This document shows, piece by piece, positions 1 to 64,000 of a DNA stretch of 64,000 nt. Origin of the DNA: Clostridia bacterium. Lineage in GTDB: Bacteria; Bacillota; Clostridia; Oscillospirales; Acutalibacteraceae. Location: positions 1-64,000 of the forward strand of contig JAFTLT010000013.1 in the NCBI GenBank assembly GCA_017452785.1, in the 5' to 3' direction. How positions within the stretch are numbered: position 1 is the stretch's first letter; each line of letters starts with the position of its first letter. Below the pieces are notes generated by a model that saw only the letters and a program-made list of their open reading frames with translations, ran no database searches and had not been told where the DNA came from. A program made the position numbers and the translations under genes.

Positions 1-80
1 ACAGTAACAAGTTTGTTCCGTTCAATTGGTGATCACACCTAAGTATTCCACCAACACATAGATTCTCCTTATCTAAAGAC

Positions 81-129
81 AAAGCCCACTGACACCCTGA
101 GCCTGACCGCTTGGGGTGTCGGTGCTTTT
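81..129 (+). terminator. Rho-independent terminator of a gene left of the window
   Basis: An 11-bp stem (87-97 with 114-124, one G-U pair) closes a 16-nt loop and is followed by CTTTT. It would end a plus-strand transcript entering from the left. No coding sequence is recognisable in bases 1-80. Confidence 0.6.
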
Positions 130-130
130 A

Positions 131-261
131 CCCCTCTGTCACAGCTTCGCAAGCTCCGCTGTGACATCTCCACTTTCAGCGTGTCGAAACTTTCCTTCGC
201 CGACAAACCGAAACGCAATTCTGCGTTCTGCACTCTGCATTCGCATTCAAAAAAGCGGCGG
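131..261 (-). repeat. Dispersed intergenic repeat mosaic (CCCCTCTGTC block plus GCAGAGTGCAGAA block)
   Basis: This is a composite of two short repeat blocks. The CCCCTCTGTC...TGACATCTCC block recurs at 2790, 47082, 53077 and 62531. The block containing TTCTGCGTTCTGCACTCTGC recurs in reverse complement at 62439-62539, where flanking bases such as GTTTCGGTTT and GGAAAGTTTCG also match. No protein with real support is encoded here; short frames in it are repeat translations. Confidence 0.65.
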
Positions 262-282
262 ACTAACACTCCACCGCTTTTT
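250..282. terminator. Bidirectional hairpin terminator at the repeat edge
   Basis: AAAAAGCGG (250-258) pairs with CCGCTTTTT (274-282), so the stem has a U tract on either strand. It could stop transcripts from both sides just before the ylxM promoter. Confidence 0.5.
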
Positions 283-319
283 GCTATTCTACCCTGCGTA
301 CAAAAAAATAAAAAATATG

Positions 320-390
320 CTGTAAAGCTATTGACATTTACACCTATCTTTAGTATAATATCCGAGCTGTAAAGTTAATGGTCTTTACAG
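320..390 (+). promoter_or_regulatory. Possible operator: three CTGTAAAG boxes around the promoter
   Basis: CTGTAAAG occurs at 320-327, just before the -35 box, and at 367-374. Its exact reverse complement CTTTACAG lies at 383-390. The last two form an 8-bp inverted repeat with an 8-nt spacer right at the predicted transcription start. It could be a DNA operator or a 5' UTR hairpin. The binding protein is unknown. Confidence 0.4.
331..359 (+). promoter_or_regulatory. Perfect sigma-A promoter of the ylxM-ffh operon
   Basis: TTGACA at 331-336 and TATAAT at 354-359 are separated by exactly 17 bp, which matches the housekeeping consensus. The predicted transcription start is near 366. Confidence 0.85.
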
Positions 391-411
391 ATAAGAGGGG
401 AGGATGTAAAA

Positions 412-774
412 ATGGCTAAAGATCTTGACATAATCGTTTTGTTTGACATTTACGGCGATATGCTCACTCAGAAGCAGCAGGATTTTATAGGCTATTATTA
501 CAACGATGACCTCTCACTTGCGGAAATAGCCGAAAACGAAGGCATCACAAGGCAGGGTGTGCGTGACGCAATCAAGCGTGCCGAGGCTCAGCTCTTTGCC
601 TTTGAGGAACATCTCGGACTCAGAGACCGTCTTGAAAAAACAAGACGTGGCCTTGAGGAAATTTCTGAGCTGACAAAGCTCATTGACGAGGTTAACCGCC
701 GCACAATTCTCTCAAGAGAAATTAACGACGCAACGGCAAGGATTTCCGCACTGACACAAATAATTAGCGAATAA
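412..774 (+). CDS. ylxM: YlxM family HTH protein, SRP-associated
   Basis: This 120-residue protein matches the size and composition of YlxM, a helix-turn-helix protein that sits beside ffh in Firmicutes and is thought to modulate the signal recognition particle. An N-terminal sigma-70 region 4-like HTH is visible around residues 19-55 (TQKQQDFIGYYYNDDLSLAE, then ITRQGVRDAIKRAEAQL). A charged helical segment follows it. The ATG has the strong site GAGGGGAGG upstream. The gene is followed after 9 bases by ffh, so the two are cotranscribed from the perfect promoter at 331-359. The order ylxM-ffh is the classic one and supports the call. How YlxM acts is not settled in the family. Confidence 0.9.
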   Translation: MAKDLDIIVLFDIYGDMLTQKQQDFIGYYYNDDLSLAEIAENEGITRQGVRDAIKRAEAQLFAFEEHLGLRDRLEKTRRGLEEISELTKLIDEVNRRTILSREINDATARISALTQIISE

Positions 775-783
775 GGTGATTTA

Positions 784-2157
784 ATGGCATTTGAAGGTCT
801 TTCAGACAGACTGGAAGCCGCCTTTAAAAAGCTCAGAAGTAAAGGTTCACTTACAGAGAGCGATGTAAAGGAAGCCATGAGAGAAGTTCGTCTGGCTCTT
901 TTGGAAGCTGACGTTAACTATAAGGTAGCTAAGGACTTCACCAAAACCGTAACAGAGCGAGCCATCGGCGCCAAGGTTATGGAAAGTCTCACCCCCTCAC
1001 AGATGGTTATCAAAATCGTCAACGAGGAGCTCACAAATCTCATGGGCGGCACCAAGTCAAGACTCAACACCGCAAACCACCCTCCCACGGTGGTTATGAT
1101 GTGCGGTCTTCAGGGTAGCGGTAAAACTACTCACAGTGCAAAACTTGCTCTTATGCTCAAAAATCAGGGACACAGACCCTTGCTCGTCGGTTGTGACGTT
1201 TACAGACCTGCGGCTATCAAGCAGCTTGAGGTTGTGGGCGAAAAGGCAGGCGTGCCCGTCTTCCAGCTCGGTCAGATTAACCCTGTTGAAATTGCAAAAA
1301 AGGCAGTGGCTCACGCTAAGGATCATGGCTACGATTACGTTTTCCTTGATACAGCCGGTCGACTTCATGTTGACGAAGAGCTTATGAATGAGCTTAAGAA
1401 TATCAAGAGCGAAGTTCATCCCCACGAAATAATGCTTGTTGTTGACTCAATGACAGGTCAGGATGCAGTTAATGTTGCCACCAGCTTCAATGAGGCTCTC
1501 GGCATTGACGGCCTTCTGCTGACAAAGCTTGACGGTGACACAAGAGGCGGCGCAGCCCTCTCGGCAAGAGCAGTTACAGGCAAGCCTATCAAGTTTGTTG
1601 GTACGGGCGAAAAATTAGGCGACCTTGACGTTTTCCACCCGGACAGAATGGCTTCACGTATTCTCGGCATGGGCGATATGCTCTCACTTATTGAAAAAGC
1701 AGAGCAGGAGCTTGACGAAAAGAAAGCAAGAGAGCTTGAAGAAAAGCTCAGAAAAAATAAATTTGACCTTAATGACCTTCTCGACCAGCTGCAGCAGGTG
1801 AGAAAAATGGGTTCAATCAAAGACTTGCTTAAGATGATTCCGGGCATCGGCAGAAAGATTGACGATGTTGAGGTTGACGAAAGACAGTTTGACCGTGTTC
1901 AGGCACTCATCCTCTCGATGACACCTCAGGAAAGAGCTAAGCCCGATATCATTAATCCCTCAAGAAAGCGCCGTATAGCAGCAGGCGCAGGCATGCAGGT
2001 TGAGGATGTCAACAGACTTCTCAGTCAGTATAGACAAATGCAGAAGATGTTCAAGCAGATGAACGGCAAATCTTCTAAAAAAATGCAGAAGCGTATGAGA
2101 AATATGCCCGGTATGATGCCTCCCGGAATGGGCGGTAACGGCGGATTCGGCTTCTGA
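784..2157 (+). CDS. ffh: Signal recognition particle protein Ffh
   Basis: Ffh is the GTPase of the signal recognition particle; it binds 4.5S/6S-type SRP RNA and signal sequences and hands ribosomes to FtsY at the membrane. The 457-residue protein shows the N domain (about 1-90), then the G domain with P loop GLQGSGKTT (108-116), DVYRPAA (about 138-144), DTAGR (about 189) and TKLDGDTRGG (about 246). The C-terminal M domain is rich in methionine and ends in a Met/Gly/Pro tail (MPGMMPPGMGG). All expected motifs are present and the length is normal. It lies second in the ylxM-ffh-rpsP-khpA operon. Confidence 0.98.
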   Translation: MAFEGLSDRLEAAFKKLRSKGSLTESDVKEAMREVRLALLEADVNYKVAKDFTKTVTERAIGAKVMESLTPSQMVIKIVNEELTNLMGGTKSRLNTANHPPTVVMMCGLQGSGKTTHSAKLALMLKNQGHRPLLVGCDVYRPAAIKQLEVVGEKAGVPVFQLGQINPVEIAKKAVAHAKDHGYDYVFLDTAGRLHVDEELMNELKNIKSEVHPHEIMLVVDSMTGQDAVNVATSFNEALGIDGLLLTKLDGDTRGGAALSARAVTGKPIKFVGTGEKLGDLDVFHPDRMASRILGMGDMLSLIEKAEQELDEKKARELEEKLRKNKFDLNDLLDQLQQVRKMGSIKDLLKMIPGIGRKIDDVEVDERQFDRVQALILSMTPQERAKPDIINPSRKRRIAAGAGMQVEDVNRLLSQYRQMQKMFKQMNGKSSKKMQKRMRNMPGMMPPGMGGNGGFGF

Positions 2158-2249
2158 TAAAGGCGGCGGGATTTCCCCGCATACAAACAGTTAACAGCAC
2201 GAAAGTGTTAAATATTAAAAAGCAAAATTATATTTGGAGGTAATTCAAA

Positions 2250-2495
2250 ATGGCAGTAAAAATCAGACTTCGTCGTATGGGTGCAAAGAAGGCTCCCTTC
2301 TATCGTGTAGTTGTAGCAGATTCAAGATATCCCCGTGATGGTCGTTTCATCGAAGAAATCGGTTACTACAACCCCATGAAGGAACCCTCAGAAATCAAGA
2401 TTGACGCTGAGAAGGCACAGAAGTGGATTGCAAACGGTGCACAGCCCACAGACACAGTTAAGGTTCTTCTTAAAAAGTGCGACATCATTAAATAA
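2250..2495 (+). CDS. rpsP: 30S ribosomal protein bS16
   Basis: This 81-residue protein has the typical bS16 start ([20 protein letters not shown]) and the conserved [12 protein letters not shown] segment. It is a 30S assembly protein. A TTTGGAGG site lies 9 bases upstream. The 92-base gap after ffh could hold a processing site but shows no strong terminator. Confidence 0.98.
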
Positions 2496-2512
2496 TTTTG
2501 GAGGAACGCACT

Positions 2513-2746
2513 TTGAAAGATTTACTTATATCAATTGCCAGCGGTTTGGTCAATGAGCCGGATCAGGTGACTGTTGACGTTGACGACATTAACGAAGAGG
2601 GTGTAGTTGTTTATCACCTTCACGTTGCTCAGGATGATATGGGTAGAGTTATTGGTAAGCAGGGCAGAATTGCAAAAGCTATCAGAACCGTAATGCGTGC
2701 AACTGCAAACAGAAGCGACACAAAGATTTCAGTTGAAATCGACTAA
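2513..2746 (+). CDS. khpA: KH-domain RNA-binding protein KhpA
   Basis: This small single-KH protein (77 residues from this start) usually works with KhpB as an RNA-binding pair. The KH signature is GRVIGKQGRIAKAIR with the GxxG loop GKQG. The frame is also open from a TTG at 2498, but that codon overlaps the Shine-Dalgarno GGAGG at 2500-2504. The TTG at 2513, 8 bases after GGAGG, gives the usual KhpA length and is preferred. It follows rpsP by 17 bases. In most Firmicutes rimM, trmD and rplS come next; here a terminator and repeats follow instead. Confidence 0.9.
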   Translation: MKDLLISIASGLVNEPDQVTVDVDDINEEGVVVYHLHVAQDDMGRVIGKQGRIAKAIRTVMRATANRSDTKISVEID

Positions 2747-2750
2747 AAAA

Positions 2751-2783
2751 TTATTCCCCGTCGAAATGATGGGGAATTTTTTT
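2751..2783 (+). terminator. Terminator of the ylxM-ffh-rpsP-khpA operon
   Basis: ATTCCCC (2753-2759) pairs with GGGGAAT (2771-2777), followed by a run of seven T. It lies directly after the khpA stop. Confidence 0.85.
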
Positions 2784-2789
2784 GTCTTG

Positions 2790-3260
2790 TCTCCCCTGAA
2801 AGGGGAGATGTCAAAAGAGCTTGTCGGTTTTGACAGAGGGGTTGGTACGTGGGGGAGAAAGAAGCTACGGGCAACTAAGACCCGCCCAAAAACTTATAGC
2901 TATTTTGACTGATTACTGTTTTTTTAGTTGGGTATATGGTTTAATTATGTATTGAGGTTAAACATGCAGATATAACTGTTGTTCCTTCTTCGATTGTTAC
3001 AGATATATTACCGTGCCCGTCCCCTTGGCTTTCTACGCAGCCACCTCCCTCTATTCGCAATTGCGTTGCTGAGGGAGGCTAACCTCTCTGTCACTGCATG
3101 ACATCTTTCCCTGAGGGAGCTGCATTTTGTGTAGCAAAAGACTGAGGGAGTACCACCACAGACCTTCTTGTAGGGATGGAACGTCCCCTTAATACCAAAC
3201 CAAAACACATTTCTGTGTTCTGTACTCTGCATCTTTTTGCCGTTAGGCAAAAACCGGCCT
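2790..3260. repeat. Intergenic repeat cluster between khpA and the TetR gene
   Basis: The 613-base gap holds no convincing gene. At 2790-2843 is a block with TCTCCCCTGAAAGGGGAGA and GACAGAGGGG, the same type as at 47082-47210. At 3040-3160 is a CCTCCCTC/GAGGGAGG hairpin block like 47254-47314. At 3195-3232 is a copy of the TTCTGTGTTCTGTACTCTGC block seen at 131-261. The stretch 2860-3000 shows nothing recognisable. Confidence 0.55.
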
Positions 3261-3299
3261 CTTGTGCAAAATGCATAGTTTTGAGCCTTTATTTTATAC

Positions 3300-3328
3300 T
3301 TGCAATTTTTCTTAATAATTGGTAAAAT
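3300..3328 (+). promoter_or_regulatory. Promoter of the TetR gene
   Basis: TTGCAA (3300-3305) and TAAAAT (3323-3328) are 17 bp apart. A TATAAT overlaps slightly downstream (3328-3333). Confidence 0.55.
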
Positions 3329-3359
3329 ATAATGAGATTATCTTGAACGGAGCTGTATT

Positions 3360-4031
3360 ATGAGCGCTCAGACAGTTTATTATAAACCTACATTTATGAA
3401 TATACCTGAAGAAAAAAGGCAGAAAATTCTTTCTGTTGCTGTTGCTGAATTTGCAAACCACGGCTTTGACAACGCCAACATCAACACCATTGCAAAAAAG
3501 GCTCAGGTCAGTGTGGGTTCACTATATAAATACTTTGACACTAAAACAGACCTTTTTATGACAAGCGTTCACTACGGCATATCAAACCTTGAGGTTGTTG
3601 TTGAATCTGTTGTTAACTCTGACGAAGATGTTATGGTTCGCCTTGAAAAGCTTATCAGAATAGCTATAGAATATTCACGCAGAAACAGTCTGCTTATCAA
3701 GCTCTATAATGTCTGCACAAGCGAGGGCAACCGTGTTCTTGCAGAAAAAATAGCTGAGGATATGGAGGCTATCACTGCCGAGGCTTATAAAAAAACTATT
3801 GTGCAAGGTCAGGTTGCAGGCGAAATCAGAACGGATATTGATCCGGGTATGGCGTCGTTTTTAGTTGACAATCTGCTGATGAATATTCAGTTTTCTTATG
3901 CGTGCGACTATTACTGCGAGAGATATAAAATCTATGCAGGCGAAGATATTTTTGAGAAAGATGAATTCGCCATAGAAAACATTTTGCGTTTTATTAAGGC
4001 AGCTCTAAAAATGGACTCTGCCGAAAAATAA
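3360..4031 (+). CDS. TetR/AcrR family transcriptional regulator
   Basis: This 223-residue protein has an N-terminal TetR HTH (about 18-65: KILSVAVAEFANHGFDNANI, then INTIAKKAQVSVGSLYKYF). A C-terminal helical ligand-binding domain of normal size follows, with no family-specific effector motif. The ATG has GGAG 7-8 bases upstream. It lies 31 bases ahead of the FGGY kinase on the same strand, so the two are probably cotranscribed. The regulator may control its own operon in response to a sugar or metabolite; that last point is inference. Confidence 0.9.
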   Translation: MSAQTVYYKPTFMNIPEEKRQKILSVAVAEFANHGFDNANINTIAKKAQVSVGSLYKYFDTKTDLFMTSVHYGISNLEVVVESVVNSDEDVMVRLEKLIRIAIEYSRRNSLLIKLYNVCTSEGNRVLAEKIAEDMEAITAEAYKKTIVQGQVAGEIRTDIDPGMASFLVDNLLMNIQFSYACDYYCERYKIYAGEDIFEKDEFAIENILRFIKAALKMDSAEK

Positions 4032-4062
4032 AAACTAAAATCCGGAAAGGAATGTAGAAAAT

Positions 4063-5655
4063 ATGAAATACGCACTTGCCTATGATATCGGTACCACAGG
4101 TGTAAAAACCTGTCTGTTTGAAATCGACAAGTCAATCAAACTTATTGCAGACGCTATTGAGGGTTATGAGCTTTATGTGCTTCCCGGTGGCGGCGCAGAG
4201 CAGGACCCCGACGAGTGGTGGGCTGCTATGTGCAAAACAACAAAGGAGCTTTTCACAAAGACAGATGTCACACCTGATATGGTTGACGGCATTTCTTTCT
4301 GCTCACAGGCTCAGGGTCTTGTGCTCGTTGATAAAGAGGGCAGACATGTAAGACGTGCAATGAGCTATATGGACCAGAGAGCAAGAGAAGAGCTCAAGGA
4401 GCTTATGGCTTACGGCCCTCAGATTGCAGGCGCAAATATTCCCAAGCTTCTTATTTCACTTCAAAAAACGGGTGCTGTTGCAGCAAGTGTTAAGGACCCT
4501 GTTTATAAATATAACTGGGTCAGAAAGAACGAACCTGAGGTTTTCTCAAAAGTACATAAATGGCTCGATGTTAAAGAGGCTCTTATTGCAAGAATGACAG
4601 GTGAATTTGTTATGACGGAGGACTCCGCTTTCGGCACTCTCCTGTTTGACATCAATAAAAAGTGCTGGAGCCCTCAAATTGCAAAGATGCTCAAGGTTGA
4701 TATGAATCACCTTGCAAAGATTATCAAGTGCACAGATAAAGCCGGTGAGCTCACAGCCAAGGCTGCTGAAGAGTTAGGTCTTAAAGCAGGTACCGCTGTA
4801 TTCGGCGGCGGTATGGACGCTTCACTTATCGGTGTTGGTGCAGGTGCAACAAAAATGAGTGATACTCATGTTTATATGGGTACATCAGGTTGGGTTTCAA
4901 CTGTTGTTGACAAGAGCATTGTTGACACAAGCGCAATGATTGCCGCTGTTGTAGGCGCTCAGACAGGATACTATAACTATTTTGCGGAGCTTGAAACTGC
5001 AGGAAAGTGCCTTGAGTGGGTTAAAAATCACCTTGCTCTTGACGAAATCGGCATTTATCTTAAGAAGATCGATGTTGCAGAGGATATGGAAAGCGAATAC
5101 ACCAACCTCTATCAGTACCTCTCAAGTGTTATTGAAAAGGTGCCTGCAGGCTGTGACGGTGTTATCTTCACGCCCTGGCTTCACGGCAACCGTTGTCCTT
5201 TTGAAGACCCAAATGCAAGAGGTATGTTCTTTAATTTGAGCATTGAAACAGGTAAGAGCGAAATGATCCGTGCCGTAATTGAAGGCGTATGCATGCACAT
5301 GAGATGGATGCTTGAAACCCACGACAAAAAGGTCAAGACATCTGAGGTTATCCGTTTTGTCGGCGGCGGTGCTCTCAATGACAGCACAAGCCAGATTCTT
5401 GCAGACTGCACAGGCAGAAAGGTTGAGGTTGTTTCAAGTCCGCAGAACGTAGGTTCTGTTGGTGCAGCAGTTGTTGTTGCTGCAGGTCTTGGCGTTATTG
5501 ATTCTATCAGTGATGCGGGCAAGCTTATTTCTGCTGAAAAAACCTTTACACCCAATGCAAAGGATAAGCCCGTTTATGATAAGAACTTTGCCGCTTATAA
5601 AGAAATCTACGGCGCAAACAAAAAGATCTTTAAAACGCTCAACTCAGACAGATAA
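4063..5655 (+). CDS. FGGY family carbohydrate kinase, xylulokinase-like
   Basis: This 530-residue sugar kinase has the FGGY fold. It starts with the phosphate-1 motif YDIGTTGVKTCLFE. In the middle it has the substrate-side segment CSQAQGLVLVDKEG with AMSYMDQRARE. Near residue 240-270 come GGGMDASLIGVGAG and GTSGWVS, and the FGGY C-terminal signature region is FVGGGALNDSTSQILADCTG with QNVGSVGAA. It would phosphorylate a ketose or polyol in the cytoplasm. The best match by eye is the XylB group, but FGGY substrate specificity cannot be read from motifs. The only neighbour is a TetR regulator; no isomerase or transporter is beside it. The Shine-Dalgarno GGAAAGGAA is clear. Confidence 0.88.
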   Translation: MKYALAYDIGTTGVKTCLFEIDKSIKLIADAIEGYELYVLPGGGAEQDPDEWWAAMCKTTKELFTKTDVTPDMVDGISFCSQAQGLVLVDKEGRHVRRAMSYMDQRAREELKELMAYGPQIAGANIPKLLISLQKTGAVAASVKDPVYKYNWVRKNEPEVFSKVHKWLDVKEALIARMTGEFVMTEDSAFGTLLFDINKKCWSPQIAKMLKVDMNHLAKIIKCTDKAGELTAKAAEELGLKAGTAVFGGGMDASLIGVGAGATKMSDTHVYMGTSGWVSTVVDKSIVDTSAMIAAVVGAQTGYYNYFAELETAGKCLEWVKNHLALDEIGIYLKKIDVAEDMESEYTNLYQYLSSVIEKVPAGCDGVIFTPWLHGNRCPFEDPNARGMFFNLSIETGKSEMIRAVIEGVCMHMRWMLETHDKKVKTSEVIRFVGGGALNDSTSQILADCTGRKVEVVSSPQNVGSVGAAVVVAAGLGVIDSISDAGKLISAEKTFTPNAKDKPVYDKNFAAYKEIYGANKKIFKTLNSDR

Positions 5656-5668
5656 AAAAGGATAATTT

Positions 5669-5702
5669 AAAATCCGTACTGAATTTTCTCAGTACGGATT
5701 TT
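5669..5702. terminator. Bidirectional terminator between convergent genes
   Basis: AAAATCCGTACTGA (5669-5682) pairs perfectly with TCAGTACGGATTTT (5689-5702) around a 6-nt loop. The A and T tracts make it work for both the kinase (+) and the following minus-strand gene. Confidence 0.85.
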
Positions 5703-5749
5703 CTATAAATAAGAGAGTTGGTATCTGTCCTGTCTTTAAATTTTACTCT

Positions 5750-7513
5750 TTATTTAATTGTCACAATGTCAATAATCTTGCTGTCGCTTTCCTCGTGGCT
5801 GATAGTAACGCTGTCATCCTTTGACATAATAACAACCATTTCCTCGTCAGAAGCCTTGATGCTGTAGTAAACACCCTTGCCATCAAGCTCAAGGAAATAT
5901 ACGCTCTCGCCGTTCATAACAGCTGTGCGGATGTCTGTGATTGCACCCTTGACAGTGATGAGCTCTGCTTCGGGAATGTCAGTGTTTTCATTGTTGGTTG
6001 CATCCTCAATCTTGTCAATGTCAACGCTGATGTTGATGTTATTCTGCTTGAGCTTCTTGACATAAGCGTCGGTGCACTCTGCTATTGTGGTACCGGTGAC
6101 AACAACCTGATAGTTTTCAACGTTAACCATTGCGTAACGCTTGACAAGGTTGTCAGCATCCTTAAGTGCCATAAAGTAGGTGGGCTCGCCGCTGATGTTG
6201 AGCAGAATGGGGAAGGTTGCTTTATAAGCATAGTCCTGAACATCACCCTGTGCCGAAGACTGAGCCGAGGTTTCCTTTGCACCTGAAACCGCATAGAAGC
6301 TGGCGTCTTTTGTTCTCATGTTAATAAGAACAAAGCCGATGATAGCCTGGTCATTACCTGCGGATGTTACACCTGTATACATGTAAACGTCATCGTTCTG
6401 AGCAAGGAAGTTTGAGCCGTCCGTTGCCATCTTAACGCCGTCCTGACCGATGAGTGAGTTGATAAAGCCGTTCTGGTACTTGCCGTAGTAATTGAACTGC
6501 TCAACAAGAAGACTGTCTGAATAAATGCCGTCAATCCACTGAAGGTCTGTGCTGTCTTTTACTGCATCGGCAGAGTACTCGACCATGTCACCTGAAACAG
6601 CGTCAACAATAATAACGCCCTTGACATCTGTGCCGCCAAACAGACCGATAGTCTTATCAAGCACGGGGCAAAGCCAATAGGGCTTGCCGTCTTCATCAAT
6701 TTCAAAGTGAGGCGTGTCAAAAATATATGTGGGATATGCAAAGCGAACATGTCTCATAAGATATTTGCCGAAATGCTCGTGAATTGAATATCTGATATAT
6801 TCACCCTCAGGCAGAAGCTCTAATTCAGCTTTTTGTGTAACCATATTGACCACAACATAGCCGGGCAGACCTTCACCTGTGTTTTTTAACCACTTGAAAA
6901 CATCACCGTAAGCAAGAGTTGTAACCTTGACAGGCTCGTTTTTATAGTTGATCTGAGTCATCTGGTTTGAAACCTCAAACTGTGAAATTGCATTGATTGA
7001 GGCAAGATCACCCAGAGTACGGTTAGCAAGCACGCCTGCTGCAAGATTGTCAAGAACAGGCACCTCAGAGAAGTCGGCTTCCTCAATATCGCTTGCGAAG
7101 CTGGTATTTTCATTGACATCTATGATATTGCTGTAGGTCTTAGCTCTGAAAACAACTGTTGAAAAGAGCGTACCTATACCGACAATTGCAACGAGTATTG
7201 CAATAATAACTACGGAAACGATGCTGCGTTTTTTCACATAGGGCGTATATTCGGGCTTTACAAAGGCTCCGCTTGTTATAAAGAGAAGTATAACAAATAT
7301 TGCTGCAACTATGCCGAAAAACATATAGGTGTCTGTGCTTTTGAAATTAAGGGGAGGAAGCATAAAGTAGTAAGTAATCACTGCACCGATAATTGTGCCG
7401 ATAATGCTTATGATAAGCTTGAGCCCTGATTTTTCAGGAATAAGGTAAGCGTTTTTACCGCTGCCTTTAGTGTTGTCGCTTCCACCTGTGAAATCAACTT
7501 TAATAGGTTCCAT
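5750..7513 (-). CDS. Conserved membrane-anchored protein of unknown function
   Basis: This 587-residue protein has three hydrophobic helices near the N-terminus (about 30-52, 62-82 and 95-118). After them comes a long domain of about 450 residues predicted outside the membrane. The body has conserved-looking blocks such as LGDLASINAISQFEVSNQM, FDTPHFEIDEDGKPYWLCP, GLFGGTDVKG and FLAQNDDVYMYTGVTSAGN. I recall similar unnamed proteins in Clostridia but no assigned function. The last 65 residues (VKGAITDIRTAV onward) look like a small beta-barrel domain. AAGGAG lies ahead of the ATG. The next gene upstream on this strand is the GH95 enzyme, 133 bases away. Confidence 0.8.
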   Translation of the reverse strand: MEPIKVDFTGGSDNTKGSGKNAYLIPEKSGLKLIISIIGTIIGAVITYYFMLPPLNFKSTDTYMFFGIVAAIFVILLFITSGAFVKPEYTPYVKKRSIVSVVIIAILVAIVGIGTLFSTVVFRAKTYSNIIDVNENTSFASDIEEADFSEVPVLDNLAAGVLANRTLGDLASINAISQFEVSNQMTQINYKNEPVKVTTLAYGDVFKWLKNTGEGLPGYVVVNMVTQKAELELLPEGEYIRYSIHEHFGKYLMRHVRFAYPTYIFDTPHFEIDEDGKPYWLCPVLDKTIGLFGGTDVKGVIIVDAVSGDMVEYSADAVKDSTDLQWIDGIYSDSLLVEQFNYYGKYQNGFINSLIGQDGVKMATDGSNFLAQNDDVYMYTGVTSAGNDQAIIGFVLINMRTKDASFYAVSGAKETSAQSSAQGDVQDYAYKATFPILLNISGEPTYFMALKDADNLVKRYAMVNVENYQVVVTGTTIAECTDAYVKKLKQNNINISVDIDKIEDATNNENTDIPEAELITVKGAITDIRTAVMNGESVYFLELDGKGVYYSIKASDEEMVVIMSKDDSVTISHEESDSKIIDIVTIK

Positions 7514-7646
7514 TTAATTCACTCCTTGGGTTAATAATAGTTGTATAATATTGCAATTATACATTGTGATAAGAAAAAAAGCAATAGAAAAAAGTTTAAA
7601 TGTTTTATGGGGAGACCTGCCTTACACAGCCCTCCCCATAAGAAAC

Positions 7647-10079
7647 TCAACTGAATTTATATGTTTTTCCTTTTTCGCTCATAAAGGTTGTTATGCCGTC
7701 AGCAAATTCTGTTTCAACCTCGCTGCCGTCTTCGTCATAGATAAGCATAATTTTGCCGTCATATCTGAGACTGCATTTTCCGCCGAGATTTGATTTTACA
7801 CTGCCTTCCTTGAGCTTGTCGCCTTTCCATTTAAGACTGAATTCAAAGTTGCCTCTTGCCATAAGACCGTTTATTTCACCCTCATGCCAGCTGTCAGGTA
7901 AAGCAGGAAGTATGCGTATATGGTTTTCGTGGCTTTGAAGCAGCATTTCACATATGCCTGCCAGCAGACCGAAGTTGCCGTCAATCTGAAATGGTGGGTG
8001 AGTGCCGAAAAGATTTTTGAGAATAGCGGTTTTCATTATCTCGGCAATAATTTCGTCACACTCATTGCCCTTAAGGAGCCTTGCGTAGCTGAGAAGTCTT
8101 ATTGCAAGTCCCCAGCCTGTGCTCTTGTTGCCTCTGTCTTTGAGGGTGGTCAGCGCTGCTGCAGAGAGCTGCTTGTCGTCAGGTGAAATCTGCCTGAAGG
8201 GATAAAGAGACAGCAGGTGAGAAATGTGTCTGTGCTTTTTCTGCACGCCCTGATTATAATAGCCACGCATGAAAAATTTGTCTTCATCATACCACTCTTT
8301 GATCTGACCCCATTTGCCCACATGAAGCGGCTTGAGAAGGGTTATCTGCTGCTTTACGGTTTCTATAAGGCTTTCGTTTATTGAGCTTTCATAGCCTGCC
8401 TCTTTCATGTACTCTGCCGCACAGAGCAGGTCTTCATAAAGATTATAGATAATGCACTGGTCATAGGTATTGCCTGCCGCAACAGGGCCGTGTTCAGGTG
8501 AAAAGCCGGGGGAGCAGACAAGTCTGCCGCTTTTTTTGTCATGGGTGAGCAGCTGAGTCCACATGAGGGCACATTCCTGCAAGGTAGGATAAATATCGTT
8601 TTTCAGCTTTTCCGTGTCACCTGTATAAAGATAATAGTCATACATTCCCTGCAGGGCCCATGCACCGTTAGTGGGTGCCCAACCCCATTTCCAGTCACTG
8701 CCGGGGCCGACAAAGCCTAAGGGAGTAACCATTGTGTGAAACATAAAACCTGTTTCTTTGTCAAGGTCAGCACTGCCGTCAGCTTTATTCTGACCTATGC
8801 CGAGAGTTTTGTTAGCAACGAGTCTGCCCGGCTTTTTAAGTGAATTGACAAAGTCGATATAGGGCAGGGCAGTTTCAGCAAGGTTTGCCGCATATGCGCC
8901 CCAATAGTTCATTTGCACATTGACATTGAAGTGATAATCGCAGCACCAAGCGGGGTTATTCTTTGCGTTCCATATGCCTTGCAGGTTTGCGGGCAGTGAG
9001 CCGTCACGTGATGAAGCGATAAGCAGATATCTTGCATATTGGAACAAAAGTGTTATTAGGTTTCTTTTGTTTTCGCCTTTTTTCTCAAAACGGCTGAGCA
9101 TATAGTCTGTTGTAAGAATGGCATCGCTTTCACCTAAGGTGAATTTAACTCTGTCATAAAGAGCCTTATAGTCTGCAAGATGCCTTCTGTAAAGCTCACC
9201 GAAGCTCATTTCGGCGGCAGAGTTCACACACTTGAGAGCCTTGTCAAGAGGTTCTTCCTCTGAAAAGTATTCGGGGAAGCTGTTTATGTAATTTGTTGCA
9301 AGTGAAGCTATGACGGTTACACTCTCTGCATTCTTTATAATGATGCGTCCGTCAGAGGTTTCTGTCATTTCGCCGTCGGTGATAAATTTAAAAGCACCTG
9401 CAAATTTCATTGAGTTTTTGTCTTTGCCTGCTTTTGCATCAGTGCCTATATTTGCCATAACCGTGCCTTCGGTGGTAATTGTGCCGCCTGATGCCTTGCT
9501 CAGTGCCTTCTGGTCTGAGATAAAATATGCTTCAAGATTGATCTTTGCCTCAGGTGGAGTTTCTCCCTCTTTTACAGGCAGGGCTTCTGACTTGATTCTG
9601 CCGACGAAAACATTGTCGGGATAGCTGAGAAAATAATGGCGTGTATAGCTAAGACCGTCAAGATGATAGCTGACCATAGATGACGCTGTGTCAAGCTCTA
9701 AGTCACGGGTATATTTTTCCTTTTCATTTTTAGCTTTCGGAAATTTCAAATAAAGGTTACCGAAGGACTGATATGCGCCGAAGCCTGTCATATCACCCTC
9801 TAAGCCTTTCATTTTGTCTGTGGCTGACTTTGTGTTGCCCTTATCCAGCTGAGCTTGAATTTCTCTCAGGGTTTTGCCGTTGTCTGCATTTTTTATTCCG
9901 TAGCAAAAGCCATCAATATCCTTGCCGCCTGACCAAAGAGTTTTTTCGTTAAAGTGTATCAGCTCACAGTCTACTCCGCCAAAAACCTTTGCACCTATTT
10001 TGCCGTTGCCTAAGGGGAGGGCTTCGTTTTCCCAACCGTAATAGCTCATGTGAGCAGGCTCTTTATAACATAAAAACAT
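7647..10079 (-). CDS. GH95 family alpha-L-fucosidase (probably alpha-1,2)
   Basis: This 810-residue glycoside hydrolase has the GH95 layout: an N-terminal beta domain (about 5-270), a helical linker, the (alpha/alpha)6 barrel (about 330-710) and a C-terminal beta domain. The features match the bifidobacterial AfcA enzyme: the N-x-N pair in HFNVNVQMNYW (N385, N387), the acid in SPGFSPEHG (E529) and the aspartate in PPFQIDGNFG (D700). These are the residues known for the inverting mechanism on Fuc-alpha1,2-Gal. GH95 also contains L-galactosidases, so substrate is not certain. There is no signal peptide, which points to action on imported oligosaccharides. GAGGTG lies 6 bases before the ATG. No fucose pathway genes adjoin it. 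Confidence 0.88.
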   Translation of the reverse strand: MFLCYKEPAHMSYYGWENEALPLGNGKIGAKVFGGVDCELIHFNEKTLWSGGKDIDGFCYGIKNADNGKTLREIQAQLDKGNTKSATDKMKGLEGDMTGFGAYQSFGNLYLKFPKAKNEKEKYTRDLELDTASSMVSYHLDGLSYTRHYFLSYPDNVFVGRIKSEALPVKEGETPPEAKINLEAYFISDQKALSKASGGTITTEGTVMANIGTDAKAGKDKNSMKFAGAFKFITDGEMTETSDGRIIIKNAESVTVIASLATNYINSFPEYFSEEEPLDKALKCVNSAAEMSFGELYRRHLADYKALYDRVKFTLGESDAILTTDYMLSRFEKKGENKRNLITLLFQYARYLLIASSRDGSLPANLQGIWNAKNNPAWCCDYHFNVNVQMNYWGAYAANLAETALPYIDFVNSLKKPGRLVANKTLGIGQNKADGSADLDKETGFMFHTMVTPLGFVGPGSDWKWGWAPTNGAWALQGMYDYYLYTGDTEKLKNDIYPTLQECALMWTQLLTHDKKSGRLVCSPGFSPEHGPVAAGNTYDQCIIYNLYEDLLCAAEYMKEAGYESSINESLIETVKQQITLLKPLHVGKWGQIKEWYDEDKFFMRGYYNQGVQKKHRHISHLLSLYPFRQISPDDKQLSAAALTTLKDRGNKSTGWGLAIRLLSYARLLKGNECDEIIAEIMKTAILKNLFGTHPPFQIDGNFGLLAGICEMLLQSHENHIRILPALPDSWHEGEINGLMARGNFEFSLKWKGDKLKEGSVKSNLGGKCSLRYDGKIMLIYDEDGSEVETEFADGITTFMSEKGKTYKFS

Positions 10080-10192
10080 ATTTTCACCTCATAAAACATA
10101 ATAAACTGCCTCCAATTATACCTTTAAATTGCCCCCTGTGTCAAGAAGTAGGAAAAATATGAACATATAACTATAAAAAATTAAAATTAAAA

Positions 10193-10221
10193 TTGATTTT
10201 TCAAAAAGGGTGTGGTATTAT
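10193..10221 (+). promoter_or_regulatory. Promoter of the DUF1934-argS operon
   Basis: TTGATT (10193-10198) and TATTAT (10216-10221) are 17 bp apart. The start it predicts (about 10228) excludes translation from an ATG at 10210 and supports the start at 10267. Confidence 0.65.
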
Positions 10222-10266
10222 ATACAATGTATAGTTATATTCAGGATGAAAGGACAAAGAAAATAT

Positions 10267-10698
10267 ATGGATTATCTCATAAAGGTCCTATCTTTGAATG
10301 ATGTTGACGGTGACGAAACCAAGCAGGAAATCATTACACATGCATCGCTTACCGGTGATAAAGACGATTACACCATAGTTTATGCTGAGGATATAGAGGG
10401 CCTGCCTGCCAAAACAACAATCAGGGTGCTCGGCGGTGAATGTGTCACTGTCAACCGTGAGGCTGAAATGAAGACCAATATGGTTATAGAAGTGGGTATA
10501 AAGCATATGTCAGAGCACAAATTACCCTTCGGATATTTTCAGCTTGAGGTTATAGGCAAGAGCATAAGCAGTGTTTTCAATCAGAATGAGACAGAGCTTA
10601 GTTTTGCTTATGCAACATATCAGGATAATATGCCCGTGGGAAAAGCTGAGTTTCATATCACACTCAGAAAAAAGAGGCATATTTCAGGCAAAGTTTAA
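10267..10698 (+). CDS. DUF1934 (YwiB-like) beta-barrel protein
   Basis: This 143-residue protein belongs to the DUF1934/YwiB group, lipocalin-like beta-barrels of unknown role that commonly sit directly ahead of argS in Firmicutes. Visible features are GDKDDYTIVYAED, TTIRVLGGECVTVNREAEM and a C-terminal beta segment (GKAEFHITLRKK). The start at 10267 was chosen because AAAGGA precedes it and because the upstream in-frame ATG at 10210 falls inside the promoter. ArgS begins 15 bases downstream. Confidence 0.8.
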   Translation: MDYLIKVLSLNDVDGDETKQEIITHASLTGDKDDYTIVYAEDIEGLPAKTTIRVLGGECVTVNREAEMKTNMVIEVGIKHMSEHKLPFGYFQLEVIGKSISSVFNQNETELSFAYATYQDNMPVGKAEFHITLRKKRHISGKV

Positions 10699-10713
10699 GA
10701 GAGGAAAAGAAAA

Positions 10714-12453
10714 ATGTCAAAAACAGTAGATAAAGCACAAAATCAGATAAAACAGCTTGTTTTAAGCGCTGTGGAAAAAGCTCAGGAAAAAGAGCTCCTG
10801 CCAAAGGCTGAAACTCCCGCTTTCGGTGTTGAGGTTCCTGCTGACAGAGCTAACGGTGATTTTTCAACAAATGCAGCAATGGCGGGTGCAAGAGCCTTTC
10901 GTCTGCCACCGAGAAAAATTGCTGAGGCAATGTGTGAAAATATGTGCCTTGAGGGAACATATTTTGAAAAGGTGGAAATTGCAGGCCCCGGCTTTATAAA
11001 TTTCTTCCTTTGTGACGATTATTATTCAGATATACTCCTTGAGATAAACGAAGCAGGCGACAGCTACGGCAGAAGCGACTGGGGTAAAGGCAAGAGCATA
11101 AATGTTGAATTTGTTTCAGCCAACCCCACAGGCCCCATGCATATGGGCAATGCAAGAGGCGGTGCACTCGGTGACTGTCTTGCAGCAGTTCTTGATTACG
11201 CAGGCTATAATGTTTCAAGAGAGTTTTATGTCAACGATGCAGGTAATCAGATTGATAAATTCGGTCTTTCACTTGATATAAGATATCAGCAGCTTCTCGG
11301 CAAGGATATTGAGCTTCCCGAAGACAGCTATCACGGTGACGATATTATCGAAAGAGCAGGCGAATTCAAAGAGGCTTTTGGTGACAGCTATCTCAATAAG
11401 AGTGAGGATGAAAGAAGAAAGGCACTTGTTGCTTTTGCGCTGCCGAAAAATCTTGAAAATATGAAGGCTGCCATGGCAAAGTACCGCATAGATTATGACA
11501 TGTGGTTCAGTGAGCTGACTCTTCATAACGGTGGTGAACTTAAGGAAACCATTGACATACTTACCGAAAAAGGTTACACTTATGAAAAAGACGGCGCTCT
11601 CTGGTATAAAAACATTGAGGTGCAGACTGAAATGCTGCTCTCTCAGGGCAAAACTCAGGAATATATCGACAAGCTTGAGCTTAAAGATGATGTTCTTATA
11701 AGAGCAAACGGCAACCCCACATATTTTGCGGCAGACATTGCTTATCACAGAAACAAACTTGAAAAAAGAGGCTTTGATAAGGCCATAGATGTCTGGGGTG
11801 CTGACCACCACGGTCATGTTGCAAGAATGAAGGGCGCAATGAAGGCTGTGGGCATTGACCCTGACAGACTCGACATCCTTCTTATGCAGTTTGTGCGTTT
11901 GGTGCGTGACGGCGAGGTTGTCAGAATGTCGAAGAGAACAGGTAAGGCAATTACACTTGTTGACCTTCTTAATGAGGTGCCTATTGATGCAGTGCGTTTC
12001 CTGTTTAATATAAGAGAGCCCGGCTCACTTATGGATTTTGACCTTGACCTTGCAGTTGAGGAAAGCTCACAGAATCCGGTTTACTACTGTCAGTATGCTC
12101 ACGCAAGAATCTGCAGTATCCTTTCAAAGCTTGAGGCTGAGGGCAAAAAGGCAAGACTTTGCACAAAGGATGAGCTTAAAAAGCTGGTCTGCCCGGAGGA
12201 AAGAGAGCTTATACGTTATCTCTCAACTCTTGGTGATGTTATAATCAATGCGGCTAAAAACTATGACCCTGCAAAGGTTACACACTATGCAGTTGACCTT
12301 GCAACACACTTCCATAAGTTTTATAATGCATGCCGTGTAAGTGTAGAGGATGAAGAGCTTATGCAGGCAAGACTTTTCCTTTGCATATGTGTCAAAGACA
12401 CAATGAAGAGCATACTGAGTATGCTTAAAGTTGACTCCCCTGACAGAATGTAA
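10714..12453 (+). CDS. argS: Arginyl-tRNA synthetase
   Basis: This class Ia aminoacyl-tRNA synthetase of 579 residues charges tRNA-Arg. The N-terminal Add-1 domain is visible at the start, followed by the HIGH-like motif in SANPTGPMHMGNARGG. The KMSKS-equivalent is VRMSKRTGKAITL. The C-terminal DALR anticodon-binding domain contains YYCQYAHARICSI. Length and order are normal. It is the second gene of the DUF1934-argS pair. Confidence 0.97.
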   Translation: MSKTVDKAQNQIKQLVLSAVEKAQEKELLPKAETPAFGVEVPADRANGDFSTNAAMAGARAFRLPPRKIAEAMCENMCLEGTYFEKVEIAGPGFINFFLCDDYYSDILLEINEAGDSYGRSDWGKGKSINVEFVSANPTGPMHMGNARGGALGDCLAAVLDYAGYNVSREFYVNDAGNQIDKFGLSLDIRYQQLLGKDIELPEDSYHGDDIIERAGEFKEAFGDSYLNKSEDERRKALVAFALPKNLENMKAAMAKYRIDYDMWFSELTLHNGGELKETIDILTEKGYTYEKDGALWYKNIEVQTEMLLSQGKTQEYIDKLELKDDVLIRANGNPTYFAADIAYHRNKLEKRGFDKAIDVWGADHHGHVARMKGAMKAVGIDPDRLDILLMQFVRLVRDGEVVRMSKRTGKAITLVDLLNEVPIDAVRFLFNIREPGSLMDFDLDLAVEESSQNPVYYCQYAHARICSILSKLEAEGKKARLCTKDELKKLVCPEERELIRYLSTLGDVIINAAKNYDPAKVTHYAVDLATHFHKFYNACRVSVEDEELMQARLFLCICVKDTMKSILSMLKVDSPDRM

Positions 12454-12556
12454 TGAATTTTTATCATAGTATCTGATAAAAATAGAAATAATTAATTAAT
12501 AATTAAAGTAGGCGTATTATACTTTTATTAAATAAAGAAAGAAAAGGAGTAAAGTT

Positions 12557-13246
12557 ATGAACTCAGAAAAAATTCTTGTTGTTGATGATGACCTTAATAT
12601 CTGTGAACTTCTCAGACTTTATCTTACAAAGGAAGGCTATAATGTGGTTATAGCAAATGACGGTGTGAGTGCCGTTACAATGTTCCAAGAGGAAAGCCCC
12701 TCTCTGGTGCTGCTTGATATTATGCTGCCGAAGCTTGACGGTTGGCAGGTATGCAGAGAAATCAGAAAGTTTTCCGAAACTCCTATTATTATGCTCACCG
12801 CAAAGGGTGAGGTTTTCGACAGAGTTCTCGGCCTTGAGCTTGGCGCTGATGACTATGTGGTCAAGCCCTTTGACACAAAAGAAATTGTTGCAAGAATAAA
12901 GGCAGTTCTTCGCCGCAGTGCAGCCTCAGCAAGTGAAGAGGTTAAGGAAGTGCACTATGACAAGCTGTCAATCAACCTTACAAACTATGAGCTTAAGGTT
13001 GCAGGTGTTCAGATTGACACACCTCCCAAAGAGATGGAGCTTATTTTCCACCTTGCAAAAAATCCCAACAGAGTTTTCACAAGAGACCAGCTTCTTGATG
13101 AAGTGTGGGGCTATGACTATTACGGCGATTCAAGAACAGTTGATGTTCATGTCAAGCGTCTTCGTGAAAAGCTTGAGGGTACCTCTGACAAGTGGGAGCT
13201 CAGAACCGTATGGGGCGTAGGCTACAAGTTTGAAACAAAAGAATAA
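12557..13246 (+). CDS. OmpR/PhoB-type response regulator
   Basis: This 229-residue protein has a receiver domain (1-115) with acidic pocket VVDDD (D10-D12), phosphoacceptor D54 in LLDIMLP and K103 in VVKPF. The winged-helix DNA-binding domain (about 130-228) has the PhoB-type segment GDSRTVDVHVKRLREKLE. It partners with the sensor kinase 57 bases downstream. The following HtrA-like gene suggests a cell-envelope or secretion-stress regulon, as with CssRS-HtrA in Bacillus. That link is inference from context. AAAAGGAG precedes the ATG. Confidence 0.95.
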   Translation: MNSEKILVVDDDLNICELLRLYLTKEGYNVVIANDGVSAVTMFQEESPSLVLLDIMLPKLDGWQVCREIRKFSETPIIMLTAKGEVFDRVLGLELGADDYVVKPFDTKEIVARIKAVLRRSAASASEEVKEVHYDKLSINLTNYELKVAGVQIDTPPKEMELIFHLAKNPNRVFTRDQLLDEVWGYDYYGDSRTVDVHVKRLREKLEGTSDKWELRTVWGVGYKFETKE

Positions 13247-13257
13247 TAAATAATAAG

Positions 13258-13282
13258 CGCCTGATATTTCGTCAGGCGTTTT
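13258..13282 (+). terminator. Hairpin with T tract between response regulator and kinase
   Basis: CGCCTGA (13258-13264) pairs with TCAGGCG (13272-13278), followed by TTTTATT. It lies inside the presumed operon, so it may attenuate the kinase relative to the regulator. Confidence 0.5.
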
Positions 13283-13303
13283 ATTGAGGTGGGAGGAAAT
13301 CCT

Positions 13304-14776
13304 ATGGAAAAAACAAAACGCAGAATTAAAAGGAAAAAAAGAGGCAGCAGCCTTTTTGTCAGGTATTTCGGAATTTCTGCACTGACTGTGTTTCTGAGCT
13401 TTGTCTTTGTCGGGCTTGCTATGGTTTTTTTCATTTCAGCTCAGTGGTGGACAGATAAGGTTGATGTGCTTGTCAGCAATGCTCAGGATATTGCAGCTGT
13501 ATATCATCAGCTTTCAGAGGAAGAGCCTTTTGACACTGACAGCGTTATCGGCACCTTGCAGATTATGTCTTCTGCAACCAAATCGGATTATTTCTTAACT
13601 GACGATAAGGGCAACGTTCTTTTGTGCGGTGACTGCGAAAGCGGTGTGAGCAAAAAGTGCGATAATCACAAAAATCTTGTTATTGCAAAGGAAACCCTTG
13701 AAAGGGCAAAAGACGGCGGCTTCTCAGACTATATGACAGACGAGGATTTCGGTATAGGTAAGTTTGTTGCATCCTTGCCGGTCAAAGATGCAAGCGGCAA
13801 GACTCAGGCTATAGTTTTTGCTGTTGAAGACGCTGTTACGGGACTTGTGCCCTATGTTATCAATATTGTTACAGCTATACTTTACTTTATGCTTTTTGCT
13901 CTTGTTATAGTGTTTATAGCTATTTATTTCATTACAAGAGGAATAACCAAGCCTCTTAATGAAATGAAAGAGGTTACAACTCATTTTGCCAAGGGTGAGT
14001 TTGAATTCAGGGCTAATGAAGAATATAAAAAGAGAGACTTCCGTGAGTTCGCCAAGTCGCTGAATAAAATGGCATATGAGCTTAAGATAGATGACGAGGC
14101 ACAAAAGAGCTTTATTGCCAATGTGTCTCACGAGCTGAAAACGCCTATGACATCAATCGGCGGCTTTATCGACGGCATTCTTGACGGTACCATTCCGCCT
14201 GAGGAAGAAAAGAAGTATCTCACTGTTGTTTCAAGTGAAGTCAAAAGGCTTTCGAGAATGGTTGTTTCTATGCTCAATCTGTCAAAAATTGAGGCAGGCG
14301 AGATTCAGCTCTCACCTCAGAAGTACGACATAAGCAAGCAGATATTTGAAACCTTGCTTTCATTTGAAAAGAAAATTGATGAAAAGCACATTGAGATTGC
14401 AGGCTTTGAAGATATGGGTGAGGTTATTATTGAGGCAGACCGTGACCTTATTCAGCAGGTTGTCTATAACCTTATTGATAATGCGGTCAAGTTCACCCCT
14501 GAAAGGGGAACCATAACCTTTTTTGCAAGCAGCAATGCCGAATCCACAAAGGTAACTATCAGAAACTCCGGTGCAGGCGTTTCCGAGGATGAAATAGCAA
14601 GAATTTTCGAGCGCTTCTATAAAGTGGATAAATCAAGAAGCTTTGACACAAAAGGTGTAGGTTTAGGTCTTTATATCGTCAAAACAATCATAAATATGCA
14701 TGACGGCGATATAAATGCAGCAAGTAAAAAGGGTGAATATACAGAATTTTCATTTGAGATTCCTTTTGCTGAATAA
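13304..14776 (+). CDS. Membrane sensor histidine kinase
   Basis: This 490-residue kinase has two membrane helices (about 22-46 and 184-211) flanking an extracytoplasmic domain of about 135 residues. A HAMP linker follows (about 212-260), then HisKA with the phospho-accepting H276 in IANVSHELKTP, then an HATPase domain with the N box YNLIDNAVKFT and G box GVGLGLYIVK. The sensor domain has three close cysteines (C108, C111, C119), which could bind metal or form a disulfide. The frame is open from a GTG at 13289, but that overlaps the GGGAGG ribosome site (13291-13296). The ATG at 13304 is 7 bases after it and is preferred. Confidence 0.94.
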   Translation: MEKTKRRIKRKKRGSSLFVRYFGISALTVFLSFVFVGLAMVFFISAQWWTDKVDVLVSNAQDIAAVYHQLSEEEPFDTDSVIGTLQIMSSATKSDYFLTDDKGNVLLCGDCESGVSKKCDNHKNLVIAKETLERAKDGGFSDYMTDEDFGIGKFVASLPVKDASGKTQAIVFAVEDAVTGLVPYVINIVTAILYFMLFALVIVFIAIYFITRGITKPLNEMKEVTTHFAKGEFEFRANEEYKKRDFREFAKSLNKMAYELKIDDEAQKSFIANVSHELKTPMTSIGGFIDGILDGTIPPEEEKKYLTVVSSEVKRLSRMVVSMLNLSKIEAGEIQLSPQKYDISKQIFETLLSFEKKIDEKHIEIAGFEDMGEVIIEADRDLIQQVVYNLIDNAVKFTPERGTITFFASSNAESTKVTIRNSGAGVSEDEIARIFERFYKVDKSRSFDTKGVGLGLYIVKTIINMHDGDINAASKKGEYTEFSFEIPFAE

Positions 14777-14872
14777 ACTGATTATTACAAAATTTTAACT
14801 TTTTTTAAGTGACAGGGTGTATTCTAACACCATAAATTGCGGAAGATTTTTATATCGCACCGTAAATAAGAC

Positions 14873-14895
14873 TTCTGCCGTTATGCAGAAAGGAG
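14873..14895 (+). promoter_or_regulatory. Hairpin abutting the htrA-like Shine-Dalgarno
   Basis: TTCTGC (14873-14878) pairs with GCAGAA (14885-14890), and the ribosome site AGGAG follows immediately. Such a stem could tune translation, for instance with temperature. No experiment is implied by the sequence. Confidence 0.3.
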
Positions 14896-14904
14896 TAATT
14901 AACC

Positions 14905-16629
14905 ATGAATGATAACGAAACAAACTTTGGTCCTGTCTCAGAGCCTGAAAACAGTGAAAATGCAGCACCTGTTTTTGAAAGCGAAGAGAAGGCTTTTGAA
15001 AGCACGGATATTTATTCTGAGCCTAATGTTTCAGGCGAGGAGATAAATCCCGCCGCCAAAATGGAAAAATCCTATGAGGGATATTTCAAAGAGGGTGAGG
15101 AGAGTGCTTATTCAGATTTCAACCCCTATTCAGAGTCGGGAAATCAGCAGGAAGCATATAACCCCTATGCTGATGCAGCCAATAAGCAGGAAAATGTGAA
15201 GAGTGAGCCTGTCAGCGGTGAAAAAGAGCAGACTCCGCCTCCCTATAACCCCTATGCTGCACCGCAGAATTCACAGCAGCAATCCTCTTATCAGCAGACA
15301 CCTCCATTTAATCAGCAAAATTATTCATACAATCAGCCCTATTATCAGCAGCCGGGTAATATGCCCCCTGAAAAGAAAGGTAAGGGAAAAAAGGTTGCTC
15401 TCGGCATAGTTGCCACTTGCATAGTGATAGCTCTTATTGCAATTGTCAGTGCATTTTTCGGTGGAGATACTCCTGATGTTAGCAGCGGAAATCCCGACAC
15501 TTCAACAACAGAAGCGCCCACAACAATCAAGCCTATTGTGGGAACTACCCAGAGCAGCGAGGCTCTTTCACAGATAAACTCAATTGTCATAGCCGAAAAG
15601 GTACGCCCCAGTGTTGTAGGTGTTATGACCTATAAAAGCGGTCAGCTTTACGGCGAAGGCTCAGGTGTTCTTTGGGCAGAGGATGCAGGTTATACTTATG
15701 TTGTTACCTGTGCTCACGTTATTGATGAAAGCGGTGTTACTTACGGTGTAATGCTGCTTGACGGCAAAACCTATGAAGCTGAAATGGTGGCAAGCGATAC
15801 CAGAACAGATATAGGTGTGCTTAAGATAGAGGCCACAGGTCTGCCTCTTGCAGAAATAGGCGATTCATCTGCACTGAAAATCGGTGAGCCTATATATGCT
15901 ATCGGCAACCCCGGCGGTGCTGAATACTTCGGTTCAATCACAGACGGTATTGTATCGGCTATTGACAGAAGCGTAAGTGCAACCTACACAATGACCTGTA
16001 TTCAGCACAATGCAGCAATTAACCCCGGCAACTCAGGCGGTGCACTTGTTAACACTGCAGGACAGATTGTAGGCATCAACTCCTCAAAAATTGCTTCAAC
16101 TGAGTATGAAGGCATGGGCTTTGCCGTGCCGACATCAATAGCAGTTTCAGTTGTTGATTCTCTCATTCAGTATAAATATGTTCCCAACAGACCCAAGCTT
16201 GGCATTGAATATGCAGATGTCAGCGCATATCAGCTTTATTCACTTGTTGTTTCAATTAAGGGTCTTCCTCAGGGCTCACTCGTTATTGCAGGAATATCCT
16301 CTGACAGCAGCCTGAAAAACACTGAGGCTCAGGTTGGTGACCTTATTATCGGTGTTAACGGCAAGGATATGGATGATTCAAGCGTGCTGCTTGACCTTAT
16401 TGACACAGGTGCAGTGGGTGACACTCTTACTCTCACACTTTGCAGAGTTGAGAGCCGTACCTATAAAACAACCACCTTTGATGTGACTATCACTCTTGTT
16501 GAGGATAAGGGTACTTCACAGCAGGAGGAGGAAACCACAACTCAGCCCTATGGCGGCAATGATTATTACTACGGCGGTGCTGAGAGCTTTGAAGATTTCT
16601 TCGGTGATTACTTCGGCTTCGGATGGTGA
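14905..16629 (+). CDS. HtrA/DegP-like membrane serine protease with PDZ domain
   Basis: This 574-residue S1C protease probably degrades or refolds damaged proteins outside the membrane. Residues 1-160 form a cytoplasmic, low-complexity tail rich in Gln, Tyr, Pro and Glu. One membrane helix follows (about 163-187) and then a Thr/Ser linker. The trypsin-like domain has H271 (TCAHVID), D302 (TRTDIGVL) and S377 (NPGNSGGAL). A PDZ domain covers about 430-535. The C-terminus is an unusual Gly/Tyr/Phe tail. It follows a two-component system on the same strand, as htrA follows cssRS-type control in Bacillus. Long Gln/Tyr/Pro N-terminal tails of this kind are common in actinobacterial and clostridial HtrA proteins. 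Confidence 0.92.
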   Translation: MNDNETNFGPVSEPENSENAAPVFESEEKAFESTDIYSEPNVSGEEINPAAKMEKSYEGYFKEGEESAYSDFNPYSESGNQQEAYNPYADAANKQENVKSEPVSGEKEQTPPPYNPYAAPQNSQQQSSYQQTPPFNQQNYSYNQPYYQQPGNMPPEKKGKGKKVALGIVATCIVIALIAIVSAFFGGDTPDVSSGNPDTSTTEAPTTIKPIVGTTQSSEALSQINSIVIAEKVRPSVVGVMTYKSGQLYGEGSGVLWAEDAGYTYVVTCAHVIDESGVTYGVMLLDGKTYEAEMVASDTRTDIGVLKIEATGLPLAEIGDSSALKIGEPIYAIGNPGGAEYFGSITDGIVSAIDRSVSATYTMTCIQHNAAINPGNSGGALVNTAGQIVGINSSKIASTEYEGMGFAVPTSIAVSVVDSLIQYKYVPNRPKLGIEYADVSAYQLYSLVVSIKGLPQGSLVIAGISSDSSLKNTEAQVGDLIIGVNGKDMDDSSVLLDLIDTGAVGDTLTLTLCRVESRTYKTTTFDVTITLVEDKGTSQQEEETTTQPYGGNDYYYGGAESFEDFFGDYFGFGW

Positions 16630-16637
16630 TTTGAGTA

Positions 16638-16890
16638 CAGAACGCAGAGTGCAGAACGCAGAACGGTGGTCGCGAATTTACCACTCACTAACCTTAAGCC
16701 ACTCCCCGCGGAGCTGAAGCTCAAAAGAGGACAATTTCATCAATCTTAAAGAAACGGCAGGTCACTTCCAAATTGGTAGTGACCTGCTGAACTTTTATAA
16801 TTTACAGAGTCGGCATCTTATCCCAACTCTCTTTACGGACAAAAGCTATTTATCAGTAAAAGCTTACCCGTTGTTCTGTGCTCTGCACTC
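16638..16890. repeat. MITE-like inverted-repeat element, copy A (253 bp)
   Basis: The ends are inverted: GCAGAGTGCAGAACGCAGAAC on the left and GTTCTGTGCTCTGCACTC (16873-16890) on the right. The core holds a perfect 10-bp stem GCAGGTCACT/AGTGACCTGC and the segments CTCAAAAGAGGACAATTTC and TCATCAATCTTAA. Copy B at 38562-38810 shares ends, core stem and order. It fills the whole gap between the convergent htrA-like and M14 genes. Confidence 0.65.
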
Positions 16891-16896
16891 TTGTTT

Positions 16897-17811
16897 TCAC
16901 ATAAGTGAAAACAGTGTCAGTGCTTCCTCAATTTTTGAGTAAATCTCATAGAGCTCGCTTGGCGGCAGAGGATTTTCACCTTTGCCTATTTCCAAGGTGA
17001 ATCCGGGGCGGTGAAACTCATCTATAAACCAATCCTTAAATCCGCCGTGTGAAGCAAGACCACTGTTTTTTATGAGCTGATATGAGCAGGAATCTGCAAG
17101 AATTTTTGCCATCATATCAGATTGTGCAGATGTCTTTTCGCCGTACTGCCAATAAAGCTCCTCACCCTGAGAATGCAAAGCCATGCACTGACGGAATTGC
17201 TTGATTCTGCACAGGCGTGTGAGAGCTTTTGTTTCCGCTTCACTTTCCGGGTACGCACCGCCGTATTGCCGTGAAGAGGGGGAGTGTATGCCATTTTCTT
17301 CTTCCATTTGCCTGAGTGTATGCCAGCCTGCATTGAAATTATGGTTTATATCAACACCCATAGCATTAGCGTTCCACTTTCTGTAATCTTCACACGGTAT
17401 GCTGCCGACAAAGGCACTGAGATTTTTTGCACTTTTTTTGCCGTGAACGGCTATTTCCACTCCGTCTGGGTTGACACATGGAATGATAGTAACACCAAGC
17501 TGAGTCAGAGCACGCTTCATATCCACACCGCACAGCAGCCGTCCCTCTTTTATGCTTCGGCAGAGTCTTTCGGTGAAAAGCAGCAGCACAAGACTTGTCA
17601 GCCATTCACTGCCGTGAAAAGCAGCTGCATAAATTACACTGTTATCGGGGTTGCCTATATTCAGTGAAAAAATTCCTCTCCCAAGCGCAGTTCTTCCGCA
17701 AAGCTCTGCATTAATAAAGGGATATTCTGAAATTAACTCTTCAATTATGCTTTTATTTGTGTTATAATCATATGTACATGGTTTTACTATGTAATTCAAA
17801 TTTATCACCAT
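16897..17811 (-). CDS. M14 family zinc carboxypeptidase (possible cell-wall peptidase)
   Basis: This protein of about 304 residues has the M14 zinc site H-x-x-E (H66 and E69 in AAFHGSEW). The third ligand is the histidine in MALHSQGEE, and the catalytic glutamate lies in FTLEIGKGENPLP. The substrate-binding segment GVDINHNFNAGW replaces the usual GVDLNRNF. Related Firmicutes enzymes cut gamma-D-Glu-meso-DAP links in peptidoglycan fragments, a plausible role. There is no signal peptide, so it probably acts on imported peptides or is released otherwise. The start is uncertain: AAGGA abuts the ATG at 17811, while a TTG at 17799 has GGTGA 5 bases ahead. Confidence 0.85.
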   Translation of the reverse strand: MVINLNYIVKPCTYDYNTNKSIIEELISEYPFINAELCGRTALGRGIFSLNIGNPDNSVIYAAAFHGSEWLTSLVLLLFTERLCRSIKEGRLLCGVDMKRALTQLGVTIIPCVNPDGVEIAVHGKKSAKNLSAFVGSIPCEDYRKWNANAMGVDINHNFNAGWHTLRQMEEENGIHSPSSRQYGGAYPESEAETKALTRLCRIKQFRQCMALHSQGEELYWQYGEKTSAQSDMMAKILADSCSYQLIKNSGLASHGGFKDWFIDEFHRPGFTLEIGKGENPLPPSELYEIYSKIEEALTLFSLM

Positions 17812-17869
17812 TCCTTAGTGATATATATTAAAAAAACAAGCTGAATATGATGAAAAGAGGAAATAAACT

Positions 17870-18415
17870 ATGGCTTTCAGTGAAAAAACTTTAAATGTTA
17901 AAACAATCTTTGAAGGCAAAATAATTAATGTTCATGTTGACGGTGTGGAGCTTTCTGACGGCAAAAAATCATTCAGAGAAGTTGTGGAGCACAGCGGCGG
18001 AGTATGTGTGGCACCACTGACAGATGACGATGAGCTGCTTATGGTCAGGCAGTTCCGTTATCCTTTTTACCGTGAGCTTTTAGAGGTACCGGCAGGTAAG
18101 CTGGAAAAAGGAGAAGATCCCCTTGCCGCAGGTATAAGAGAGCTTGAGGAAGAGTGTGGTGTTGTTGCTGATAAGATAGTGTCTTTAGGCGAAATTTATC
18201 CCACGGTTGCATATTGCAGTGAGATTATCTATATGTTTGCGGCAAAAGGCCTCAATAAAACTCATCAGCATCTTGATGAAGGTGAGTTTCTGGGCATTGA
18301 AAAAATCAAGTTTAATGAGGCACTTGCTATGGTTATGGACGGCAAAATAAGAGATGCAAAAACCGTTACAGCAATACTGAAAATAGCAAGACTCAAGCAG
18401 GACGGTGTTTTATAA
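17870..18415 (+). CDS. Nudix hydrolase, ADP-ribose pyrophosphatase type
   Basis: This 181-residue protein has a complete Nudix box (G-x5-E-x7-REL-x-EE-x-G: GKLEKGEDPLAAG then IRELEEECGV, about residues 78-100). The upstream GGVCVAPL and VRQFRYPF segments are typical of ADP-ribose pyrophosphatases (NudF group), which hydrolyse ADP-ribose to AMP and ribose-5-phosphate. Its TAA stop overlaps the ATG of maf by one base, so the two genes are translationally coupled. GAGG precedes the ATG. Confidence 0.92.
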   Translation: MAFSEKTLNVKTIFEGKIINVHVDGVELSDGKKSFREVVEHSGGVCVAPLTDDDELLMVRQFRYPFYRELLEVPAGKLEKGEDPLAAGIRELEEECGVVADKIVSLGEIYPTVAYCSEIIYMFAAKGLNKTHQHLDEGEFLGIEKIKFNEALAMVMDGKIRDAKTVTAILKIARLKQDGVL

Positions 18416-18993
18416 TGGCAGATTTCATTTTGGCTTCGGCCTCACCGAGAAGAAAAGAAATTCTTTATAATGCAGGCTTTTCCTTTGAAATTATACCCTC
18501 GGATGCTGACGAAAATATATCTGAGGCACTCACTGACGAAGAAACAGTAAAGGAGCTTGCAAAAAGAAAAGCGAAGTTTATTCTTGACAGATATCCTGAC
18601 AGAATCGTTTTCGGCTGTGATACTGTGGTTGCAATAGATGGCAGAATACTCGGCAAGCCCGAAAATGCTGAAGACGCTTTTCGTATGCTGAAAATGCTCT
18701 CAGGCAAAACGCACAGAGTTTCAACGGGAGTTTGTGTTATGTCAGCTGAAAAAGAGCTTTGCTTCAGCGACGCAACCGAGGTCGTCTTTTATGAACTCAG
18801 TGACGAAACAATAAGAAGCTATATTGCAACAGGTGAGTGCTGTGATAAGGCAGGTGCTTACGGGATACAGGGCTATGGCTGTGTGCTTGTCAAAGAAATT
18901 AAAGGCGATTATTTTTCTGTTATGGGTCTTCCGGTGGCAAAGGCGGCAAGGGCACTCGGTGAGTTTGGAATTATAGGTAAGGTTGAACTCTAA
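18415..18993 (+). CDS. maf: Maf family nucleotide pyrophosphatase
   Basis: This 192-residue Maf/HAM1-like protein opens with ILASASPRRKEIL. It has the metal/nucleotide segment VFGCDTVVAIDGRILGKP and GAYGIQGYGCVLVKEIKGDY. Maf proteins hydrolyse dTTP, UTP or modified nucleotides and are linked to control of septation. It overlaps the Nudix gene by one base, making a small nucleotide-housekeeping pair. Confidence 0.95.
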   Translation: MADFILASASPRRKEILYNAGFSFEIIPSDADENISEALTDEETVKELAKRKAKFILDRYPDRIVFGCDTVVAIDGRILGKPENAEDAFRMLKMLSGKTHRVSTGVCVMSAEKELCFSDATEVVFYELSDETIRSYIATGECCDKAGAYGIQGYGCVLVKEIKGDYFSVMGLPVAKAARALGEFGIIGKVEL

Positions 18994-19061
18994 TTAGTTT
19001 GTAATTGAGATGTTTATTGGTAAATAAAATGTAAACCTATTGTGATAAAAACATAAAAGTA

Positions 19062-19090
19062 TTTACTTTTAAAAAAAATAGGTGTATATT
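19062..19090 (+). promoter_or_regulatory. Promoter of the E2-like acyltransferase gene
   Basis: TTTACT (19062-19067) and TATATT (19085-19090) are 17 bp apart. The predicted start (about 19097) makes the in-frame ATG at 19099 unlikely as the initiation codon. Confidence 0.5.
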
Positions 19091-19173
19091 TATTTGGTAT
19101 GGAAAATAGAGAACCCCCACGGGAACAGTTCCCAATTACTACTATATCAAAAAAAGAAAAGGAAACAAGAAAA

Positions 19174-20118
19174 ATGGATTTCAAAGAATTTATCAGAGGA
19201 GCATTGTGCGAACCTGAAGCAGGCGATACCGTTGAATATTTCAACCTTAAAGCAAGAGTTTCAGGCAATGTTCTTACAAACGCACAGAGAAACATTCCGA
19301 GCCCTGCATATGCATATGAAGCAGACATCACAAAATTTCTTGAGGTTTACAAAGAAATCAAGAAGGACTGCGGCTATCACCTTTCATTCAACGCTCTTAT
19401 GATGAGAGTGCTTGTTGAGGGTCTTAAAGCAGCTCCCAGACTCAATGCACATCTTCAGTATAATCACACTGCATCCTGCGGCAGACTTATTGTTAAAAAG
19501 CACATTGATGTTGCAATGCCTATTTTCCTTGAAAGCGGAGAGACCTTCCCTATCAAGGTCAGAGGTGTTGAGGATAAAACACTTAAAGAAATTGCTGAAC
19601 TGACAGATAACCTTATTGCAAGAGTGGATAAGACAAATATGGACAGCCTTCTGTTTGAGCTTATTGCACAGAGAATGGTAGGCTTTATGCTTAAGGGTAA
19701 GCTCATTTCAAGCGTTTCACAGATAGTATCAGGCTATTTCGGCAAATATAAGGTTGCAAAGCTCTCAGGCCTTTTTGAAAAGAAAGCACCCCGTGACCCT
19801 GAGTCACTTGAGCCCCTCGATATGAACGAAGGCACTGTATGCCTTACAAACTGGGGTCCCCTCAATGACAAAATCACAGGTGATGTTACTTACACACCGC
19901 TTCTTTATCCTCAGGTTTTTCTTATGGCTGTGGGCTGCATCAGAGACAGAGAATTTGTTTTCAAAAACGAAGAGGGCGTTGTTGATATCGGCACAAAGAA
20001 GGTGCTGCCCATCACTCTTGTTTTTGACCACAGAATCGGTGGCTTTGCTGATGTTATGCCCTTTATAAGAAAGTTAGATGAAATCTTTGAAAACCCTGAA
20101 ATGATCAAAGAGTGGTAA
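19174..20118 (+). CDS. Stand-alone 2-oxoacid dehydrogenase E2/CAT-fold acyltransferase-like protein
   Basis: This 314-residue protein resembles the catalytic domain of dihydrolipoamide acyltransferases and chloramphenicol acetyltransferases. It lacks lipoyl and E1/E3-binding domains. Supporting segments are HLSFNALMMRVLVEGLKAAP, the C-terminal TLVFDHRIGGFADVMPF and the preceding FLMAVGCIRDRE. In true E2 enzymes the active site reads H-R-x-x-D-G; here it is HRIGGF, so the aspartate is replaced and activity may differ. No E1 or E3 genes are nearby. The start at 19174 follows AAGGAAA and lies downstream of a promoter. The substrate is unknown. Confidence 0.75.
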   Translation: MDFKEFIRGALCEPEAGDTVEYFNLKARVSGNVLTNAQRNIPSPAYAYEADITKFLEVYKEIKKDCGYHLSFNALMMRVLVEGLKAAPRLNAHLQYNHTASCGRLIVKKHIDVAMPIFLESGETFPIKVRGVEDKTLKEIAELTDNLIARVDKTNMDSLLFELIAQRMVGFMLKGKLISSVSQIVSGYFGKYKVAKLSGLFEKKAPRDPESLEPLDMNEGTVCLTNWGPLNDKITGDVTYTPLLYPQVFLMAVGCIRDREFVFKNEEGVVDIGTKKVLPITLVFDHRIGGFADVMPFIRKLDEIFENPEMIKEW

Positions 20119-20165
20119 CAAACAGAAATATTTTTCCTTTTTGTAATGAAAAAGATTGAAAAGTA

Positions 20166-20189
20166 TGATATAATACTTCACTAAGTGAA
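20166..20189 (+). promoter_or_regulatory. Extended -10 promoter with adjacent palindrome
   Basis: TG-A-TATAAT (20166-20174) is an extended -10 element without a good -35. The palindrome TTCACTAAGTGAA (20177-20189) follows at the likely start of transcription and could be an operator. Confidence 0.45.
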
Positions 20190-20215
20190 ATAAATCATAT
20201 TAAAGGAGTTATCCT

Positions 20216-21115
20216 ATGAGCAATGTAAACGAAAATTTCAGAAAGGTTCTTGACAATCTTTCTGCAGATATTGAAAAGCTCGGCTTCTCAGCGTATAAAA
20301 ACGAAAACGGCGAAGTCCTTTATGAAAATGACGGTACTCTCTGGGCAAGATATGTGGGTGAAAAGGGCGTAGTAGCTTTCTCAGTCGCAGACGGCAAAAT
20401 CACAATTTTCTCAGGTGAAGATGCAGAAAATCCCGAAGACACACCCAAGAAGCTTTCCGCTTCACTTTTCGGTGAAGATGCAGACGAGAGAGATATCAGA
20501 TATGCAGTAAATGACTGCATAGAAACTCTGAACGATAAGTTCGGCACAAAAGCACCCGTGCAAAAGAAGGCTCAGCATTCAAAGGCAGCTCAGACTGTCT
20601 CAAAGGCTGCAGTAAAGAACGGCTCTTTCTATGACCCCAACACTCTTGCAAGCAAGCTCTGTCTTGTTTTCCCTGAGCTTCGTCCTTATTATAAGGATAA
20701 CCTTGCAAGATACGGTGAGTTCCTCGGTGAAGAGTTCTTCACAAAGTATGGCACAAGAAAGGTTGTTGACGCTATAAAGGCAAATGACCCCCAGACAATG
20801 AAAAAGCTTTTCCAGGTGCTTAACGAAATTTATGAAGACGGCACAAATGACACACAGAGCCTTATCGCTGTTACTATTTTAGGTGAATTGGACAACGATC
20901 AGATTTTGCTTGCCAACTGTGTTGACTATATGAGCGAAACCATGGCTCCACCTGTAATTGAGGTTAACAAATATCTTGCTTCAATGGCGGGCAAAAAAGC
21001 CAAAAAGCAGCTACTCAATCCTCCCGCGTACAAGCCTAAAAAGCAGAAAAAGCCGGGCATGTTTGCTCAGGCAATGGCAGCTTCAGGCGGCGGAATGACA
21101 CCCCCGATTCAGTAA
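20216..21115 (+). CDS. Conserved hypothetical protein
   Basis: This 299-residue soluble protein has no domain I can name. The first 110 residues look like an alpha/beta module that reads like a small secretion-chaperone or YbjN-type fold (ENDGTLWARYVGEKGVVAFS). A basic, Ala/Lys/Gln-rich linker follows (about 112-140). The rest, about 145-265, is a helical domain with FYDPNTLASKLCLVFPELRP and EDGTNDTQSLIAVTILGEL. The C-terminus is basic and Pro/Gly rich. There is no signal peptide. TAAAGGAG precedes the ATG, and a terminator at 21143 makes it monocistronic. Confidence 0.75.
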   Translation: MSNVNENFRKVLDNLSADIEKLGFSAYKNENGEVLYENDGTLWARYVGEKGVVAFSVADGKITIFSGEDAENPEDTPKKLSASLFGEDADERDIRYAVNDCIETLNDKFGTKAPVQKKAQHSKAAQTVSKAAVKNGSFYDPNTLASKLCLVFPELRPYYKDNLARYGEFLGEEFFTKYGTRKVVDAIKANDPQTMKKLFQVLNEIYEDGTNDTQSLIAVTILGELDNDQILLANCVDYMSETMAPPVIEVNKYLASMAGKKAKKQLLNPPAYKPKKQKKPGMFAQAMAASGGGMTPPIQ

Positions 21116-21142
21116 TTTTTACTGCGGTCATATTAAATAAGA

Positions 21143-21175
21143 GGTCGCAGCCACAGGTTGCGGCCTTGTGTTTTT
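21143..21175 (+). terminator. Terminator after the hypothetical gene
   Basis: GGTCGCA (21143-21149) pairs with TGCGGCC (21159-21165, one G-U pair), followed by TTGTGTTTTT. Confidence 0.65.
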
Positions 21176-21191
21176 GAAAGGAGAAAAAACT

Positions 21192-22100
21192 ATGCTTAAC
21201 AGTATTCTAAAACTTTTCTGGGCCAACACTAAAAAACAGGATGACAAAAGAATTGCAACTCTGACTATGCCAAAGGGTGTTTATGAGAGCAATGACCATC
21301 AGTATATCAATGACGGCAATAAATATCATCAGCTCGACGTTTATTATCCTGAGGGTACCACTGAAAAGCTGCCTGTTATTGTTGATATTCACGGTGGCGG
21401 TTGGATGTATGGCGACAAGGAGCTTAACAAGCCTTACTGTCTCACCCTTGCCAAGAGAGGCAATGTCGTTTTCAATATGAGCTACCGTCTTTTCCCTGAG
21501 GTTACTCCCGATGAGCAGCTTCGTGAGATAGGCAAGGCTCTCAGTTGGATTTACAATAACCTTGATAACTATCCCTGCGATAAAAAGAGCATCTGCCTTA
21601 CAGGTGACTCTGCCGGGGGTATGCTTGCCTGCTTTACAGCGATGCTCAGTGTCAGTGAAGAACTGAGAAGCATATATGATGTTGAAGATTTCAAACTGAA
21701 ATTCAATGCAGTTGCCCTGACTTCACCTGTGCCCTATATGGATGACGGCTCTGTTATCAGTGTTTACACAAAGCATATTTTAGGCGGCAACAGCTATAAA
21801 ACAAAAAAGTGGGCAAACTATGTTAACGCCGATCAGATTATCACTCTTGGCGAAATGCCTCCCACCTTTTTGGTTACTTCCTCAGGTGATATTCTTGCTC
21901 TCAGTCAGACACTTAAAACTGCAAAGCTTTTTGAAGAAAAGGGAATTGAACATAAGCTTATGAATTGGGATAAGTTTGACGGCAAGGCTCTGCCTCATGT
22001 TTTCCCTATACTTTATCCTGAAAGCGAACCCTCAAGAAAGACAATTGACGAGATGCTTGCTTTCTTTAAAAAGTATGCAAAGCAGGAAGAAACTGTTTGA
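21192..22100 (+). CDS. Alpha/beta hydrolase, HSL/esterase family
   Basis: This 302-residue carboxylesterase-type hydrolase shows the oxyanion motif HGGGWMYG. The nucleophile elbow is GDSAGG, the acid probably lies in SSGDILAL and the histidine in ALPHVFP. These place it in the hormone-sensitive-lipase group, which hydrolyses short-chain esters in the cytoplasm. The natural substrate is unknown. The start at 21192 follows AAGGAG by 8 bases. The chromate-type transporter pair begins 18 bases downstream, so the three may share a transcript. Confidence 0.88.
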   Translation: MLNSILKLFWANTKKQDDKRIATLTMPKGVYESNDHQYINDGNKYHQLDVYYPEGTTEKLPVIVDIHGGGWMYGDKELNKPYCLTLAKRGNVVFNMSYRLFPEVTPDEQLREIGKALSWIYNNLDNYPCDKKSICLTGDSAGGMLACFTAMLSVSEELRSIYDVEDFKLKFNAVALTSPVPYMDDGSVISVYTKHILGGNSYKTKKWANYVNADQIITLGEMPPTFLVTSSGDILALSQTLKTAKLFEEKGIEHKLMNWDKFDGKALPHVFPILYPESEPSRKTIDEMLAFFKKYAKQEETV

Positions 22101-22118
22101 TTTTGAAAGGATTTTGAG

Positions 22119-22679
22119 ATGAAGACACTTTTACAGCTGTTTTTGATTTTTGCAAGAATAGGCGGTTTCACCTTTGGCGGCGGCTATGCAATGCTGCCTA
22201 TGCTTCAAAAAGAATTGGTTGACAATAAAAAATGGACAACTAATGAAGAGCTGATCGACTACTACGCTATCGGTCAGTGCACCCCCGGAATTATTGCCGT
22301 TAATGTGGCAACCTTTGTCGGCTTTAAGACCAAAGGTGTTCTTGGTGGAATTTTCGCTACTCTGGGCATGATAACACCCTCGCTTATAATTGTTGGTTCA
22401 ATTGCTGCTTTTATCAGCGGCTTTCAGGATTATCAGGTGGTGCAGTGGGCTTTTTCAGGCATCAGAGCTGCTGTTGTTGCGCTGATACTCAATGCGATGT
22501 GGAAAATAGCTAAAAAGTCACTTGTTGACATTTTTGCCGTTATAATTTTTCTGATTGTTGCGGCACTGTCATTCCTGACAGATATATCACCTGTTATTTT
22601 TGTTTTAGCTGCAGGCGTTTGTGGCCTTATAATTAACCTCAGCGGTCTGAGAAAAGCCAAGGAGGAAAAGCAGAAATGA
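22119..22679 (+). CDS. Chromate transporter family protein, half subunit 1
   Basis: This 186-residue membrane protein carries one ChrA/CHR domain, with the family block FTFGGGYAMLPMLQKEL near the start, CTPGIIAVNVATFVGFK, and about six hydrophobic segments. Short CHR proteins occur as adjacent pairs that form one transporter; this one overlaps its partner by 4 bases (ATGA). Proven substrates in the family include chromate, but in anaerobes the true anion is unknown. Confidence 0.9.
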   Translation: MKTLLQLFLIFARIGGFTFGGGYAMLPMLQKELVDNKKWTTNEELIDYYAIGQCTPGIIAVNVATFVGFKTKGVLGGIFATLGMITPSLIIVGSIAAFISGFQDYQVVQWAFSGIRAAVVALILNAMWKIAKKSLVDIFAVIIFLIVAALSFLTDISPVIFVLAAGVCGLIINLSGLRKAKEEKQK

Positions 22680-23269
22680 TGATTTTTCTTGAGCTTTATA
22701 TAAGATTTTTCCTTGTTGGTCTGTTTTCAGTCGGTGGTGGACTTGCAACTCTGCCATTTCTGACAGAAATGGGTGAGGCAACAGGCTGGTTCACGCCTAT
22801 GGATATTTCAAATATGGTTGCAATATCTGAGTCAACTCCCGGCCCTATAGGCATTAATATGGCAACATATATCGGCTTTCAGGTGGGCAGCGGTTTCGGC
22901 GGCTTCGGCTATGGTGTGTTAGGCAGCATAATTGCCAGCATAGGTGAAGTAACACCTGCTGTTGTTGTTATTATGATTGTTTCAAAAATGCTTATGAAGT
23001 TCCGTGACTCAAAATATGTGGAATACACATTCTACGGTCTAAGAGCTGCCAGTGTCGGACTTATTCTGGCCGCTTGGCTCGGTGTTTTGAAAATTGCATT
23101 TTTCAGCAGTGAAGCCTTGGAAGAGGGCAGCAGCTTCTTTATGGCAATTGATTATAAAAGTATAATACTCAGTGCGGTTATATTTTTCCTTGTAACCAAA
23201 TTCAAAAAAATTCATCCCATTGCTCTTATTGTTTTAGCTGCTGTGGTGGGAATAATATTCAAGATGTAA
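22676..23269 (+). CDS. Chromate transporter family protein, half subunit 2
   Basis: This 197-residue partner of the preceding gene has the CHR signatures FSVGGGLATLPFLTEM and STPGPIGINMATYIGFQ. It also has a series of hydrophobic helices and a short C-terminal membrane segment. It starts inside the stop of subunit 1, so translation is coupled. The two halves probably sit in opposite orientations to form the transporter. A strong terminator follows at 23274. Confidence 0.9.
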   Translation: MMIFLELYIRFFLVGLFSVGGGLATLPFLTEMGEATGWFTPMDISNMVAISESTPGPIGINMATYIGFQVGSGFGGFGYGVLGSIIASIGEVTPAVVVIMIVSKMLMKFRDSKYVEYTFYGLRAASVGLILAAWLGVLKIAFFSSEALEEGSSFFMAIDYKSIILSAVIFFLVTKFKKIHPIALIVLAAVVGIIFKM

Positions 23270-23273
23270 AGAG

Positions 23274-23309
23274 AAAAAGTTACAGGATAAGGTTGTCTGT
23301 AACTTTTTT
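23274..23309 (+). terminator. Terminator after the chromate-type transporter pair
   Basis: AAAAAGTTACAG (23274-23285) pairs with CTGTAACTTTTTT (23297-23309); the 3' arm ends in a T tract. Confidence 0.85.
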
Positions 23310-23379
23310 GATTTTTTTTATTTTTTATGTCCGAAAAGGTGTTTTGACACTGTATATAATAATAGAAAGGTGGAGGACA

Positions 23380-23925
23380 ATGACTGACAGAGAGCTTTTG
23401 CTTCTTATCAGTGAAGATAAAGTTAAGGGCTTTTCTTTGCTGGTGGATACATATTCTGCCCTTATATATAAGATAGTGTCCTCAGTTATTTTGCCTGTGG
23501 GCACAAGAGAGGATGCCGAGGAATGTGTGAGCGATGCCTTCCTTGCCTTTTATAATAATCTTGAGGCTGTTGACCTTGAAAAAGGCAGCATCAAGGGCTA
23601 TCTTGCCGTTATTGCAAAAAGGCGTGCAATAAATCTTTATCACACTTTAAAAAGAGAAAAAAATGCAACTGTGCCTTATGATGAGCAGAGTGATGCTTAT
23701 GACAGTGACATTGCAGCCGACTATGACACGAGGGCAGCTCTTATAAATGCAATCAAGGCTCTGGGTGAGCCGGACAGTACCATAGTGAAAAGAAAATATA
23801 TCTTAGGCGAAACAGCAAAGGAAATAGGCGAATATGTGAGCCTTTCTGCCGAAGCAGTGCAAAAAAGGCTGGAAAGAAGCATGGATAAACTTAAAGTGAT
23901 GTTGGGAGGTGCTTTTTATGGCTGA
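23380..23925 (+). CDS. RNA polymerase sigma factor, sigma-70/ECF type
   Basis: This 181-residue sigma factor has region 2 (about 10-85: FSLLVDTYSALIYKIVSS then DAEECVSDAFLAFYNNLE) and region 4 (about 120-178: STIVKRKYILGETAKEIGEY then LSAEAVQKRLERSMDKLK). Region 2 contains the R-A-I-N-L-Y segment typical of ECF factors. The start at 23380 follows GGAGG by 3-4 bases and the size is normal for an ECF factor. It overlaps the next gene by 8 bases. That gene encodes a membrane protein likely to be its anti-sigma factor, and a secreted protein follows. Confidence 0.9.
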   Translation: MTDRELLLLISEDKVKGFSLLVDTYSALIYKIVSSVILPVGTREDAEECVSDAFLAFYNNLEAVDLEKGSIKGYLAVIAKRRAINLYHTLKREKNATVPYDEQSDAYDSDIAADYDTRAALINAIKALGEPDSTIVKRKYILGETAKEIGEYVSLSAEAVQKRLERSMDKLKVMLGGAFYG

Positions 23926-24691
23926 TATTGAAAAAATCTTGAATGACCTCAGCGCAGAAGAAATGAGTGAGCTTTTAGACGGCATTGATGCCGGTCATGA
24001 TATGCTGCTCAGTGAAAGAATAAAGCAAAAGGCTCTGCCTCAGTTAACCAAAGAAGATAAAGCACCTGAAGTGCGTGAAAGAAGCATCCCAAGAATATTC
24101 AAGATAATTCCTCTTGCAGCAGCACTTATAATTTTTGTTGCAGGTGCGGTTGTGGCTGTCAGTGATTTGGCTGTACCCTCAAAGCAGCCTGAAACAACCA
24201 CCGCTGAAGTAACAACACAAAACAGAGTGGGTCTGTTTGATAATCCGCTTATGCTTGCTATTTCGTCAGGCAATGAGAGCCTTATTGAAAAGCTGCTGAC
24301 AAATTCGATACTCCTTAGTGAGGAAGTGCTCACCTTTGCTATTGACTGTGCCGATGTGCTCTCATACACTGTTATTCAGGAAATTGCCAAGGCTGTGGAG
24401 CAAAACCTCGGCTCAACAGGACTTGATGCACTGCTTGAAAGCACACTGTTAGGTGATTCCGAAAGAGCGCTTGAGGAGCTGAAGGAACGGGAAAATATGC
24501 TGATGACGCCTCTTGAAAAGCTGTCATTCTTTTTCTCGGCAGCCTTTTGTGACAGTGAAGTCATAAACGAATTTTTGTCAAAAGGCTTTGATATCAGTCT
24601 TAAAGATGCAAGTGGCAAAGATATTTTTGACATAGCTGAAAAATACGGAAACGAAGAAAATGTAAAAACAGCTGAGAATCTCAGCGAATAA
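23918..24691 (+). CDS. Probable membrane anti-sigma factor with extracytoplasmic ankyrin repeats
   Basis: This 257-residue protein has a cytoplasmic N-terminus of about 65 residues (MADIEKILNDLSAEEMSELL), one membrane helix (about 68-90, IIPLAAALIIFVAGAVVAVS) and an outside domain. The outer domain carries ankyrin-like repeats: NPLMLAISSGNESLIEKLL near residue 108 and SEVINEFLSKGFDISLKDAS with FDIAEKYGN near residue 210. It is encoded 8 bases inside the sigma gene, the usual place for an anti-sigma factor. No zinc-type ASD motif is seen, so the sigma-binding role is inference. An ankyrin sensor outside the cell would be unusual. Confidence 0.75.
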   Translation: MADIEKILNDLSAEEMSELLDGIDAGHDMLLSERIKQKALPQLTKEDKAPEVRERSIPRIFKIIPLAAALIIFVAGAVVAVSDLAVPSKQPETTTAEVTTQNRVGLFDNPLMLAISSGNESLIEKLLTNSILLSEEVLTFAIDCADVLSYTVIQEIAKAVEQNLGSTGLDALLESTLLGDSERALEELKERENMLMTPLEKLSFFFSAAFCDSEVINEFLSKGFDISLKDASGKDIFDIAEKYGNEENVKTAENLSE

Positions 24692-24734
24692 ATTACAGTA
24701 TTCTCATCATATTTTAATGAAAGAGGTGTACCTT

Positions 24735-25406
24735 ATGAAAAACAAGCTTTTTATTGTGATTTCTCTTATTGTGGCAATCAGCTGCATCACGGGTATTGTG
24801 GTTTCAGCTTCAGCTGATAATGTGGCTGACAAAGAGATAACGACAGCCGCACCTGAAATTCAGCGAGTAGCCGTAAACAAGGATAAGACATATTACGCAT
24901 ATTATAACAGCAAAACACAAAAGGGGGCAGTGGCACTGTGTCTTGACAATCAGTTTACTGCTTACGGTGAAAGCACAAAGGATATTCAGCTTTGCACCAA
25001 AAACGAAGACGGCACATATACGGCACTTCACACTGTAGCAAAGGATAATATGACCACATGGTTTGCAGGCAAGCAGGAATATGCTGTCAGTCCAAGTGAT
25101 AATCTCTCAGGTCTTCTTGGCGGACTTGGCAGCATAGGTGTGACGGTTGACTGTGAAAAGACAAATCTAGCTTTCGCATTGGTTTCACAGAGCATTGAAA
25201 GCGGCAAGACATATTATGTTTATATCCCTGAGGATTATTATGTTGATGCTGAAGGTGTGGGTAATCTTGGTGCCTATATTGAAATTGAAAGTGCAAATGT
25301 AAACACTTATACAGGAGATCTTTGTGCTGACCTTGAAACAATCACAAGCGGCATTTACGACATAGCACTTTTTGGCATTGAAAGTCTTGCATCAGTGGCA
25401 AGATAA
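24735..25406 (+). CDS. Secreted protein of unknown function in the sigma-factor operon
   Basis: This 223-residue protein has a clear signal peptide (KNKLFIVISLIVAISCITGI, cleavage probably after VSASA near residue 27). The mature part has beta-rich segments such as KTYYAYYNSKTQKGAVALCL, TTWFAGKQEYAVSPSDNLSG and SGKTYYVYIPEDYYVDAEG, reminiscent of small immunoglobulin-like folds. Four cysteines may form disulfides. AGAGGTG precedes the ATG. It follows the putative anti-sigma gene by 43 bases and may be a target or input of that system. I do not recognise a family. Confidence 0.7.
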   Translation: MKNKLFIVISLIVAISCITGIVVSASADNVADKEITTAAPEIQRVAVNKDKTYYAYYNSKTQKGAVALCLDNQFTAYGESTKDIQLCTKNEDGTYTALHTVAKDNMTTWFAGKQEYAVSPSDNLSGLLGGLGSIGVTVDCEKTNLAFALVSQSIESGKTYYVYIPEDYYVDAEGVGNLGAYIEIESANVNTYTGDLCADLETITSGIYDIALFGIESLASVAR

Positions 25407-25443
25407 TTCATTCTGACGGTTTGAGGTATTTAGATATAGTAGG

Positions 25444-25488
25444 GTGTTACATCTCGGATAGAAATATCCGGGGTGTAATGCTTTTTTT
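25444..25488 (+). terminator. Strong terminator of the sigma-factor operon
   Basis: A continuous 17-bp stem (25444-25460 with 25465-25481, several G-U pairs) closes a GAAA tetraloop, and seven T follow. Confidence 0.9.
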
Positions 25489-25501
25489 ACACAATTTACA
25501 G

Positions 25502-25530
25502 TTGTTTTTTTCTTTTTTCTTTGTTATAAT
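25502..25530 (+). promoter_or_regulatory. Promoter of the TIM-barrel/nrdR/cysK group
   Basis: TTGTTT (25502-25507) and TATAAT (25525-25530) are 17 bp apart; the ATG at 25562 lies a short leader downstream. Confidence 0.65.
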
Positions 25531-25561
25531 AACTATATATAGATTTTTGGAGGGTGAGAAA

Positions 25562-26365
25562 ATGGAAATAGGTGCTTCGTCATCCTGCTTTTATCCTATG
25601 GAAACGGAAAAAGCCTTTTTGCATGTTGCAGGTCACGGCTTTAAAAATATTGAAATTTTCCTCAATTCCCCAAGTGAAACAAAAAAAGAATTCGTCAGAG
25701 AGCTCAGAAGCATCAAAGAAGCCTACGGCGTCAATGTCACATCAATTCACCCTTATGAGAGCTTTGGCGAAGGCTATAACTTCTTTTCAAATTACTATCG
25801 CCGTTATGTGGACGCGTGTGAGAATTACAAACGCTTTTTTTCTGTTGCCGCCGAATTGGGTGCAGAGTTTGTCATAATGCACGGAGCTAAATTCGGTGCA
25901 GATATATGCGATGAGGAATACGCTGAAAGATTCACAAGGCTCAACGAAATTGCAATGGACTTCGGCTGCTTTGTGGCACACGAAAATGTGGTGAATTTTT
26001 CAGGTGAAAAGCCTGAGTTTATGTCACTTCTTAAAAAGTACGGCAAAGATAATTTTAAAATGGTGCTTGATGTCAAGCAGGCAAGAAAAGCAGGCGTAGA
26101 GCCTATTGAGTACATCAAAGCAGCAGGGGACAGCATTGCTCATGTGCATCTGAGCGACAAAACAAAAGACAGCGACTGTGCACCGCCGAGTGAAAAAGGT
26201 ATGTTCAATTTCCGAGAGCTGTTCACTCAACTCAGGGATGTGAACTACGCAGGTAAGTATATAATTGAGCTGTATTCAGACGGCTTTGAAAATATAGAGG
26301 ATATTATTAAGTCAGCACATTATCTCGAAAGAGAGCTCAAAAAGGTGCAGACTGAAATGAAATAA
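25562..26365 (+). CDS. Sugar phosphate isomerase/epimerase-like TIM-barrel protein
   Basis: This 267-residue protein is of the AP-endonuclease 2/xylose isomerase-like fold. The metal-site segments can be followed along the barrel: SIHPYES (about 60), FVIMHGAK (about 105), VAHENV (about 140), KMVLDVKQA (about 170), HVHLSDKT (about 195) and IIELYSDGF (near the end). These fit a divalent-metal isomerase/epimerase or endonuclease IV relative, but the substrate cannot be assigned. The start at 25562 follows GGAGGGTGAG. It is 15 bases ahead of nrdR. Confidence 0.85.
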   Translation: MEIGASSSCFYPMETEKAFLHVAGHGFKNIEIFLNSPSETKKEFVRELRSIKEAYGVNVTSIHPYESFGEGYNFFSNYYRRYVDACENYKRFFSVAAELGAEFVIMHGAKFGADICDEEYAERFTRLNEIAMDFGCFVAHENVVNFSGEKPEFMSLLKKYGKDNFKMVLDVKQARKAGVEPIEYIKAAGDSIAHVHLSDKTKDSDCAPPSEKGMFNFRELFTQLRDVNYAGKYIIELYSDGFENIEDIIKSAHYLERELKKVQTEMK

Positions 26366-26380
26366 AGTGAGGTAAAAGCT

Positions 26381-26836
26381 ATGAAGTGTCCATTTTGCGG
26401 TTATGAGGAAAGCAAAGTAATTGACTCAAGACCCACAGATGAAGGTGAGAAAATCCGCCGCCGCAGGGAATGTATTTCCTGTGGAAAGAGATTTACTACT
26501 TACGAAATAATCGAAAGTGTGCCTATTGTGGTTGTCAAAAAGGACAAATCAAGACAGGCTTTTGACAGAGTTAAGCTCTTTAACGGTATGCTTCGTGCAT
26601 GCGAAAAGAGACCTGTTTCAATTGATCAGATTGAAAAAGTTGTAACCGAAATCGAAACTGATTTGCAGAATTCTCTTGACAGAGAGGTTACATCAGTACA
26701 TATAGGTGAGCTCGTTATGGAAAAGCTCAAGGAGCTTGACGAGGTTGCTTATGTCCGCTTTGCAAGTGTTTACCGTCAGTTCAAGGATATCAATACCTTT
26801 ATGGATGAGCTGACAAAGCTTCTTGCAAAAGATTGA
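26381..26836 (+). CDS. nrdR: Ribonucleotide reductase regulator NrdR
   Basis: This 151-residue repressor binds NrdR boxes ahead of ribonucleotide reductase genes and senses ATP/dATP. The zinc ribbon is MKCPFCG (C3, C6) with ECISCGKRF (C31, C34). The basic segment KIRRRRE lies between, and the ATP-cone domain covers about 49-139. Length is normal. No nrd gene is present in the window, so its targets are elsewhere. Confidence 0.97.
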
Positions 26837-26853
26837 TTTTCAGAAGTGATAAT

Positions 26854-27771
26854 ATGATTTATAATAATTTTTGCGAGCTCGTGGGCAAAACTCCTTTGAT
26901 GAAGCTTTGCTCATTCAATAAGGATATGCCCTGTGAGCTTTATGCAAAGCTGGAATGCTTTAATCCTGCAGGCTCTGTTAAAGACAGAGTTGCTGTGAAT
27001 ATGCTAAAAAAAGCAAAGGAAAAAGGTCTTATCAGTGAGGGTGCCACTATAATTGAGCCCACAAGCGGCAACACGGGCATAGGCCTTGCTGCTGCGGCAG
27101 TGTCTCTTGGATATAAGGCTGTGCTTGTTATGCCTGACACAATGAGCGTTGAAAGGCAGAAGCTGCTGAAAGCCTATGGTGCTGAGATTGTTCTCACTGA
27201 GGGCGCAAAGGGTATGCTCGGCTCAATTGAAAAGGCTAAGGAGCTTTGTGAGCAGACGCCCAATTCCTTTATACCGTCACAGTTTGATAATCCTGATAAT
27301 CCCGAAGCACATATGCTCACAACGGGTCCCGAAATATGGCAAGACACCGAAGGTGCAGTTGATATTTTTGTTGCTTGCATAGGCACAGGCGGCACTCTCA
27401 GTGGCACGGGTAAGTATCTGAAAGAGAAAAATCCCGATATAAAGGTTATAGGTGTGGAGCCCTATGATTCACCGCTTATCACCAAGGGTACGGCAGGACC
27501 TCACGGAATTCAGGGAATAGGTGCGAATTTTATCCCAGACAATCTTGATATGAGCACAGTTGATGAGGTGCTTACAGTACGCACTGCCGATGCATTCAGA
27601 ATGTGCAGAGCCTTTGCCGAAACCGAGGGACTGTTAGTAGGTATTTCTTCAGGTGCAGCGCTTAAGGCTGCTTGTGATTTAGCAGAAAGGCCCGAAAACA
27701 AGGGCAAGAAAATTGTTGCACTTTTGCCTGACAGCGGCGAAAGATACATGAGTGTAAATTTGTTCGGGTAA
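26854..27771 (+). CDS. cysK: Cysteine synthase A (O-acetylserine sulfhydrylase)
   Basis: This PLP enzyme of 305 residues converts O-acetylserine and sulfide to cysteine. K43 in NPAGSVKDR is the Schiff-base lysine; PTSGNTGIGLA binds the substrate carboxylate, GTGGTLSGTGKYLKE holds the phosphate and GISSGAALKAA closes the active site. A TTG at 26833 is also in frame but overlaps the nrdR stop; the ATG at 26854 gives the standard N-terminus. No cysE is adjacent. Confidence 0.95.
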   Translation: MIYNNFCELVGKTPLMKLCSFNKDMPCELYAKLECFNPAGSVKDRVAVNMLKKAKEKGLISEGATIIEPTSGNTGIGLAAAAVSLGYKAVLVMPDTMSVERQKLLKAYGAEIVLTEGAKGMLGSIEKAKELCEQTPNSFIPSQFDNPDNPEAHMLTTGPEIWQDTEGAVDIFVACIGTGGTLSGTGKYLKEKNPDIKVIGVEPYDSPLITKGTAGPHGIQGIGANFIPDNLDMSTVDEVLTVRTADAFRMCRAFAETEGLLVGISSGAALKAACDLAERPENKGKKIVALLPDSGERYMSVNLFG

Positions 27772-27952
27772 AAAATGAAAAAATTTGGTCAAGCTTTTAA
27801 AAAGCGTGTGGGCATCGTCGCCGAAATGCCGCCGGTAGCGGATGAAACGAGGTGAGGATGGTGCAGTGTCAAAATCCATAGGCGATGGAGCCGCAATGAA
27901 TTTTGGAAACCAAAAGAGGGATGGGGCAGAGCCCTGCAATAATAAAAAAGAT
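27772..27952. other. Unexplained structured intergenic segment
   Basis: After cysK comes a stretch with several short inverted repeats. Examples are GCATCGTCGCC near 27812 against GGCGATG near 27882, TTGGAAACCAA near 27902, and GGGGCAGAGCCC near 27923. It has no open frame with a ribosome site. It may be a decayed mobile repeat or a transcribed structured RNA; I cannot decide. Confidence 0.35.
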
Positions 27953-27984
27953 AACCGCTCGAAGTTTATAACTTTCGGGCGGTT
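27953..27984. terminator. Bidirectional terminator between cysK and the ABC genes
   Basis: AACCGCTCGAAGT (27953-27965) pairs with ACTTTCGGGCGGTT (27971-27984) with G-U pairs and one bulge. It lies between convergent transcripts. Confidence 0.7.
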
Positions 27985-28005
27985 TGATCATTAAAAGATT
28001 TTGAG

Positions 28006-29826
28006 TTATTTATAATACTGAGCCTGAGCGTTCCACAGTTCGCTGTATTTATTGCCTGCCTTCAGCAACTGCTCGTGAGTACCTTCTTCAACAAGTCTTG
28101 CTTTATCAAACACAGCAATTCTGTCACAGAAAATGCAGCTTGAAAGTCTGTGGGAAATGTAAATTGCTGTCTTGTTTTCTGTGAATGAGTTGAAACGGCT
28201 GTAAATCTCATTTTCCGCTACGGGGTCAAGAGCTGCAGTTGGCTCATCAAGAATAACAAGTGGACTGTCCTTGTAAAGAGCTCTTGCAAGGACAAGCTTC
28301 TGTGCCACACCGCCTGAAATGTCAACACCATTTTTGTCTAGGTTTTTGTAAAGATAGGTGTTCTCTTTTTCGCTCATTCTCTCAACTCTGTCCTTGATGT
28401 TTGCTTGCTCAAGTGTGCGGTAAAGATTATCCTTGTCATATTCCTTATCAGCGGCAATGTTGTCGCAAAGAGGTACGGCAAAGAGCTTGAAATCCTGAAA
28501 TACAACGGAATAAAGCTTCATCAGACTCTCTTTCGAATACTCTTTTATGTTGATGCCGTTTATGAGTATTTCACCGCTATCCACATCATAAAGCCTGCAC
28601 ATAAGCTTGATGAAAGTGGTTTTGCCACTGCCGTTTCTGCCTACAACCGCAAGATGCTCACCGTTATGAATAGTCAGATTGATGTTCTCCAAAGCATAGT
28701 TTTCACTACCCGGGTACTTAAAGGAAACATCTTTGAATTCAATCTCAAACTCTGAGGTCAGATCTATTTCCTTTTCACCGTAAGCCATATCATCCTCGGT
28801 GTGCATTATCTCGTGGTAATAGTTTACAAGAGGTACCATTTCCTCGGTTTTACCGAAGGTTACAGCCATTTTCATAACGCCGCTGATTATCTGCATAAAG
28901 GAGCCGCAATAAAGCACAAGTGAACCGATACCGAAAAGACCGTAAAGGCCTTTAACTCCGATAAACAGATAAATACCGAAGCCTACAACCGAGCCGAGAA
29001 TTGCAATAAATGAGCTTGATTTTGCCGAGTTCATTGAGGCTTTTTTCAGTACCTGCTCACCCTCGGTTAAAATCTTGTGCGTGGCAGTTTTTTCGATAAT
29101 ATCCTGCTCCTTGTAAAGACGGATTTCCTTGCCTGATTTGTAGTCGGAGAACATATCAATAAAGTAGTAGAAAATCTTATCAAGACGGGAATATTCATCG
29201 GAAGCCACAAACCACTGCTTGTTCATCCTTGTGGCTACGATAAGCATAATGACAACCATTACCGCAATAGCACCGAAAATGCTGAGCAAGAATGCAGGTC
29301 TTTCAAAGAAGGTATCACCTGTTTTCTGAAATCCGATTTTGAAAAGAGGAAAAATTAATACGACTGAAACTATAACCGTCAGCGCACCCGAAACAAAATC
29401 CCTGAACATCCACGAAAACTGAACAAAGGCTGAAAAGACTCTGTCCTGAGCTTCTGAGTGTTTGTGGATAAGCTCTTTGAAGTTGCTGTCCTCAAGCTTT
29501 TTGAATTCAACTGAGAAAAGCTTTGAAGCAATACTTTTAAGCTCTCTGTTGTAAAGCATTGAGCGAAGCATATAGTAAATGTCGTTAAGATATCTGTTAA
29601 GGAAAAATAGAACAAAGTTAATGCCAACTGCAAGGCAGATATAGCCTATGAGCTTTTTGGCATCAGCACCCATATCAAGCAAGTCAATAATTTTTGCTGA
29701 AAACCAAATGTTGATAAAAGGCATCACACCGGTGACAACAGCCGCAGTAACAGTTGTGGGCATAAGCTTACTTTCAAGGCGGTGCATTTCTTTGAATGCA
29801 TAGGTAATAGACTTAAGCTTTTTCAT
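28006..29826 (-). CDS. ABC exporter half, permease fused to ATPase (second of pair)
   Basis: This 606-residue type IV ABC exporter has six membrane helices in residues 20-330 and a nucleotide-binding domain from about 360. Walker A is GRNGSGKT (396-403), the signature ISGGVAQK (503-510) departs from LSGGQ, Walker B is VILDEPTAALDP (about 524) and the switch is ISHRLSS. The gene overlaps the upstream ABC gene by 14 bases, so the two form a heterodimer. The substrate is unknown; peptides, lipids or drugs are typical for such pairs. Confidence 0.93.
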   Translation of the reverse strand: MKKLKSITYAFKEMHRLESKLMPTTVTAAVVTGVMPFINIWFSAKIIDLLDMGADAKKLIGYICLAVGINFVLFFLNRYLNDIYYMLRSMLYNRELKSIASKLFSVEFKKLEDSNFKELIHKHSEAQDRVFSAFVQFSWMFRDFVSGALTVIVSVVLIFPLFKIGFQKTGDTFFERPAFLLSIFGAIAVMVVIMLIVATRMNKQWFVASDEYSRLDKIFYYFIDMFSDYKSGKEIRLYKEQDIIEKTATHKILTEGEQVLKKASMNSAKSSSFIAILGSVVGFGIYLFIGVKGLYGLFGIGSLVLYCGSFMQIISGVMKMAVTFGKTEEMVPLVNYYHEIMHTEDDMAYGEKEIDLTSEFEIEFKDVSFKYPGSENYALENINLTIHNGEHLAVVGRNGSGKTTFIKLMCRLYDVDSGEILINGINIKEYSKESLMKLYSVVFQDFKLFAVPLCDNIAADKEYDKDNLYRTLEQANIKDRVERMSEKENTYLYKNLDKNGVDISGGVAQKLVLARALYKDSPLVILDEPTAALDPVAENEIYSRFNSFTENKTAIYISHRLSSCIFCDRIAVFDKARLVEEGTHEQLLKAGNKYSELWNAQAQYYK

Positions 29827-31600
29827 GACTTAACACCTGCCCTTCCTTGTAATAGTAGCTCTGAAGCTGATACATTCTGTAATATCCTCCCTTGAGTTCC
29901 ATCAGCTCCTCGTGTGTACCGCTTTCTGTAATTCTGCCGTCAGATACAAAGAGGATGCGGTCACAGAAAAGAGTTGAGGAAAGTCTGTGAGAGATGAAAA
30001 AGGATATTTTATTCTTTGTCAGCTCATTGTATTTGAGGTACAGTTCATTTTCTGCTATCGGGTCAAGAGCAGCTGTAGGCTCATCGAGAATAAGTACGGG
30101 AGCATTTTTATAAACGGCTTTTGCAAGAAGTAGCTTTTGCTTTTCACCACCTGAAAAATCAGCCGCATCCTTGTAAACATCTTTAACCATAAAGGTGTTT
30201 TCTTTTTTGTCAAGACTTTCAATTTTCTCTCTGATACCTGCCTTTTCAAATGCAGAGTACAGCTTTTCCTTATCATAATCGGAAGTGAAACAGATGTTTT
30301 CCGCAATAGTCATAGGCATAAATGTGTAATCCTGAAAAACGGGAGAAAAAAGGTCAAAGAAATCACTCTTTGAAATATCCTTACTGCTTACGCCGTTAAC
30401 AAGTATTTCACCCTCGCTCGGGTAGTACAGACCGCAAAGAAGCTTCACCGCTGTAGTTTTGCCTGCACCGTTTTCACCAACGATTGCAATATTTTCACCT
30501 GCGTTGACCTTAAAGGACATATTTTTTATTGTACTTTCCTCTGCGGCAGGGTACCTGAAAGAAACATCTTTAAACTCGATTGACGTTACATCACCGAGCT
30601 TATGTGATATCTTGTCAGCATTATTTTCATTCTCAGCCTCGGTAAAGTCACGGAAGGCATGACAGTCATTACAGCAACGTTCTAAATCTGACACGCAGAT
30701 AACAAGATTCATAATCCAGTTGGAAAAGCCTGTAATGATACCGAAATAGAAAATGAAATCAGAAACGCTGAGCTCGTTTTTGTAAACCAGATAAACAAGA
30801 TAGGCATAGGCAACAAGCTCTCTTATCATATTGAGAAAAGCTCTTGTTCCGCTGACATTGAAGCTCTGACGCATATACTTGCCCGTTATCTTCTGAAGCT
30901 CATAAACAAACTTGGCATAAGCAGAAATGAAATAGTCGGAAAAACCGTAAAGTCTGATATCCTTTGCGGCAGAGTTATCCTTACTCAGCTCGTAATAGTA
31001 GTCAAGTTTTACAAAGATACTGCCTCTTGCCTTTTTAACATTCTTCTCTTTTTCGTTGAGATAACGAAGAAGGAAAAACTCGCCCACACAGGTAAGAAGT
31101 ATAAGCAGAATCATCATAATGTTGATTTTATAAATGAGTGTAAGGGAAGTTATTACGCCGAGTACACAAACCAGAAACTGATTGCAAAGGGTGATAAAGT
31201 ACGAAGACGAAGACCAGTAGCTACGGTAAAATTCCATAGCTATTTTATTCTTTTCTCTGCCCTCAAGGCTTTCGATGTTTATGTAGTCTGTGTGTATGTT
31301 TTTCTTAAAAGCCATAACCGCATAACGCATACGGATTACTCTCGCACTTCCCTGCAGAAGCTCATTGAGAAATGGGTCAAGCCAGGTTGTAACGGTAACA
31401 AGTACACTTAAAAGTGCCACTATTAAGGTAAGTTTACCAACAGTAACGCCCTCATTTATGCAGTCAATCATTGCTTTGGGGATAAAGGCTGTTATGATAG
31501 GAAGAAAAACCATTGCGGGAACTCTGATAGAAAAGTAGATAAGACTTTTCTTGTCCCACTCTATCCAGTTTTTAATCATATACTTTAAGTTGTCTTTCAT
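29813..31600 (-). CDS. ABC exporter half, permease fused to ATPase (first of pair)
   Basis: This 595-residue partner has the same layout: membrane domain in about 20-310 and nucleotide-binding domain with Walker A GENGAGKT (375-382), signature FSGGE (482-486), Walker B VLILDE (502-507) and H538. A much longer frame opens at 31843, but its first 81 codons run through a MITE. The ATG at 31600 with AAGGAG ahead of it is the true start. No promoter is seen in the 300 bases just upstream except within the inserted elements. The operon therefore seems to depend on the leader region at 31900-32400. Confidence 0.93.
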   Translation of the reverse strand: MKDNLKYMIKNWIEWDKKSLIYFSIRVPAMVFLPIITAFIPKAMIDCINEGVTVGKLTLIVALLSVLVTVTTWLDPFLNELLQGSARVIRMRYAVMAFKKNIHTDYINIESLEGREKNKIAMEFYRSYWSSSSYFITLCNQFLVCVLGVITSLTLIYKINIMMILLILLTCVGEFFLLRYLNEKEKNVKKARGSIFVKLDYYYELSKDNSAAKDIRLYGFSDYFISAYAKFVYELQKITGKYMRQSFNVSGTRAFLNMIRELVAYAYLVYLVYKNELSVSDFIFYFGIITGFSNWIMNLVICVSDLERCCNDCHAFRDFTEAENENNADKISHKLGDVTSIEFKDVSFRYPAAEESTIKNMSFKVNAGENIAIVGENGAGKTTAVKLLCGLYYPSEGEILVNGVSSKDISKSDFFDLFSPVFQDYTFMPMTIAENICFTSDYDKEKLYSAFEKAGIREKIESLDKKENTFMVKDVYKDAADFSGGEKQKLLLAKAVYKNAPVLILDEPTAALDPIAENELYLKYNELTKNKISFFISHRLSSTLFCDRILFVSDGRITESGTHEELMELKGGYYRMYQLQSYYYKEGQVLSHEKA

Positions 31601-31636
31601 TGAATCAACTCCTTGTATTAAACTTCCGTGTTGAAA

Positions 31637-31910
31637 AAGTTGACGAGCATAATCCGAAACAGTTTTTTGAATGCGGATTTCCGCCAATGTATTGTTAAAA
31701 TACTCGTAAATCCGAAAGGATTTACTGCGTTTTGTGCCGCAGCTTGACAAAAATCCGCTATTCAAAAAATCTTCGACCTGAAAGTGAGGATTTTTTATTG
31801 GATCTTTGGCGGCTGAGCACGAAGAAAGGCTGACGCCTTTCAAGGACGAAACACCGAAAAGACTTAAAAAAGACCGCCTTCAGGATATTTCGGATTATAC
31901 TCGTCAACTT
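31637..31910. mobile_element. 274-bp MITE with 23-bp terminal inverted repeats
   Basis: The left end (31637-31659, AAGTTGACGAGCATAATCC then GAAA) and the right end (31888-31910) are inverted copies with one mismatch. A nested inverted repeat lies inside: TTTTTTGAATGCGGATTT near 31662 against AAATCCGCTATTCAAAAAA near 31749. There is no transposase. It sits in the leader of the ABC operon, between the structured RNA and the ATG. Confidence 0.75.
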
Positions 31911-31925
31911 GTAACGGCCACTTTC

Positions 31926-32003
31926 GTTTCACGGGTGCAATAATTTGACACGGCCAAGCAGAAGCAAGTGGGTTAAGTCTTTCTTCTGCCGGCACCCTGA
32001 AAC
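31926..32003 (-). other. Long inverted repeat in the ABC operon leader
   Basis: GTTTCACGGGTGC (31926-31938) pairs with GCACCCTGAAAC (31992-32003) with one bulge, and CAGAAG (31959-31964) pairs with CTTCTG (31983-31988) inside. On the minus strand it begins right after the T tract of the structured RNA. It could therefore fold in read-through transcripts. Confidence 0.45.
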
Positions 32004-32176
32004 AAAAAAAGTGTGTGCAAACCGAAGTCCTGCACACACGAAAAATGCAAAGCCTCGTTTTGCTACCACACAAACTTTCGGACAAATCTCACAGAGAACG
32101 CCAAAATAGAAGCCTGCATTTTTACCTAAATAAAAACACGACTCCGCAAAATCTGTCCATATTAAGTTTGTGTGGT
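32004..32176 (-). ncRNA. Structured RNA, copy 1, in the ABC exporter leader
   Basis: This predicted minus-strand transcript of about 173 nt has its own promoter. Its 5' stem CCACACAAACTT (minus strand, 32175-32164) pairs perfectly with AAGTTTGTGTGG (32077-32066) to close a long irregular hairpin. A small hairpin GCAAA...TTTGC follows. It ends in a terminator: GTGTGTGCA (32011-32019) with TGCACACAC (32031-32039) and a 7-nt T tract. Copy 2 at 47366-47527 shares the promoter context, closing stem, TGTGTGGTAGCAAA junction and terminator type. It could be a leader/attenuator or a stand-alone RNA; the class is unknown to me. Confidence 0.65.
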
Positions 32177-32182
32177 GGGTTT

Positions 32183-32211
32183 ATTATACCAAATTGCACC
32201 ATAGAGTGCAA
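32183..32211 (-). promoter_or_regulatory. Promoter of structured RNA copy 1
   Basis: On the minus strand TTGCAC (32211-32206) and TATAAT (32188-32183) are separated by 17 bp. Transcription should start about 32176. Confidence 0.75.
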
Positions 32212-32221
32212 GTGGATTTGT

Positions 32222-32263
32222 AAAATAAAAAATGCGCCTCTGATCGTGAAATCAGAAACGCAT
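32222..32263 (-). terminator. Terminator after the 18-codon ORF
   Basis: On the minus strand a 13-bp stem (32263-32251 with 32244-32232, two G-U pairs) closes a 6-nt loop and is followed by a T-rich tract. It would end the short transcript that starts near 32364, or attenuate a longer one. Confidence 0.8.
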
Positions 32264-32283
32264 AAATCCGTATAAAAGAAGTA

Positions 32284-32340
32284 TTATTTGCAAACGGACA
32301 AAACGGTAGCTGATTTCATTAAGTAAATATTATGCATCAT
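32284..32340 (-). CDS. Putative 18-residue leader peptide or micro-peptide
   Basis: A short open frame, MMHNIYLMKSATVLSVCK, begins at 32340 with GGTGG five bases upstream. It lies downstream of a perfect-spacing TTGACA/TATACT promoter and ahead of a strong terminator at 32222-32263. That arrangement is typical of leader peptides in attenuation systems; it could also be a tiny secreted or toxic peptide handled by the ABC exporter downstream. Short frames arise easily by chance, so the call rests on the promoter, ribosome site and terminator around it rather than on the sequence itself. Confidence 0.45.
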   Translation of the reverse strand: MMHNIYLMKSATVLSVCK

Positions 32341-32370
32341 TCTGTCCACCTGCCTTTCAATGTTTTTATC

Positions 32371-32399
32371 AGTATAGCACCCACAGTTTGAAATGTCAA
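32371..32399 (-). promoter_or_regulatory. Strong minus-strand promoter of the 18-codon transcript
   Basis: On the minus strand TTGACA (32399-32394) and TATACT (32376-32371) are 17 bp apart. It lies back to back with the MFS gene promoter. Confidence 0.8.
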
Positions 32400-32431
32400 T
32401 GGAATTTGCAGAAAAGCATATAACAATCCTC

Positions 32432-32460
32432 TTGTCATATATTCTTTTATCTGCTAAAAT
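32432..32460 (+). promoter_or_regulatory. Promoter of the MFS transporter gene
   Basis: TTGTCA (32432-32437) and TAAAAT (32455-32460) are 17 bp apart, and AAAAAGGAG follows ahead of the ATG at 32492. Confidence 0.75.
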
Positions 32461-32491
32461 AATACTATCCTGCCAAAAAGGAGAAAGCATT

Positions 32492-33931
32492 ATGAAAACA
32501 AAAACATTGACCCCGGAAAAGATGGCTAAAATAGCCGCAAAGAGGGAAAAAGAAATTGCCCGTCTTGAAAAAGAAAAGCAAAAGCCAAAGGGTAAATTTT
32601 ATCTGCCTTATCTTATTTTCATTATCAGCCTTATCTATCTCACCGATGAGGTGGCTTCGCAGATAGGGCCTCTTATGAAAACTGAAATTGCCAATGACCT
32701 TTTTGCACGCTTCGGTGACAGCTCAGTGGGTCTGCTTGATACTCTCAGTATGATAGCAATACCTTTTCAAGTGCTTGCGATTTTCTATAAGCCTCTGTCT
32801 GACAAGTACGGCAGAAAAAAGTTTTTATTTATTAACACCCTCGGTCTTGGCTTAGGTCTGTTTTGTGTGTTCCTCTCAAATAATATTCCTCTCTATGTTA
32901 TCGGCACATGCATGATTCAGTTCTTTGTGCCCCACGATATGCAGGTTGTTTATATAATGGAATCTGTGCCTAGCAAGCACAGAGCAAGAATATATTTCAC
33001 AATAAAGAGTTTTGCCACTATGGGCATTATGCTCGTACCCCTGCTTCGCAGAACTCTTATGGCAGATATGTCACAGTGGAGAATTGTCTTCCTTGTGCCT
33101 GCTGTTATAGGTCTTGCAACATCTCTCATTGCACTTTTCTTTGCAAGAGAAACCGACACATTTATCGACACAAGACTCAAATATCTAAAAATGACTGATG
33201 AAGAAAGAGACGTCGCAAAGCAGGAAAAGGACGCAGCAAGCTCTCAGGGCGGTCTTATAAATTCGCTTAAGTTTGTCTTGAAGCATAAGCAGCTGAAATA
33301 TCTCTATCTCTCAACAGGTCTTCTTAATATGGGGTACCTGATAACTATGTACTATCAGGTTATCATCTCCTACGGTTATGCAGGCAGATACGGTGAGGTT
33401 ACAGATGAAATACTCAATCAGGTCAGCCTCAATGAGGTTACATCTGCGCTGATTTTCTTCCCTATAGGCAGTGCTGTGCTCCAGCTGCTTGTGGGAATTT
33501 TCGGTGATTGGCTCGGCAGAAAGAAGGCTGCAATTATCATGTCAGCTCTTTGCGTACTGAGCTTTTTAGGCTTCACCCTCGGCTCAATTTACGGTTGGCC
33601 GACAGTCATTGTGGGACTCTCAGCCGGTGCATGCATAGGCTCCTACTGGGGTGCAGGCGATCTTATCAATCTGATGATAAGCGAATCCGCACCTACCAAT
33701 CTTCGTTCTTCGGTGCTCTCATCAGAGTTTATTGCTATGGGCATCGGTATTGGTCTTTGCTATGTTGTGGGCATACCGCTTATCACTTGGCTCGGAAATG
33801 CTGTTATCGGCACTATCTGCATTTGCTTTGCACTGCCCGGTTTTATTTCGGCGCTGATTGTGCTTATGACAAAGACACACGACACCACAGGAGTTGACCT
33901 TGATAAGGTCACAGGCTGCGAATGGGACTAA
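32492..33931 (+). CDS. Major facilitator superfamily transporter
   Basis: This 479-residue permease has about twelve membrane helices after a basic, Lys-rich cytoplasmic tail of about 35 residues. The loop 2-3 motif is DKYGRKKF (near residue 110), and the symmetric motif DWLGRKKA lies in the second half (near 370), as in sugar-porter-like MFS proteins. A charged central loop (about 230-265) separates the halves. The substrate is not readable. Translation starts at the ATG with AAAAAGGAG upstream; an in-frame ATG at 32393 lies upstream of the promoter and is not used. Confidence 0.9.
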   Translation: MKTKTLTPEKMAKIAAKREKEIARLEKEKQKPKGKFYLPYLIFIISLIYLTDEVASQIGPLMKTEIANDLFARFGDSSVGLLDTLSMIAIPFQVLAIFYKPLSDKYGRKKFLFINTLGLGLGLFCVFLSNNIPLYVIGTCMIQFFVPHDMQVVYIMESVPSKHRARIYFTIKSFATMGIMLVPLLRRTLMADMSQWRIVFLVPAVIGLATSLIALFFARETDTFIDTRLKYLKMTDEERDVAKQEKDAASSQGGLINSLKFVLKHKQLKYLYLSTGLLNMGYLITMYYQVIISYGYAGRYGEVTDEILNQVSLNEVTSALIFFPIGSAVLQLLVGIFGDWLGRKKAAIIMSALCVLSFLGFTLGSIYGWPTVIVGLSAGACIGSYWGAGDLINLMISESAPTNLRSSVLSSEFIAMGIGIGLCYVVGIPLITWLGNAVIGTICICFALPGFISALIVLMTKTHDTTGVDLDKVTGCEWD

Positions 33932-34008
33932 TCTGAATGTAAATATCTGAAATACAGTGAAAGCCGCCTGAATTTTGTCGGGCGGTTAACTGTTTGTCAT
34001 AAAATGCA

Positions 34009-34037
34009 TTGACAATATAGCTGTATTATAATATAAT
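34009..34037 (+). promoter_or_regulatory. Perfect sigma-A promoter of the toxin-antitoxin operon
   Basis: TTGACA (34009-34014) and TATAAT (34032-34037) are 17 bp apart. AT-rich dyad sequence around the -10 box (TATTATAATATAATA) could serve as the autoregulatory operator. Confidence 0.8.
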
Positions 34038-34070
34038 ATGGTTAGAATATTACTATAAGGCGGTGCTTTT

Positions 34071-34337
34071 ATGAATATAAGACCTTCAGCAGCAATAAGA
34101 CAAAATTATAATGAAATAGCGGAGCTTTGCAGAAAAACGGGAGAGCCTGTTTATCTGACAAAAAATGGTGAGGGCGACCTTGTTGTTATGGATATCGAGT
34201 CCTTCACAAGACGTGAAAAAATGCTCAGACTCAGAGAGGAACTTTTGCAGGTTGAAGCCGACAGAATGGCCGGTATAAAAGATGTTACCCTAGATGAACT
34301 GTCTGACTATCTCGATGATATAATAGGAGAAGAATGA
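34071..34337 (+). CDS. Phd/YefM family antitoxin
   Basis: This 88-residue protein has the Phd/YefM N-terminal DNA-binding and dimer fold (MNIRPSAAIRQNYNEIAELC, then GEPVYLTKNGEGDLVVMDIE). The acidic C-terminal helix would bind the toxin. It is encoded directly ahead of a RelE/ParE-type toxin, with a 4-base overlap. Such antitoxins repress their own promoter together with the toxin. Confidence 0.92.
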   Translation: MNIRPSAAIRQNYNEIAELCRKTGEPVYLTKNGEGDLVVMDIESFTRREKMLRLREELLQVEADRMAGIKDVTLDELSDYLDDIIGEE

Positions 34338-34642
34338 TGAAATATACCGTTGTTATCTCCGAAAGAGCAAAACGACAGATTGCTCAGCACGTATCTTTTC
34401 TTGCTGATGTTAACAAAAACGCTGCAAGAAAACTGAAGAAAAATATTATTGAAGATTTAAACGCTCTTTCAGATATGCCTCGCAGATATTCTTATTTGAA
34501 TGATGAGTTGATTGAAAAAAATTATTACAGAAAAATGCTGTTTGAAGGCAGATACCTTGCCGTTTATCATATAAACGGCAACACGGTCTACATAGATTAT
34601 GTGGTTGATTATCGTCAGGATTATCAGTGGTTGCTTAAATAA
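34334..34642 (+). CDS. RelE/ParE family toxin
   Basis: This 102-residue protein is of the RelE/ParE fold: KYTVVISERAKRQIAQHVSF, then a two-helix hairpin and the beta-strands YYRKMLFEGRYLAVYHING with VYIDYVVDYRQDY at the end. RelE-type members cut mRNA on the ribosome, while ParE-type members poison gyrase; which applies cannot be read here. The ATG overlaps the antitoxin stop (ATGA). Confidence 0.9.
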   Translation: MMKYTVVISERAKRQIAQHVSFLADVNKNAARKLKKNIIEDLNALSDMPRRYSYLNDELIEKNYYRKMLFEGRYLAVYHINGNTVYIDYVVDYRQDYQWLLK

Positions 34643-34678
34643 AAATGATGTAACACTCAAAGAAAAGGAAAAAGGAAA

Positions 34679-35377
34679 ATGCAAAGTAAAACTAAAAGGA
34701 CTTTTTATACTGAAGCCGCATATGCAGTCGGCATAATACTTCTCGCCTTAGGCACTGCTTTTATGGAGCGTGCCGATTTCGGCCTTTCGATGATAGTGGC
34801 ACCTGCTTACATATTACATGTGAAGCTGTCGCAATATTTCAGCTTTTTCACCTTCGGAATGGCTAAATATGTGTTTCAGGCTTTTCTGATACTTATTGTT
34901 GTTTTAATCCGTCGCAGATTTAAGCTCGGTTATCTGTTTTCTTTTGTTACGGCAGTGATTTACGGCTTTGTGTTAGACGGCGCAATATCTCTTGTGTCTC
35001 TTGTGCCCTTCGGCGGTACCATGCCGTGGAGGATAGTTTATTTCCTTTCAGGTATGCTTATGTGCTCTATGGGAGTATCGCTTTTCTTTCACACATATAT
35101 TTCGCCTGAGGCTTATGAGCTGCTTGTTAAGGAAGTGGCAGAAAAATATAACTTCCCTATAAGTAAAACCAAAACAGCTTATGACTGTTCAAGTCTGGTG
35201 CTGAGCATAGCTTTATCCTTTGCATTTTTCGGCTTCGGACATTTTGAAGCAATTAATGTGGGAACATTCATATGTGCAGTTGCCAACGGATTTCTTATAG
35301 GCAGAGCTTCGATTGTGTTTGAGAAGTTTTTTGAGTTTAAAGACGCATTGCCGATGAGGAATTTTTTTGAAAAGTAA
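34679..35377 (+). CDS. Multi-pass membrane protein, YczE/YitT-like (DUF6198 group)
   Basis: This 232-residue protein has about five to six membrane helices: AVGIILLALGTAFM, YVFQAFLILIVVLI, YLFSFVTAVIYGFVL, IVYFLSGMLMCSMGVSLFF and SLVLSIALSFAFFGFG. The segment GTAFMERADFGLSMIVAPAY is typical of the YczE/YitT-like family, whose function is unknown. AAAAAGGAAA lies ahead of the ATG. The gene is 36 bases after the toxin gene and could be cotranscribed by read-through. Confidence 0.75.
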   Translation: MQSKTKRTFYTEAAYAVGIILLALGTAFMERADFGLSMIVAPAYILHVKLSQYFSFFTFGMAKYVFQAFLILIVVLIRRRFKLGYLFSFVTAVIYGFVLDGAISLVSLVPFGGTMPWRIVYFLSGMLMCSMGVSLFFHTYISPEAYELLVKEVAEKYNFPISKTKTAYDCSSLVLSIALSFAFFGFGHFEAINVGTFICAVANGFLIGRASIVFEKFFEFKDALPMRNFFEK

Positions 35378-35408
35378 AATCAGTGCTTTAGCGGCAAGTG
35401 TAAAAAAT

Positions 35409-35446
35409 CAGCAGATATGTACGATACATACCTGCTGTAAATTTTT
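35409..35446. terminator. Bidirectional terminator
   Basis: AGCAG-TATGT pairs with ACATA-CTGCT (about 35410-35436, one internal mismatch). It is flanked by an A tract on the left and a T tract on the right, between convergent genes. Confidence 0.7.
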
Positions 35447-35448
35447 TA

Positions 35449-35946
35449 TTAGGGACCGGTTAAGCTGTTAAGATATTTATCTGCCTCTTCTCTCGATTTA
35501 AAAATCACAACCTGTTTTTCGCTTTTGTATTTATCAATCAGTTCATAAATATACGGCAAAGTGTTTTCAGCGAATTCTTCAATAAACTGTCTGAATTCAT
35601 CGTCTAATTCTGTTTCAATCCAAGGCAAGTCATAACGGCCTTTGCCTATTCGCTCTGTTGCACCTTGCAGACAAACCTCTGTTGGCAAATCAAAAAGGAA
35701 AACTGTGTCACATTGTTGAAGTCTTAGTTCAATTGTTCTTTTATAGTTGCCGTCAATTATCCATTGTGGCATTGCAAATATTTCGGTTATTCTTTCGTCA
35801 AACTCTTCTCTTGAAATATGGGTTTTGTCAGGCTTATGCCATATAGCATCAAGATAATAAAGAGGTAAACCGGTGCACTTATTCAGTTTTTCTGCAAATG
35901 TTGTTTTGCCCGATCCGGGGCAGCCTATTACCATTACTTTGTTCAT
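35449..35946 (-). CDS. P-loop kinase-like protein (topology modulation/adenylate kinase-like)
   Basis: This 165-residue protein has a Walker A GCPGSGKTTFAEKL at residue 8. It also has YYLDAIWHKPD, WIIDGNYKRT and FLFDLPTEVC, the pattern of small kinase-like proteins often called topology modulation protein. No direct function is proven for this group. It overlaps the GNAT gene upstream on the strand by 4 bases. Confidence 0.85.
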   Translation of the reverse strand: MNKVMVIGCPGSGKTTFAEKLNKCTGLPLYYLDAIWHKPDKTHISREEFDERITEIFAMPQWIIDGNYKRTIELRLQQCDTVFLFDLPTEVCLQGATERIGKGRYDLPWIETELDDEFRQFIEEFAENTLPYIYELIDKYKSEKQVVIFKSREEADKYLNSLTGP

Positions 35947-36404
35947 TTTATTTCCAAACCCATAAAAACAAATTCTTCATCATTCCCGAATCTGTCTTTT
36001 ATGATTTCCTTATATTCTTGTGCAAACCCACAGCTTTCATAGCACTTAATTGCTCTTACATTCCACGAGCGCACCTGTATCAATATTTTGCTGTTGGGGT
36101 AACGCTTTGAAACTGTTTCAAGTCCGCATTTTAAGTAGGTTTTCCCATAGCCTTTTCCACAAAAATCAGGTGAAAGACCAATACCAAGAAAAACCATTTC
36201 ATTCTTTTTATAAATGTTGATATATGCTGTCAGTGTTCCGTCTTCCCAAAAACAAATATAGTTGTCTTTGTTTTCGCTTTTCAGCAAAGGTGAGTTGCTT
36301 TTTGCCGCTTCATCAAAAGACATATAATTATATACGTCATAGAGCGAAGGATATTGCCACGAGCATATTTCTTTGACGGCGGCAGTATTCATCGAACTAA
36401 TCAT
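35943..36404 (-). CDS. GNAT family N-acetyltransferase
   Basis: This 153-residue protein has GNAT motif A with acetyl-CoA loop (LGIGLSPDFCGKGYGKTYL, about 82-100) and motif B (SWNVRAIKCYESCGF, about 120). The acceptor is unknown. GAGGA lies 7 bases before the ATG. It is coupled to the P-loop gene by ATGA overlap. An ATTCATAATT-type repeat lies immediately upstream. Confidence 0.88.
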   Translation of the reverse strand: MISSMNTAAVKEICSWQYPSLYDVYNYMSFDEAAKSNSPLLKSENKDNYICFWEDGTLTAYINIYKKNEMVFLGIGLSPDFCGKGYGKTYLKCGLETVSKRYPNSKILIQVRSWNVRAIKCYESCGFAQEYKEIIKDRFGNDEEFVFMGLEIK

Positions 36405-36426
36405 TCATAATTCCTCATTCATAATT
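36402..36426. repeat. ATTCATAATTCCTCATTCATAATT repeat copy
   Basis: This short AT-rich repeat recurs, whole or in part, at 44571-44592, 41865-41892 (inverted sense), 42127-42157 and 62669-62688. All copies are between genes. Confidence 0.5.
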
Positions 36427-37273
36427 ACCCAACAAGTCCCACTGCATTGCAGTTTTTCTTGTGCTCGGCATAAGTCTCAGCGTAATAATAATTCCAGTCA
36501 CTGTCAGTTACAAAGTAAAAATAATCCGTTTCGGCAGGGTACAACGCAGCCTCAATAGCCGCAAGACCGGGGTTGGTTATGGCGCCCACAGGCAGACCCT
36601 CACACTTATAGGTGTTATATTTTTCGGCATAGCTGTCGGCGGTGCTGATATACTTCGAGTCAGCAACATAATCATTGATATAGTGGATAGTCACATCACA
36701 CTGCAGGCGTGGGAAAGACGGACTTTTAAGACGGTTATGAAGCACACTTGCCACATTTTTCACACTGTCTGCCGTATAAGATTCCTCCTGCACAATAGAG
36801 GCAAGGGTGATTATTCTGTCAAGAGTGTAACCAAGCTCATAGGCGCGTTGTCTGTACTCAGAAGTGAGCTTACGCTCAGTGTTGTCAAGAAAACGGGAGA
36901 GTGCCTTTTCCTCGCTTTCACCACGGTAAAACTCATAGGTGTCGGGAAAAATATATCCCTCAAGGATAAATGCTCTGTCTTGCTTATTTTCAATTTCTTT
37001 TATAAAAGAATAGGGGAGTGACTGAATATATGCTATATCATTTGTCAATTCTAAAAAGCGTGAAGCATTGCACACTTCGTTTTCTTCAAGTCTCTCGGCT
37101 ATCTGAACGGCGGTGAAGCCCTCAGGGAAGGTTACTGTTACTGTGAGAGATTTTGTTGTTTCAGTGGTGTCGGGTGTAGTTGTTACATCCTCACCTTTAT
37201 CAGCACAGGCATATAGTGTGAGAAGGCTGAACACGAGCAGTAAAATGCAAAAGAGCTTTTTTATTGTAATCAC
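36425..37273 (-). CDS. mltG: MltG-like endolytic transglycosylase, lipoprotein
   Basis: MltG cleaves nascent glycan strands at the membrane and sets strand length. This protein (282 residues from the GTG at 37273) has a lipoprotein signal peptide with lipobox LYAC near residue 24, then a Thr-rich linker. A LysM-like segment follows (FPEGFTAVQIAERLEENEV), then the YceG catalytic domain. The active-site glutamate lies in TLASIVQEES, and the signature GLPVGAITNPG follows. AAGGA sits unusually close to the GTG; a longer frame reaches 37375 but would bury the signal peptide. Being a lipoprotein rather than a simple membrane protein is a variant seen in some Clostridia. Confidence 0.88.
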   Translation of the reverse strand: MITIKKLFCILLLVFSLLTLYACADKGEDVTTTPDTTETTKSLTVTVTFPEGFTAVQIAERLEENEVCNASRFLELTNDIAYIQSLPYSFIKEIENKQDRAFILEGYIFPDTYEFYRGESEEKALSRFLDNTERKLTSEYRQRAYELGYTLDRIITLASIVQEESYTADSVKNVASVLHNRLKSPSFPRLQCDVTIHYINDYVADSKYISTADSYAEKYNTYKCEGLPVGAITNPGLAAIEAALYPAETDYFYFVTDSDWNYYYAETYAEHKKNCNAVGLVG

Positions 37274-37414
37274 ATCCTTAAGTTTTAAGTTCTTTTTATA
37301 TTGGAATTGTATCATAATACAGTCAAAAACAAAAGAGAAACAGAAATAATTTATGAAAATTGTAAGAATTTGCATTATTAATTGCAGTAAATTCTCTGTA
37401 TTTTCAAAAAAGAC

Positions 37415-37441
37415 TTGAAAAATATTGCGATATGTTATAAA
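37415..37441 (+). promoter_or_regulatory. Extended -10 promoter of efp
   Basis: TTGAAA (37415-37420) lies 15 bp before TATAAA (37436-37441), and a TG dinucleotide at 37433 makes an extended -10. Confidence 0.5.
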
Positions 37442-37479
37442 ATAACTAAGTAAAATTAAAATTTCGGAGGAATACTAAT

Positions 37480-38037
37480 ATGGTATCAGCAGGCGATTTC
37501 AGAAATGGCGTCACATTTGAAATGGACGGCAATGTTCTTCAGATCATTGAGTTCCAGCACGTTAAGCCCGGTAAGGGTGCAGCCTTTGTTCGTGCAAAGG
37601 TAAGAAATGTTATCACTGGTTCAGTTATTGAGCGTACTTTTAACCCCAGTGAAAAGTTCCCCACAGCTTTCGTTGAAAGAAAGGAAATGGAATATTCCTA
37701 CAATGACGGCGGTCTTTACTACTTCATGGATCCCGAAAGCTATGAGCTTGTTCCCATCAATGAGAGTGAGCTTTCAGACAACTTCAAGTTTGTTAAGGAA
37801 AATATGGTTTGCCGTATCCTTTCCTACAAGGGCAACGTTTTCGGCGTTGAGCCTCCCAACTTTGTTGAGCTTCAGGTTGCAAAGACAGACCCCGGCTTCA
37901 AGGGTGACACAGCTACAAACACAACTAAACCCGCTACACTTGAAACAGGTGCTGAAGTTAAGGTTCCCCTTTTCATTGACGAGGGCGAAATGATTCAGAT
38001 CGACACAAGAACAGGCGAATATATGGGTCGTGCATAA
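37480..38037 (+). CDS. efp: Translation elongation factor P
   Basis: EF-P relieves ribosome stalling at proline runs. This 185-residue protein has the three beta-barrel domains: the KOW-like N domain with [13 protein letters not shown], where K32 is at the modified position, then the OB domains with [12 protein letters not shown] and the C-terminal [12 protein letters not shown] signature. The start has GGAGG. It is probably cotranscribed with the small acidic protein 49 bases downstream. Confidence 0.98.
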
Positions 38038-38086
38038 GCGAACCGTAATAATAACCAACAACACTTTAGAAAAGGATGTGGACATA

Positions 38087-38530
38087 ATGTCAGTATCAGA
38101 AAAAGTTGCATATTTAAGAGGACTTATGGAAGGCCTTGACATCGATGACGATTCAAAGGAAGGCAAGCTCTTTGCTGCTATCGTTGACGCACTTGACGAA
38201 ATGGCATCAGAGATCAGCGACCTTGAAGAAGATATCGAGGATATCGATGATGATCTTGACGAGCTCGAAGAGTATATCGAAGAAATCGACGAAGCTCTCG
38301 GCGAAGTTGAAGAATTCGTTTATGATTATGATGATTGTGACTGCGATTGCTGTGACGATGAATGTGACTGCTGCGAAGATGATTGCATCGAAGCTGTTTG
38401 TCCTGCTTGCGGCGCAGAAATCTGCATCGATTTTGATGACATCGACGATGAGGGCAAAGTAGAATGTCCTGCTTGTGCAGAAATTCTTGAGTTCGAAATC
38501 GAAGAAGAAGAAATCGAAGACGAAGAATAA
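38087..38530 (+). CDS. CD1247-type acidic protein with Cys-rich zinc-like segment
   Basis: This 147-residue, strongly acidic protein starts with the CD1247 N-terminal block (SVSEKVAYLRGLMEGLDID), followed by a coiled-coil of Asp/Glu and hydrophobic heptads (about 45-80). A Cys-rich run then follows (CDCDCCDDECDCCEDDC, about 87-103). A zinc-ribbon-like pair comes after (VCPACGAEI and VECPACAEIL). It may bind metals. Function is unknown; the family is widespread in Clostridia. The ATG at 38087 was chosen because AAAGGATG precedes it at the right distance. Confidence 0.8.
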   Translation: MSVSEKVAYLRGLMEGLDIDDDSKEGKLFAAIVDALDEMASEISDLEEDIEDIDDDLDELEEYIEEIDEALGEVEEFVYDYDDCDCDCCDDECDCCEDDCIEAVCPACGAEICIDFDDIDDEGKVECPACAEILEFEIEEEEIEDEE

Positions 38531-38533
38531 TGA

Positions 38534-38560
38534 AAAGCGACTCGTAGGAGTCGCTTTTTT
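38534..38560 (+). terminator. Terminator after the CD1247-like gene
   Basis: AAAGCGACTC (38534-38543) pairs perfectly with GAGTCGCTTT (38548-38557) around a 4-nt loop, followed by more T. Confidence 0.9.
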
Positions 38561-38561
38561 A

Positions 38562-38810
38562 ATGCAGAATGCAGAGTGCAGAATTGCGGTCGCAATTTTA
38601 CCTCTCTCCAACCTAAATTCCTACCCGCAAAGCTAAAGCTCAGAAAAGGGTAATTTCATCAATCTTAATTAAAGGCAGGTCACTATTATCATTTGTAGTG
38701 ACCTGCTAAATTTTTATAATTGAGTAAAGTTGTATCTAATCTTTACTGTCTTTGCGGGGGAATATTTACTTATCAGAGAAATGTGAACCCACGACCACAA
38801 TTCTGCATTC
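38562..38810. repeat. MITE-like inverted-repeat element, copy B (about 249 bp)
   Basis: The ends TGCAGAATTGCGGTCGC (38577-38593) and ACGACCACAATTCTGCA (38791-38807) are inverted copies with two mismatches. The core stem GCAGGTCACTA/TAGTGACCTGC and TCATCAATCTTAA match copy A at 16638-16890. It again lies between convergent genes. Confidence 0.65.
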
Positions 38811-38830
38811 TTCAAGCTTTCGGCTTTAAT

Positions 38831-39328
38831 TCAGATTTTTTTCTCATCAAAGTCAATGAGTACTGATGCTTTTTTAGGTTCAAGCTTTGTCATCTTAACA
38901 CCTGCAGCGGTGAACATGCGCTTTGAAGCACGTGTACCCATTGTGTTGGCATATTTGTCAGAGAGATAAACAACCTCCTTGATACCGCTCTGGATAATTG
39001 CCTTTGCACATTCGTTGCAGGGGAAAAGAGCAACATAAATTCTGCAGCCCTCAAGGTTAACGCCTCTGCAGTTGAGAATGGCATTAAGCTCTGCGTGGCA
39101 CACATAGGGGTATTTTGTGTCGTATGCATCGCCGTCTCTTTCCCAAGGGAATTCATCGTCGTTGCAGCCTGTGGGGAAACCGTTGTAGCCCATTGACATA
39201 ATGCGGTTATTGTCATTGACTATGCAGGCACCCACCTGTGTGTTAGGGTCTTTACTTCTGTAGGAGGAGAGCATTGCAACTCCCATAAAGTATTCGTCCC
39301 AAGATAAATAGTCCTGTCTTTTTGGCAT
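38831..39328 (-). CDS. dCMP/cytidine deaminase family protein
   Basis: This 165-residue zinc deaminase, most like deoxycytidylate deaminase, has zinc ligands in CHAELNAI (H78, proton-shuttling E80) and PCNEC (C104, C107). It also has the nucleotide-side segment [18 protein letters not shown]. It would convert dCMP to dUMP for thymidylate synthesis. The neighbours do not add information. Confidence 0.93.
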
Positions 39329-39354
39329 AATGTTTTCTTCCTCTCCGATGCAGA

Positions 39355-41424
39355 TTATTCTGCACCTCTATAGTATAATCCTCTTGTGTAAGCGGCGCCT
39401 TCTTTGAGGGGTGTACCTTTACGGTACGCCTGAAGAACGGCTTCGCATAGTTCCTGTTTTTCTTTTGTGAAATAGAAGGTAATAAAGTCCATATTTTCTA
39501 TTTCACTCATTCGGTCAGCCATATAAATGGGCGCAGAGTTAAGAATTTCACTAAAGCCCATATTGCATGTGACGGGGAATTTTTTGCCGAGTCTGTCAGT
39601 GAGATAGCTGCTGCTTTTACATTCACTGCAGGTCTTGCCGTTTTTTATGGGGCAGTTTCTCGTCAGCATCAGTGGCAGTCTGCCAAAGCCGATTATGCCT
39701 CTTGGTACTCTGCCGCCGATTGCTGCCAGATTCTTTAAGGTTAGCTCAGCTGACAAGGTCAATGACTTTACACCTAAGCTCTCTAAAACTTCCGCTGAAA
39801 GGCTGTTTGCCACATTCATTGAGAAGCCTGTGTGAATGTCAAATCCCAGTTTTTTGGCAAGAGCAAGACCGTCTAAAGTGGAGCAATAAGCAAGGTTTAT
39901 TCCCATCTTTTTTGCTTTTATAAGCAGACTTTCCACAGCCTTTTCATTGCCGAAAATGCCTCTCGGCACCTCAACACCTATGTTTACACCTGAGTTTTTA
40001 AGGCTTTCCACCGAGTTTTCATCAATATTCAGGGGTAAATACAAGTTTTCAACATTGCTGAGATTATGGGGAATCTGCTCTTTTTTTGCCACTCTCACAT
40101 GGAATTTAATATCTTTTCTTGCTTCATGGGGAGTGAATTTTATTTCTTTATATGTAAAGGGGTTTGACTTTACATCAGTGAGCCTCTTTTCAAGCTCGCA
40201 GAGAGCCTGTCTTCTGAGGTTATTTATAACGCTTGCAGGCACAATCAACCCCTCATCAAGGTCAATTTCTATTTTTTCTGCATAGAACTGTGTACCGCCG
40301 CATTTACTTATTCTGTCAGCAAGGCTCTCTTTTGTCATAGGCTTATTGAGTGCCTTTTCAGGGATAGCTTCATCCTCGGTGAAAACAGTTTTGCCCATAG
40401 CCGAAGCTGAAAGCGAAACCCTTTCGCCCTCTATAACTGTGAGATAAAACTCCACGGGTATGAGCGGCACTTCCTTTTCATAAGCTCTCGACAAATCAGT
40501 GAGAACTTTATTTGTTGAAGCTGTTACATCTTCCTTTTGTCTTATGCCGAACATATCTCTGCCGAGCTTGCTTTCAAAATATCCCTTGGTGAAGCCTGAA
40601 CGGGAGAAAACTGCTCTGAGTTTTTCTGTCAGTTCCCCGCTTAGTTCACCCTCAAGAGAAGCTTTCACACTTCGCACGGCTGCACTGACATATTCGGGGC
40701 GCTTCATTCTGCCCTCAATTTTAAGCGAGTCAACGCCTAACTTCTGAATATCGTCTGCACACTCTGTCAGGGACAAATCCTTAAGACTCAGGTCATGGCC
40801 CGTTCCGCCTGCAACTGCAAAGGGGAGTCTGCAGGGCTGAGCGCAAAGACCTCTGTTGCCGCTTCTGCCGCCAAAAATGCTGCTCATATAGCACTGACCT
40901 GAAACGCACATACAGAGTGCACCGTGAACGAAAATCTCAATTTCGATATGTGATGAATCCTTGATTTCCTTTATCTCGCTTTTTGACAGCTCTCTTGGAA
41001 GCACAGCTCGTTTGTAGCCGAGACTTTCGAGCAGGGCAACACCTATAGAAGTACCCACAGACATCTGAGTTGAGGCGTGTCTCTCAAGCGAAGGAGCACA
41101 CTCTTTAATGAGCGAAGCAAGACCTAAATCCTGCAGAATAACTGCATCTGCACCGAGTGAGACAATGTTTTTTACCACATCAAGAGCCTGAAAAAGCTCG
41201 CTGTCCTGCAAGAGCGTGTTCATGGTTATGTGAACCTTTACACCTCTTGCGTGGCAGTAGTCGATGGCCTTTTTCAGGTCTTCACCTGAGAAGTTGTCCG
41301 CACGCATTCTTGCATTGAAGCTGTCAGTGCCGAGATAAACTGCATTTGCCCCTGAGCGGACACCGGCAACTAAAGCGTCAAAGGTGCCTGCCGGGGCAAG
41401 AATTTCTGTCTTATGCATTGCCAT
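39355..41424 (-). CDS. U32 family peptidase, RlhA/YdcP type
   Basis: This 689-residue U32 protein starts with the TIM-barrel domain ([20 protein letters not shown]). The conserved PROSITE-type block is [18 protein letters not shown] followed by [16 protein letters not shown] long middle region and a second barrel-like segment with more cysteines ([14 protein letters not shown]) follow. Large U32 proteins such as E. coli RlhA hydroxylate 23S rRNA rather than act as proteases, and the cysteines may bind an iron-sulfur cluster. It overlaps zapA upstream on the strand by 14 bases. Confidence 0.88.
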
Positions 41425-41845
41425 CGGGCTTTTTCTTCATAGGCTTGATGTTGCTTGCAGGGGCGGCGCTTCCGAGTACTGCGCCAAGCTCTGCCTTAAG
41501 TCTGCCGTTTTCAATTATGAGATTTTCAAGCTGTCTTTTAGATTCTTCAAGCTCGTGTCTTGCCCAGTCAGCCTTGCTCTTTGCATTTGAAGCATCGTCA
41601 AGATAATCCTTGATCTGTTCACGCAGACGGTCTGCCGAATCAGAAGCCTTTTTGCATTCATCTGCATAGTTGAGAGCTGAAAGCACAGCAGCCTGAGTTG
41701 TGGAAAGTCGAGGACTTTCCTTCATAATTTTGGTTATTGTTCTGTCAAGGTCTCTGCCGAGCTCCTGAACATATTTAACATCGTCTTCAGTGATAATGGA
41801 ATATTCCACACCTGCGATATAGAGTTTAACTTTTGATGCTGCCAT
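41411..41845 (-). CDS. zapA: Cell division protein ZapA
   Basis: This 144-residue ZapA-like protein helps bundle FtsZ filaments. Its N-terminal domain is KVKLYIAGVEYSIITEDD with YVQELGRDLDRTITKIMKE. A long coiled coil follows (about 60-120), and the tail is disordered and basic. The pairing of zapA with a U32 peptidase is common in Firmicutes. The upstream 334-base gap holds AT-rich repeats and no gene. Confidence 0.9.
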   Translation of the reverse strand: MAASKVKLYIAGVEYSIITEDDVKYVQELGRDLDRTITKIMKESPRLSTTQAAVLSALNYADECKKASDSADRLREQIKDYLDDASNAKSKADWARHELEESKRQLENLIIENGRLKAELGAVLGSAAPASNIKPMKKKPDGNA

Positions 41846-42179
41846 ATTATCATTCCCTTCGGTTAATTATGAATCAGGAATTATGAATCAATTTAGGAAA
41901 TCACAATTACACAGTTCCTGAATATACATTATATATTATACAACAGATATTCTTTATAATCAAGCAAAAATGATAAATGTAAGAAAGATAAAAATAAATT
42001 TGCTTTTTTGCAAGAGAAGTGATATAATATATTAGTTACACAAGTGAAGATGAATTTTTCTGTGCGGTATTTATATTAAAAACCTCAGAGATTTTTCACG
42101 CATACAATCGGAGCGTGGCTCCCCGTAATTATTCATCATTCATTATTCACTATTCATTAAATTAAGAGGAGATGATGGC
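41846..42179. other. Intergenic region with ATTCATAATT repeats and the mgtC-like promoter
   Basis: Two partial copies of the AT-rich repeat flank the region (41865-41892 and 42127-42157), and the promoter at 42000-42028 lies in the middle. I see no gene. A short element GCATACAATCGGAGCG at 42100 also occurs near 62641. Confidence 0.5.
42000..42028 (+). promoter_or_regulatory. Promoter of the MgtC-like gene
   Basis: TTGCTT (42000-42005) and TATAAT (42023-42028) are 17 bp apart, with TG forming an extended -10. The leader to the ATG is about 145 bases, long enough for control by RNA structure. Confidence 0.6.
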
Positions 42180-42902
42180 ATGGAAGCGATAAAAGATTTT
42201 TTAATCGGGATTTATTCCGTTGATTCCGTGCAGTATACCATTGATGCCGTGATAAAAATGGTGCTTGCCGTTATATTCAGCGGTGTTATCGGCTATGAGA
42301 GAGAACATTCACACAGACCTGCCGGCTTCAGAACACACATCCTTGTTGCTGTAGGTTCAACCCTTGTTATGATGACATCAAAATATGTTTTTTTAGAGTA
42401 TCAGGGACTTGTAACCGTTGACCCCACAAGACTGGGTGCACAGGTTATCAGCGGCATCGGTTTTCTTGGTGCAGGCACAATTCTGCGTGAGGGCTTCAGT
42501 GTCAAGGGTCTGACAACAGCCGCATCACTATGGGCAGTATCCTGCATCGGTCTTGCCGTGGGTGCAGGTTATTATGTCGGTGCACTTGTTACCACACTTG
42601 TTATTTACATAACCCTCAATACTCTTAAGCGTGTGGTTGCCAAGGGCAACCCCTCAAGAAACATCTATATTGAGGCTGACAACCTTAGCCGTCAGGCAGC
42701 TGAAATCGGTGCAATCATCAAGAGGTACGGCGGCAATCTGCACACTCTTGAGGTGCTCTATGCCGACAGCGCATCAACCAAGCGCAAGAGCGACTCAATT
42801 GTTATGAAGGCTGTTGTTATGCCAAAGGACGAGGAAAGCCTGAGCATGACAATTTCAGCCATCAGGTCACTTGAGGGCATAAGAGACCTGTATATTGATT
42901 AA
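42180..42902 (+). CDS. MgtC/SapB family membrane protein
   Basis: This 240-residue protein has four to five membrane helices. The family signatures are GYEREHSHRPAGFRTHILVA, RLGAQVISGIGFLGAGTI and VKGLTTAASLWAVSCIGLAVG. A cytoplasmic ACT-like C-terminal domain covers about 165-240. MgtC proteins affect magnesium homeostasis and the F1Fo ATP synthase in some pathogens; most Firmicutes copies are uncharacterised. GAGGAG precedes the ATG. Confidence 0.92.
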   Translation: MEAIKDFLIGIYSVDSVQYTIDAVIKMVLAVIFSGVIGYEREHSHRPAGFRTHILVAVGSTLVMMTSKYVFLEYQGLVTVDPTRLGAQVISGIGFLGAGTILREGFSVKGLTTAASLWAVSCIGLAVGAGYYVGALVTTLVIYITLNTLKRVVAKGNPSRNIYIEADNLSRQAAEIGAIIKRYGGNLHTLEVLYADSASTKRKSDSIVMKAVVMPKDEESLSMTISAIRSLEGIRDLYID

Positions 42903-42988
42903 TGCAGAATGCAGAGTGCAGAACGCAGAATGGCGACGGACTTTGGCGAGTGGAGGGTAACCTCTGCCCGCCATTTTAGTTTTTTTAT
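42903..42988 (+). terminator. Repeat-derived terminator after the MgtC-like gene
   Basis: A GCAGAATGCAGAGTGCAGAAC block leads into a hairpin. AATGGCG (42929-42935) pairs with CGCCATT (42969-42975), with an inner stem GAGG/CCTC, and a run of T follows. The left part is the same repeat as at 16638 and 38562. Confidence 0.65.
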
Positions 42989-43067
42989 TTTTCGTGGACA
43001 ATGCTGTACTTTTCAGCGTCTTAATAAGTGAAACGGTTTCAAAATAAGATGCAAGGAAAGTTTTATT

Positions 43068-43895
43068 ATGTCAAAGAAATATGCAGGTCTGGCATTTATC
43101 AGAGACGGCAATATGGATTTTGAAGAAATTCTTTTATATTTCTCGGACAGTCCCTATATAAATTCCGTCTTAATAAGTGAAGCCGTTTTTAAAAACAGAA
43201 TGAAAAGAGGAAAAGATATGTCGAAGATAACGAATAATGTTATGGTGGATTTAAGAAAATTTACACCCGAAGCTTTAAGTAAAATAGATGAAATTGATAA
43301 TGTTGTAGATGTAATTCTGCCTAAAAATATGTCTTGTGAGTTTGCTCAGGCTTATGGAAATATCAAAAAGAGTAGAATTGTACAAGAATTATATCTTACA
43401 GATGATCAGAGATTTTGTACGTTCAACGGAAATGTAACAATAACAGAAAACGATGTCACTGAAAACACTTTTCTTAAAACCAACGGTGTGCTTATTGTAA
43501 GGTGTATGCCCGAAGAAATGAATCTGAGCGTTATGGTTAACGGACTTCTGGTAAAAACAAGAAGTTCAAAAGTCAATATTGAAAAGCTCAACGGCTTAAA
43601 AATTGAAATCGATGATGATGCCTCAATAATATCTTCTGGGCAAAGAGTTGACATTGATAAATGCTTTATAGAGAGTATCAATAATAAAACCGCAATTCTC
43701 GACATAGACAGAATTGAAGTTAAAGATGATGTTACTGTAGAAATGCTGAAAAGCAAGGAAGTCTTTTTCGGAGAAATAGATACCGTTTTAGCTCCGAAAA
43801 CCCTTCACGGATATATTCAGGCAAACAGTGTCAATATCAACAGACTTTCAGAAGGTAAAAAGAAAAAAATTTCAAAAATTTTTTCTCGCAGGTGA
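43068..43895 (+). CDS. Protein of unknown function paired with a sigma factor
   Basis: This 275-residue protein has no signal peptide or membrane helix. It is rich in beta-strand with repeated turns (NGVLIVRCMPEEMNLSVMVN, KLNGLKIEIDDDASIISSGQ), suggesting a right-handed beta structure. It ends basic (GKKKKISKIFSRR). It stops 4 bases before a sigma factor gene, so a regulatory partnership is plausible. A second start at 43218 (MSKITNNVMVDLRKF) has AGAGGA at good spacing. Bases 43018-43040 nearly repeat 43165-43187, as if the leader and first codons had been duplicated. I cannot name the family. Confidence 0.7.
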   Translation: MSKKYAGLAFIRDGNMDFEEILLYFSDSPYINSVLISEAVFKNRMKRGKDMSKITNNVMVDLRKFTPEALSKIDEIDNVVDVILPKNMSCEFAQAYGNIKKSRIVQELYLTDDQRFCTFNGNVTITENDVTENTFLKTNGVLIVRCMPEEMNLSVMVNGLLVKTRSSKVNIEKLNGLKIEIDDDASIISSGQRVDIDKCFIESINNKTAILDIDRIEVKDDVTVEMLKSKEVFFGEIDTVLAPKTLHGYIQANSVNINRLSEGKKKKISKIFSRR

Positions 43896-43899
43896 CGGT

Positions 43900-44400
43900 A
43901 TGAGCAATAATCCGTCAAGATTGTTTAAAGAACTGTGGAGTAAATATCAGAAAAGCATTTACAGATATTTCCGTCGAGAGTTCAGTAGTGAAGTTGCAGA
44001 AGATTTGTGTCAGCAGACCTATCTGAAATTATGGGAATACATTGAAACTCTACATAATAAAAATATATTTCAGCAAAGAGCATGGCTATTTACTGTTGCG
44101 AAAAATGTCAGAAATGACTATCTTCGATATAAGTCGAGCCATCAGCAGAACTTTATATGGCAGGAGCTTTCAGAGGGTGATAAATTAACCGAACTCGATC
44201 TGGAGAAAAGTCTACTTATACAAAAAGCAATGGAAGAGCTTAGTAAAGAGGATAGAGAATTGCTGGGTATGGCTCAGTATCTCACAAGTAATGAAATAGG
44301 CGAAGTGCTCGGAATATCTGCTTCGGCAGTGAGAAGCAGAATACAAAAAGCCAAACATCTACTTTCGGAAAATCTAAAAAAATACGATATTGTAATGTAA
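43900..44400 (+). CDS. RNA polymerase sigma factor, ECF type
   Basis: This 166-residue protein has region 2 (about 8-75: LFKELWSKYQKSIYRYFRRE then LCQQTYLKLWEYIETL, RAWLFTVAKNVRNDYLRY). Region 4 follows (about 110-160: DRELLGMAQYLTSNEIGEVL then SASAVRSRIQKAKHLL). The ATG at 43900 lies 4 bases after the stop of the preceding gene, whose last codons carry the ribosome site GGTGA. No anti-sigma factor with a membrane helix is adjacent; the upstream beta-rich protein may take that role. It is distinct from the sigma factor at 23380. Confidence 0.9.
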   Translation: MSNNPSRLFKELWSKYQKSIYRYFRREFSSEVAEDLCQQTYLKLWEYIETLHNKNIFQQRAWLFTVAKNVRNDYLRYKSSHQQNFIWQELSEGDKLTELDLEKSLLIQKAMEELSKEDRELLGMAQYLTSNEIGEVLGISASAVRSRIQKAKHLLSENLKKYDIVM

Positions 44401-44440
44401 AACCCGACAGAGAGCGAAACTCTGTCGGGTTGATGTTTTT
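44401..44440 (+). terminator. Strong terminator after the second sigma factor
   Basis: AACCCGACAGAG (44401-44412) pairs perfectly with CTCTGTCGGGTT (44420-44431); GATGTTTTTTT follows. Confidence 0.92.
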
Positions 44441-44594
44441 TTACGAATTGCACAAATGTATGAATTGGCTCTGAAAGACATCAGGGCGAACCGTCGGGGG
44501 ACGCCGGTCCCTACACGCTTCATTATCTCTGCGGGTGAAAGCTCACCTCATCGGCAGGGTACGGCGCAATTCATAATTCCTCATTCATAATTGC
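44441..44594. repeat. Intergenic repeat remnants
   Basis: The stretch contains GACGCCGGTCCCTACA, whose reverse complement resembles TGTAGGGACCGGCG at 62409. It also holds an ATTCATAATTCCTCATTCATAATT copy at 44571-44592. No gene is seen. Confidence 0.45.
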
Positions 44595-44837
44595 TTACAA
44601 CTTGCTCGCAACAGCTTTAGCAAGTTGGTCGGGGCAGGAAGTACCCTTAAAGCCGCATCGGATGCCTGATAGCTTAGCCACAAGTTCCTCAGCCTTCATG
44701 CCGTCAGCAAGCTTTGCCACGCCCTGAGTGTTGCCTGAGCAGCCACCGATAAAATTTATGTTTGAAACAATGCCGTCTTCAAGCTCAAAGGTTATGAGCT
44801 TTGCACAGACACCGCTTGTTTTGCACGTATGCTTCAT
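44595..44837 (-). CDS. TSCPD-domain protein (TIGR03905 type)
   Basis: This 80-residue protein has the cysteine pattern of the small TSCPD proteins: HTCKTSGVCAKLI at the start, FIGGCSGNTQGVAKLADGM in the middle and RCGFKGTSCPDQLAKA at the end. The same domain ends some ribonucleotide reductases, where it may bind metal. Stand-alone copies occur across Firmicutes without known function. GGAGGCAATAT precedes the ATG on the minus strand. Confidence 0.9.
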   Translation of the reverse strand: MKHTCKTSGVCAKLITFELEDGIVSNINFIGGCSGNTQGVAKLADGMKAEELVAKLSGIRCGFKGTSCPDQLAKAVASKL

Positions 44838-44892
44838 TTATATTGCCTCCAAAAATAAGATGCTAATATCATATTATTTTGAAAGACTTTTG

Positions 44893-45042
44893 TCAAGAGA
44901 GAATATAAAGAAGTGCGAAAATCAGCATAGGGTCGCAGTGCTCGCTTTTTAAAAGAAGCATAAGAGCAATTATAAGCGCAGTGTCTTCGCTTGTGCCTGA
45001 GGCAGCCCTTCTTTCGGGTACTCTGCCGTAAAAATCACGCAT
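44893..45042 (-). CDS. Small hypothetical protein, third of a three-gene micro-operon
   Basis: This 49-residue frame (MRDFYGRVPERRAASGTSED, then a hydrophobic helix ALIIALMLLLKSEHCDPMLI ending FALLYILS) starts 4 bases after the preceding gene's stop. The ribosome site AAAGGGTGA overlaps that stop. The tight spacing and the clear helix make it a likely real gene. The C-terminal half may insert in a membrane. No family is recognised. Confidence 0.65.
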   Translation of the reverse strand: MRDFYGRVPERRAASGTSEDTALIIALMLLLKSEHCDPMLIFALLYILS

Positions 45043-45046
45043 AGCA

Positions 45047-45409
45047 TCACCCTTTCAGTTCGTCAATGAGAGGCAGCAAAGAAAAAATTCTCAGCATGTT
45101 TATGGCTTCGTCGGTTTTTCTTTGCTTTTCAGGTGAAAGCATGGGTCTTAGCGCTCTTAGCAAATCGCATCTTGGGTCATCCCTTTGCTTTGATAGCTTA
45201 TTCATAATCTTCATTATTTTTGCAAGCATCTGCGGGTCAAAATCAAAACCTTGCTGCGGCTGACTTTTGTGTGATGAGCTTTCCTTTTTCTCCTCGCCTG
45301 AGGTACCCATAAAGGTCTCGGCAAGCTCTGATAGCTGGTCAATATCGCTTTGGCTCAGTGAGTTTATTATATTTTCAAGGTTGTCAATATTCAGTGAGCC
45401 GAAATCCAT
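45047..45409 (-). CDS. Small hypothetical protein, second of a three-gene micro-operon
   Basis: This 120-residue protein is rich in Gln, Ser and charged residues at the start (LSQSDIDQLSELAETFMGTS) and carries a helical C-terminus (DPRCDLLRALRPMLSPEKQR then MLRIFSLLPLIDELKG). That helical end resembles scaffold-like or spore-associated small proteins of Clostridia, but I cannot name it. It starts 3 bases after the upstream gene's stop. Confidence 0.7.
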   Translation of the reverse strand: MDFGSLNIDNLENIINSLSQSDIDQLSELAETFMGTSGEEKKESSSHKSQPQQGFDFDPQMLAKIMKIMNKLSKQRDDPRCDLLRALRPMLSPEKQRKTDEAINMLRIFSLLPLIDELKG

Positions 45410-45412
45410 AGT

Positions 45413-45634
45413 TTACTCCCTTTTGTTTCTGAGCATTTCGAGCAGTTTCTTTGCTTCGGGCGAAGTGAGCACTGCTCTTATCTTTTGCGGGTCGGACATA
45501 ATATCCTGCAGCTTTTCACTTTGTTCTTTTGTAAGATTCCGTTTAAGCTCCTGCTGACTGCTGTTTTCATTCTTCAGCAGACTGTCTAAGAGTAAATTTA
45601 TCTGCTGTTTGGAAAGATTTATTTCATTTTCCAT
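45413..45634 (-). CDS. Small hypothetical protein, first of a three-gene micro-operon
   Basis: This 73-residue, highly charged helical protein starts MENEINLSKQQINLLLDSLL and has KLQDIMSDPQKIRAVLTSPE near its end. The SDPQKIRAVLTSPEAKKLLE segment looks like the helical 'DPxxxxxxLxSPE' pattern that also appears faintly in its neighbour. A GTGGTTTT leader precedes the ATG without a strong ribosome site. It is likely cotranscribed with the next two small genes. Confidence 0.68.
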   Translation of the reverse strand: MENEINLSKQQINLLLDSLLKNENSSQQELKRNLTKEQSEKLQDIMSDPQKIRAVLTSPEAKKLLEMLRNKRE

Positions 45635-45701
45635 TGAAAAACCACCTGACTTATGATAATATTAATCAGTAATTACTATGTTTTCGGGGAGTGAAATATG
45701 A

Positions 45702-46166
45702 ATGAGGGTTCTCGTCTTTTCTGATTCTCACGGTGCAATGAATGCTGCAATTGAGATGCTGACAAAAGAAAGCGAGTGCTCACTGGTCTTTTTTCTTGGC
45801 GACGGAGCAAGAGAGCTGCAGCGCCTTGTGGAAATATTCCCCGATAAAAAATTTGTTGCCGTTAAAGGAAATAACGATTTTCACTATTCACTTGAAACAG
45901 AAGCTTATAAGCACATTGACGGAGTGACAATTATGGCTTGTCACGGACATATTTTCGATGTGAGATATACTCTGACTTCACTCCTGAAAAAAGCCGAAGG
46001 AGTCAGGGCAAATATTGCACTTTACGGTCACACCCATAAGGCGAATATGTATAATGACCCGGTTACAGGCGTCTGTGCAATTAATCCGGGAGCCTTATGT
46101 GAAAGAAAATACTGTGTTCTCACAATAGAAAAGGGTCAGTTTGACATAGAATTTAAGAGCATATAA
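45702..46166 (+). CDS. YfcE/MJ0936 family metallophosphodiesterase
   Basis: This 154-residue phosphoesterase has the metal-binding blocks in order: VFSDSHG (D8, H10), GDGA (about 34), VKGNNDF (about 58), MACHGH (about 80) and YGHTHKA (about 107). Family members hydrolyse phosphodiesters in vitro; the natural substrate is unknown. GGGGAG lies 10 bases ahead of the ATG at 45702. Confidence 0.93.
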   Translation: MRVLVFSDSHGAMNAAIEMLTKESECSLVFFLGDGARELQRLVEIFPDKKFVAVKGNNDFHYSLETEAYKHIDGVTIMACHGHIFDVRYTLTSLLKKAEGVRANIALYGHTHKANMYNDPVTGVCAINPGALCERKYCVLTIEKGQFDIEFKSI

Positions 46167-46241
46167 ATATACTTAATACAGGTCATCGGTTACGCCAGTA
46201 ACTTTTTGATACATAAAAAATGAAAGAAAGAAGGATTAAAA

Positions 46242-46973
46242 ATGGACTTTTTTGACGCATTTTTAAATTTCGACCTCAGCGTTTTTGCGTGGGTTCAGAG
46301 CATTCAGAACTCAATCTTGACCGCTATCATGGTAACAATTACCACCCTTGGCGACGAAGGCATTATCTTTATTGCACTCGGCCTCATTCTCCTCTGCACC
46401 AAGAAGTACCGCAAGGCAGGCTTTGCAGTGCTCATCTCACTGCTTGTTATGACTCTGCTTAACAATGTGGTGCTCAAGGACCTCTTTGCAAGAGTAAGAC
46501 CCTTCTACATTTTCGACCTTGAAGGTCTTATGGCTGATAAGGATGTTTTCCTTGAAGCAGGCAAGGGCGCAAGATTCGACTATTTCGTTGAGAAGGTTAC
46601 AGCTCTCATTGAGAAGTACCCCGAATTTGCTGCAAAATGGATTGACACTTATGAGTTCCCCAATTTTGTTGACAAGCTCACAAGCTACTCATTCCCCTCA
46701 GGCCACACCTCATCAGCTTTCGCAGCAGCTATCGCAGTTCTGTGGTACGACAGAAAGATAGGCATTCCCACAACAATTCTTGCCGCACTTATGGGCTTCT
46801 CAAGAATTTATGTTGAGGTTCACTACTGCACAGACGTTATCGCAGGCACAGTTGTGGGCATCATCTACGCTCTTATCGGTGTGCTTATTGTCAAGCTGGT
46901 TTATCCCTTTGTTGAAAAAGGTATCGAATGGGTTAAGGCTAAGCTCCCGAAGAAAGAGAAAAAAGCAGCTTAA
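46242..46973 (+). CDS. PAP2 family membrane phosphatase
   Basis: This 243-residue integral membrane phosphatase has the three PAP2 signatures: K-x6-RP in KDLFARVRP, PSGH in YSFPSGHTSSAFA, and the third block SRIYVEVHYCTDVIAG. An inserted segment of about 55 residues between motifs 1 and 2 (FDLEGLMADKDVF onward) is longer than usual. It probably dephosphorylates undecaprenyl pyrophosphate or phosphatidic/phosphatidylglycerol phosphate. AAGAAGGAT precedes the ATG. Confidence 0.93.
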   Translation: MDFFDAFLNFDLSVFAWVQSIQNSILTAIMVTITTLGDEGIIFIALGLILLCTKKYRKAGFAVLISLLVMTLLNNVVLKDLFARVRPFYIFDLEGLMADKDVFLEAGKGARFDYFVEKVTALIEKYPEFAAKWIDTYEFPNFVDKLTSYSFPSGHTSSAFAAAIAVLWYDRKIGIPTTILAALMGFSRIYVEVHYCTDVIAGTVVGIIYALIGVLIVKLVYPFVEKGIEWVKAKLPKKEKKAA

Positions 46974-47045
46974 GGCTGTTTTTGGTACACGGTTTGCCCT
47001 GCGGTGGTGGTGAGTTTTAACCCGCCAAAAGGAGATATATTTATG

Positions 47046-47072
47046 AGGACACGGTGAAAGCTGTGTCCTTTA
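47046..47072 (+). terminator. Terminator after the PAP2 gene
   Basis: AGGACAC (47046-47052) pairs with GTGTCCTTT (47062-47070), with a short T run. Confidence 0.5.
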
Positions 47073-47081
47073 TGTGTTTTG

Positions 47082-47210
47082 ACCCCTCTGTCAGCCTACA
47101 GGGCTGACATCTCCCCTTTCAGGGGCGACGAGCTGACGAAGCAGAAAGTCGGTACCGCAAAATCTCGTTGCCCCTGAAAGGGGAAATGTCTACAAAGCAG
47201 ACAAAGGGGT
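47082..47210. repeat. 129-bp near-palindromic intergenic element
   Basis: The left arm ACCCCTCTGTCAGCC...CTCCCCTTTCAGGGGCGACGAG (47082-47132) and the right arm CTCGTTGCCCCTGAAAGGGG...GACAAAGGGGT (47164-47210) are inverted copies. Each arm also holds its own small hairpin (TCAGCC...GGCTGA and CCCCTTTCAGGGG). It is the most complete copy of the family also seen at 131, 2790, 53077 and 62531. Confidence 0.7.
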
Positions 47211-47253
47211 GCCTGTTTCCTGAAGAAAAGATGTACGAAGGACAGAGGGGTTA

Positions 47254-47314
47254 GCCTCCCTCAGTAGCGAAGCTACGGCAGAGGGAGGTGGCATACGAAG
47301 TATGACGGAGGGAG
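47254..47314. repeat. GCCTCCCTC hairpin repeat with CGAAG-GACGGA tail
   Basis: GCCTCCCTC pairs with GAGGGAGG, followed by TGGCATACGAAGTATGACGGAGGGAG. This has the same plan as the GCCTTCCCC elements at 50198, 55064 and 55206, so it is likely a sister family. Confidence 0.55.
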
Positions 47315-47330
47315 TATTTTTAATTTCATC

Positions 47331-47359
47331 TTGATTTTTAAGAAGAATGGTGGTAAACT
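47331..47359 (+). promoter_or_regulatory. Promoter of structured RNA copy 2
   Basis: TTGATT (47331-47336) and TAAACT (47354-47359) are 17 bp apart. Bases GGTAAACTAAAATCACCACA align with GGTATAATAAACCCACCACA of copy 1 on the other strand. Confidence 0.6.
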
Positions 47360-47365
47360 AAAATC

Positions 47366-47527
47366 ACCACATAAATTACAGTTTAATATTACTTTAACCG
47401 GGAAAACTATCGGCATTGATGGATTTCTCTGATTAACTATATTTCGGTTGAAGTAAGCTGTTAAATTTGTGTGGTAGCAAATGAGAACCATTTTTGCAAG
47501 TGTGTCTCGTTTGCAGACACACTTTTT
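47366..47527 (+). ncRNA. Structured RNA, copy 2, leader of the DUF6273 gene
   Basis: This predicted RNA of about 162 nt folds into a long hairpin. CCACATAAATT (47367-47377) pairs with AATTTGTGTGG (47464-47474), ACAG with CTGT (47458-47461), and TTACTTTAACCG (47389-47400) with CGGTTGAAGTAA (47445-47456), with a few G-U pairs. A hairpin GCAAA/TTTGC (47477-47497) follows. It ends in terminator GTGTGTCT/AGACACAC (47500-47522) with five T. The ribosome site of the DUF6273 gene begins about 4 bases later, so a cis-acting switch with a terminator as the output is likely. No ligand class is recognised. Confidence 0.65.
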
Positions 47528-47547
47528 ATATTTGGAGGTAAAAACAA

Positions 47548-50187
47548 ATGGGAAAGACAATGAAGAAAATTTTATGTACACTGCTTGTTGTGGTTATGTG
47601 TCTGACAAGTGCACCGCTTGGTGTTTTTTTGAGTTTAGATTTTAGAGCTGAAGCTACGGATTACAAGGTTGGTGATATTGTTCAGTTTGGCTCATATCCT
47701 CAGAGCAAGGTTAAAGACGAAGCCTTGGTTGCAGAACTAAATGCCCTTACACCTGAGTGGGAAGATTGGACAAGCTATGGTTATTATTCAGGTGAAGATG
47801 ACTATGGCACAATGTTACAGGGCGACTGGATGAGATACACTGATATAGTTTACAACGGTAACAAATACCGTGGTGTGAAGTTTACGCAGTACAGACATGC
47901 ATTTCAAGATGTCAATGGTTACTATACCAACACAGTATATTGGTTTAAGTTTGAAAGTATTGATTGGCGTGTTCTTGACCCAAGCACTGGTCTTCTTATG
48001 TGTGAAACAATTATTGATTCTCAGCCATATAGCAATACAATCTATTACAACAGTAGCTATAGCTTTATATATGCTTATTTCAACGATGCTTCATATAAAA
48101 ACTATGCAAGTGATTACGAAACAAGCTCAATAAGAAAATGGCTAAATGATGATTTTTACAATACAGCCTTTACAGATAGAGAAAAGGAAGAGATAAGCAC
48201 AACAACATTAAATAACGACGGTTATTATACATCAATTGGCACAACCGGCTACGAAGCACTTGACAGCAACGAAACAAGCGACAAAATCTTTCTCCTTTCA
48301 TATAACGAAGCACGAAACAGCAATTATAGCTTTAGTTCAGATTGCAGCGATTGTGATACTGCTCGTCAAGCTGAGGGTAGTGACTACGCCAAGAGTCAGG
48401 GCCTTCATGTAAGTACGTTCGATTCCTCATACGGTTACTCAACTTGGTTGCTCCGTTCTTCGGAGTTCTGGTCGAGTGGTTGTTGCGTTGTCAGTGGATA
48501 TGGCAACCTTGGTGGTGATAACGTCAATCAGACTTCTGTGGGTGTTCGACCTGCTTTGAGACTCAATAGTATATCTGAAGAAATAATCGGACCTAATCAA
48601 CCTAACAATCCAACCGAACCCGATAATCCCAATAATCCTGATAATCCCGATAACCCTGACACTCCAAATAATCCTGATGATCCTAATAAACCTAACAATC
48701 CAACTGAACCCGATAATCCCAACAACCCTGATAATCCCAATGAACCTAACAAACCCAACGAAGAACCGGATGACCCTGAAGAAGACGATAATGATGAGTT
48801 TTATCATCCTGAAGTCTTAGAGCCGCGTATTGACTGTTATGATACATCAGTTGAATCTTATAAAAATGCTTTTTTAGGTGGCGATTGGAATACCTTTAAA
48901 ATAACAGGTGAAATCACAAATTATGATGAATATCATAACTTAGAAAATATATGGATAACTATAAAATCGCCTGACGGAAATATCATAAAATTTGATAGTA
49001 ACGAGAAAAATGAAGTAACTTTTCCTTTGGGTCGTTCAATAGGAACTCAAAAAAGTAGTGATTTTAAATGTAAAGCTTATGTAAATAGGGATTATATGCC
49101 TGAAGGGGGTACCGATAATATTACACTTACATGTATACTAAATGGTGATATAAATGGTAAAAAAGTTGAAGGTATATATACAACTTTCAATGTTAAGGTT
49201 ACGAACTTGAGTTATAAAGAAGATAAGCCAAAGAGAAACAAAACAGTACATGAACTGCTTGAGCAGATGAGAGATTTAGTGCCTGCTTATGAATCCTATT
49301 ATAGACAAAATATTGGTTACCTTGTTGCGGGTACCGGATTGACTTATGATATTTTAGCGGTTGAATCGGCGTATGGGTTAGGTGATATCGATAACGGCTT
49401 GAATTTAGCTAATATGGCTTATGATTTGAGCTTTTACCTCGCCGGAATCACTAATCCCACTCCGCAGGAATTTGGAGAACTGTTTCTTGACCAACTTTCT
49501 GCCAATACAGAAGGAGAGGTTGATAAGATAATAGACTATGTAACCAATAGACTAAGAAGTAACAGATATTTTAACGGATTTATAAAATGGTGTTGTGAAG
49601 AGTATGGTGTTGATGCAGGTGAATATGCAAAGTACAGCAACCATTGTCCCACAGATATTATAGTTACCGACGAGTTCGGAGATGTTGTGTTAAAAATCAT
49701 AAATGATAAAATTGTAATATGTGATGATTATGTTTCTGCATATGTATTTGAGGGTAATAAAACAATTTATTTGCCCACAAGCATTGAGCATGAAATTGAA
49801 ATCATTGCAACCGATAACGGTAAAATGGATTACAGTGTAGAAACAGTTACTAAGCATGGTGAAAAACGAGTTATAGAGTATAAAGATGTGTCTCTTATAA
49901 AGGATAAATCATATACTGCAACTGCACCGAGTGATAAATCAAGCAAAACAGATGTGTATAACCTTGTGACAGAAAACGGAACTGTGGTAAAAGCTGATAA
50001 CGAACAAATTGTCCACACCTTCGACGGCTCAGAGTGCATCAATTGCGATTATGACAAAGCCGACGAATGTGACTGTAAATGTCACACAGACCGTCCGTTT
50101 GCAAAATTCTTCTTTAAGATTAAGCTCTTCTTCTGGAAGCTCTTCAAGAAAAATCCTGTCTGCGATTGCGGCATGGAACATTATTAA
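47548..50187 (+). CDS. Secreted DUF6273 surface protein with Asn/Pro linker and Cys/Phe C-terminal tail
   Basis: This 879-residue protein has a signal peptide ending near residue 37 (CLTSAPLGVFLSLDFRAEA). A DUF6273 domain follows (about 38-350) with FGSYPQSKVKDEALVAELN, FESIDWRVLDPSTGLLMC, SSIRKWLNDDFYNTAF and WLLRSSEF. A low-complexity Asn-Pro-Asp/Glu linker covers about 350-412, where short PDNPNNP units repeat. A second, unknown domain follows (about 415-830). The tail has CDCKCH, then hydrophobic Phe/Leu/Lys-rich residues, then CDCGMEHY. The 1199-residue LRR protein at 55490 shares this tail and the signal-peptide motif. Structured RNA copy 2 lies in its leader. Confidence 0.85.
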   Translation: MGKTMKKILCTLLVVVMCLTSAPLGVFLSLDFRAEATDYKVGDIVQFGSYPQSKVKDEALVAELNALTPEWEDWTSYGYYSGEDDYGTMLQGDWMRYTDIVYNGNKYRGVKFTQYRHAFQDVNGYYTNTVYWFKFESIDWRVLDPSTGLLMCETIIDSQPYSNTIYYNSSYSFIYAYFNDASYKNYASDYETSSIRKWLNDDFYNTAFTDREKEEISTTTLNNDGYYTSIGTTGYEALDSNETSDKIFLLSYNEARNSNYSFSSDCSDCDTARQAEGSDYAKSQGLHVSTFDSSYGYSTWLLRSSEFWSSGCCVVSGYGNLGGDNVNQTSVGVRPALRLNSISEEIIGPNQPNNPTEPDNPNNPDNPDNPDTPNNPDDPNKPNNPTEPDNPNNPDNPNEPNKPNEEPDDPEEDDNDEFYHPEVLEPRIDCYDTSVESYKNAFLGGDWNTFKITGEITNYDEYHNLENIWITIKSPDGNIIKFDSNEKNEVTFPLGRSIGTQKSSDFKCKAYVNRDYMPEGGTDNITLTCILNGDINGKKVEGIYTTFNVKVTNLSYKEDKPKRNKTVHELLEQMRDLVPAYESYYRQNIGYLVAGTGLTYDILAVESAYGLGDIDNGLNLANMAYDLSFYLAGITNPTPQEFGELFLDQLSANTEGEVDKIIDYVTNRLRSNRYFNGFIKWCCEEYGVDAGEYAKYSNHCPTDIIVTDEFGDVVLKIINDKIVICDDYVSAYVFEGNKTIYLPTSIEHEIEIIATDNGKMDYSVETVTKHGEKRVIEYKDVSLIKDKSYTATAPSDKSSKTDVYNLVTENGTVVKADNEQIVHTFDGSECINCDYDKADECDCKCHTDRPFAKFFFKIKLFFWKLFKKNPVCDCGMEHY

Positions 50188-50197
50188 AACAAATTTA

Positions 50198-50311
50198 GCC
50201 TTCCCCTACCGTAGGGGAAGGTGTCACGAAGTGACGGATGAGGTGAGAAAAGCGGTAATCCTCATCCGTCTGCCTGACGGCAGCCACCTTCCCCTTGCAA
50301 AAGGGGAAGGC
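50198..50311. repeat. GCCTTCCCC inverted-repeat element, copy 1
   Basis: The ends GCCTTCCCC and GGGGAAGGC are perfect inverted repeats around a 114-bp element. Inside are TCACGAAGTGA, GACGGATGAGGTGAG and CTCATCCGTCTGCC. Two more copies lie at 55064 and 55206. Confidence 0.75.
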
Positions 50312-50314
50312 ATA

Positions 50315-50344
50315 AAAACAGGGGGCAATTGACTGCTCCCTGTT
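50315..50344. terminator. Bidirectional terminator between the DUF6273 and glycosylase genes
   Basis: AAACAGGGGGCA pairs with TGCTCCCTGTTT around ATTGAC, between convergent genes. Confidence 0.6.
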
Positions 50345-50350
50345 TCGTTG

Positions 50351-50920
50351 TTATATCAGATTTTCCTCTTTTATCTTCTCCCTCAGTGCTTGAAAATCTT
50401 CAAGTGCAAGAGGTTTGTTGCTCTCATTTCTCAGCAGTGCCGAGGGGTGAAAGGTACCCATAAAGAGTATGCCGCCTTTTTCGGTGAACTGTCCGTGCTG
50501 TGCTGTCACACGAAAGTCCGGTGAAATGAGCTTCTGCGCCGCTATTCTGCCAAGACACACAATAATTCTCGGCTTAATGAGCCTGACTTGCTGACGGAGA
50601 TATTCTATGCAGGTGTCCTGCTCCTCAGGCTTTGGGTCACGGTTCTGTGGCGGGCGACACTTTACAATATTGGCGATATATATATTCGCGTCCCTTGAAA
50701 GGTCAATGAGTGAGAGATATTTGTCAAGAAGCTGTCCGCTTTTGCCCACAAATGGTTCACCCTGCAAATCCTCCTGCTCACCGGGGCCTTCACCTACAAA
50801 CATGATTTTTGCTTTCGGGTTTCCCACACCGAAAACCACATTGTGTCTGCCGGCGTGAAGCTCGCATTTATTGCAGGTTAGACATTCGCTTTTAAGTTCA
50901 TCAATTTCTTTTTGTGCCAT
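50351..50920 (-). CDS. Uracil-DNA glycosylase, family 4 (iron-sulfur type)
   Basis: This 189-residue glycosylase removes uracil from DNA. The family-4 active-site blocks are FVGEGPGEQEDLQGEPFVG (near residue 43) and MGTFHPSALLRN near the end. The iron-sulfur ligands are a CxxC pair near the start (C16, C19 in CLTCNKCELH) and cysteines in NIVKCRPPQNRDP and QDTCIEY. The frame is open from a GTG at 50929, but AAGGAG lies 8 bases ahead of the ATG at 50920, which is preferred. Confidence 0.93.
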   Translation of the reverse strand: MAQKEIDELKSECLTCNKCELHAGRHNVVFGVGNPKAKIMFVGEGPGEQEDLQGEPFVGKSGQLLDKYLSLIDLSRDANIYIANIVKCRPPQNRDPKPEEQDTCIEYLRQQVRLIKPRIIVCLGRIAAQKLISPDFRVTAQHGQFTEKGGILFMGTFHPSALLRNESNKPLALEDFQALREKIKEENLI

Positions 50921-51008
50921 TTTATTCACTCCTTCACAGAGTCTTTTTATTTATTTTAACACAAAAACAGAAAATTTCAATTTCTATGTTGAATTTAATT
51001 AAAATATG

Positions 51009-51036
51009 TTGTAAAATATCCCTTGTAGATTATTAT
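51009..51036 (+). promoter_or_regulatory. Promoter of the pduL gene
   Basis: TTGTAA (51009-51014) and TATTAT (51031-51036) are 16 bp apart, ahead of TTTGGAGG at the ribosome site. Confidence 0.5.
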
Positions 51037-51060
51037 ATTATTTTTTTGGAGGACAATAAT

Positions 51061-51633
51061 ATGAACAGACCTGTTTTAGTTGAAACATCAGCAAGACATA
51101 TCCATGTCAGCCGCAGAGTGCTTGATATCCTTTTCGGTGAAGGCTATGAGCTCACAAGAAAAAAGGACCTTTCACAGCCCGGTCAGTACGCTTGTGAAGA
51201 AAGAGTGCAGGTAATCGGCCCCAAGGGCAGCTTCCCCGCAGTATCAATTCTCGGCCCCGTACGCCCCGAAACTCAGGTTGAGCTCAGCGCAGGCGATGCA
51301 CGTTCAATCGGCGTTAAGGCTCCCATCCGTGAATCAGGCGACCTTAAAGGCAGCAACGGCTGTAAGCTCGTTGGCCCCAAGGGTGAGGTTGAACTCGAAG
51401 ACGGCGTTATCATTGCAAAGCGTCACATCCACATGACACCTGCCGATGCTGAAAAGTATAATCTTGAAGATAAGCAGATCGTTTCCGTTAAGGTTGAAAC
51501 TGACGGCAGAAGCCTCATCTTCGGTGATGTTGTTGTAAGAGTAAGCCCCTCATATGCTCTTGCTATGCATATCGACACAGATGAAAGCAACGCTGCTTCA
51601 TGTGTACCCGGCATGGAAGGCGACATTATCTGA
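51061..51633 (+). CDS. pduL: PduL-type phosphate acyltransferase
   Basis: This 190-residue PduL enzyme converts acyl-CoA and phosphate to acyl phosphate, here probably acetyl-CoA to acetyl phosphate for ATP formation by acetate kinase. Zinc-binding histidines lie in TSARHIHVS (H13, H15) and AKRHIHMTP (H122, H124). The two-domain repeat with GYELTRKKDLSQPGQY and VEVSA-like VELSAGDA is present. There is no shell-targeting N-terminal peptide and no microcompartment gene nearby, so it is likely the free, fermentative form. The start at 51061 follows TTTGGAGG. Confidence 0.93.
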   Translation: MNRPVLVETSARHIHVSRRVLDILFGEGYELTRKKDLSQPGQYACEERVQVIGPKGSFPAVSILGPVRPETQVELSAGDARSIGVKAPIRESGDLKGSNGCKLVGPKGEVELEDGVIIAKRHIHMTPADAEKYNLEDKQIVSVKVETDGRSLIFGDVVVRVSPSYALAMHIDTDESNAASCVPGMEGDII

Positions 51634-51647
51634 TCTTGCTTTTATGA

Positions 51648-51681
51648 AACACGGTCGCAGTGGGTAACTGTGACCGTTTTA
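51648..51681 (+). terminator. Terminator after pduL
   Basis: ACGGTCGCAGT (51651-51661) pairs with ACTGTGACCGT (51667-51677), one mismatch, followed by TTTT. Confidence 0.75.
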
Positions 51682-51707
51682 AATTATAAGTTTCGGAGTT
51701 TTTGTCA

Positions 51708-53075
51708 ATGAAAAGAATACTTCAGAATATTGCCCTTGGCTTTATATGCGTTTTGGCGTTGGTGTCATTTTGCTATATAAGCCTTAGCATTTTCGGCGAC
51801 GGGGGAGTGCTGTCGCCTTTTGTGGCGGCAACAACCGAGAAAACCACCGTCACAACCTCAGTGCGTACCACGGCAAAAGTAACCACAACTAAGGTGACAA
51901 CCACCAAGCTTACCACAGCTGCACCCACAACGACAGCGGCTCCGATTATTGAGTTTGAAGGCTTTTCCGTTATAGACTACTATCCTTTATCACTTGCCAG
52001 CGGTGGCTCATGGGATATCAAGCACTGTCAGGGCATGGCTATAGACAAGCAGGGCGGATATGCCTATTATTCCTACACCAACACCTTTGTCAAGTGTGAC
52101 CTTGAGGGCAACGCTGTCGGAACGCTGACGGGCTTTGAGGGGCATCTTGGCGATGTGTGCTATAACGAAAAAGACGGCAAGGTTTATGCTTCACTTAACC
52201 CTGTGGGCAAAAAGGCTCTTTATGTTGCAATAATTGATGTTGCAAAGCTGAATAAAATGGGTCTTGACTGTGAAAAAAGCGGCCTTGTGCGTACTGTTCA
52301 CCTGCCGGAAGTGTGGAAAGATTTTTCTGCCAAAGTCAAAAACGGAAACAAAACCTATTCAAGGCGTTACGGTGTTTCGGGTACCGATGCCATGTGCTTC
52401 GGCCCGTCATTTTCGTCGGGCAAAGGGCATTATCTCACAATTTCCTGCGGCACAACCCCTCAAACTGAGAGAACGGACAATGATTATCAGGTGCTTTTGC
52501 AATATGATGTTACAGGCTGGTGGGATGAATATGCACAGCCTCTCGATGAGAGTAAGGTGCACCATAAAGGCCCCGAAAAGCACAGCGGAAAATATTTTGT
52601 TTATACAGGTAACACAAATTACGGTGTGCAGACAATGACATATTTCCCTGAGCTTAATTTGTGGTTTCTCAATGTTTATGTCACGCTTAAAGAGGATTTC
52701 CCCGAATACAGCCTTTTCATAGTTGACGGTGATATAAAGCCAAAAAAGCAGTCTCTTAAAGGTCAGCAGGAAAAGGATGTGCAAAAGGTGCTTACTCTTT
52801 ATCAGGACGGTGAATATGATGAGGGCACAGATATTTACGGCTGGTTTGCAGCAAACGGCGCCAAGGGTATGGAATATGTTGAAAAGGGTCTGTTTTTCAT
52901 AATACATCCATATAAAACATGGTATGGTAAGCAGACGGGAGTGGCATATCTTTATGTGTGGGACGGCACTGCACCTGATCCCTTCACCATTGCGGCAGGG
53001 GTAAGTGACGATTACACCATATCAAAAAAGATAGTTACAACCACAACAAAGTCTGTTGAAAAAAATAAGGAATGA
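51708..53075 (+). CDS. Membrane-anchored extracellular protein with Thr-rich linker
   Basis: This 455-residue protein has one N-terminal membrane helix (about 10-28), then a Thr/Ala/Lys-rich linker of about 45 residues (TTSVRTTAKVTTTKVTTTKL). A beta-rich domain of about 360 residues follows. Repeating strands such as GMAIDKQGGYAYYSYTNTFV, GHLGDVCYNEKDGKVYASL and VQTMTYFPELNLWFLNVYV suggest a beta-propeller. It ends in another Thr/Lys linker. I do not recognise the family. The ATG at 51708 follows CGGAG; a TTG two codons upstream is too close to it. Confidence 0.75.
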   Translation: MKRILQNIALGFICVLALVSFCYISLSIFGDGGVLSPFVAATTEKTTVTTSVRTTAKVTTTKVTTTKLTTAAPTTTAAPIIEFEGFSVIDYYPLSLASGGSWDIKHCQGMAIDKQGGYAYYSYTNTFVKCDLEGNAVGTLTGFEGHLGDVCYNEKDGKVYASLNPVGKKALYVAIIDVAKLNKMGLDCEKSGLVRTVHLPEVWKDFSAKVKNGNKTYSRRYGVSGTDAMCFGPSFSSGKGHYLTISCGTTPQTERTDNDYQVLLQYDVTGWWDEYAQPLDESKVHHKGPEKHSGKYFVYTGNTNYGVQTMTYFPELNLWFLNVYVTLKEDFPEYSLFIVDGDIKPKKQSLKGQQEKDVQKVLTLYQDGEYDEGTDIYGWFAANGAKGMEYVEKGLFFIIHPYKTWYGKQTGVAYLYVWDGTAPDPFTIAAGVSDDYTISKKIVTTTTKSVEKNKE

Positions 53076-53076
53076 A

Positions 53077-53135
53077 CCCCTCAGTCAAGAGCACAAATGT
53101 ACTCTTGACAGCTCCCCTTTCAGGGGGAGCCGAGG
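53077..53135. repeat. CCCCTCAGTC/CAGGGGG hairpin repeat
   Basis: GTCAAGAG (53084-53091) pairs with CTCTTGAC (53102-53109), then GCTCCCCTTTCAGGGGGAGC forms a second stem. It belongs to the family of 47082-47210 and may serve as terminator for the preceding gene. Confidence 0.55.
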
Positions 53136-53176
53136 ATAAGGTATTATATTAAATATTATAACAGGAGTAGAAAACT

Positions 53177-53761
53177 ATGGGTCATTTTTTTGCAATGCAC
53201 TCCAGAATGAAATATATTAACCGCTGGGCACTTATGAGAAATGTCAGCGGTGAAAATATAAGCGAACACAGCAATGATGTGGCAGTTATTGCCCACGCAC
53301 TTGCAGTGATAAAAAATATCCGCTTCGGTGGCAATCTCAATGCAGAAAGAGCTTCTTTCTTAGGGCTTTATCACGATATGACAGAGATAATCACGGGTGA
53401 TATGCCGACTCCCGTGAAATATCACAGTGAGGATATGCGTGAGGCATTCCGACAGGTTGAGGATAAGGCAGGGCAGAAGCTGCTTTCAATGCTGCCTGAG
53501 GATATGAGGCAGTATTATGAAAGTGCATTTTTCCCTGAAAAAGAAGATGAATATCTTTGGAAAATTGTCAAGGCGGCAGATAAGATTTCTGCACTGATAA
53601 AGTGTATAGAAGAAAAGAACGCAGGCAACAATGAATTCGGCAAGGCACTGGAGAGTACAAAGAAAGCAATTGAAAAAATGGATATGCCTGAAGCAAAGGT
53701 ATTTCTTGAGGAATTTATACCGAGCTTTTATCTCAGTCTCGACGAGCAAAGCGAGGCTTAG
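53177..53761 (+). CDS. HD-domain 5'-deoxynucleotidase, YfbR-like
   Basis: This 194-residue HD phosphohydrolase resembles YfbR, which dephosphorylates deoxynucleoside 5'-monophosphates. The first residues (MKYINRWALMRNVSGENISE) include the YfbR-type RW-x-LM motif. The metal ligands are H34 in SEHSNDVA, HD in GLYHDMTEIITGD (H69, D70) and the distal aspartate in KAADKISAL. AACAGGAG precedes the ATG. Confidence 0.92.
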   Translation: MGHFFAMHSRMKYINRWALMRNVSGENISEHSNDVAVIAHALAVIKNIRFGGNLNAERASFLGLYHDMTEIITGDMPTPVKYHSEDMREAFRQVEDKAGQKLLSMLPEDMRQYYESAFFPEKEDEYLWKIVKAADKISALIKCIEEKNAGNNEFGKALESTKKAIEKMDMPEAKVFLEEFIPSFYLSLDEQSEA

Positions 53762-53857
53762 TTTTAGTGAGTATTGCATAGTTTCTGCGATGAAAATTGG
53801 TGATTTTGTTTAGAATAACAAATTTTTCTTGCAGGCGAAAAAATCTTTTTAAAAAGG

Positions 53858-53886
53858 TTGAAAAATCAAAACAAATCGGCTATTAT
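53858..53886 (+). promoter_or_regulatory. Promoter of the glyceraldehyde-3-phosphate dehydrogenase gene
   Basis: TTGAAA (53858-53863) and TATTAT (53881-53886) are 17 bp apart, followed by a leader of about 40 bases and TTGGAGGT. Confidence 0.65.
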
Positions 53887-53935
53887 ATTAGGGTAGAATT
53901 TTTTATAATTTCATGAAATATTGGAGGTAAAAATT

Positions 53936-54973
53936 ATGTCAGTAAAAGTTGCTATTAACGGTTTCGGTCGTATCGGCCGTCTTGCATTCCGTCAGATGTT
54001 CGGTGCAGAAGGTTATGATGTTGTTGCTATCAACGACCTCACAAAGCCCTCAATGCTTGCTAACCTTCTCAAGTACGACACAGCTCAGGGCGGTTACTGT
54101 GGTGTTCTCGGTGAGAACCTTCACACAGTTTCAGCAGATGACGAAGCCGGCACAATCACAGTTGACGGCAAGACTCTCAAGATCTATGCTATGGCTAACG
54201 CAGCAGAGCTTCCTTGGGGCGAAATCGGTGTTGACGTTGTTCTCGAATGCACAGGTTTCTATTGCTCAAAGGCTAAGGCTCAGGCTCACATCGATGCAGG
54301 TGCAAAGAAAGTTGTTATTTCAGCTCCCGCAGGTAACGACCTTCCCACAATCGTTTACAGCGTAAACGAAGGCACTCTTACAGCTGAAGATACAATCATC
54401 TCTGCTGCATCATGCACAACAAACTGCCTTGCTCCCATGGCTAAGGCTCTCAACGACTACGCTCCCATCCAGAGCGGTATCATGGCTACAATCCATGCAT
54501 ACACAGGTGATCAGATGATCCTTGACGGTCCTCACAGAAAGGGCGACATGAGAAGAGCTCGTGCTGGCGCAGCTAACATCGTTCCCAACTCAACAGGTGC
54601 TGCTAAGGCTATCGGTCTTGTTATCCCCGAACTCAACGGCAAACTCATCGGTGCTGCACAGCGTGTACCCGTTCCCACAGGTTCAACAACAATCCTCACA
54701 GCTGTTGTTAAGGGTGACGACATCACAGTTGACGGCATCAACGCTGCTATGAAGGCTGCTTCATCAGAGAGCTTCGGTTACAACGAAGATCCCATCGTTT
54801 CCTCAGACGTTATCGGCATGAGATACGGTTCACTCTTCGATGCTACTCAGACAATGGTTGCACCTATCGGTGACGATCTTTACGAGGTTCAGGTTGTTTC
54901 ATGGTATGACAACGAGAACTCATACACAAGCCAGATGGTTCGTACAATCAAGTACTTCGCAGAGCTTGCATAA
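53936..54973 (+). CDS. gap: Glyceraldehyde-3-phosphate dehydrogenase (NAD-dependent)
   Basis: This 345-residue glycolytic enzyme oxidises glyceraldehyde-3-phosphate to 1,3-bisphosphoglycerate. The NAD site is [14 protein letters not shown], with D34 in AINDL fitting NAD preference. The catalytic cysteine is C160 in SAASCTTNC, and [10 protein letters not shown] carries the catalytic histidine. Codon use is very regular, as expected for a highly expressed gene. The gene stands alone; pgk is not adjacent. The frame extends to a TTG at 53921 that is part of the ribosome site. Confidence 0.98.
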
Positions 54974-54984
54974 GTTTAAACTCA

Positions 54985-55021
54985 AAAAAATTGGGACTGT
55001 CCTTGTGGCAGTCCTTTTTTT
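54985..55021 (+). terminator. Terminator after gap
   Basis: GGACTG (54994-54999) pairs with CAGTCC (55009-55014), followed by seven T. Confidence 0.8.
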
Positions 55022-55063
55022 GTTTGAGCTGTGTGTACTCTGCCGAAACGGTGAGTTTAGCAT

Positions 55064-55183
55064 GCCTTCCCCTCTCAGGGGAAGGTGTCACGAAGTGACG
55101 GATGAGGTGAGATTGGATGAAACTTACAGTAACCTCATCCGACTGCCTAACGGCAGCCACCTTCCCCTTAAAAAGGGGAAGGC
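55064..55183. repeat. GCCTTCCCC inverted-repeat element, copy 2
   Basis: A 120-bp element bounded by perfect GCCTTCCCC/GGGGAAGGC ends. It lies only 22 bp before copy 3 in the same orientation, giving a tandem pair in the gap between gap and the LRR gene. Confidence 0.8.
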
Positions 55184-55205
55184 ATTTTCTGCAGCAACTA
55201 CCTTA

Positions 55206-55326
55206 GCCTTCCCCTCTCAGGGGAAGGTGTCACGAAGTGACGGATGAGGTGAGTTTAGATGAAACTTGCAGCAACCTCATCCGACTGCCTGACGGCAGCC
55301 ACCTTCCCCTTCAACAAGGGGAAGGC
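55206..55326. repeat. GCCTTCCCC inverted-repeat element, copy 3
   Basis: A 121-bp element with the same ends and core as copies 1 and 2 (TCACGAAGTGACGGATGAGG, then CCTCATCCGACTGCCTGACG). The middle segment, about 20 bases, is the most variable part between copies. Confidence 0.8.
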
Positions 55327-55417
55327 TCTTTGGCTTCTTTTTTGGGGGAGTGACTCTTTTGTACACTTTCACCATTAAAGCACACATATTTTTGTATATT
55401 ATATTGTTTTAAATCAA

Positions 55418-55446
55418 TTGACTTTAACGCAGTAAAATGGTAAAAT
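55418..55446 (+). promoter_or_regulatory. Promoter of the LRR surface protein gene
   Basis: TTGACT (55418-55423) and TAAAAT (55441-55446) are 17 bp apart. The leader to the start is about 37 bases, without the structured RNA seen ahead of the DUF6273 gene. Confidence 0.7.
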
Positions 55447-55489
55447 TTTCTTTGCATTAAATTAAAATAAACTATATGGAGGTATGTTT

Positions 55490-58400
55490 ATGAACAAAAC
55501 AATCAAAAAAGCTCTCGCTCTTTGTCTTGCAGTCATAATGGTGCTCTCAGCAGCTCCTCTTGGCGGCTTTGTGGGCTTTGAGTGGGGCGTAACAGCAAGT
55601 GCTCTTGATGCAAGCGGCAACTGCGGTGAAAATGTAACCTACACCTTTGATAGCGAGACAGGTGAGCTTGTTATCAGTGGCGAGGGTGCGATTGAAGATT
55701 ATGCATTTAATTACAATACTGAGATTAAGAGTGTTGTTATTAACGAGGGCGTGACAGCTATCGGTGACTATGCATTTGCAAATTGCACACAGCTTGATAG
55801 CTTTGAAATCCCCAACGGCGTAATGTCAATTGGAAACAATATCCTTGCAAACACGGCTTGGCATTACAATCAGTCCACAGGTCTGCTTGAGCTTGACAAT
55901 TGGCTTTTAGGTTATAAAGGCACCATGCCTGACAATTATGTTCTTGAAATTGGTAAAGATATCAAGGGAATTGCAACAGAACTCATTTCAAGATGGGAAA
56001 TTGTAAATTTCAATCTTGATGAAGATAATTCTTATTTTACATATGAAGATGGAGTGCTTTATAATAAGGACAAAACACTTCTTATAAGAAATTCTGTTCC
56101 GGATAGTTATTCTGAACTTATTATCCCTGAAACTGTAAAGATAATAGGAGAAAATGCTTTCCAAAGAAGTTACGGTAGAAGAGTTGTTTTGCCTGACAAT
56201 CTTGAAATTATTGAAGAAAGTGCGTTCCAAAGTGCCGGTTTAACCAATCTTGATATTCCGATTTCGGTTAAAAGGCTCGGTGCAGGTTCTTTATATAATG
56301 TTTTAAATGTTTATTACCCGGGAACACTTGAACAGTGGCAGACTATCGAAGGTTCTGAAAGAGCAATTGCAGATAACACCTCGCTTTTCCTTAATCATAT
56401 TCATTCATATTCTGTGACAGTAAAAGAAGAAGCTACATGCACTTCAGATGGTTCAAAGCTTTACACATGTAGCTATGGTGATAACTATACGGAAACAATT
56501 CCTTCAACAGGACATTTGTGGAGTGAATGGGAAACTAATATCTATGGTCAGCAAGTGAGAGCTTGTGCATCTTGTGGCGAAACAGAAACTCAAGGTGATA
56601 TTGAAATTGGAAGTATAACAAATTTAACAGCCACCAACACAACTTGTAACACAATCACACTCGATTGGGATGATGTTGAGGGTGCAACAGGTTACGAAAT
56701 CTATATAACATATGATGGGGAAAGTTCTTATTATCAAATAGCTACCACATATGAAAGTAATTTTGAGTTGACTGCTTTGACAAGTTATAATGTTGTTTCA
56801 TTTAAAGTCAGAGCATATGCTGAAATAGGAATATATGGAGAAACTTATCGTGGTGAATTTACGGAATTGGCAGATCATCAATACGGTCACACCTACACCA
56901 CAGAGCTTATCCCTGCCACCACATCAAGTGACGGCTACGAAAGAGAATATTGCACCTCTTGCGGTGATGAAAGAAACTATGATTTCATACCTTACATAAT
57001 GAATGTTGAGCTTTCCTCTTCTACCGTTACCTATAATGGCGAAGTGAGAACACCAAGCATCAAGGCAAGAAACGCTCATTGGAATTATCTTACAGAAGGT
57101 GTTTCCTACGACTACGAATACCTTGACGGTGAAATGAAAGACCCCGGTGTTTACAGAGTAAAGGTTACCTTCAAAGGCAGATATGCCGGTGAAGAAATAC
57201 TTACCTTCACCATTCTTCCCGAAAGCACAGCTGATCTCACTGCTGAGGGCAGATATATAAGCGTTGACCTTAACTGGTCAGATGTTGTGGGTGCTGATGT
57301 TTATAAGATTTATCAGTCTTTTAACGGCTCGCTTCATGAAATTGATACTGTTACCGACAGCAACTACAGAGTCAAAGACCTTAACCCCGACAAGAGATAC
57401 CGTTTTGCTGTTCAGGCAGGCACTAAAATTGGTGAAGATGAATATATATGGGGCAATAAAATTGCTGTATATGTCTACACTACTGATGTTCCGATGTGCG
57501 ACCATGTTGACGAAAACGCTGACCGCATATGCGACATCTGCGAAGAAGAAACTCTCATTTTTGCAGGCAACCGCAACGGTACCGTTTATAAGCTCTATGA
57601 TGACGGCACTCTTATCATCAGCGGTGAGGGCACAGCTTATTGCCGTTGGCAGAACTACAGAGAGAGTATCAAGAGAGTTATTGTTGAAGAGGGCATAACA
57701 GCTCTCGGCACAGGCTGTCTTGCAATGTGTGTGAATATGGAAGAAGTTGAAATTCTTGAAGGTGCCTGTGTTATAGGCTGGTACGCATTTGACAACTGTC
57801 AGAAACTCTCAAAGGTTACCTTCAGTAACACGGTTGAAAAAATATATAGCTTTGCATTTGCAAATTGCTTCAGCCTTAACAATGTTGTCTTGCCTGAGTC
57901 ACTCATTTCAATAGACGAATATGCATTCTACAGATGCCACGGTCTTACAAACATTGACCTTGGCGGTACCGTCAGAATATCATATAACGCCTTTGAAGAC
58001 TGTATAAGACTTGCCGAAATAACCCTCGGCGAAAATGTCAATTATATTGGAATAGATGCATTCAAAAACTGCATAAGACTCAAGAAAGCTACAATAGAAA
58101 ATCCAAATTGTGAAATTGAAAGCTATATCAATACTCTGCCGGAAAAAACAGTAATCTACGGTTATGAAGGTTCAACTGCAGAGAAATATGCAGATGATTG
58201 GCTTCGCAACTTTGTTTCACTCGGCGGAGCTCATAACCATAATTTTGATGAAACAATAACACTTGCTCCCACCTGCACAGATAAGGGTGTTATGACCTAT
58301 TCATGTGCTTGCGGCAACAGCTACACAGAGGATATCGAAGCTCTCGGTCATAAAGAAGCTGCTCTCGAAGCAGTGGCTGCAACTTGCACCGTTGACGGCA

Positions 58401-59089
58401 AAACAGAAGGAAAAATTTGTGAGCGTTGCAAGACGATTCTTGTTGCACAGCAGACAATTCCTGCTAATGGTCACAGCATGTCAGTTAGTGCTGAGCTTTC
58501 AATTGCAGCAACCTGCAAGCAGGCAGGCAAGAGTGTTTCAGTTTGTGCAAACTGTGACTACAAGACTGAAACAGAAATTCCCGCAGATGCAAATGCACAT
58601 AAATTTGACTGGACAGAAGCTACTGCAACCTGCACAAACAAGGGCTCACGCACAGGCAAGTGCTCGGTTTGCGATAAAACAGAAACTCAGGAAATTGCTG
58701 CACTCGGTCACGACATTGCAGATGATGAATGGATTATTGTAAACGCTGCAACATGCAGCACACAGGGCGACAAGGTTGCTGTCTGCGGCCGCTGTGGCGG
58801 AACAATCAAAGAAAAGATTGCAACCACTGCCCACAAAGATGAAAACACCGATAATAAGTGTGATGTCTGCGGCGGTACTGTTAAGACTGAGACCCCCACA
58901 GAGCCCTCACAGCCAAGCGAACCTTCACAGCCCTCACAGCCTGATGTACCTGATACACCTGATGTGCAGGAATGTGATTGCAATTGCCACGCATCAGGCA
59001 TAAAGAAGTTCTTCTTCAACTTTATTCTCTTCTTCCAGAAGCTCTTCGGAGCAAATGAAACCTGCGAATGCGGAGAAGCTCATTATTAA
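55490..59089 (+). CDS. Secreted BspA-type leucine-rich repeat surface protein with shared C-terminal tail
   Basis: This 1199-residue protein has a signal peptide (ALALCLAVIMVLSAAPLGGF, cleavage near residue 37). BspA-type LRR blocks lie at about 60-290 and 700-890, with units such as VTAIGDYAFANCTQLDSFEI and LKKATIENPNCEI. Two fibronectin-type-III-like domains lie between them (near 385 and 605, with LDWDDVEGATGYEIYI and LNWSDVVGADVYKIYQS). Repeated Cys modules follow in 930-1120 (CTDKGVMTYSCACGNSYTED type). A Ser/Pro linker and the tail CDCNCH...CECGEAHY end it. It is probably an adhesin or host-interaction protein. The ATG at 55490 was chosen because GGAGG is 7 bases ahead. Confidence 0.92.
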   Translation: MNKTIKKALALCLAVIMVLSAAPLGGFVGFEWGVTASALDASGNCGENVTYTFDSETGELVISGEGAIEDYAFNYNTEIKSVVINEGVTAIGDYAFANCTQLDSFEIPNGVMSIGNNILANTAWHYNQSTGLLELDNWLLGYKGTMPDNYVLEIGKDIKGIATELISRWEIVNFNLDEDNSYFTYEDGVLYNKDKTLLIRNSVPDSYSELIIPETVKIIGENAFQRSYGRRVVLPDNLEIIEESAFQSAGLTNLDIPISVKRLGAGSLYNVLNVYYPGTLEQWQTIEGSERAIADNTSLFLNHIHSYSVTVKEEATCTSDGSKLYTCSYGDNYTETIPSTGHLWSEWETNIYGQQVRACASCGETETQGDIEIGSITNLTATNTTCNTITLDWDDVEGATGYEIYITYDGESSYYQIATTYESNFELTALTSYNVVSFKVRAYAEIGIYGETYRGEFTELADHQYGHTYTTELIPATTSSDGYEREYCTSCGDERNYDFIPYIMNVELSSSTVTYNGEVRTPSIKARNAHWNYLTEGVSYDYEYLDGEMKDPGVYRVKVTFKGRYAGEEILTFTILPESTADLTAEGRYISVDLNWSDVVGADVYKIYQSFNGSLHEIDTVTDSNYRVKDLNPDKRYRFAVQAGTKIGEDEYIWGNKIAVYVYTTDVPMCDHVDENADRICDICEEETLIFAGNRNGTVYKLYDDGTLIISGEGTAYCRWQNYRESIKRVIVEEGITALGTGCLAMCVNMEEVEILEGACVIGWYAFDNCQKLSKVTFSNTVEKIYSFAFANCFSLNNVVLPESLISIDEYAFYRCHGLTNIDLGGTVRISYNAFEDCIRLAEITLGENVNYIGIDAFKNCIRLKKATIENPNCEIESYINTLPEKTVIYGYEGSTAEKYADDWLRNFVSLGGAHNHNFDETITLAPTCTDKGVMTYSCACGNSYTEDIEALGHKEAALEAVAATCTVDGKTEGKICERCKTILVAQQTIPANGHSMSVSAELSIAATCKQAGKSVSVCANCDYKTETEIPADANAHKFDWTEATATCTNKGSRTGKCSVCDKTETQEIAALGHDIADDEWIIVNAATCSTQGDKVAVCGRCGGTIKEKIATTAHKDENTDNKCDVCGGTVKTETPTEPSQPSEPSQPSQPDVPDTPDVQECDCNCHASGIKKFFFNFILFFQKLFGANETCECGEAHY

Positions 59090-59099
59090 TTTAAAACTT

Positions 59100-59126
59100 A
59101 AAGCGGCGGGAAAAATCCTGCCGCTT
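59100..59126 (+). terminator. Terminator after the LRR gene
   Basis: AAAGCGGCGGGA pairs with TCCTGCCGCTTT around an A-rich loop. Confidence 0.75.
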
Positions 59127-59151
59127 TATCTATACTTCCCTGCGTACAAAA

Positions 59152-59176
59152 AAGCGACCCAATACGGAGCCGCTTA
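59152..59176 (-). terminator. Terminator of the minus-strand hypothetical gene
   Basis: On the minus strand AAGCGGC pairs imperfectly with GTCGCTT, with a T tract after it (A run at 59149-59154). Confidence 0.55.
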
Positions 59177-59190
59177 AATTATTCACTTGT

Positions 59191-59829
59191 TTAAATGCCG
59201 AATGAGTCTGATTCGTAAATGTCATCAAGGTCGAGGCCGGGAATTGTCTGTGAAGGCTGTTGTTGGGGCTGAGTCTGCTGAGGTGCCTGATACTGCTGCT
59301 GATAAACAGGGGGTTGAGTGAATACAGGCGGCTGATAGACGGGAGTTTGATAAACAGGCTGCTGATAAACAGGGGGCTGATACATAACCGGCTGCTGAGG
59401 CTGCTGCTTATGCTTGAATTCATTGGGAACATCAATGGGCTTATCGTCAATGAGCTGCTGCAAGAGCTTTACTGCTTCGGCAAGACCGCCTAAAATTGTG
59501 GCAAAAATTATGCCACAGATAACTATGAGTACTGAATAGAAAAATCCGTTTTCGGCTGAGAGAACATAAAAGAGAAATGCGCCTATGATGCTAAAAATAA
59601 TAGTTACTATTGAAACTATGTTAAGCAGCACTGCAACACCGTTTCTGCTTGAAAGGCCGTTGCTTGCCTTAACAAGAGCATCATACTCCTCATCACTGAC
59701 TATAATGGGTGGCTCGCCTTTTTTTGCCGTAAGTCCCCATATTTCAAGATCTGATTCTTTCTTTTTATAATACTGCTCGGCTTTCTTTTTATTAAGCTCC
59801 TGCAGCTTGTTTTCAACCTGATTTAACAT
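59191..59829 (-). CDS. Membrane protein with Pro/Tyr/Gln repeat tail
   Basis: This 212-residue protein has a charged helical N-terminus (about 1-45), two membrane helices (about 64-87 and 96-120) and a cytoplasmic tail with short PPVYQQPVYQ-type units (about 148-190). An acidic end follows (DLDDIYESDSFGI). Such tails often mediate assembly or sorting, but function is unknown. AAGGAAG precedes the ATG. Confidence 0.7.
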   Translation of the reverse strand: MLNQVENKLQELNKKKAEQYYKKKESDLEIWGLTAKKGEPPIIVSDEEYDALVKASNGLSSRNGVAVLLNIVSIVTIIFSIIGAFLFYVLSAENGFFYSVLIVICGIIFATILGGLAEAVKLLQQLIDDKPIDVPNEFKHKQQPQQPVMYQPPVYQQPVYQTPVYQPPVFTQPPVYQQQYQAPQQTQPQQQPSQTIPGLDLDDIYESDSFGI

Positions 59830-59915
59830 AATCTTTCTTCCTTTCAGAGAAAATATATAAATAGCTTATCATAATTCGCAAAATACTTCAATAGTTTATA
59901 AGAAAAAAAGATAGC

Positions 59916-59944
59916 TTGATATTATCATCAATATGTTGTATAAT
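59916..59944 (+). promoter_or_regulatory. Promoter of the glycerophosphodiesterase group
   Basis: TTGATA (59916-59921) and TATAAT (59939-59944) are 17 bp apart. Confidence 0.7.
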
Positions 59945-59973
59945 CAATTAAACAGTATAAAAGGAGAAATAAT

Positions 59974-60807
59974 ATGAAAAAGAAAAAACTCTTGAAAGCG
60001 ATAGCGGTTTTGCTCGTCTTAGCACTTGCTGTTGTGGGCATTATGTTTGCAGGTGACCTTTTCAGTACTCTGCCGAGTGCTCTTATGATATCCTCTCACA
60101 CTGATTCTGCTCCCACACTCGTGGCTCACAGAGGCCTTTCCTCAATTTATCCTCAGAACACAATACCCGCTTTTGAGGGCGCAGCGCAGTACGGCTTCAG
60201 CTATTATGAGCTTGATGTACATACAACAAAAGACGGTGAGTGGGTTGTTATCCATGACGATACAGTTAACGCTATGACAAACGGCGAAGGCGAGGTTGAG
60301 TCCTTCACACTTGAGGAAATAAGAGGGCTCTCCATTGATGGCGGTAACGGCATAGAAAACCACGAGGGACTTATTGTACCCACTCTCAGTGAAAGCCTTG
60401 ATGTCTGTGAAGAGACAGGCATACTCCCCGTAATTGAGCTGAAAAAGTGCGATGTGCAGTATCTGCCCGACTTAATTGAAATGCTTGAAGATTACGGTCT
60501 TAGCAAGACAGCAAAGATAATCTCCTTTGATAAGGGTTATCTCGAAGAGTACCGCAAGTTGGACAGCGAGATAGATATACTCTATCTTGCAAATGATCCG
60601 TCGGTTGAAGATATTGACTGGTGCATTGCAAATAATTTCGGAATTAACTTCAATCACGGCAACCTTTATAAATGTCTCGATGCAATACGCTATGCAAAAA
60701 AGCAGGGCGTTACAATTGCGGCATGGACAGTTGACAACACAATTTTTGCCGATATAATGGTGCTTTTCGGTGCTGAATATATCACAACAAATAAGATTTT
60801 ACCTTAA
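59974..60807 (+). CDS. Glycerophosphodiester phosphodiesterase
   Basis: This 277-residue GDPD enzyme is anchored or secreted through an N-terminal hydrophobic helix (about 7-28). The family signature starts with VAHRGLSSIYPQNTIPAFE (histidine at 53), the metal glutamate/aspartate pair lies in YYELDVHTTKDG, and VVIHDD and PVIELK follow. It would hydrolyse glycerophosphodiesters from lipids or teichoic acids outside the membrane. The nucleotidyltransferase gene starts 20 bases downstream. AAAAGGAG precedes the ATG. Confidence 0.92.
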   Translation: MKKKKLLKAIAVLLVLALAVVGIMFAGDLFSTLPSALMISSHTDSAPTLVAHRGLSSIYPQNTIPAFEGAAQYGFSYYELDVHTTKDGEWVVIHDDTVNAMTNGEGEVESFTLEEIRGLSIDGGNGIENHEGLIVPTLSESLDVCEETGILPVIELKKCDVQYLPDLIEMLEDYGLSKTAKIISFDKGYLEEYRKLDSEIDILYLANDPSVEDIDWCIANNFGINFNHGNLYKCLDAIRYAKKQGVTIAAWTVDNTIFADIMVLFGAEYITTNKILP

Positions 60808-60827
60808 GAAATCAAGAGGTGAGAAAA

Positions 60828-61742
60828 ATGTATAAAGCTACACTCATTATCATGGCTGCAGGTATGGGCAGCAGATACGGCGGTTTGAAACAGATTGACC
60901 CTATAGGTGAAAACGGTGAAATAATTCTTCACTATTCAGTTTATGACGCAATAAAGGCAGGCTTTGACAGGGTTATCTTTGTTATCAAGCACGAAATTGA
61001 AAGGGATTTCAAGGCTGTTATTGAAGGCAAGTTTGAGGATAAAATTAAAATCGAATATGCCTATCAGGATATAAACAACCTACCTGAGGGCTACAGTGTG
61101 CCTGAGGGAAGATTAAAGCCTTGGGGCACAGGTCATGCTGTGCTCTCTTGCAAGGATATGATTGACGGCCCCTTTGCCGTTATCAATGCAGACGATTATT
61201 ACGGCAGAGAAACCTTCAGCCTTATTTATAACGAGATAACAAGAGAAAAGCCCGATGACGGCAAATATAATTTCTGCATGGTGGGATTCAAGGTTGAAAA
61301 CACACTGACAGAAAACGGCCATGTTGCAAGAGGCGTGTGCCGGACCGATTCGGCAGGGTACCTGACAGATATAGTTGAGAGAACAAAGATTGCTAAGCGT
61401 GACGGCAAGATTATGTTCACCGAAGACGAGGAAAACTGGATAGAAATTCCTGAGGGCAGCACTGTGTCAATGAACTGTTGGGGCTTCACAAAGGATATGA
61501 TGAAGGAGCTTGAGGAGAGATTTGAAGGCTTCCTCGAAAAGAATAAGGATAATATGCTCAGATGCGAATATTTCCTGCCCTTTGTGGTTGATGACCTTCT
61601 TAAAGTTGGCAAGGCTACTGTCAAGGTGCTCAGCACAACAGAAAAGTGGTATGGTGTAACATATAAGGCTGATAAGGAAATAGTGGTGTCAGCTCTCAGA
61701 CAAAAGGTATCAGACGGAGTTTATCCCGAAAAGCTGTGGTGA
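60828..61742 (+). CDS. Sugar-phosphate nucleotidyltransferase family protein
   Basis: This 304-residue protein starts with the GT-A nucleotidyltransferase motif LIIMAAGMGSRYGGLKQ, with KPWGTGHAVLSC and the metal aspartates in VINADDYYGRE. Such enzymes make NDP-sugars or cytidylyl-activated alcohols. Substrate is not readable. The start at 60828 follows AGAGGTGAG. It is sandwiched between a glycerophosphodiesterase and a hexapeptide acetyltransferase, so a role in surface polymer building blocks is possible but unproven. Confidence 0.85.
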   Translation: MYKATLIIMAAGMGSRYGGLKQIDPIGENGEIILHYSVYDAIKAGFDRVIFVIKHEIERDFKAVIEGKFEDKIKIEYAYQDINNLPEGYSVPEGRLKPWGTGHAVLSCKDMIDGPFAVINADDYYGRETFSLIYNEITREKPDDGKYNFCMVGFKVENTLTENGHVARGVCRTDSAGYLTDIVERTKIAKRDGKIMFTEDEENWIEIPEGSTVSMNCWGFTKDMMKELEERFEGFLEKNKDNMLRCEYFLPFVVDDLLKVGKATVKVLSTTEKWYGVTYKADKEIVVSALRQKVSDGVYPEKLW

Positions 61743-61746
61743 AATT

Positions 61747-62367
61747 ATGGTAATAATGACAACTGAAGAATCAAAAAAGAGAATGCAGGAGGGCAGACTC
61801 TATCTGCCTGAGGATGAAGAGATAATGCATCAGCAGATGCTCTGCCTTGAAAAACTCTATGACTATAACGCAACGAGACCCTCTGAATTTGAAAAGAGAG
61901 AGGCGCTTCTCAAAGAGATGTTTGGTGAGATAGGTGAGGGCTGTTATATAGAGCCGCCTTTTCACGCCAACTGGGCAGGCAAGCATGTCCATTTCGGAAA
62001 CAATGTTTATGCCAACTTCAATCTCACTCTCGTTGATGACACTGACATTTATGTGGGCGACAAGGTTATGTTTGGCCCCAATGTGACAGTTGCAACGGCA
62101 GGTCACCCCATTGACCCGCCGCTTCGCTATCAGGCAATGCAGTATAACGTCCCCGTTCACATTGGTGAAAACGTGTGGATAGGTGCAAATGCTGTTGTGC
62201 TCCCCGGTGTGACCATTGGTGACAATAGCGTTATCGGCGCAGGCAGTGTGGTGACAAAAGACATTCCTGCAAATGTGGTTGCTGTGGGCAACCCCTGCAG
62301 AGTCCTTCGTGAGATAGGCGAGCACGATAAGGAGTTTTACTACAAAGACAGAAAAATTGATGTGTAA
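61747..62367 (+). CDS. Maltose/galactoside O-acetyltransferase family (hexapeptide repeat)
   Basis: This 206-residue LacA/Maa-type enzyme shows an N-terminal Maa domain (QEGRLYLPEDEEIMHQQML then EKREALLKEMFGE) and the left-handed beta-helix with hexapeptide turns (VHFGNNVYANFNLTLVDD, VHIGENVWIGANAVVLPG, VTIGDNSVIGAGSVVT). The catalytic histidine is in TAGHPIDPPLR. It transfers acetyl groups to sugar hydroxyls. It follows the nucleotidyltransferase gene by 4 bases. Confidence 0.92.
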   Translation: MVIMTTEESKKRMQEGRLYLPEDEEIMHQQMLCLEKLYDYNATRPSEFEKREALLKEMFGEIGEGCYIEPPFHANWAGKHVHFGNNVYANFNLTLVDDTDIYVGDKVMFGPNVTVATAGHPIDPPLRYQAMQYNVPVHIGENVWIGANAVVLPGVTIGDNSVIGAGSVVTKDIPANVVAVGNPCRVLREIGEHDKEFYYKDRKIDV

Positions 62368-62373
62368 ATTAAG

Positions 62374-62400
62374 AAAGCGGCTCACTGAGCTGCTTTTTTT
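62374..62400 (+). terminator. Terminator after the acetyltransferase
   Basis: AGCGGCTC pairs with GAGCTGCT around a three-base loop, with seven T following. Confidence 0.8.
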
Positions 62401-62438
62401 GTACGCACTGTAGGGACCGGCGGTGATGTGGTTTGTTG

Positions 62439-62690
62439 CCGCCGTTTTTTTGAGTGCAGAGTGCAGAGCGCAGAACGCAGAGTGGCGTTTCGGTTTCGGA
62501 GTAGAGGAAAGTTTCGTTCCGCCGAACAGACCCCTCTGTCAAGTCCACATGAATGTGTCCTTGACATCTTTTGTTCCACAAACGGGAACCCTTTTGTCTG
62601 CTTCGCAGACATTTCCCCTGTTAGGGGAAGACTTTTATTATGCAATCGGAGCGAAGCGACACTCAATCCATAATTCATAATTTTTCCCGG
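62439..62690 (+). repeat. Dispersed intergenic repeat mosaic, opposite orientation to 131-261
   Basis: The segment runs CCGCCGTTTTTTTGAGTGCAG, then GCAGAACGCAGAGTGGCG, then CGTTTCGGTTTCGGAG, and continues to CCCCTCTGTC at 62531. It is a reverse-complement homologue of 131-261. A TGTCTGCTTCGCAGACA hairpin follows, then TTTCCCCTGTTAGGGGAA, and an ATTCATAATT copy at 62669-62688. Overlapping frames here are repeat translations and not genes. Confidence 0.6.
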
Positions 62691-62752
62691 CGGGCTTCGG
62701 CTCGCCGTTTTATCTTATCTCCCCCCGCGTACACATTGTCGAAAACTAACTA

Positions 62753-62781
62753 TTGAAATATATCTCTTTTTATGTTAAAAT
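62753..62781 (+). promoter_or_regulatory. Promoter of secA
   Basis: TTGAAA (62753-62758) and TAAAAT (62776-62781) are 17 bp apart. Confidence 0.7.
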
Positions 62782-62831
62782 AAAGTAATTGTGTTATACA
62801 GTTTATGAATTTACTTAATGAGGTGATATAA

Positions 62832-64000
62832 ATGGGCTTACTTAAAAAGCTCTTCGGTGATTACTCAAGCAAAGAAATCAAAAGAGTAAAACCGATTATG
62901 AATAGCGTTCTCGCTCTCGAAGAGGAATATGCGGCTCTTTCCGACAGCGAGCTTAAAGCTAAAACCAATGAATTTAAAGAAAGACTTGCTCAGGGCGAAA
63001 CTCTTGACGGCATCCTTCCCGAAGCATTTGCAGTTTGCCGTGAGGCTTCATGGCGTGTGCTCGGCATGAAGCACTTCCCCGTGCAGATTATGGGCGGCAT
63101 TATTCTTCATCAGGGCAGAATTGCCGAAATGAAAACCGGTGAAGGTAAAACCCTCGTGGCTACACTGCCTGCTTATCTCAATGCTCTTTCAGGCAAGGGC
63201 GTTCACATTGTTACTGTCAATGACTATCTTGCCCGCCGAGACAGTGAGTGGATGGGCAAGGTTTACCGCTTCCTCGGTCTTACAGTGGGTCTTATTGTCA
63301 ACGGCCTTGAAAATGACGAAAGACGCAAGGCGTACTCTGCCGATATTACTTACGGTACTAACAACGAAATGGGCTTTGACTATCTTCGTGACAATATGGT
63401 GCAGTATTTTGAGCAGAAGGTTCAGCGTGGACATAACTTTGCCATTGTCGACGAGGTTGACTCAATTCTTATCGACGAGGCAAGAACCCCACTTATTATT
63501 TCAGGTATCGGTTCCCGTTCAAGTGAGCTTTACAGCATTGCAAACACCTTTGTGCGTGGTCTTAAGTGCCTTAAAATCGGTGAGGTTGATTCCAAGGCTG
63601 ATTTTGAAGAGCTTGCCAAAGAGGCAGGTGCAGACTATGTGGTTGATGAAAAAGCAAAGAGTGCAACCCTGACAAAAAGCGGTATCAAAAAGGCTGAGCG
63701 CTTCTTTAATGTTGAAAACCTCAGTGATCCCGAAAATATTACACTTTCTCACCACATCAACACAGCCGTTAAAGCCTACGGCATTATGACAAGAGATGTT
63801 GACTATGTTGTCAAAGACGGCGAAGTGCTTATCGTTGATGAATTTACAGGCCGTATTATGATAGGCAGACGCTACTCCAACGGTCTTCATCAGGCTATTG
63901 AAGCTAAGGAAGGCGTAAAAATTGCAAAGGAAAACAAGACCCTTGCAACTATTACCTTCCAGAACTATTTCCGTCTTTACGCAAAGCTTTCAGGTATGAC
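62832..64000 (+). CDS. secA: Preprotein translocase ATPase SecA (5' part, cut by window end)
   Basis: This is the first 389 codons of SecA, the motor that drives secretory proteins through SecYEG. Visible are Walker A in EMKTGEGKT (T102-T108), the DEAD-type motif [15 protein letters not shown] (D207-D210) and the start of the preprotein cross-linking domain (from about residue 225). The block [20 protein letters not shown] and the motif-IV region [15 protein letters not shown] lie at the window end. The reading frame runs open to base 64000. GGTGATATAA precedes the ATG. Confidence 0.98.

Follow-up and report, generated by a model that had tools for sequence, protein, structure and literature searches.

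A widespread leader RNA family of Clostridia, probably transcription attenuators, with a readable chain of alternative helices

The window, which is the whole stretch of 64,000 nucleotides that was analysed, contains two copies of a structured leader RNA. Each has a promoter of its own and is very probably a cis-acting transcription attenuator. The leader belongs to a family that is widespread and uncatalogued and whose putative switching chain is unusually readable. The family and the anatomy of its switch are evident in the sequences, which suggest in addition that the switch works in cells and answers a signal. In its parts the leader resembles the transcription-attenuating riboswitches, and its standing as a riboswitch in the strict sense would depend on a ligand. 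The first-pass annotation had proposed a cis-acting choice between termination and expression; compensatory changes, a co-evolving antiterminator, placement before diverse genes and the lack of an Rfam match support that proposal.

Two leader units in the window and their genes

Copy A lies on the plus strand and copy B on the minus strand. In the following list P1 to P4 are helices, and a5, a3, b, c and d are strands of the alternative helices described below.

47331-47547, plus: copy A, whole unit with promoter, structured RNA, terminator and ribosome site
47331-47359, plus: promoter, -35 box TTGATT (47331-47336) and extended -10 TGGTAAACT (-10 box TAAACT, last base 47359)
47366-47475, plus: putative sensor domain (MFE fold; matched by covariance model R1, built without copy A)
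47366-47377 with 47464-47475, plus: P1, extended by 47378-47382 with 47457-47461 (MFE fold)
47385-47388, plus: AATA junction
47389-47400 with 47445-47456, plus: P2 (MFE fold)
47401-47405 with 47424-47428, plus: P3 (MFE fold)
47407-47412 with 47417-47422, plus: apical hairpin P4 (MFE fold)
47413-47429, plus: strand a3, partner of a5 (P3/P4) or of b (family co-evolution)
47477-47497, plus: switch strand, antiterminator 5' half GCAAATGAGA (47477-47486) overlapping b (47482-47497)
47499-47527, plus: intrinsic terminator, stem 47499-47507 with 47515-47523, T run to 47527
47505-47514, plus: terminator apex, strand c, the antiterminator 3' half
47534-47539, plus: ribosome site GGAGGT, 6 bases after the T run
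47548-50187, plus: gene after copy A, ATG at 47548, 879 aa, DUF6273, N-terminus of secreted or surface type
32211-32004, minus: copy B with promoter; RNA span 32176-32004
32183-32211, minus: promoter, -35 box TTGCAC (32211-32206) and extended -10 TGGTATAAT (32191-32183)
32065-32176, minus: putative sensor domain (fold)
32176-32164 with 32077-32065, minus: P1
32159-32142 with 32096-32079, minus: P2 with its extension
32139-32130 with 32125-32116, minus: P4
32146-32131 and 32124-32109, minus: strands a5 and a3
32039-32063, minus: switch strand, antiterminator 5' half (32063-32053) overlapping b (32056-32039)
32027-32017, minus: antiterminator 3' half
32004-32039, minus: intrinsic terminator, stem 32039-32031 with 32019-32011, T run to 32004
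29813-31600, minus: gene after copy B, ABC transporter, 595 aa, ATG at 31600
28006-29826, minus: second ABC half transporter, next after the gene of copy B

Direct inspection of the sequence placed the promoter boxes, hairpin, terminator and ribosome site of copy A where the first-pass annotation had put them, and copy B, on the minus strand with a promoter of its own, follows the same plan as had been claimed. The T run was also correctly said to precede the ribosome site, although the gap is 6 bases and not about 4; the run ends 20 bases before the ATG. Both copies fold better than dinucleotide shuffles (z -6.98 for copy A and -6.50 for copy B), none of 200 shuffles being as good in either case. 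In copy A the antiterminator consists of ten pairs between GCAAATGAGA and TCTCGTTTGC (-14.7 kcal/mol), and the a3·b duplex (-13.2 kcal/mol) is interrupted by internal loops. The a3·b duplex of copy B reaches -17.0 kcal/mol, and its antiterminator helix is formed in the truncated nascent fold and absent from the complete fold. The second small hairpin that had been reported (AGCAAA...TTTGC) is present in single folds of both copies but does not co-evolve; the stretch is one strand of the antiterminator helix and overlaps the second alternative helix, the one with the apical hairpin.

The protein encoded after copy A matches DUF6273 (Pfam PF19789) with an E-value of 7.7e-22. Just upstream of its promoter, positions 47060-47320 are rich in repeats, inverted repeats among them, and have 54 full or partial matches in the same genome (including the stretch itself), which marks them as a dispersed repeat. 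The gene of copy B starts 403 bases after the T run. Its relatives, which form one blastp cluster, start 133-136 bases after the T run at four loci (L123, L144, L152 and L165), 159 bases after it at L185 and 220 at L090. Between the terminator of copy B and the ABC gene, positions 31641-31906 have two more genomic copies at 75% identity (on contigs C30 and C4); because the gap at the four loci is so much shorter, this segment looks like an inserted element.

Distribution, unit layout and downstream genes

Eighteen sequences, copy B among them but not copy A, served to build the covariance model R1, which has 138 positions and 39 pairs. The model found copy A at 42 bits (E 4.2e-7); copy B scored 118.5 bits but is itself one of the training sequences. 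The first-pass annotation was right about a second copy in the window, yet two is not the total for the genome, which has seven matches at E ≤0.01 (the weakest at 0.002). The covariance-model search of Clostridia that it had suggested returned many matches, with covarying stems and diverse genes downstream. Over genome draws that overlap and each contain the own genome, with rough E-values and with copy numbers that are lower bounds because the large draws score few candidates per genome, R1 matched 30 of 35 genomes of the same genus (own included, E 0.01, up to 20 matches per genome), 74 of 250 genomes and 51 of 135 genera of the same family (E 0.001), 106 of 394 genomes and 63 of 169 genera of the same order (E 1e-4, own included), and 63 of 341 genomes and 41 of 203 genera of the same class (own included). 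In the phylum-wide draw, which doubles as a control for false hits, the own genome alone matched (1 of 249). Searches by other means also found matches: blastn with copy B matched 24 of 60 relatives, and a gapped P1 pattern occurred in 14 of 250 same-family genomes, compared to 3 for the backward pattern. The pattern GTGTGTTAGCAAA on contigs C42 and C59 had no unit in the surrounding sequence examined. An exact pattern found 95 stretches in a species collection; the 80 listed were all titled as metagenome-assembled genomes, and many of the titles name the rumen or hindgut of goat, sheep, deer, buffalo, horse or rabbit.

Neither the whole window nor the units in the loci of ten relatives had an Rfam 15 match at the gathering score, and the first-pass annotation had likewise recognised no known riboswitch consensus; scans at permissive settings, run on both copies and on seven other loci, returned sub-threshold matches only. 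The family is often present in several copies per genome, and these leaders may be among the commoner regulatory leaders of these gut Clostridia. Compensatory changes together with Clostridia-wide matches before diverse genes bear out the conserved RNA family that had been proposed, and a chance origin was rejected. An origin as a phage or plasmid element was also rejected: one IMG/VR contig carried a unit, none did with a third pattern, and there was no plasmid match. On the one viral-collection contig (L214, 864-1001) the score and the lipoprotein gene are as at the leader of L160, and the neighbouring frames presumably encode a WYL-type regulator and a tyrosine recombinase; the unit perhaps lies in an integrated element. 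One record titled as a phage ("Bacteriophage sp.", human faeces, MT835845.1; L286, 2077-2203) has a unit with a lipoprotein-like gene behind it. One of the frames nearby, which we take to be YicC-like, suggests that this record may be a bacterial scaffold. Among catalogued RNAs, Rfam Gut-1 RNA lies near the unit of L030 (1086-1159, minus) and a ZMP/ZTP riboswitch near that of L009 (2550-2629, plus).

Unit layout was analysed on 133 rows, or 123 distinct units, from three R1 hit lists, of which 15 of 58, 32 of 45 and 86 of 88 rows were kept. Rows dropped from the first list were loci in the third list, weak or on the opposite strand; two dropped from the second were identical to L124 and the rest were weak or on the opposite strand. 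Fifty bases of upstream sequence were available for 121 of the 123 units. In these a promoter stood at a fixed distance before the first base of P1, with the following bases kept: T at -35 (95%), T at -15 (93%), G at -14 (93%), A at -11 (98%) and T at -7 (93%). In 94 of 123 units the T run was followed by a ribosome-like site no more than 25 bases away. The commonest spacing was 5-8 bases, seen in 65 of the 101 units that have such a site within 60 bases. Such a site together with an ORF of at least 30 aa was found within 250 bases in 105 of 123 units, although 8 of these reach past a following unit. Of the 106 units that come last in their cluster, 68 had both a ribosome site in the 25 bases after the T run and an ORF of 30 aa or more, a combination found at 48 of 1060 places drawn at random from these loci; the other 38 last units lacked it. 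The succession of promoter, leader, intrinsic terminator and ribosome site of a gene that is expected of an attenuator is therefore present, in its strict form, in those 68.

The remaining 17 of 123 units precede another unit instead of a gene. The 106 clusters comprised 95 single units, 6 doubles, 4 triples and 1 quadruple, a tandem share that is overstated, as tandem hits had been one reason for choosing the regions from which 32 of the hits came. Three arrays, with repeats of about 200 bases, were read base by base, and every unit in them had its own promoter and terminator. In the row of four units at L073 (G278 C26), the P1 of the first and third units is of ACCACAC type and that of the second and fourth of GCGACA/GTCACA type, an alternation that looks like the duplication of a pair of units. 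At L182 two units diverge (126-262, minus, and 630-757, plus) with about 370 bases between them.

Downstream genes were diverse and often encoded membrane or surface proteins. Of 93 listed proteins, 89 were sent to Pfam, PADLOC and NCBIfam (the relatives of the copy B gene at L144, L152, L165 and L185 were excluded), and 62 Pfam families were found, the commonest being SHOCT (7), BspA-type LRR (6), zinc ribbon (6) and DUF6273 (4). A simple script, run with no genome background, assigned a charged, hydrophobic N-terminus to 45 of the 93 and a membrane-like stretch to 64. By blastp, 126 downstream proteins fell into 78 clusters, of which 64 had a single member; related genes keep the unit across genera or families, for example at L012, L038 and L281 and at L005, L121 and L259. 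No metabolic pathway stands out, which would fit a signal of a global kind better than feedback by a single product. Arrays in two same-genus genomes precede related SLOG/DprA-like genes (in the downstream set of L072, L073 and L074), and another array (L074) precedes what is presumably an XRE-like gene; YAcAr (PF10686) occurred in 2 of 89 proteins. A role of the downstream genes in defence was considered and rejected, as PADLOC matches were scattered, with at most 3 of 89 per model among the 25 of 45 models listed. NCBIfam NF053862 (anti-phage phosphoesterase) matched 3 of 89, and the single PADLOC matches included PD-T4-6 and GajB.

Covariation of the sensor domain and the switch strands

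The alignment A6 contained 118 hits, 114 of them distinct, one being a reverse-strand artefact (L174). Its 100 sources were 74 loci of the main R1 hit list, 20 further loci, five loci found earlier and the window; seven loci judged to be duplicated or truncated (L123, L165, L176, L183, L185, L187 and L190) were left out. Over the 114 distinct sequences, 92.2% of cells were in standard pairs, compared to 39-51% in slid controls; 37 of 39 pairs changed on both sides, which none of 500 shuffles matched, and there were 1025 double-change cells compared to 322.6 in shuffles. The claim that changed bases still pair, made from two copies, is therefore upheld at family scale. P1 by itself was 97.5% paired, with both-sided changes in 14 of 14 pairs. 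A second fetch from the order and class draws (48 hits, 44 of them new) gave 92.5% paired and 34 of 39 pairs changing on both sides. P1 occurs in the variants ACCACA, GCGACA, GCCACA, GCCAAAC and others, each with the matching 3' strand. In the second set its first pair was G-C in 27 and A-U in 20, and its third pair C-G in 34 and G-C in 12, while the fourth pair was A-U in 113 of 114 sequences of A6. The motif AAUA near the P1/P2 junction was found in 127 of 161 units, compared to 62 in shuffles. Because the alignments were fitted to R1, these pair counts lean towards the structure, which is not so for the duplex tests described below, as they compare no columns.

The stretch after P1, GCAAA(N)CGAAGU...UGCAUUUUUCG, holds the switch strands. 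Its first part can pair with the terminator apex c, forming the antiterminator. Its second part, b, repeats a5, the 5' strand of the apical hairpin, and can pair with a3, the 3' strand of that hairpin. Each of these helices was examined by comparing the pairing of a strand with its own partner to the pairing of the same strand taken from other units (Table 1). The 157 distinct units consisted of a first set of 113 (from the 114 rows of A6; one had no terminator by the rule applied) and the 44 new ones, and counts given for 161 units retain 4 duplicates.

Table 1. Duplex tests, own versus other units (z; 157 units, then 40 representatives below 65% identity)
a5·a3: -17.9; -8.8
a5·d: -20.0; -11.7
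a3·b: -20.5; -11.0
antiterminator: -18.3; -10.1
b·c: -14.2; -6.4
a5·c (outside the model): -0.1; -0.7
d·b (outside the model): +1.6; 0.0
a3·c (outside the model): -1.4; -0.5
a5·b (outside the model): -0.6; +1.7

The two sets agreed when taken separately, with z of -17 for a3·b and -15.7 for the antiterminator in the first 113 units (reversed control -2.1) and of -9.4 and -7.8, respectively, in the 44 new units. The controls were not entirely flat: reversed d with a5 gave -2.5 and -4.2, and a3·c gave -2.4 in the 44 new units. By columns, the terminator was 95.1% paired (82 double-change cells, 19.2 in shuffles), the antiterminator 83.4% (69 and 32.0) and a3·b 92.6% (96 and 32.0), although the 10 both-sided pairs of a3·b were no excess over shuffles (8.4; 66 of 500 reach 10). 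Agreement was weaker for a5·d, the extension of P2, with 70.2% of cells paired on A6; here the number of double-change cells exceeded shuffles, unlike the number of both-sided pairs, 8, which did not (7.3; 197 of 500 reach it). The strands of P1 were also tried as an antiterminator with the terminator halves and were rejected, as z was only -2.7 and -4.4 with percentiles of 0.52-0.57.

Mean energies over 161 units were -15.1 kcal/mol for the terminator, -14.8 for the antiterminator duplex and -15.8 for the a3·b duplex, near-equal values such as a bistable switch would need. When the terminator was cut short, an antiterminator-like helix appeared in the MFE fold of 160 of 161 units, compared to 118.5 with shuffled strands, which makes this a weak test. 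With the complete 3' region folded alone, the antiterminator was in the MFE fold of 63 of 161 units, copies A and B not among them. The parts of the unit, their conservation, their co-evolution and the near-equality of the mean energies are direct observations. They include two hallmarks: an antiterminator that excludes the terminator and is backed by co-evolution, as in attenuators, and, as in riboswitches, a sensor domain of conserved structure with an expression platform coupled to it.

Proposed switching mechanism, rival explanations and known RNAs

The RNA would start at about the first base of P1, and P1, P2 and the apical hairpin would form the sensor domain. Five strands would carry the switch. 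The apical hairpin supplies a5 and a3, the 3' side of P2 supplies d, b directly follows P1, and c is at the terminator apex. The five would be linked as a chain, d-a5-a3-b-c, of four helices in which neighbours share a strand, so that two compatible sets result. In the OFF set, d·a5 and a3·b would be formed, c would be free, the terminator would fold and the RNA would stop at the T run. In the ON set, a5·a3 would be formed and b would be free, and GCAAA(N)CGAAGU would pair with ACUUCGGUUUGC in the apex of the terminator, giving b·c; with the terminator broken, polymerase would enter the gene, the ribosome site usually lying within a few bases. A signal, whether a small molecule, a protein or an ion, would act on the sensor domain and shift the balance. 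Termination itself, the assignment of the two sets to ON and OFF in cells and the existence of a signal are predictions from sequence. Since a3·b crosses P2 as a pseudoknot, the OFF set would need a sharp bend or the opening of P1, a topological cost that counts against it. Because the four exclusive helices can be read from co-evolution, the mechanism makes exact predictions for a few mutants, and the defined sensor domain is a starting point for a search for the signal. The mostly uncharacterised surface and membrane genes behind the leaders would together form a regulon.

We go further only tentatively, with a confidence just short of even: the leaders may be an uncatalogued, class-wide, riboswitch-like RNA whose five-strand relay, in up to about 20 units per genome, serves accessory genes (often membrane, surface or regulatory) in gut Clostridia, responding to a signal not so far known to work via RNA, with tandem units as serial gates or as a source of short RNA. 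A sub-case of the attenuator is that the signal is a protein, an RNA-binding regulator, and the sensor its binding site. This is a possibility that we hold to be somewhat doubtful: 62 Pfam families in 89 proteins would fit a global regulator, the AAUA junction is kept, and several positions of P1 are constant in sequence and not in pairing alone (the A-U fourth pair, for example), whereas the first and third pairs of P1 vary by matched changes.

It is unlikely that the units are stand-alone, multi-copy small RNA genes, acting in trans or as decoys, with the gene behind the terminator incidental. Units with their own promoter and terminator would suit such genes, as would the number of matches per genome and the 11 of 106 clusters that hold two to four tandem units (complete in the three arrays read, in a share inflated by the choice of regions). 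Against this, close ribosome sites with ORFs far exceed their frequency at random places, their usual spacing is 5-8 bases from the T run, and an antiterminator overlapping the terminator apex would make little sense in an RNA that needs only an end. Ribosome-mediated attenuation by a leader peptide is very improbable and was rejected for want of a conserved frame. Although several units have a frame with no stop before the TAG of GTGTGGTAG, this frame is no more open than the others (16.4 codons compared to 14.1 and 18.8), a strong ribosome site with a start was found in 9 of 113 leaders compared to 12.8 in shuffles, and no conserved short ORF with a ribosome site emerged from the 113 units. 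Least probable of all, with next to no chance of being right, is 6S or another catalogued RNA. A 6S-like stand-alone RNA had been named as the main alternative, and the units do have a closed hairpin as long as about 110 nt together with a promoter and a terminator. That reading fails because the genome has a separate 6S RNA above the cut-off (contig C4:19882-20067), the window has no match to RF00013 or any other Rfam entry at the gathering score, and the genome carries seven units.

No description of the leader RNA was found in the paper titles and opening parts of abstracts searched or in passages of PMC8040213 and PMC11109978, and an unnamed entry is possible in supplementary lists such as theirs. 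The likeness to 6S RNA (RF00013) extends to the long hairpin, promoter, terminator and length, while the family here consists of multi-copy leaders with switch strands. 6S RNA usually has one or two copies per genome. The c-di-GMP riboswitches stand in many copies per genome before unrelated surface, membrane and regulatory genes. The family here shares this arrangement, yet no Rfam match to them was found in the loci scanned. In type III toxin-antitoxin systems, ToxI is an RNA with a terminator directly before a gene, sometimes in tandem. An RNA and terminator before a gene, sometimes in tandem, are also found here, but the repeats are of about 200 bases and each has a promoter and a terminator. 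ToxI is mentioned in a passage of PMC8040213. Toxins of the ToxN/CptN/TenpN type were absent from the 25 listed of the 62 Pfam families in the 89 downstream proteins.

Transcription-attenuating riboswitches and leaders have, in a 5' leader, a conserved structured domain, then an antiterminator and a terminator that exclude each other, then a ribosome site. The units described here are alike in having the domain followed by an exclusive antiterminator and terminator before the ribosome site. They differ in that no common gene function is seen downstream, in being one fixed unit of promoter, RNA and terminator, complete copies of which are sometimes in tandem, and in the chain of four helices over five strands.
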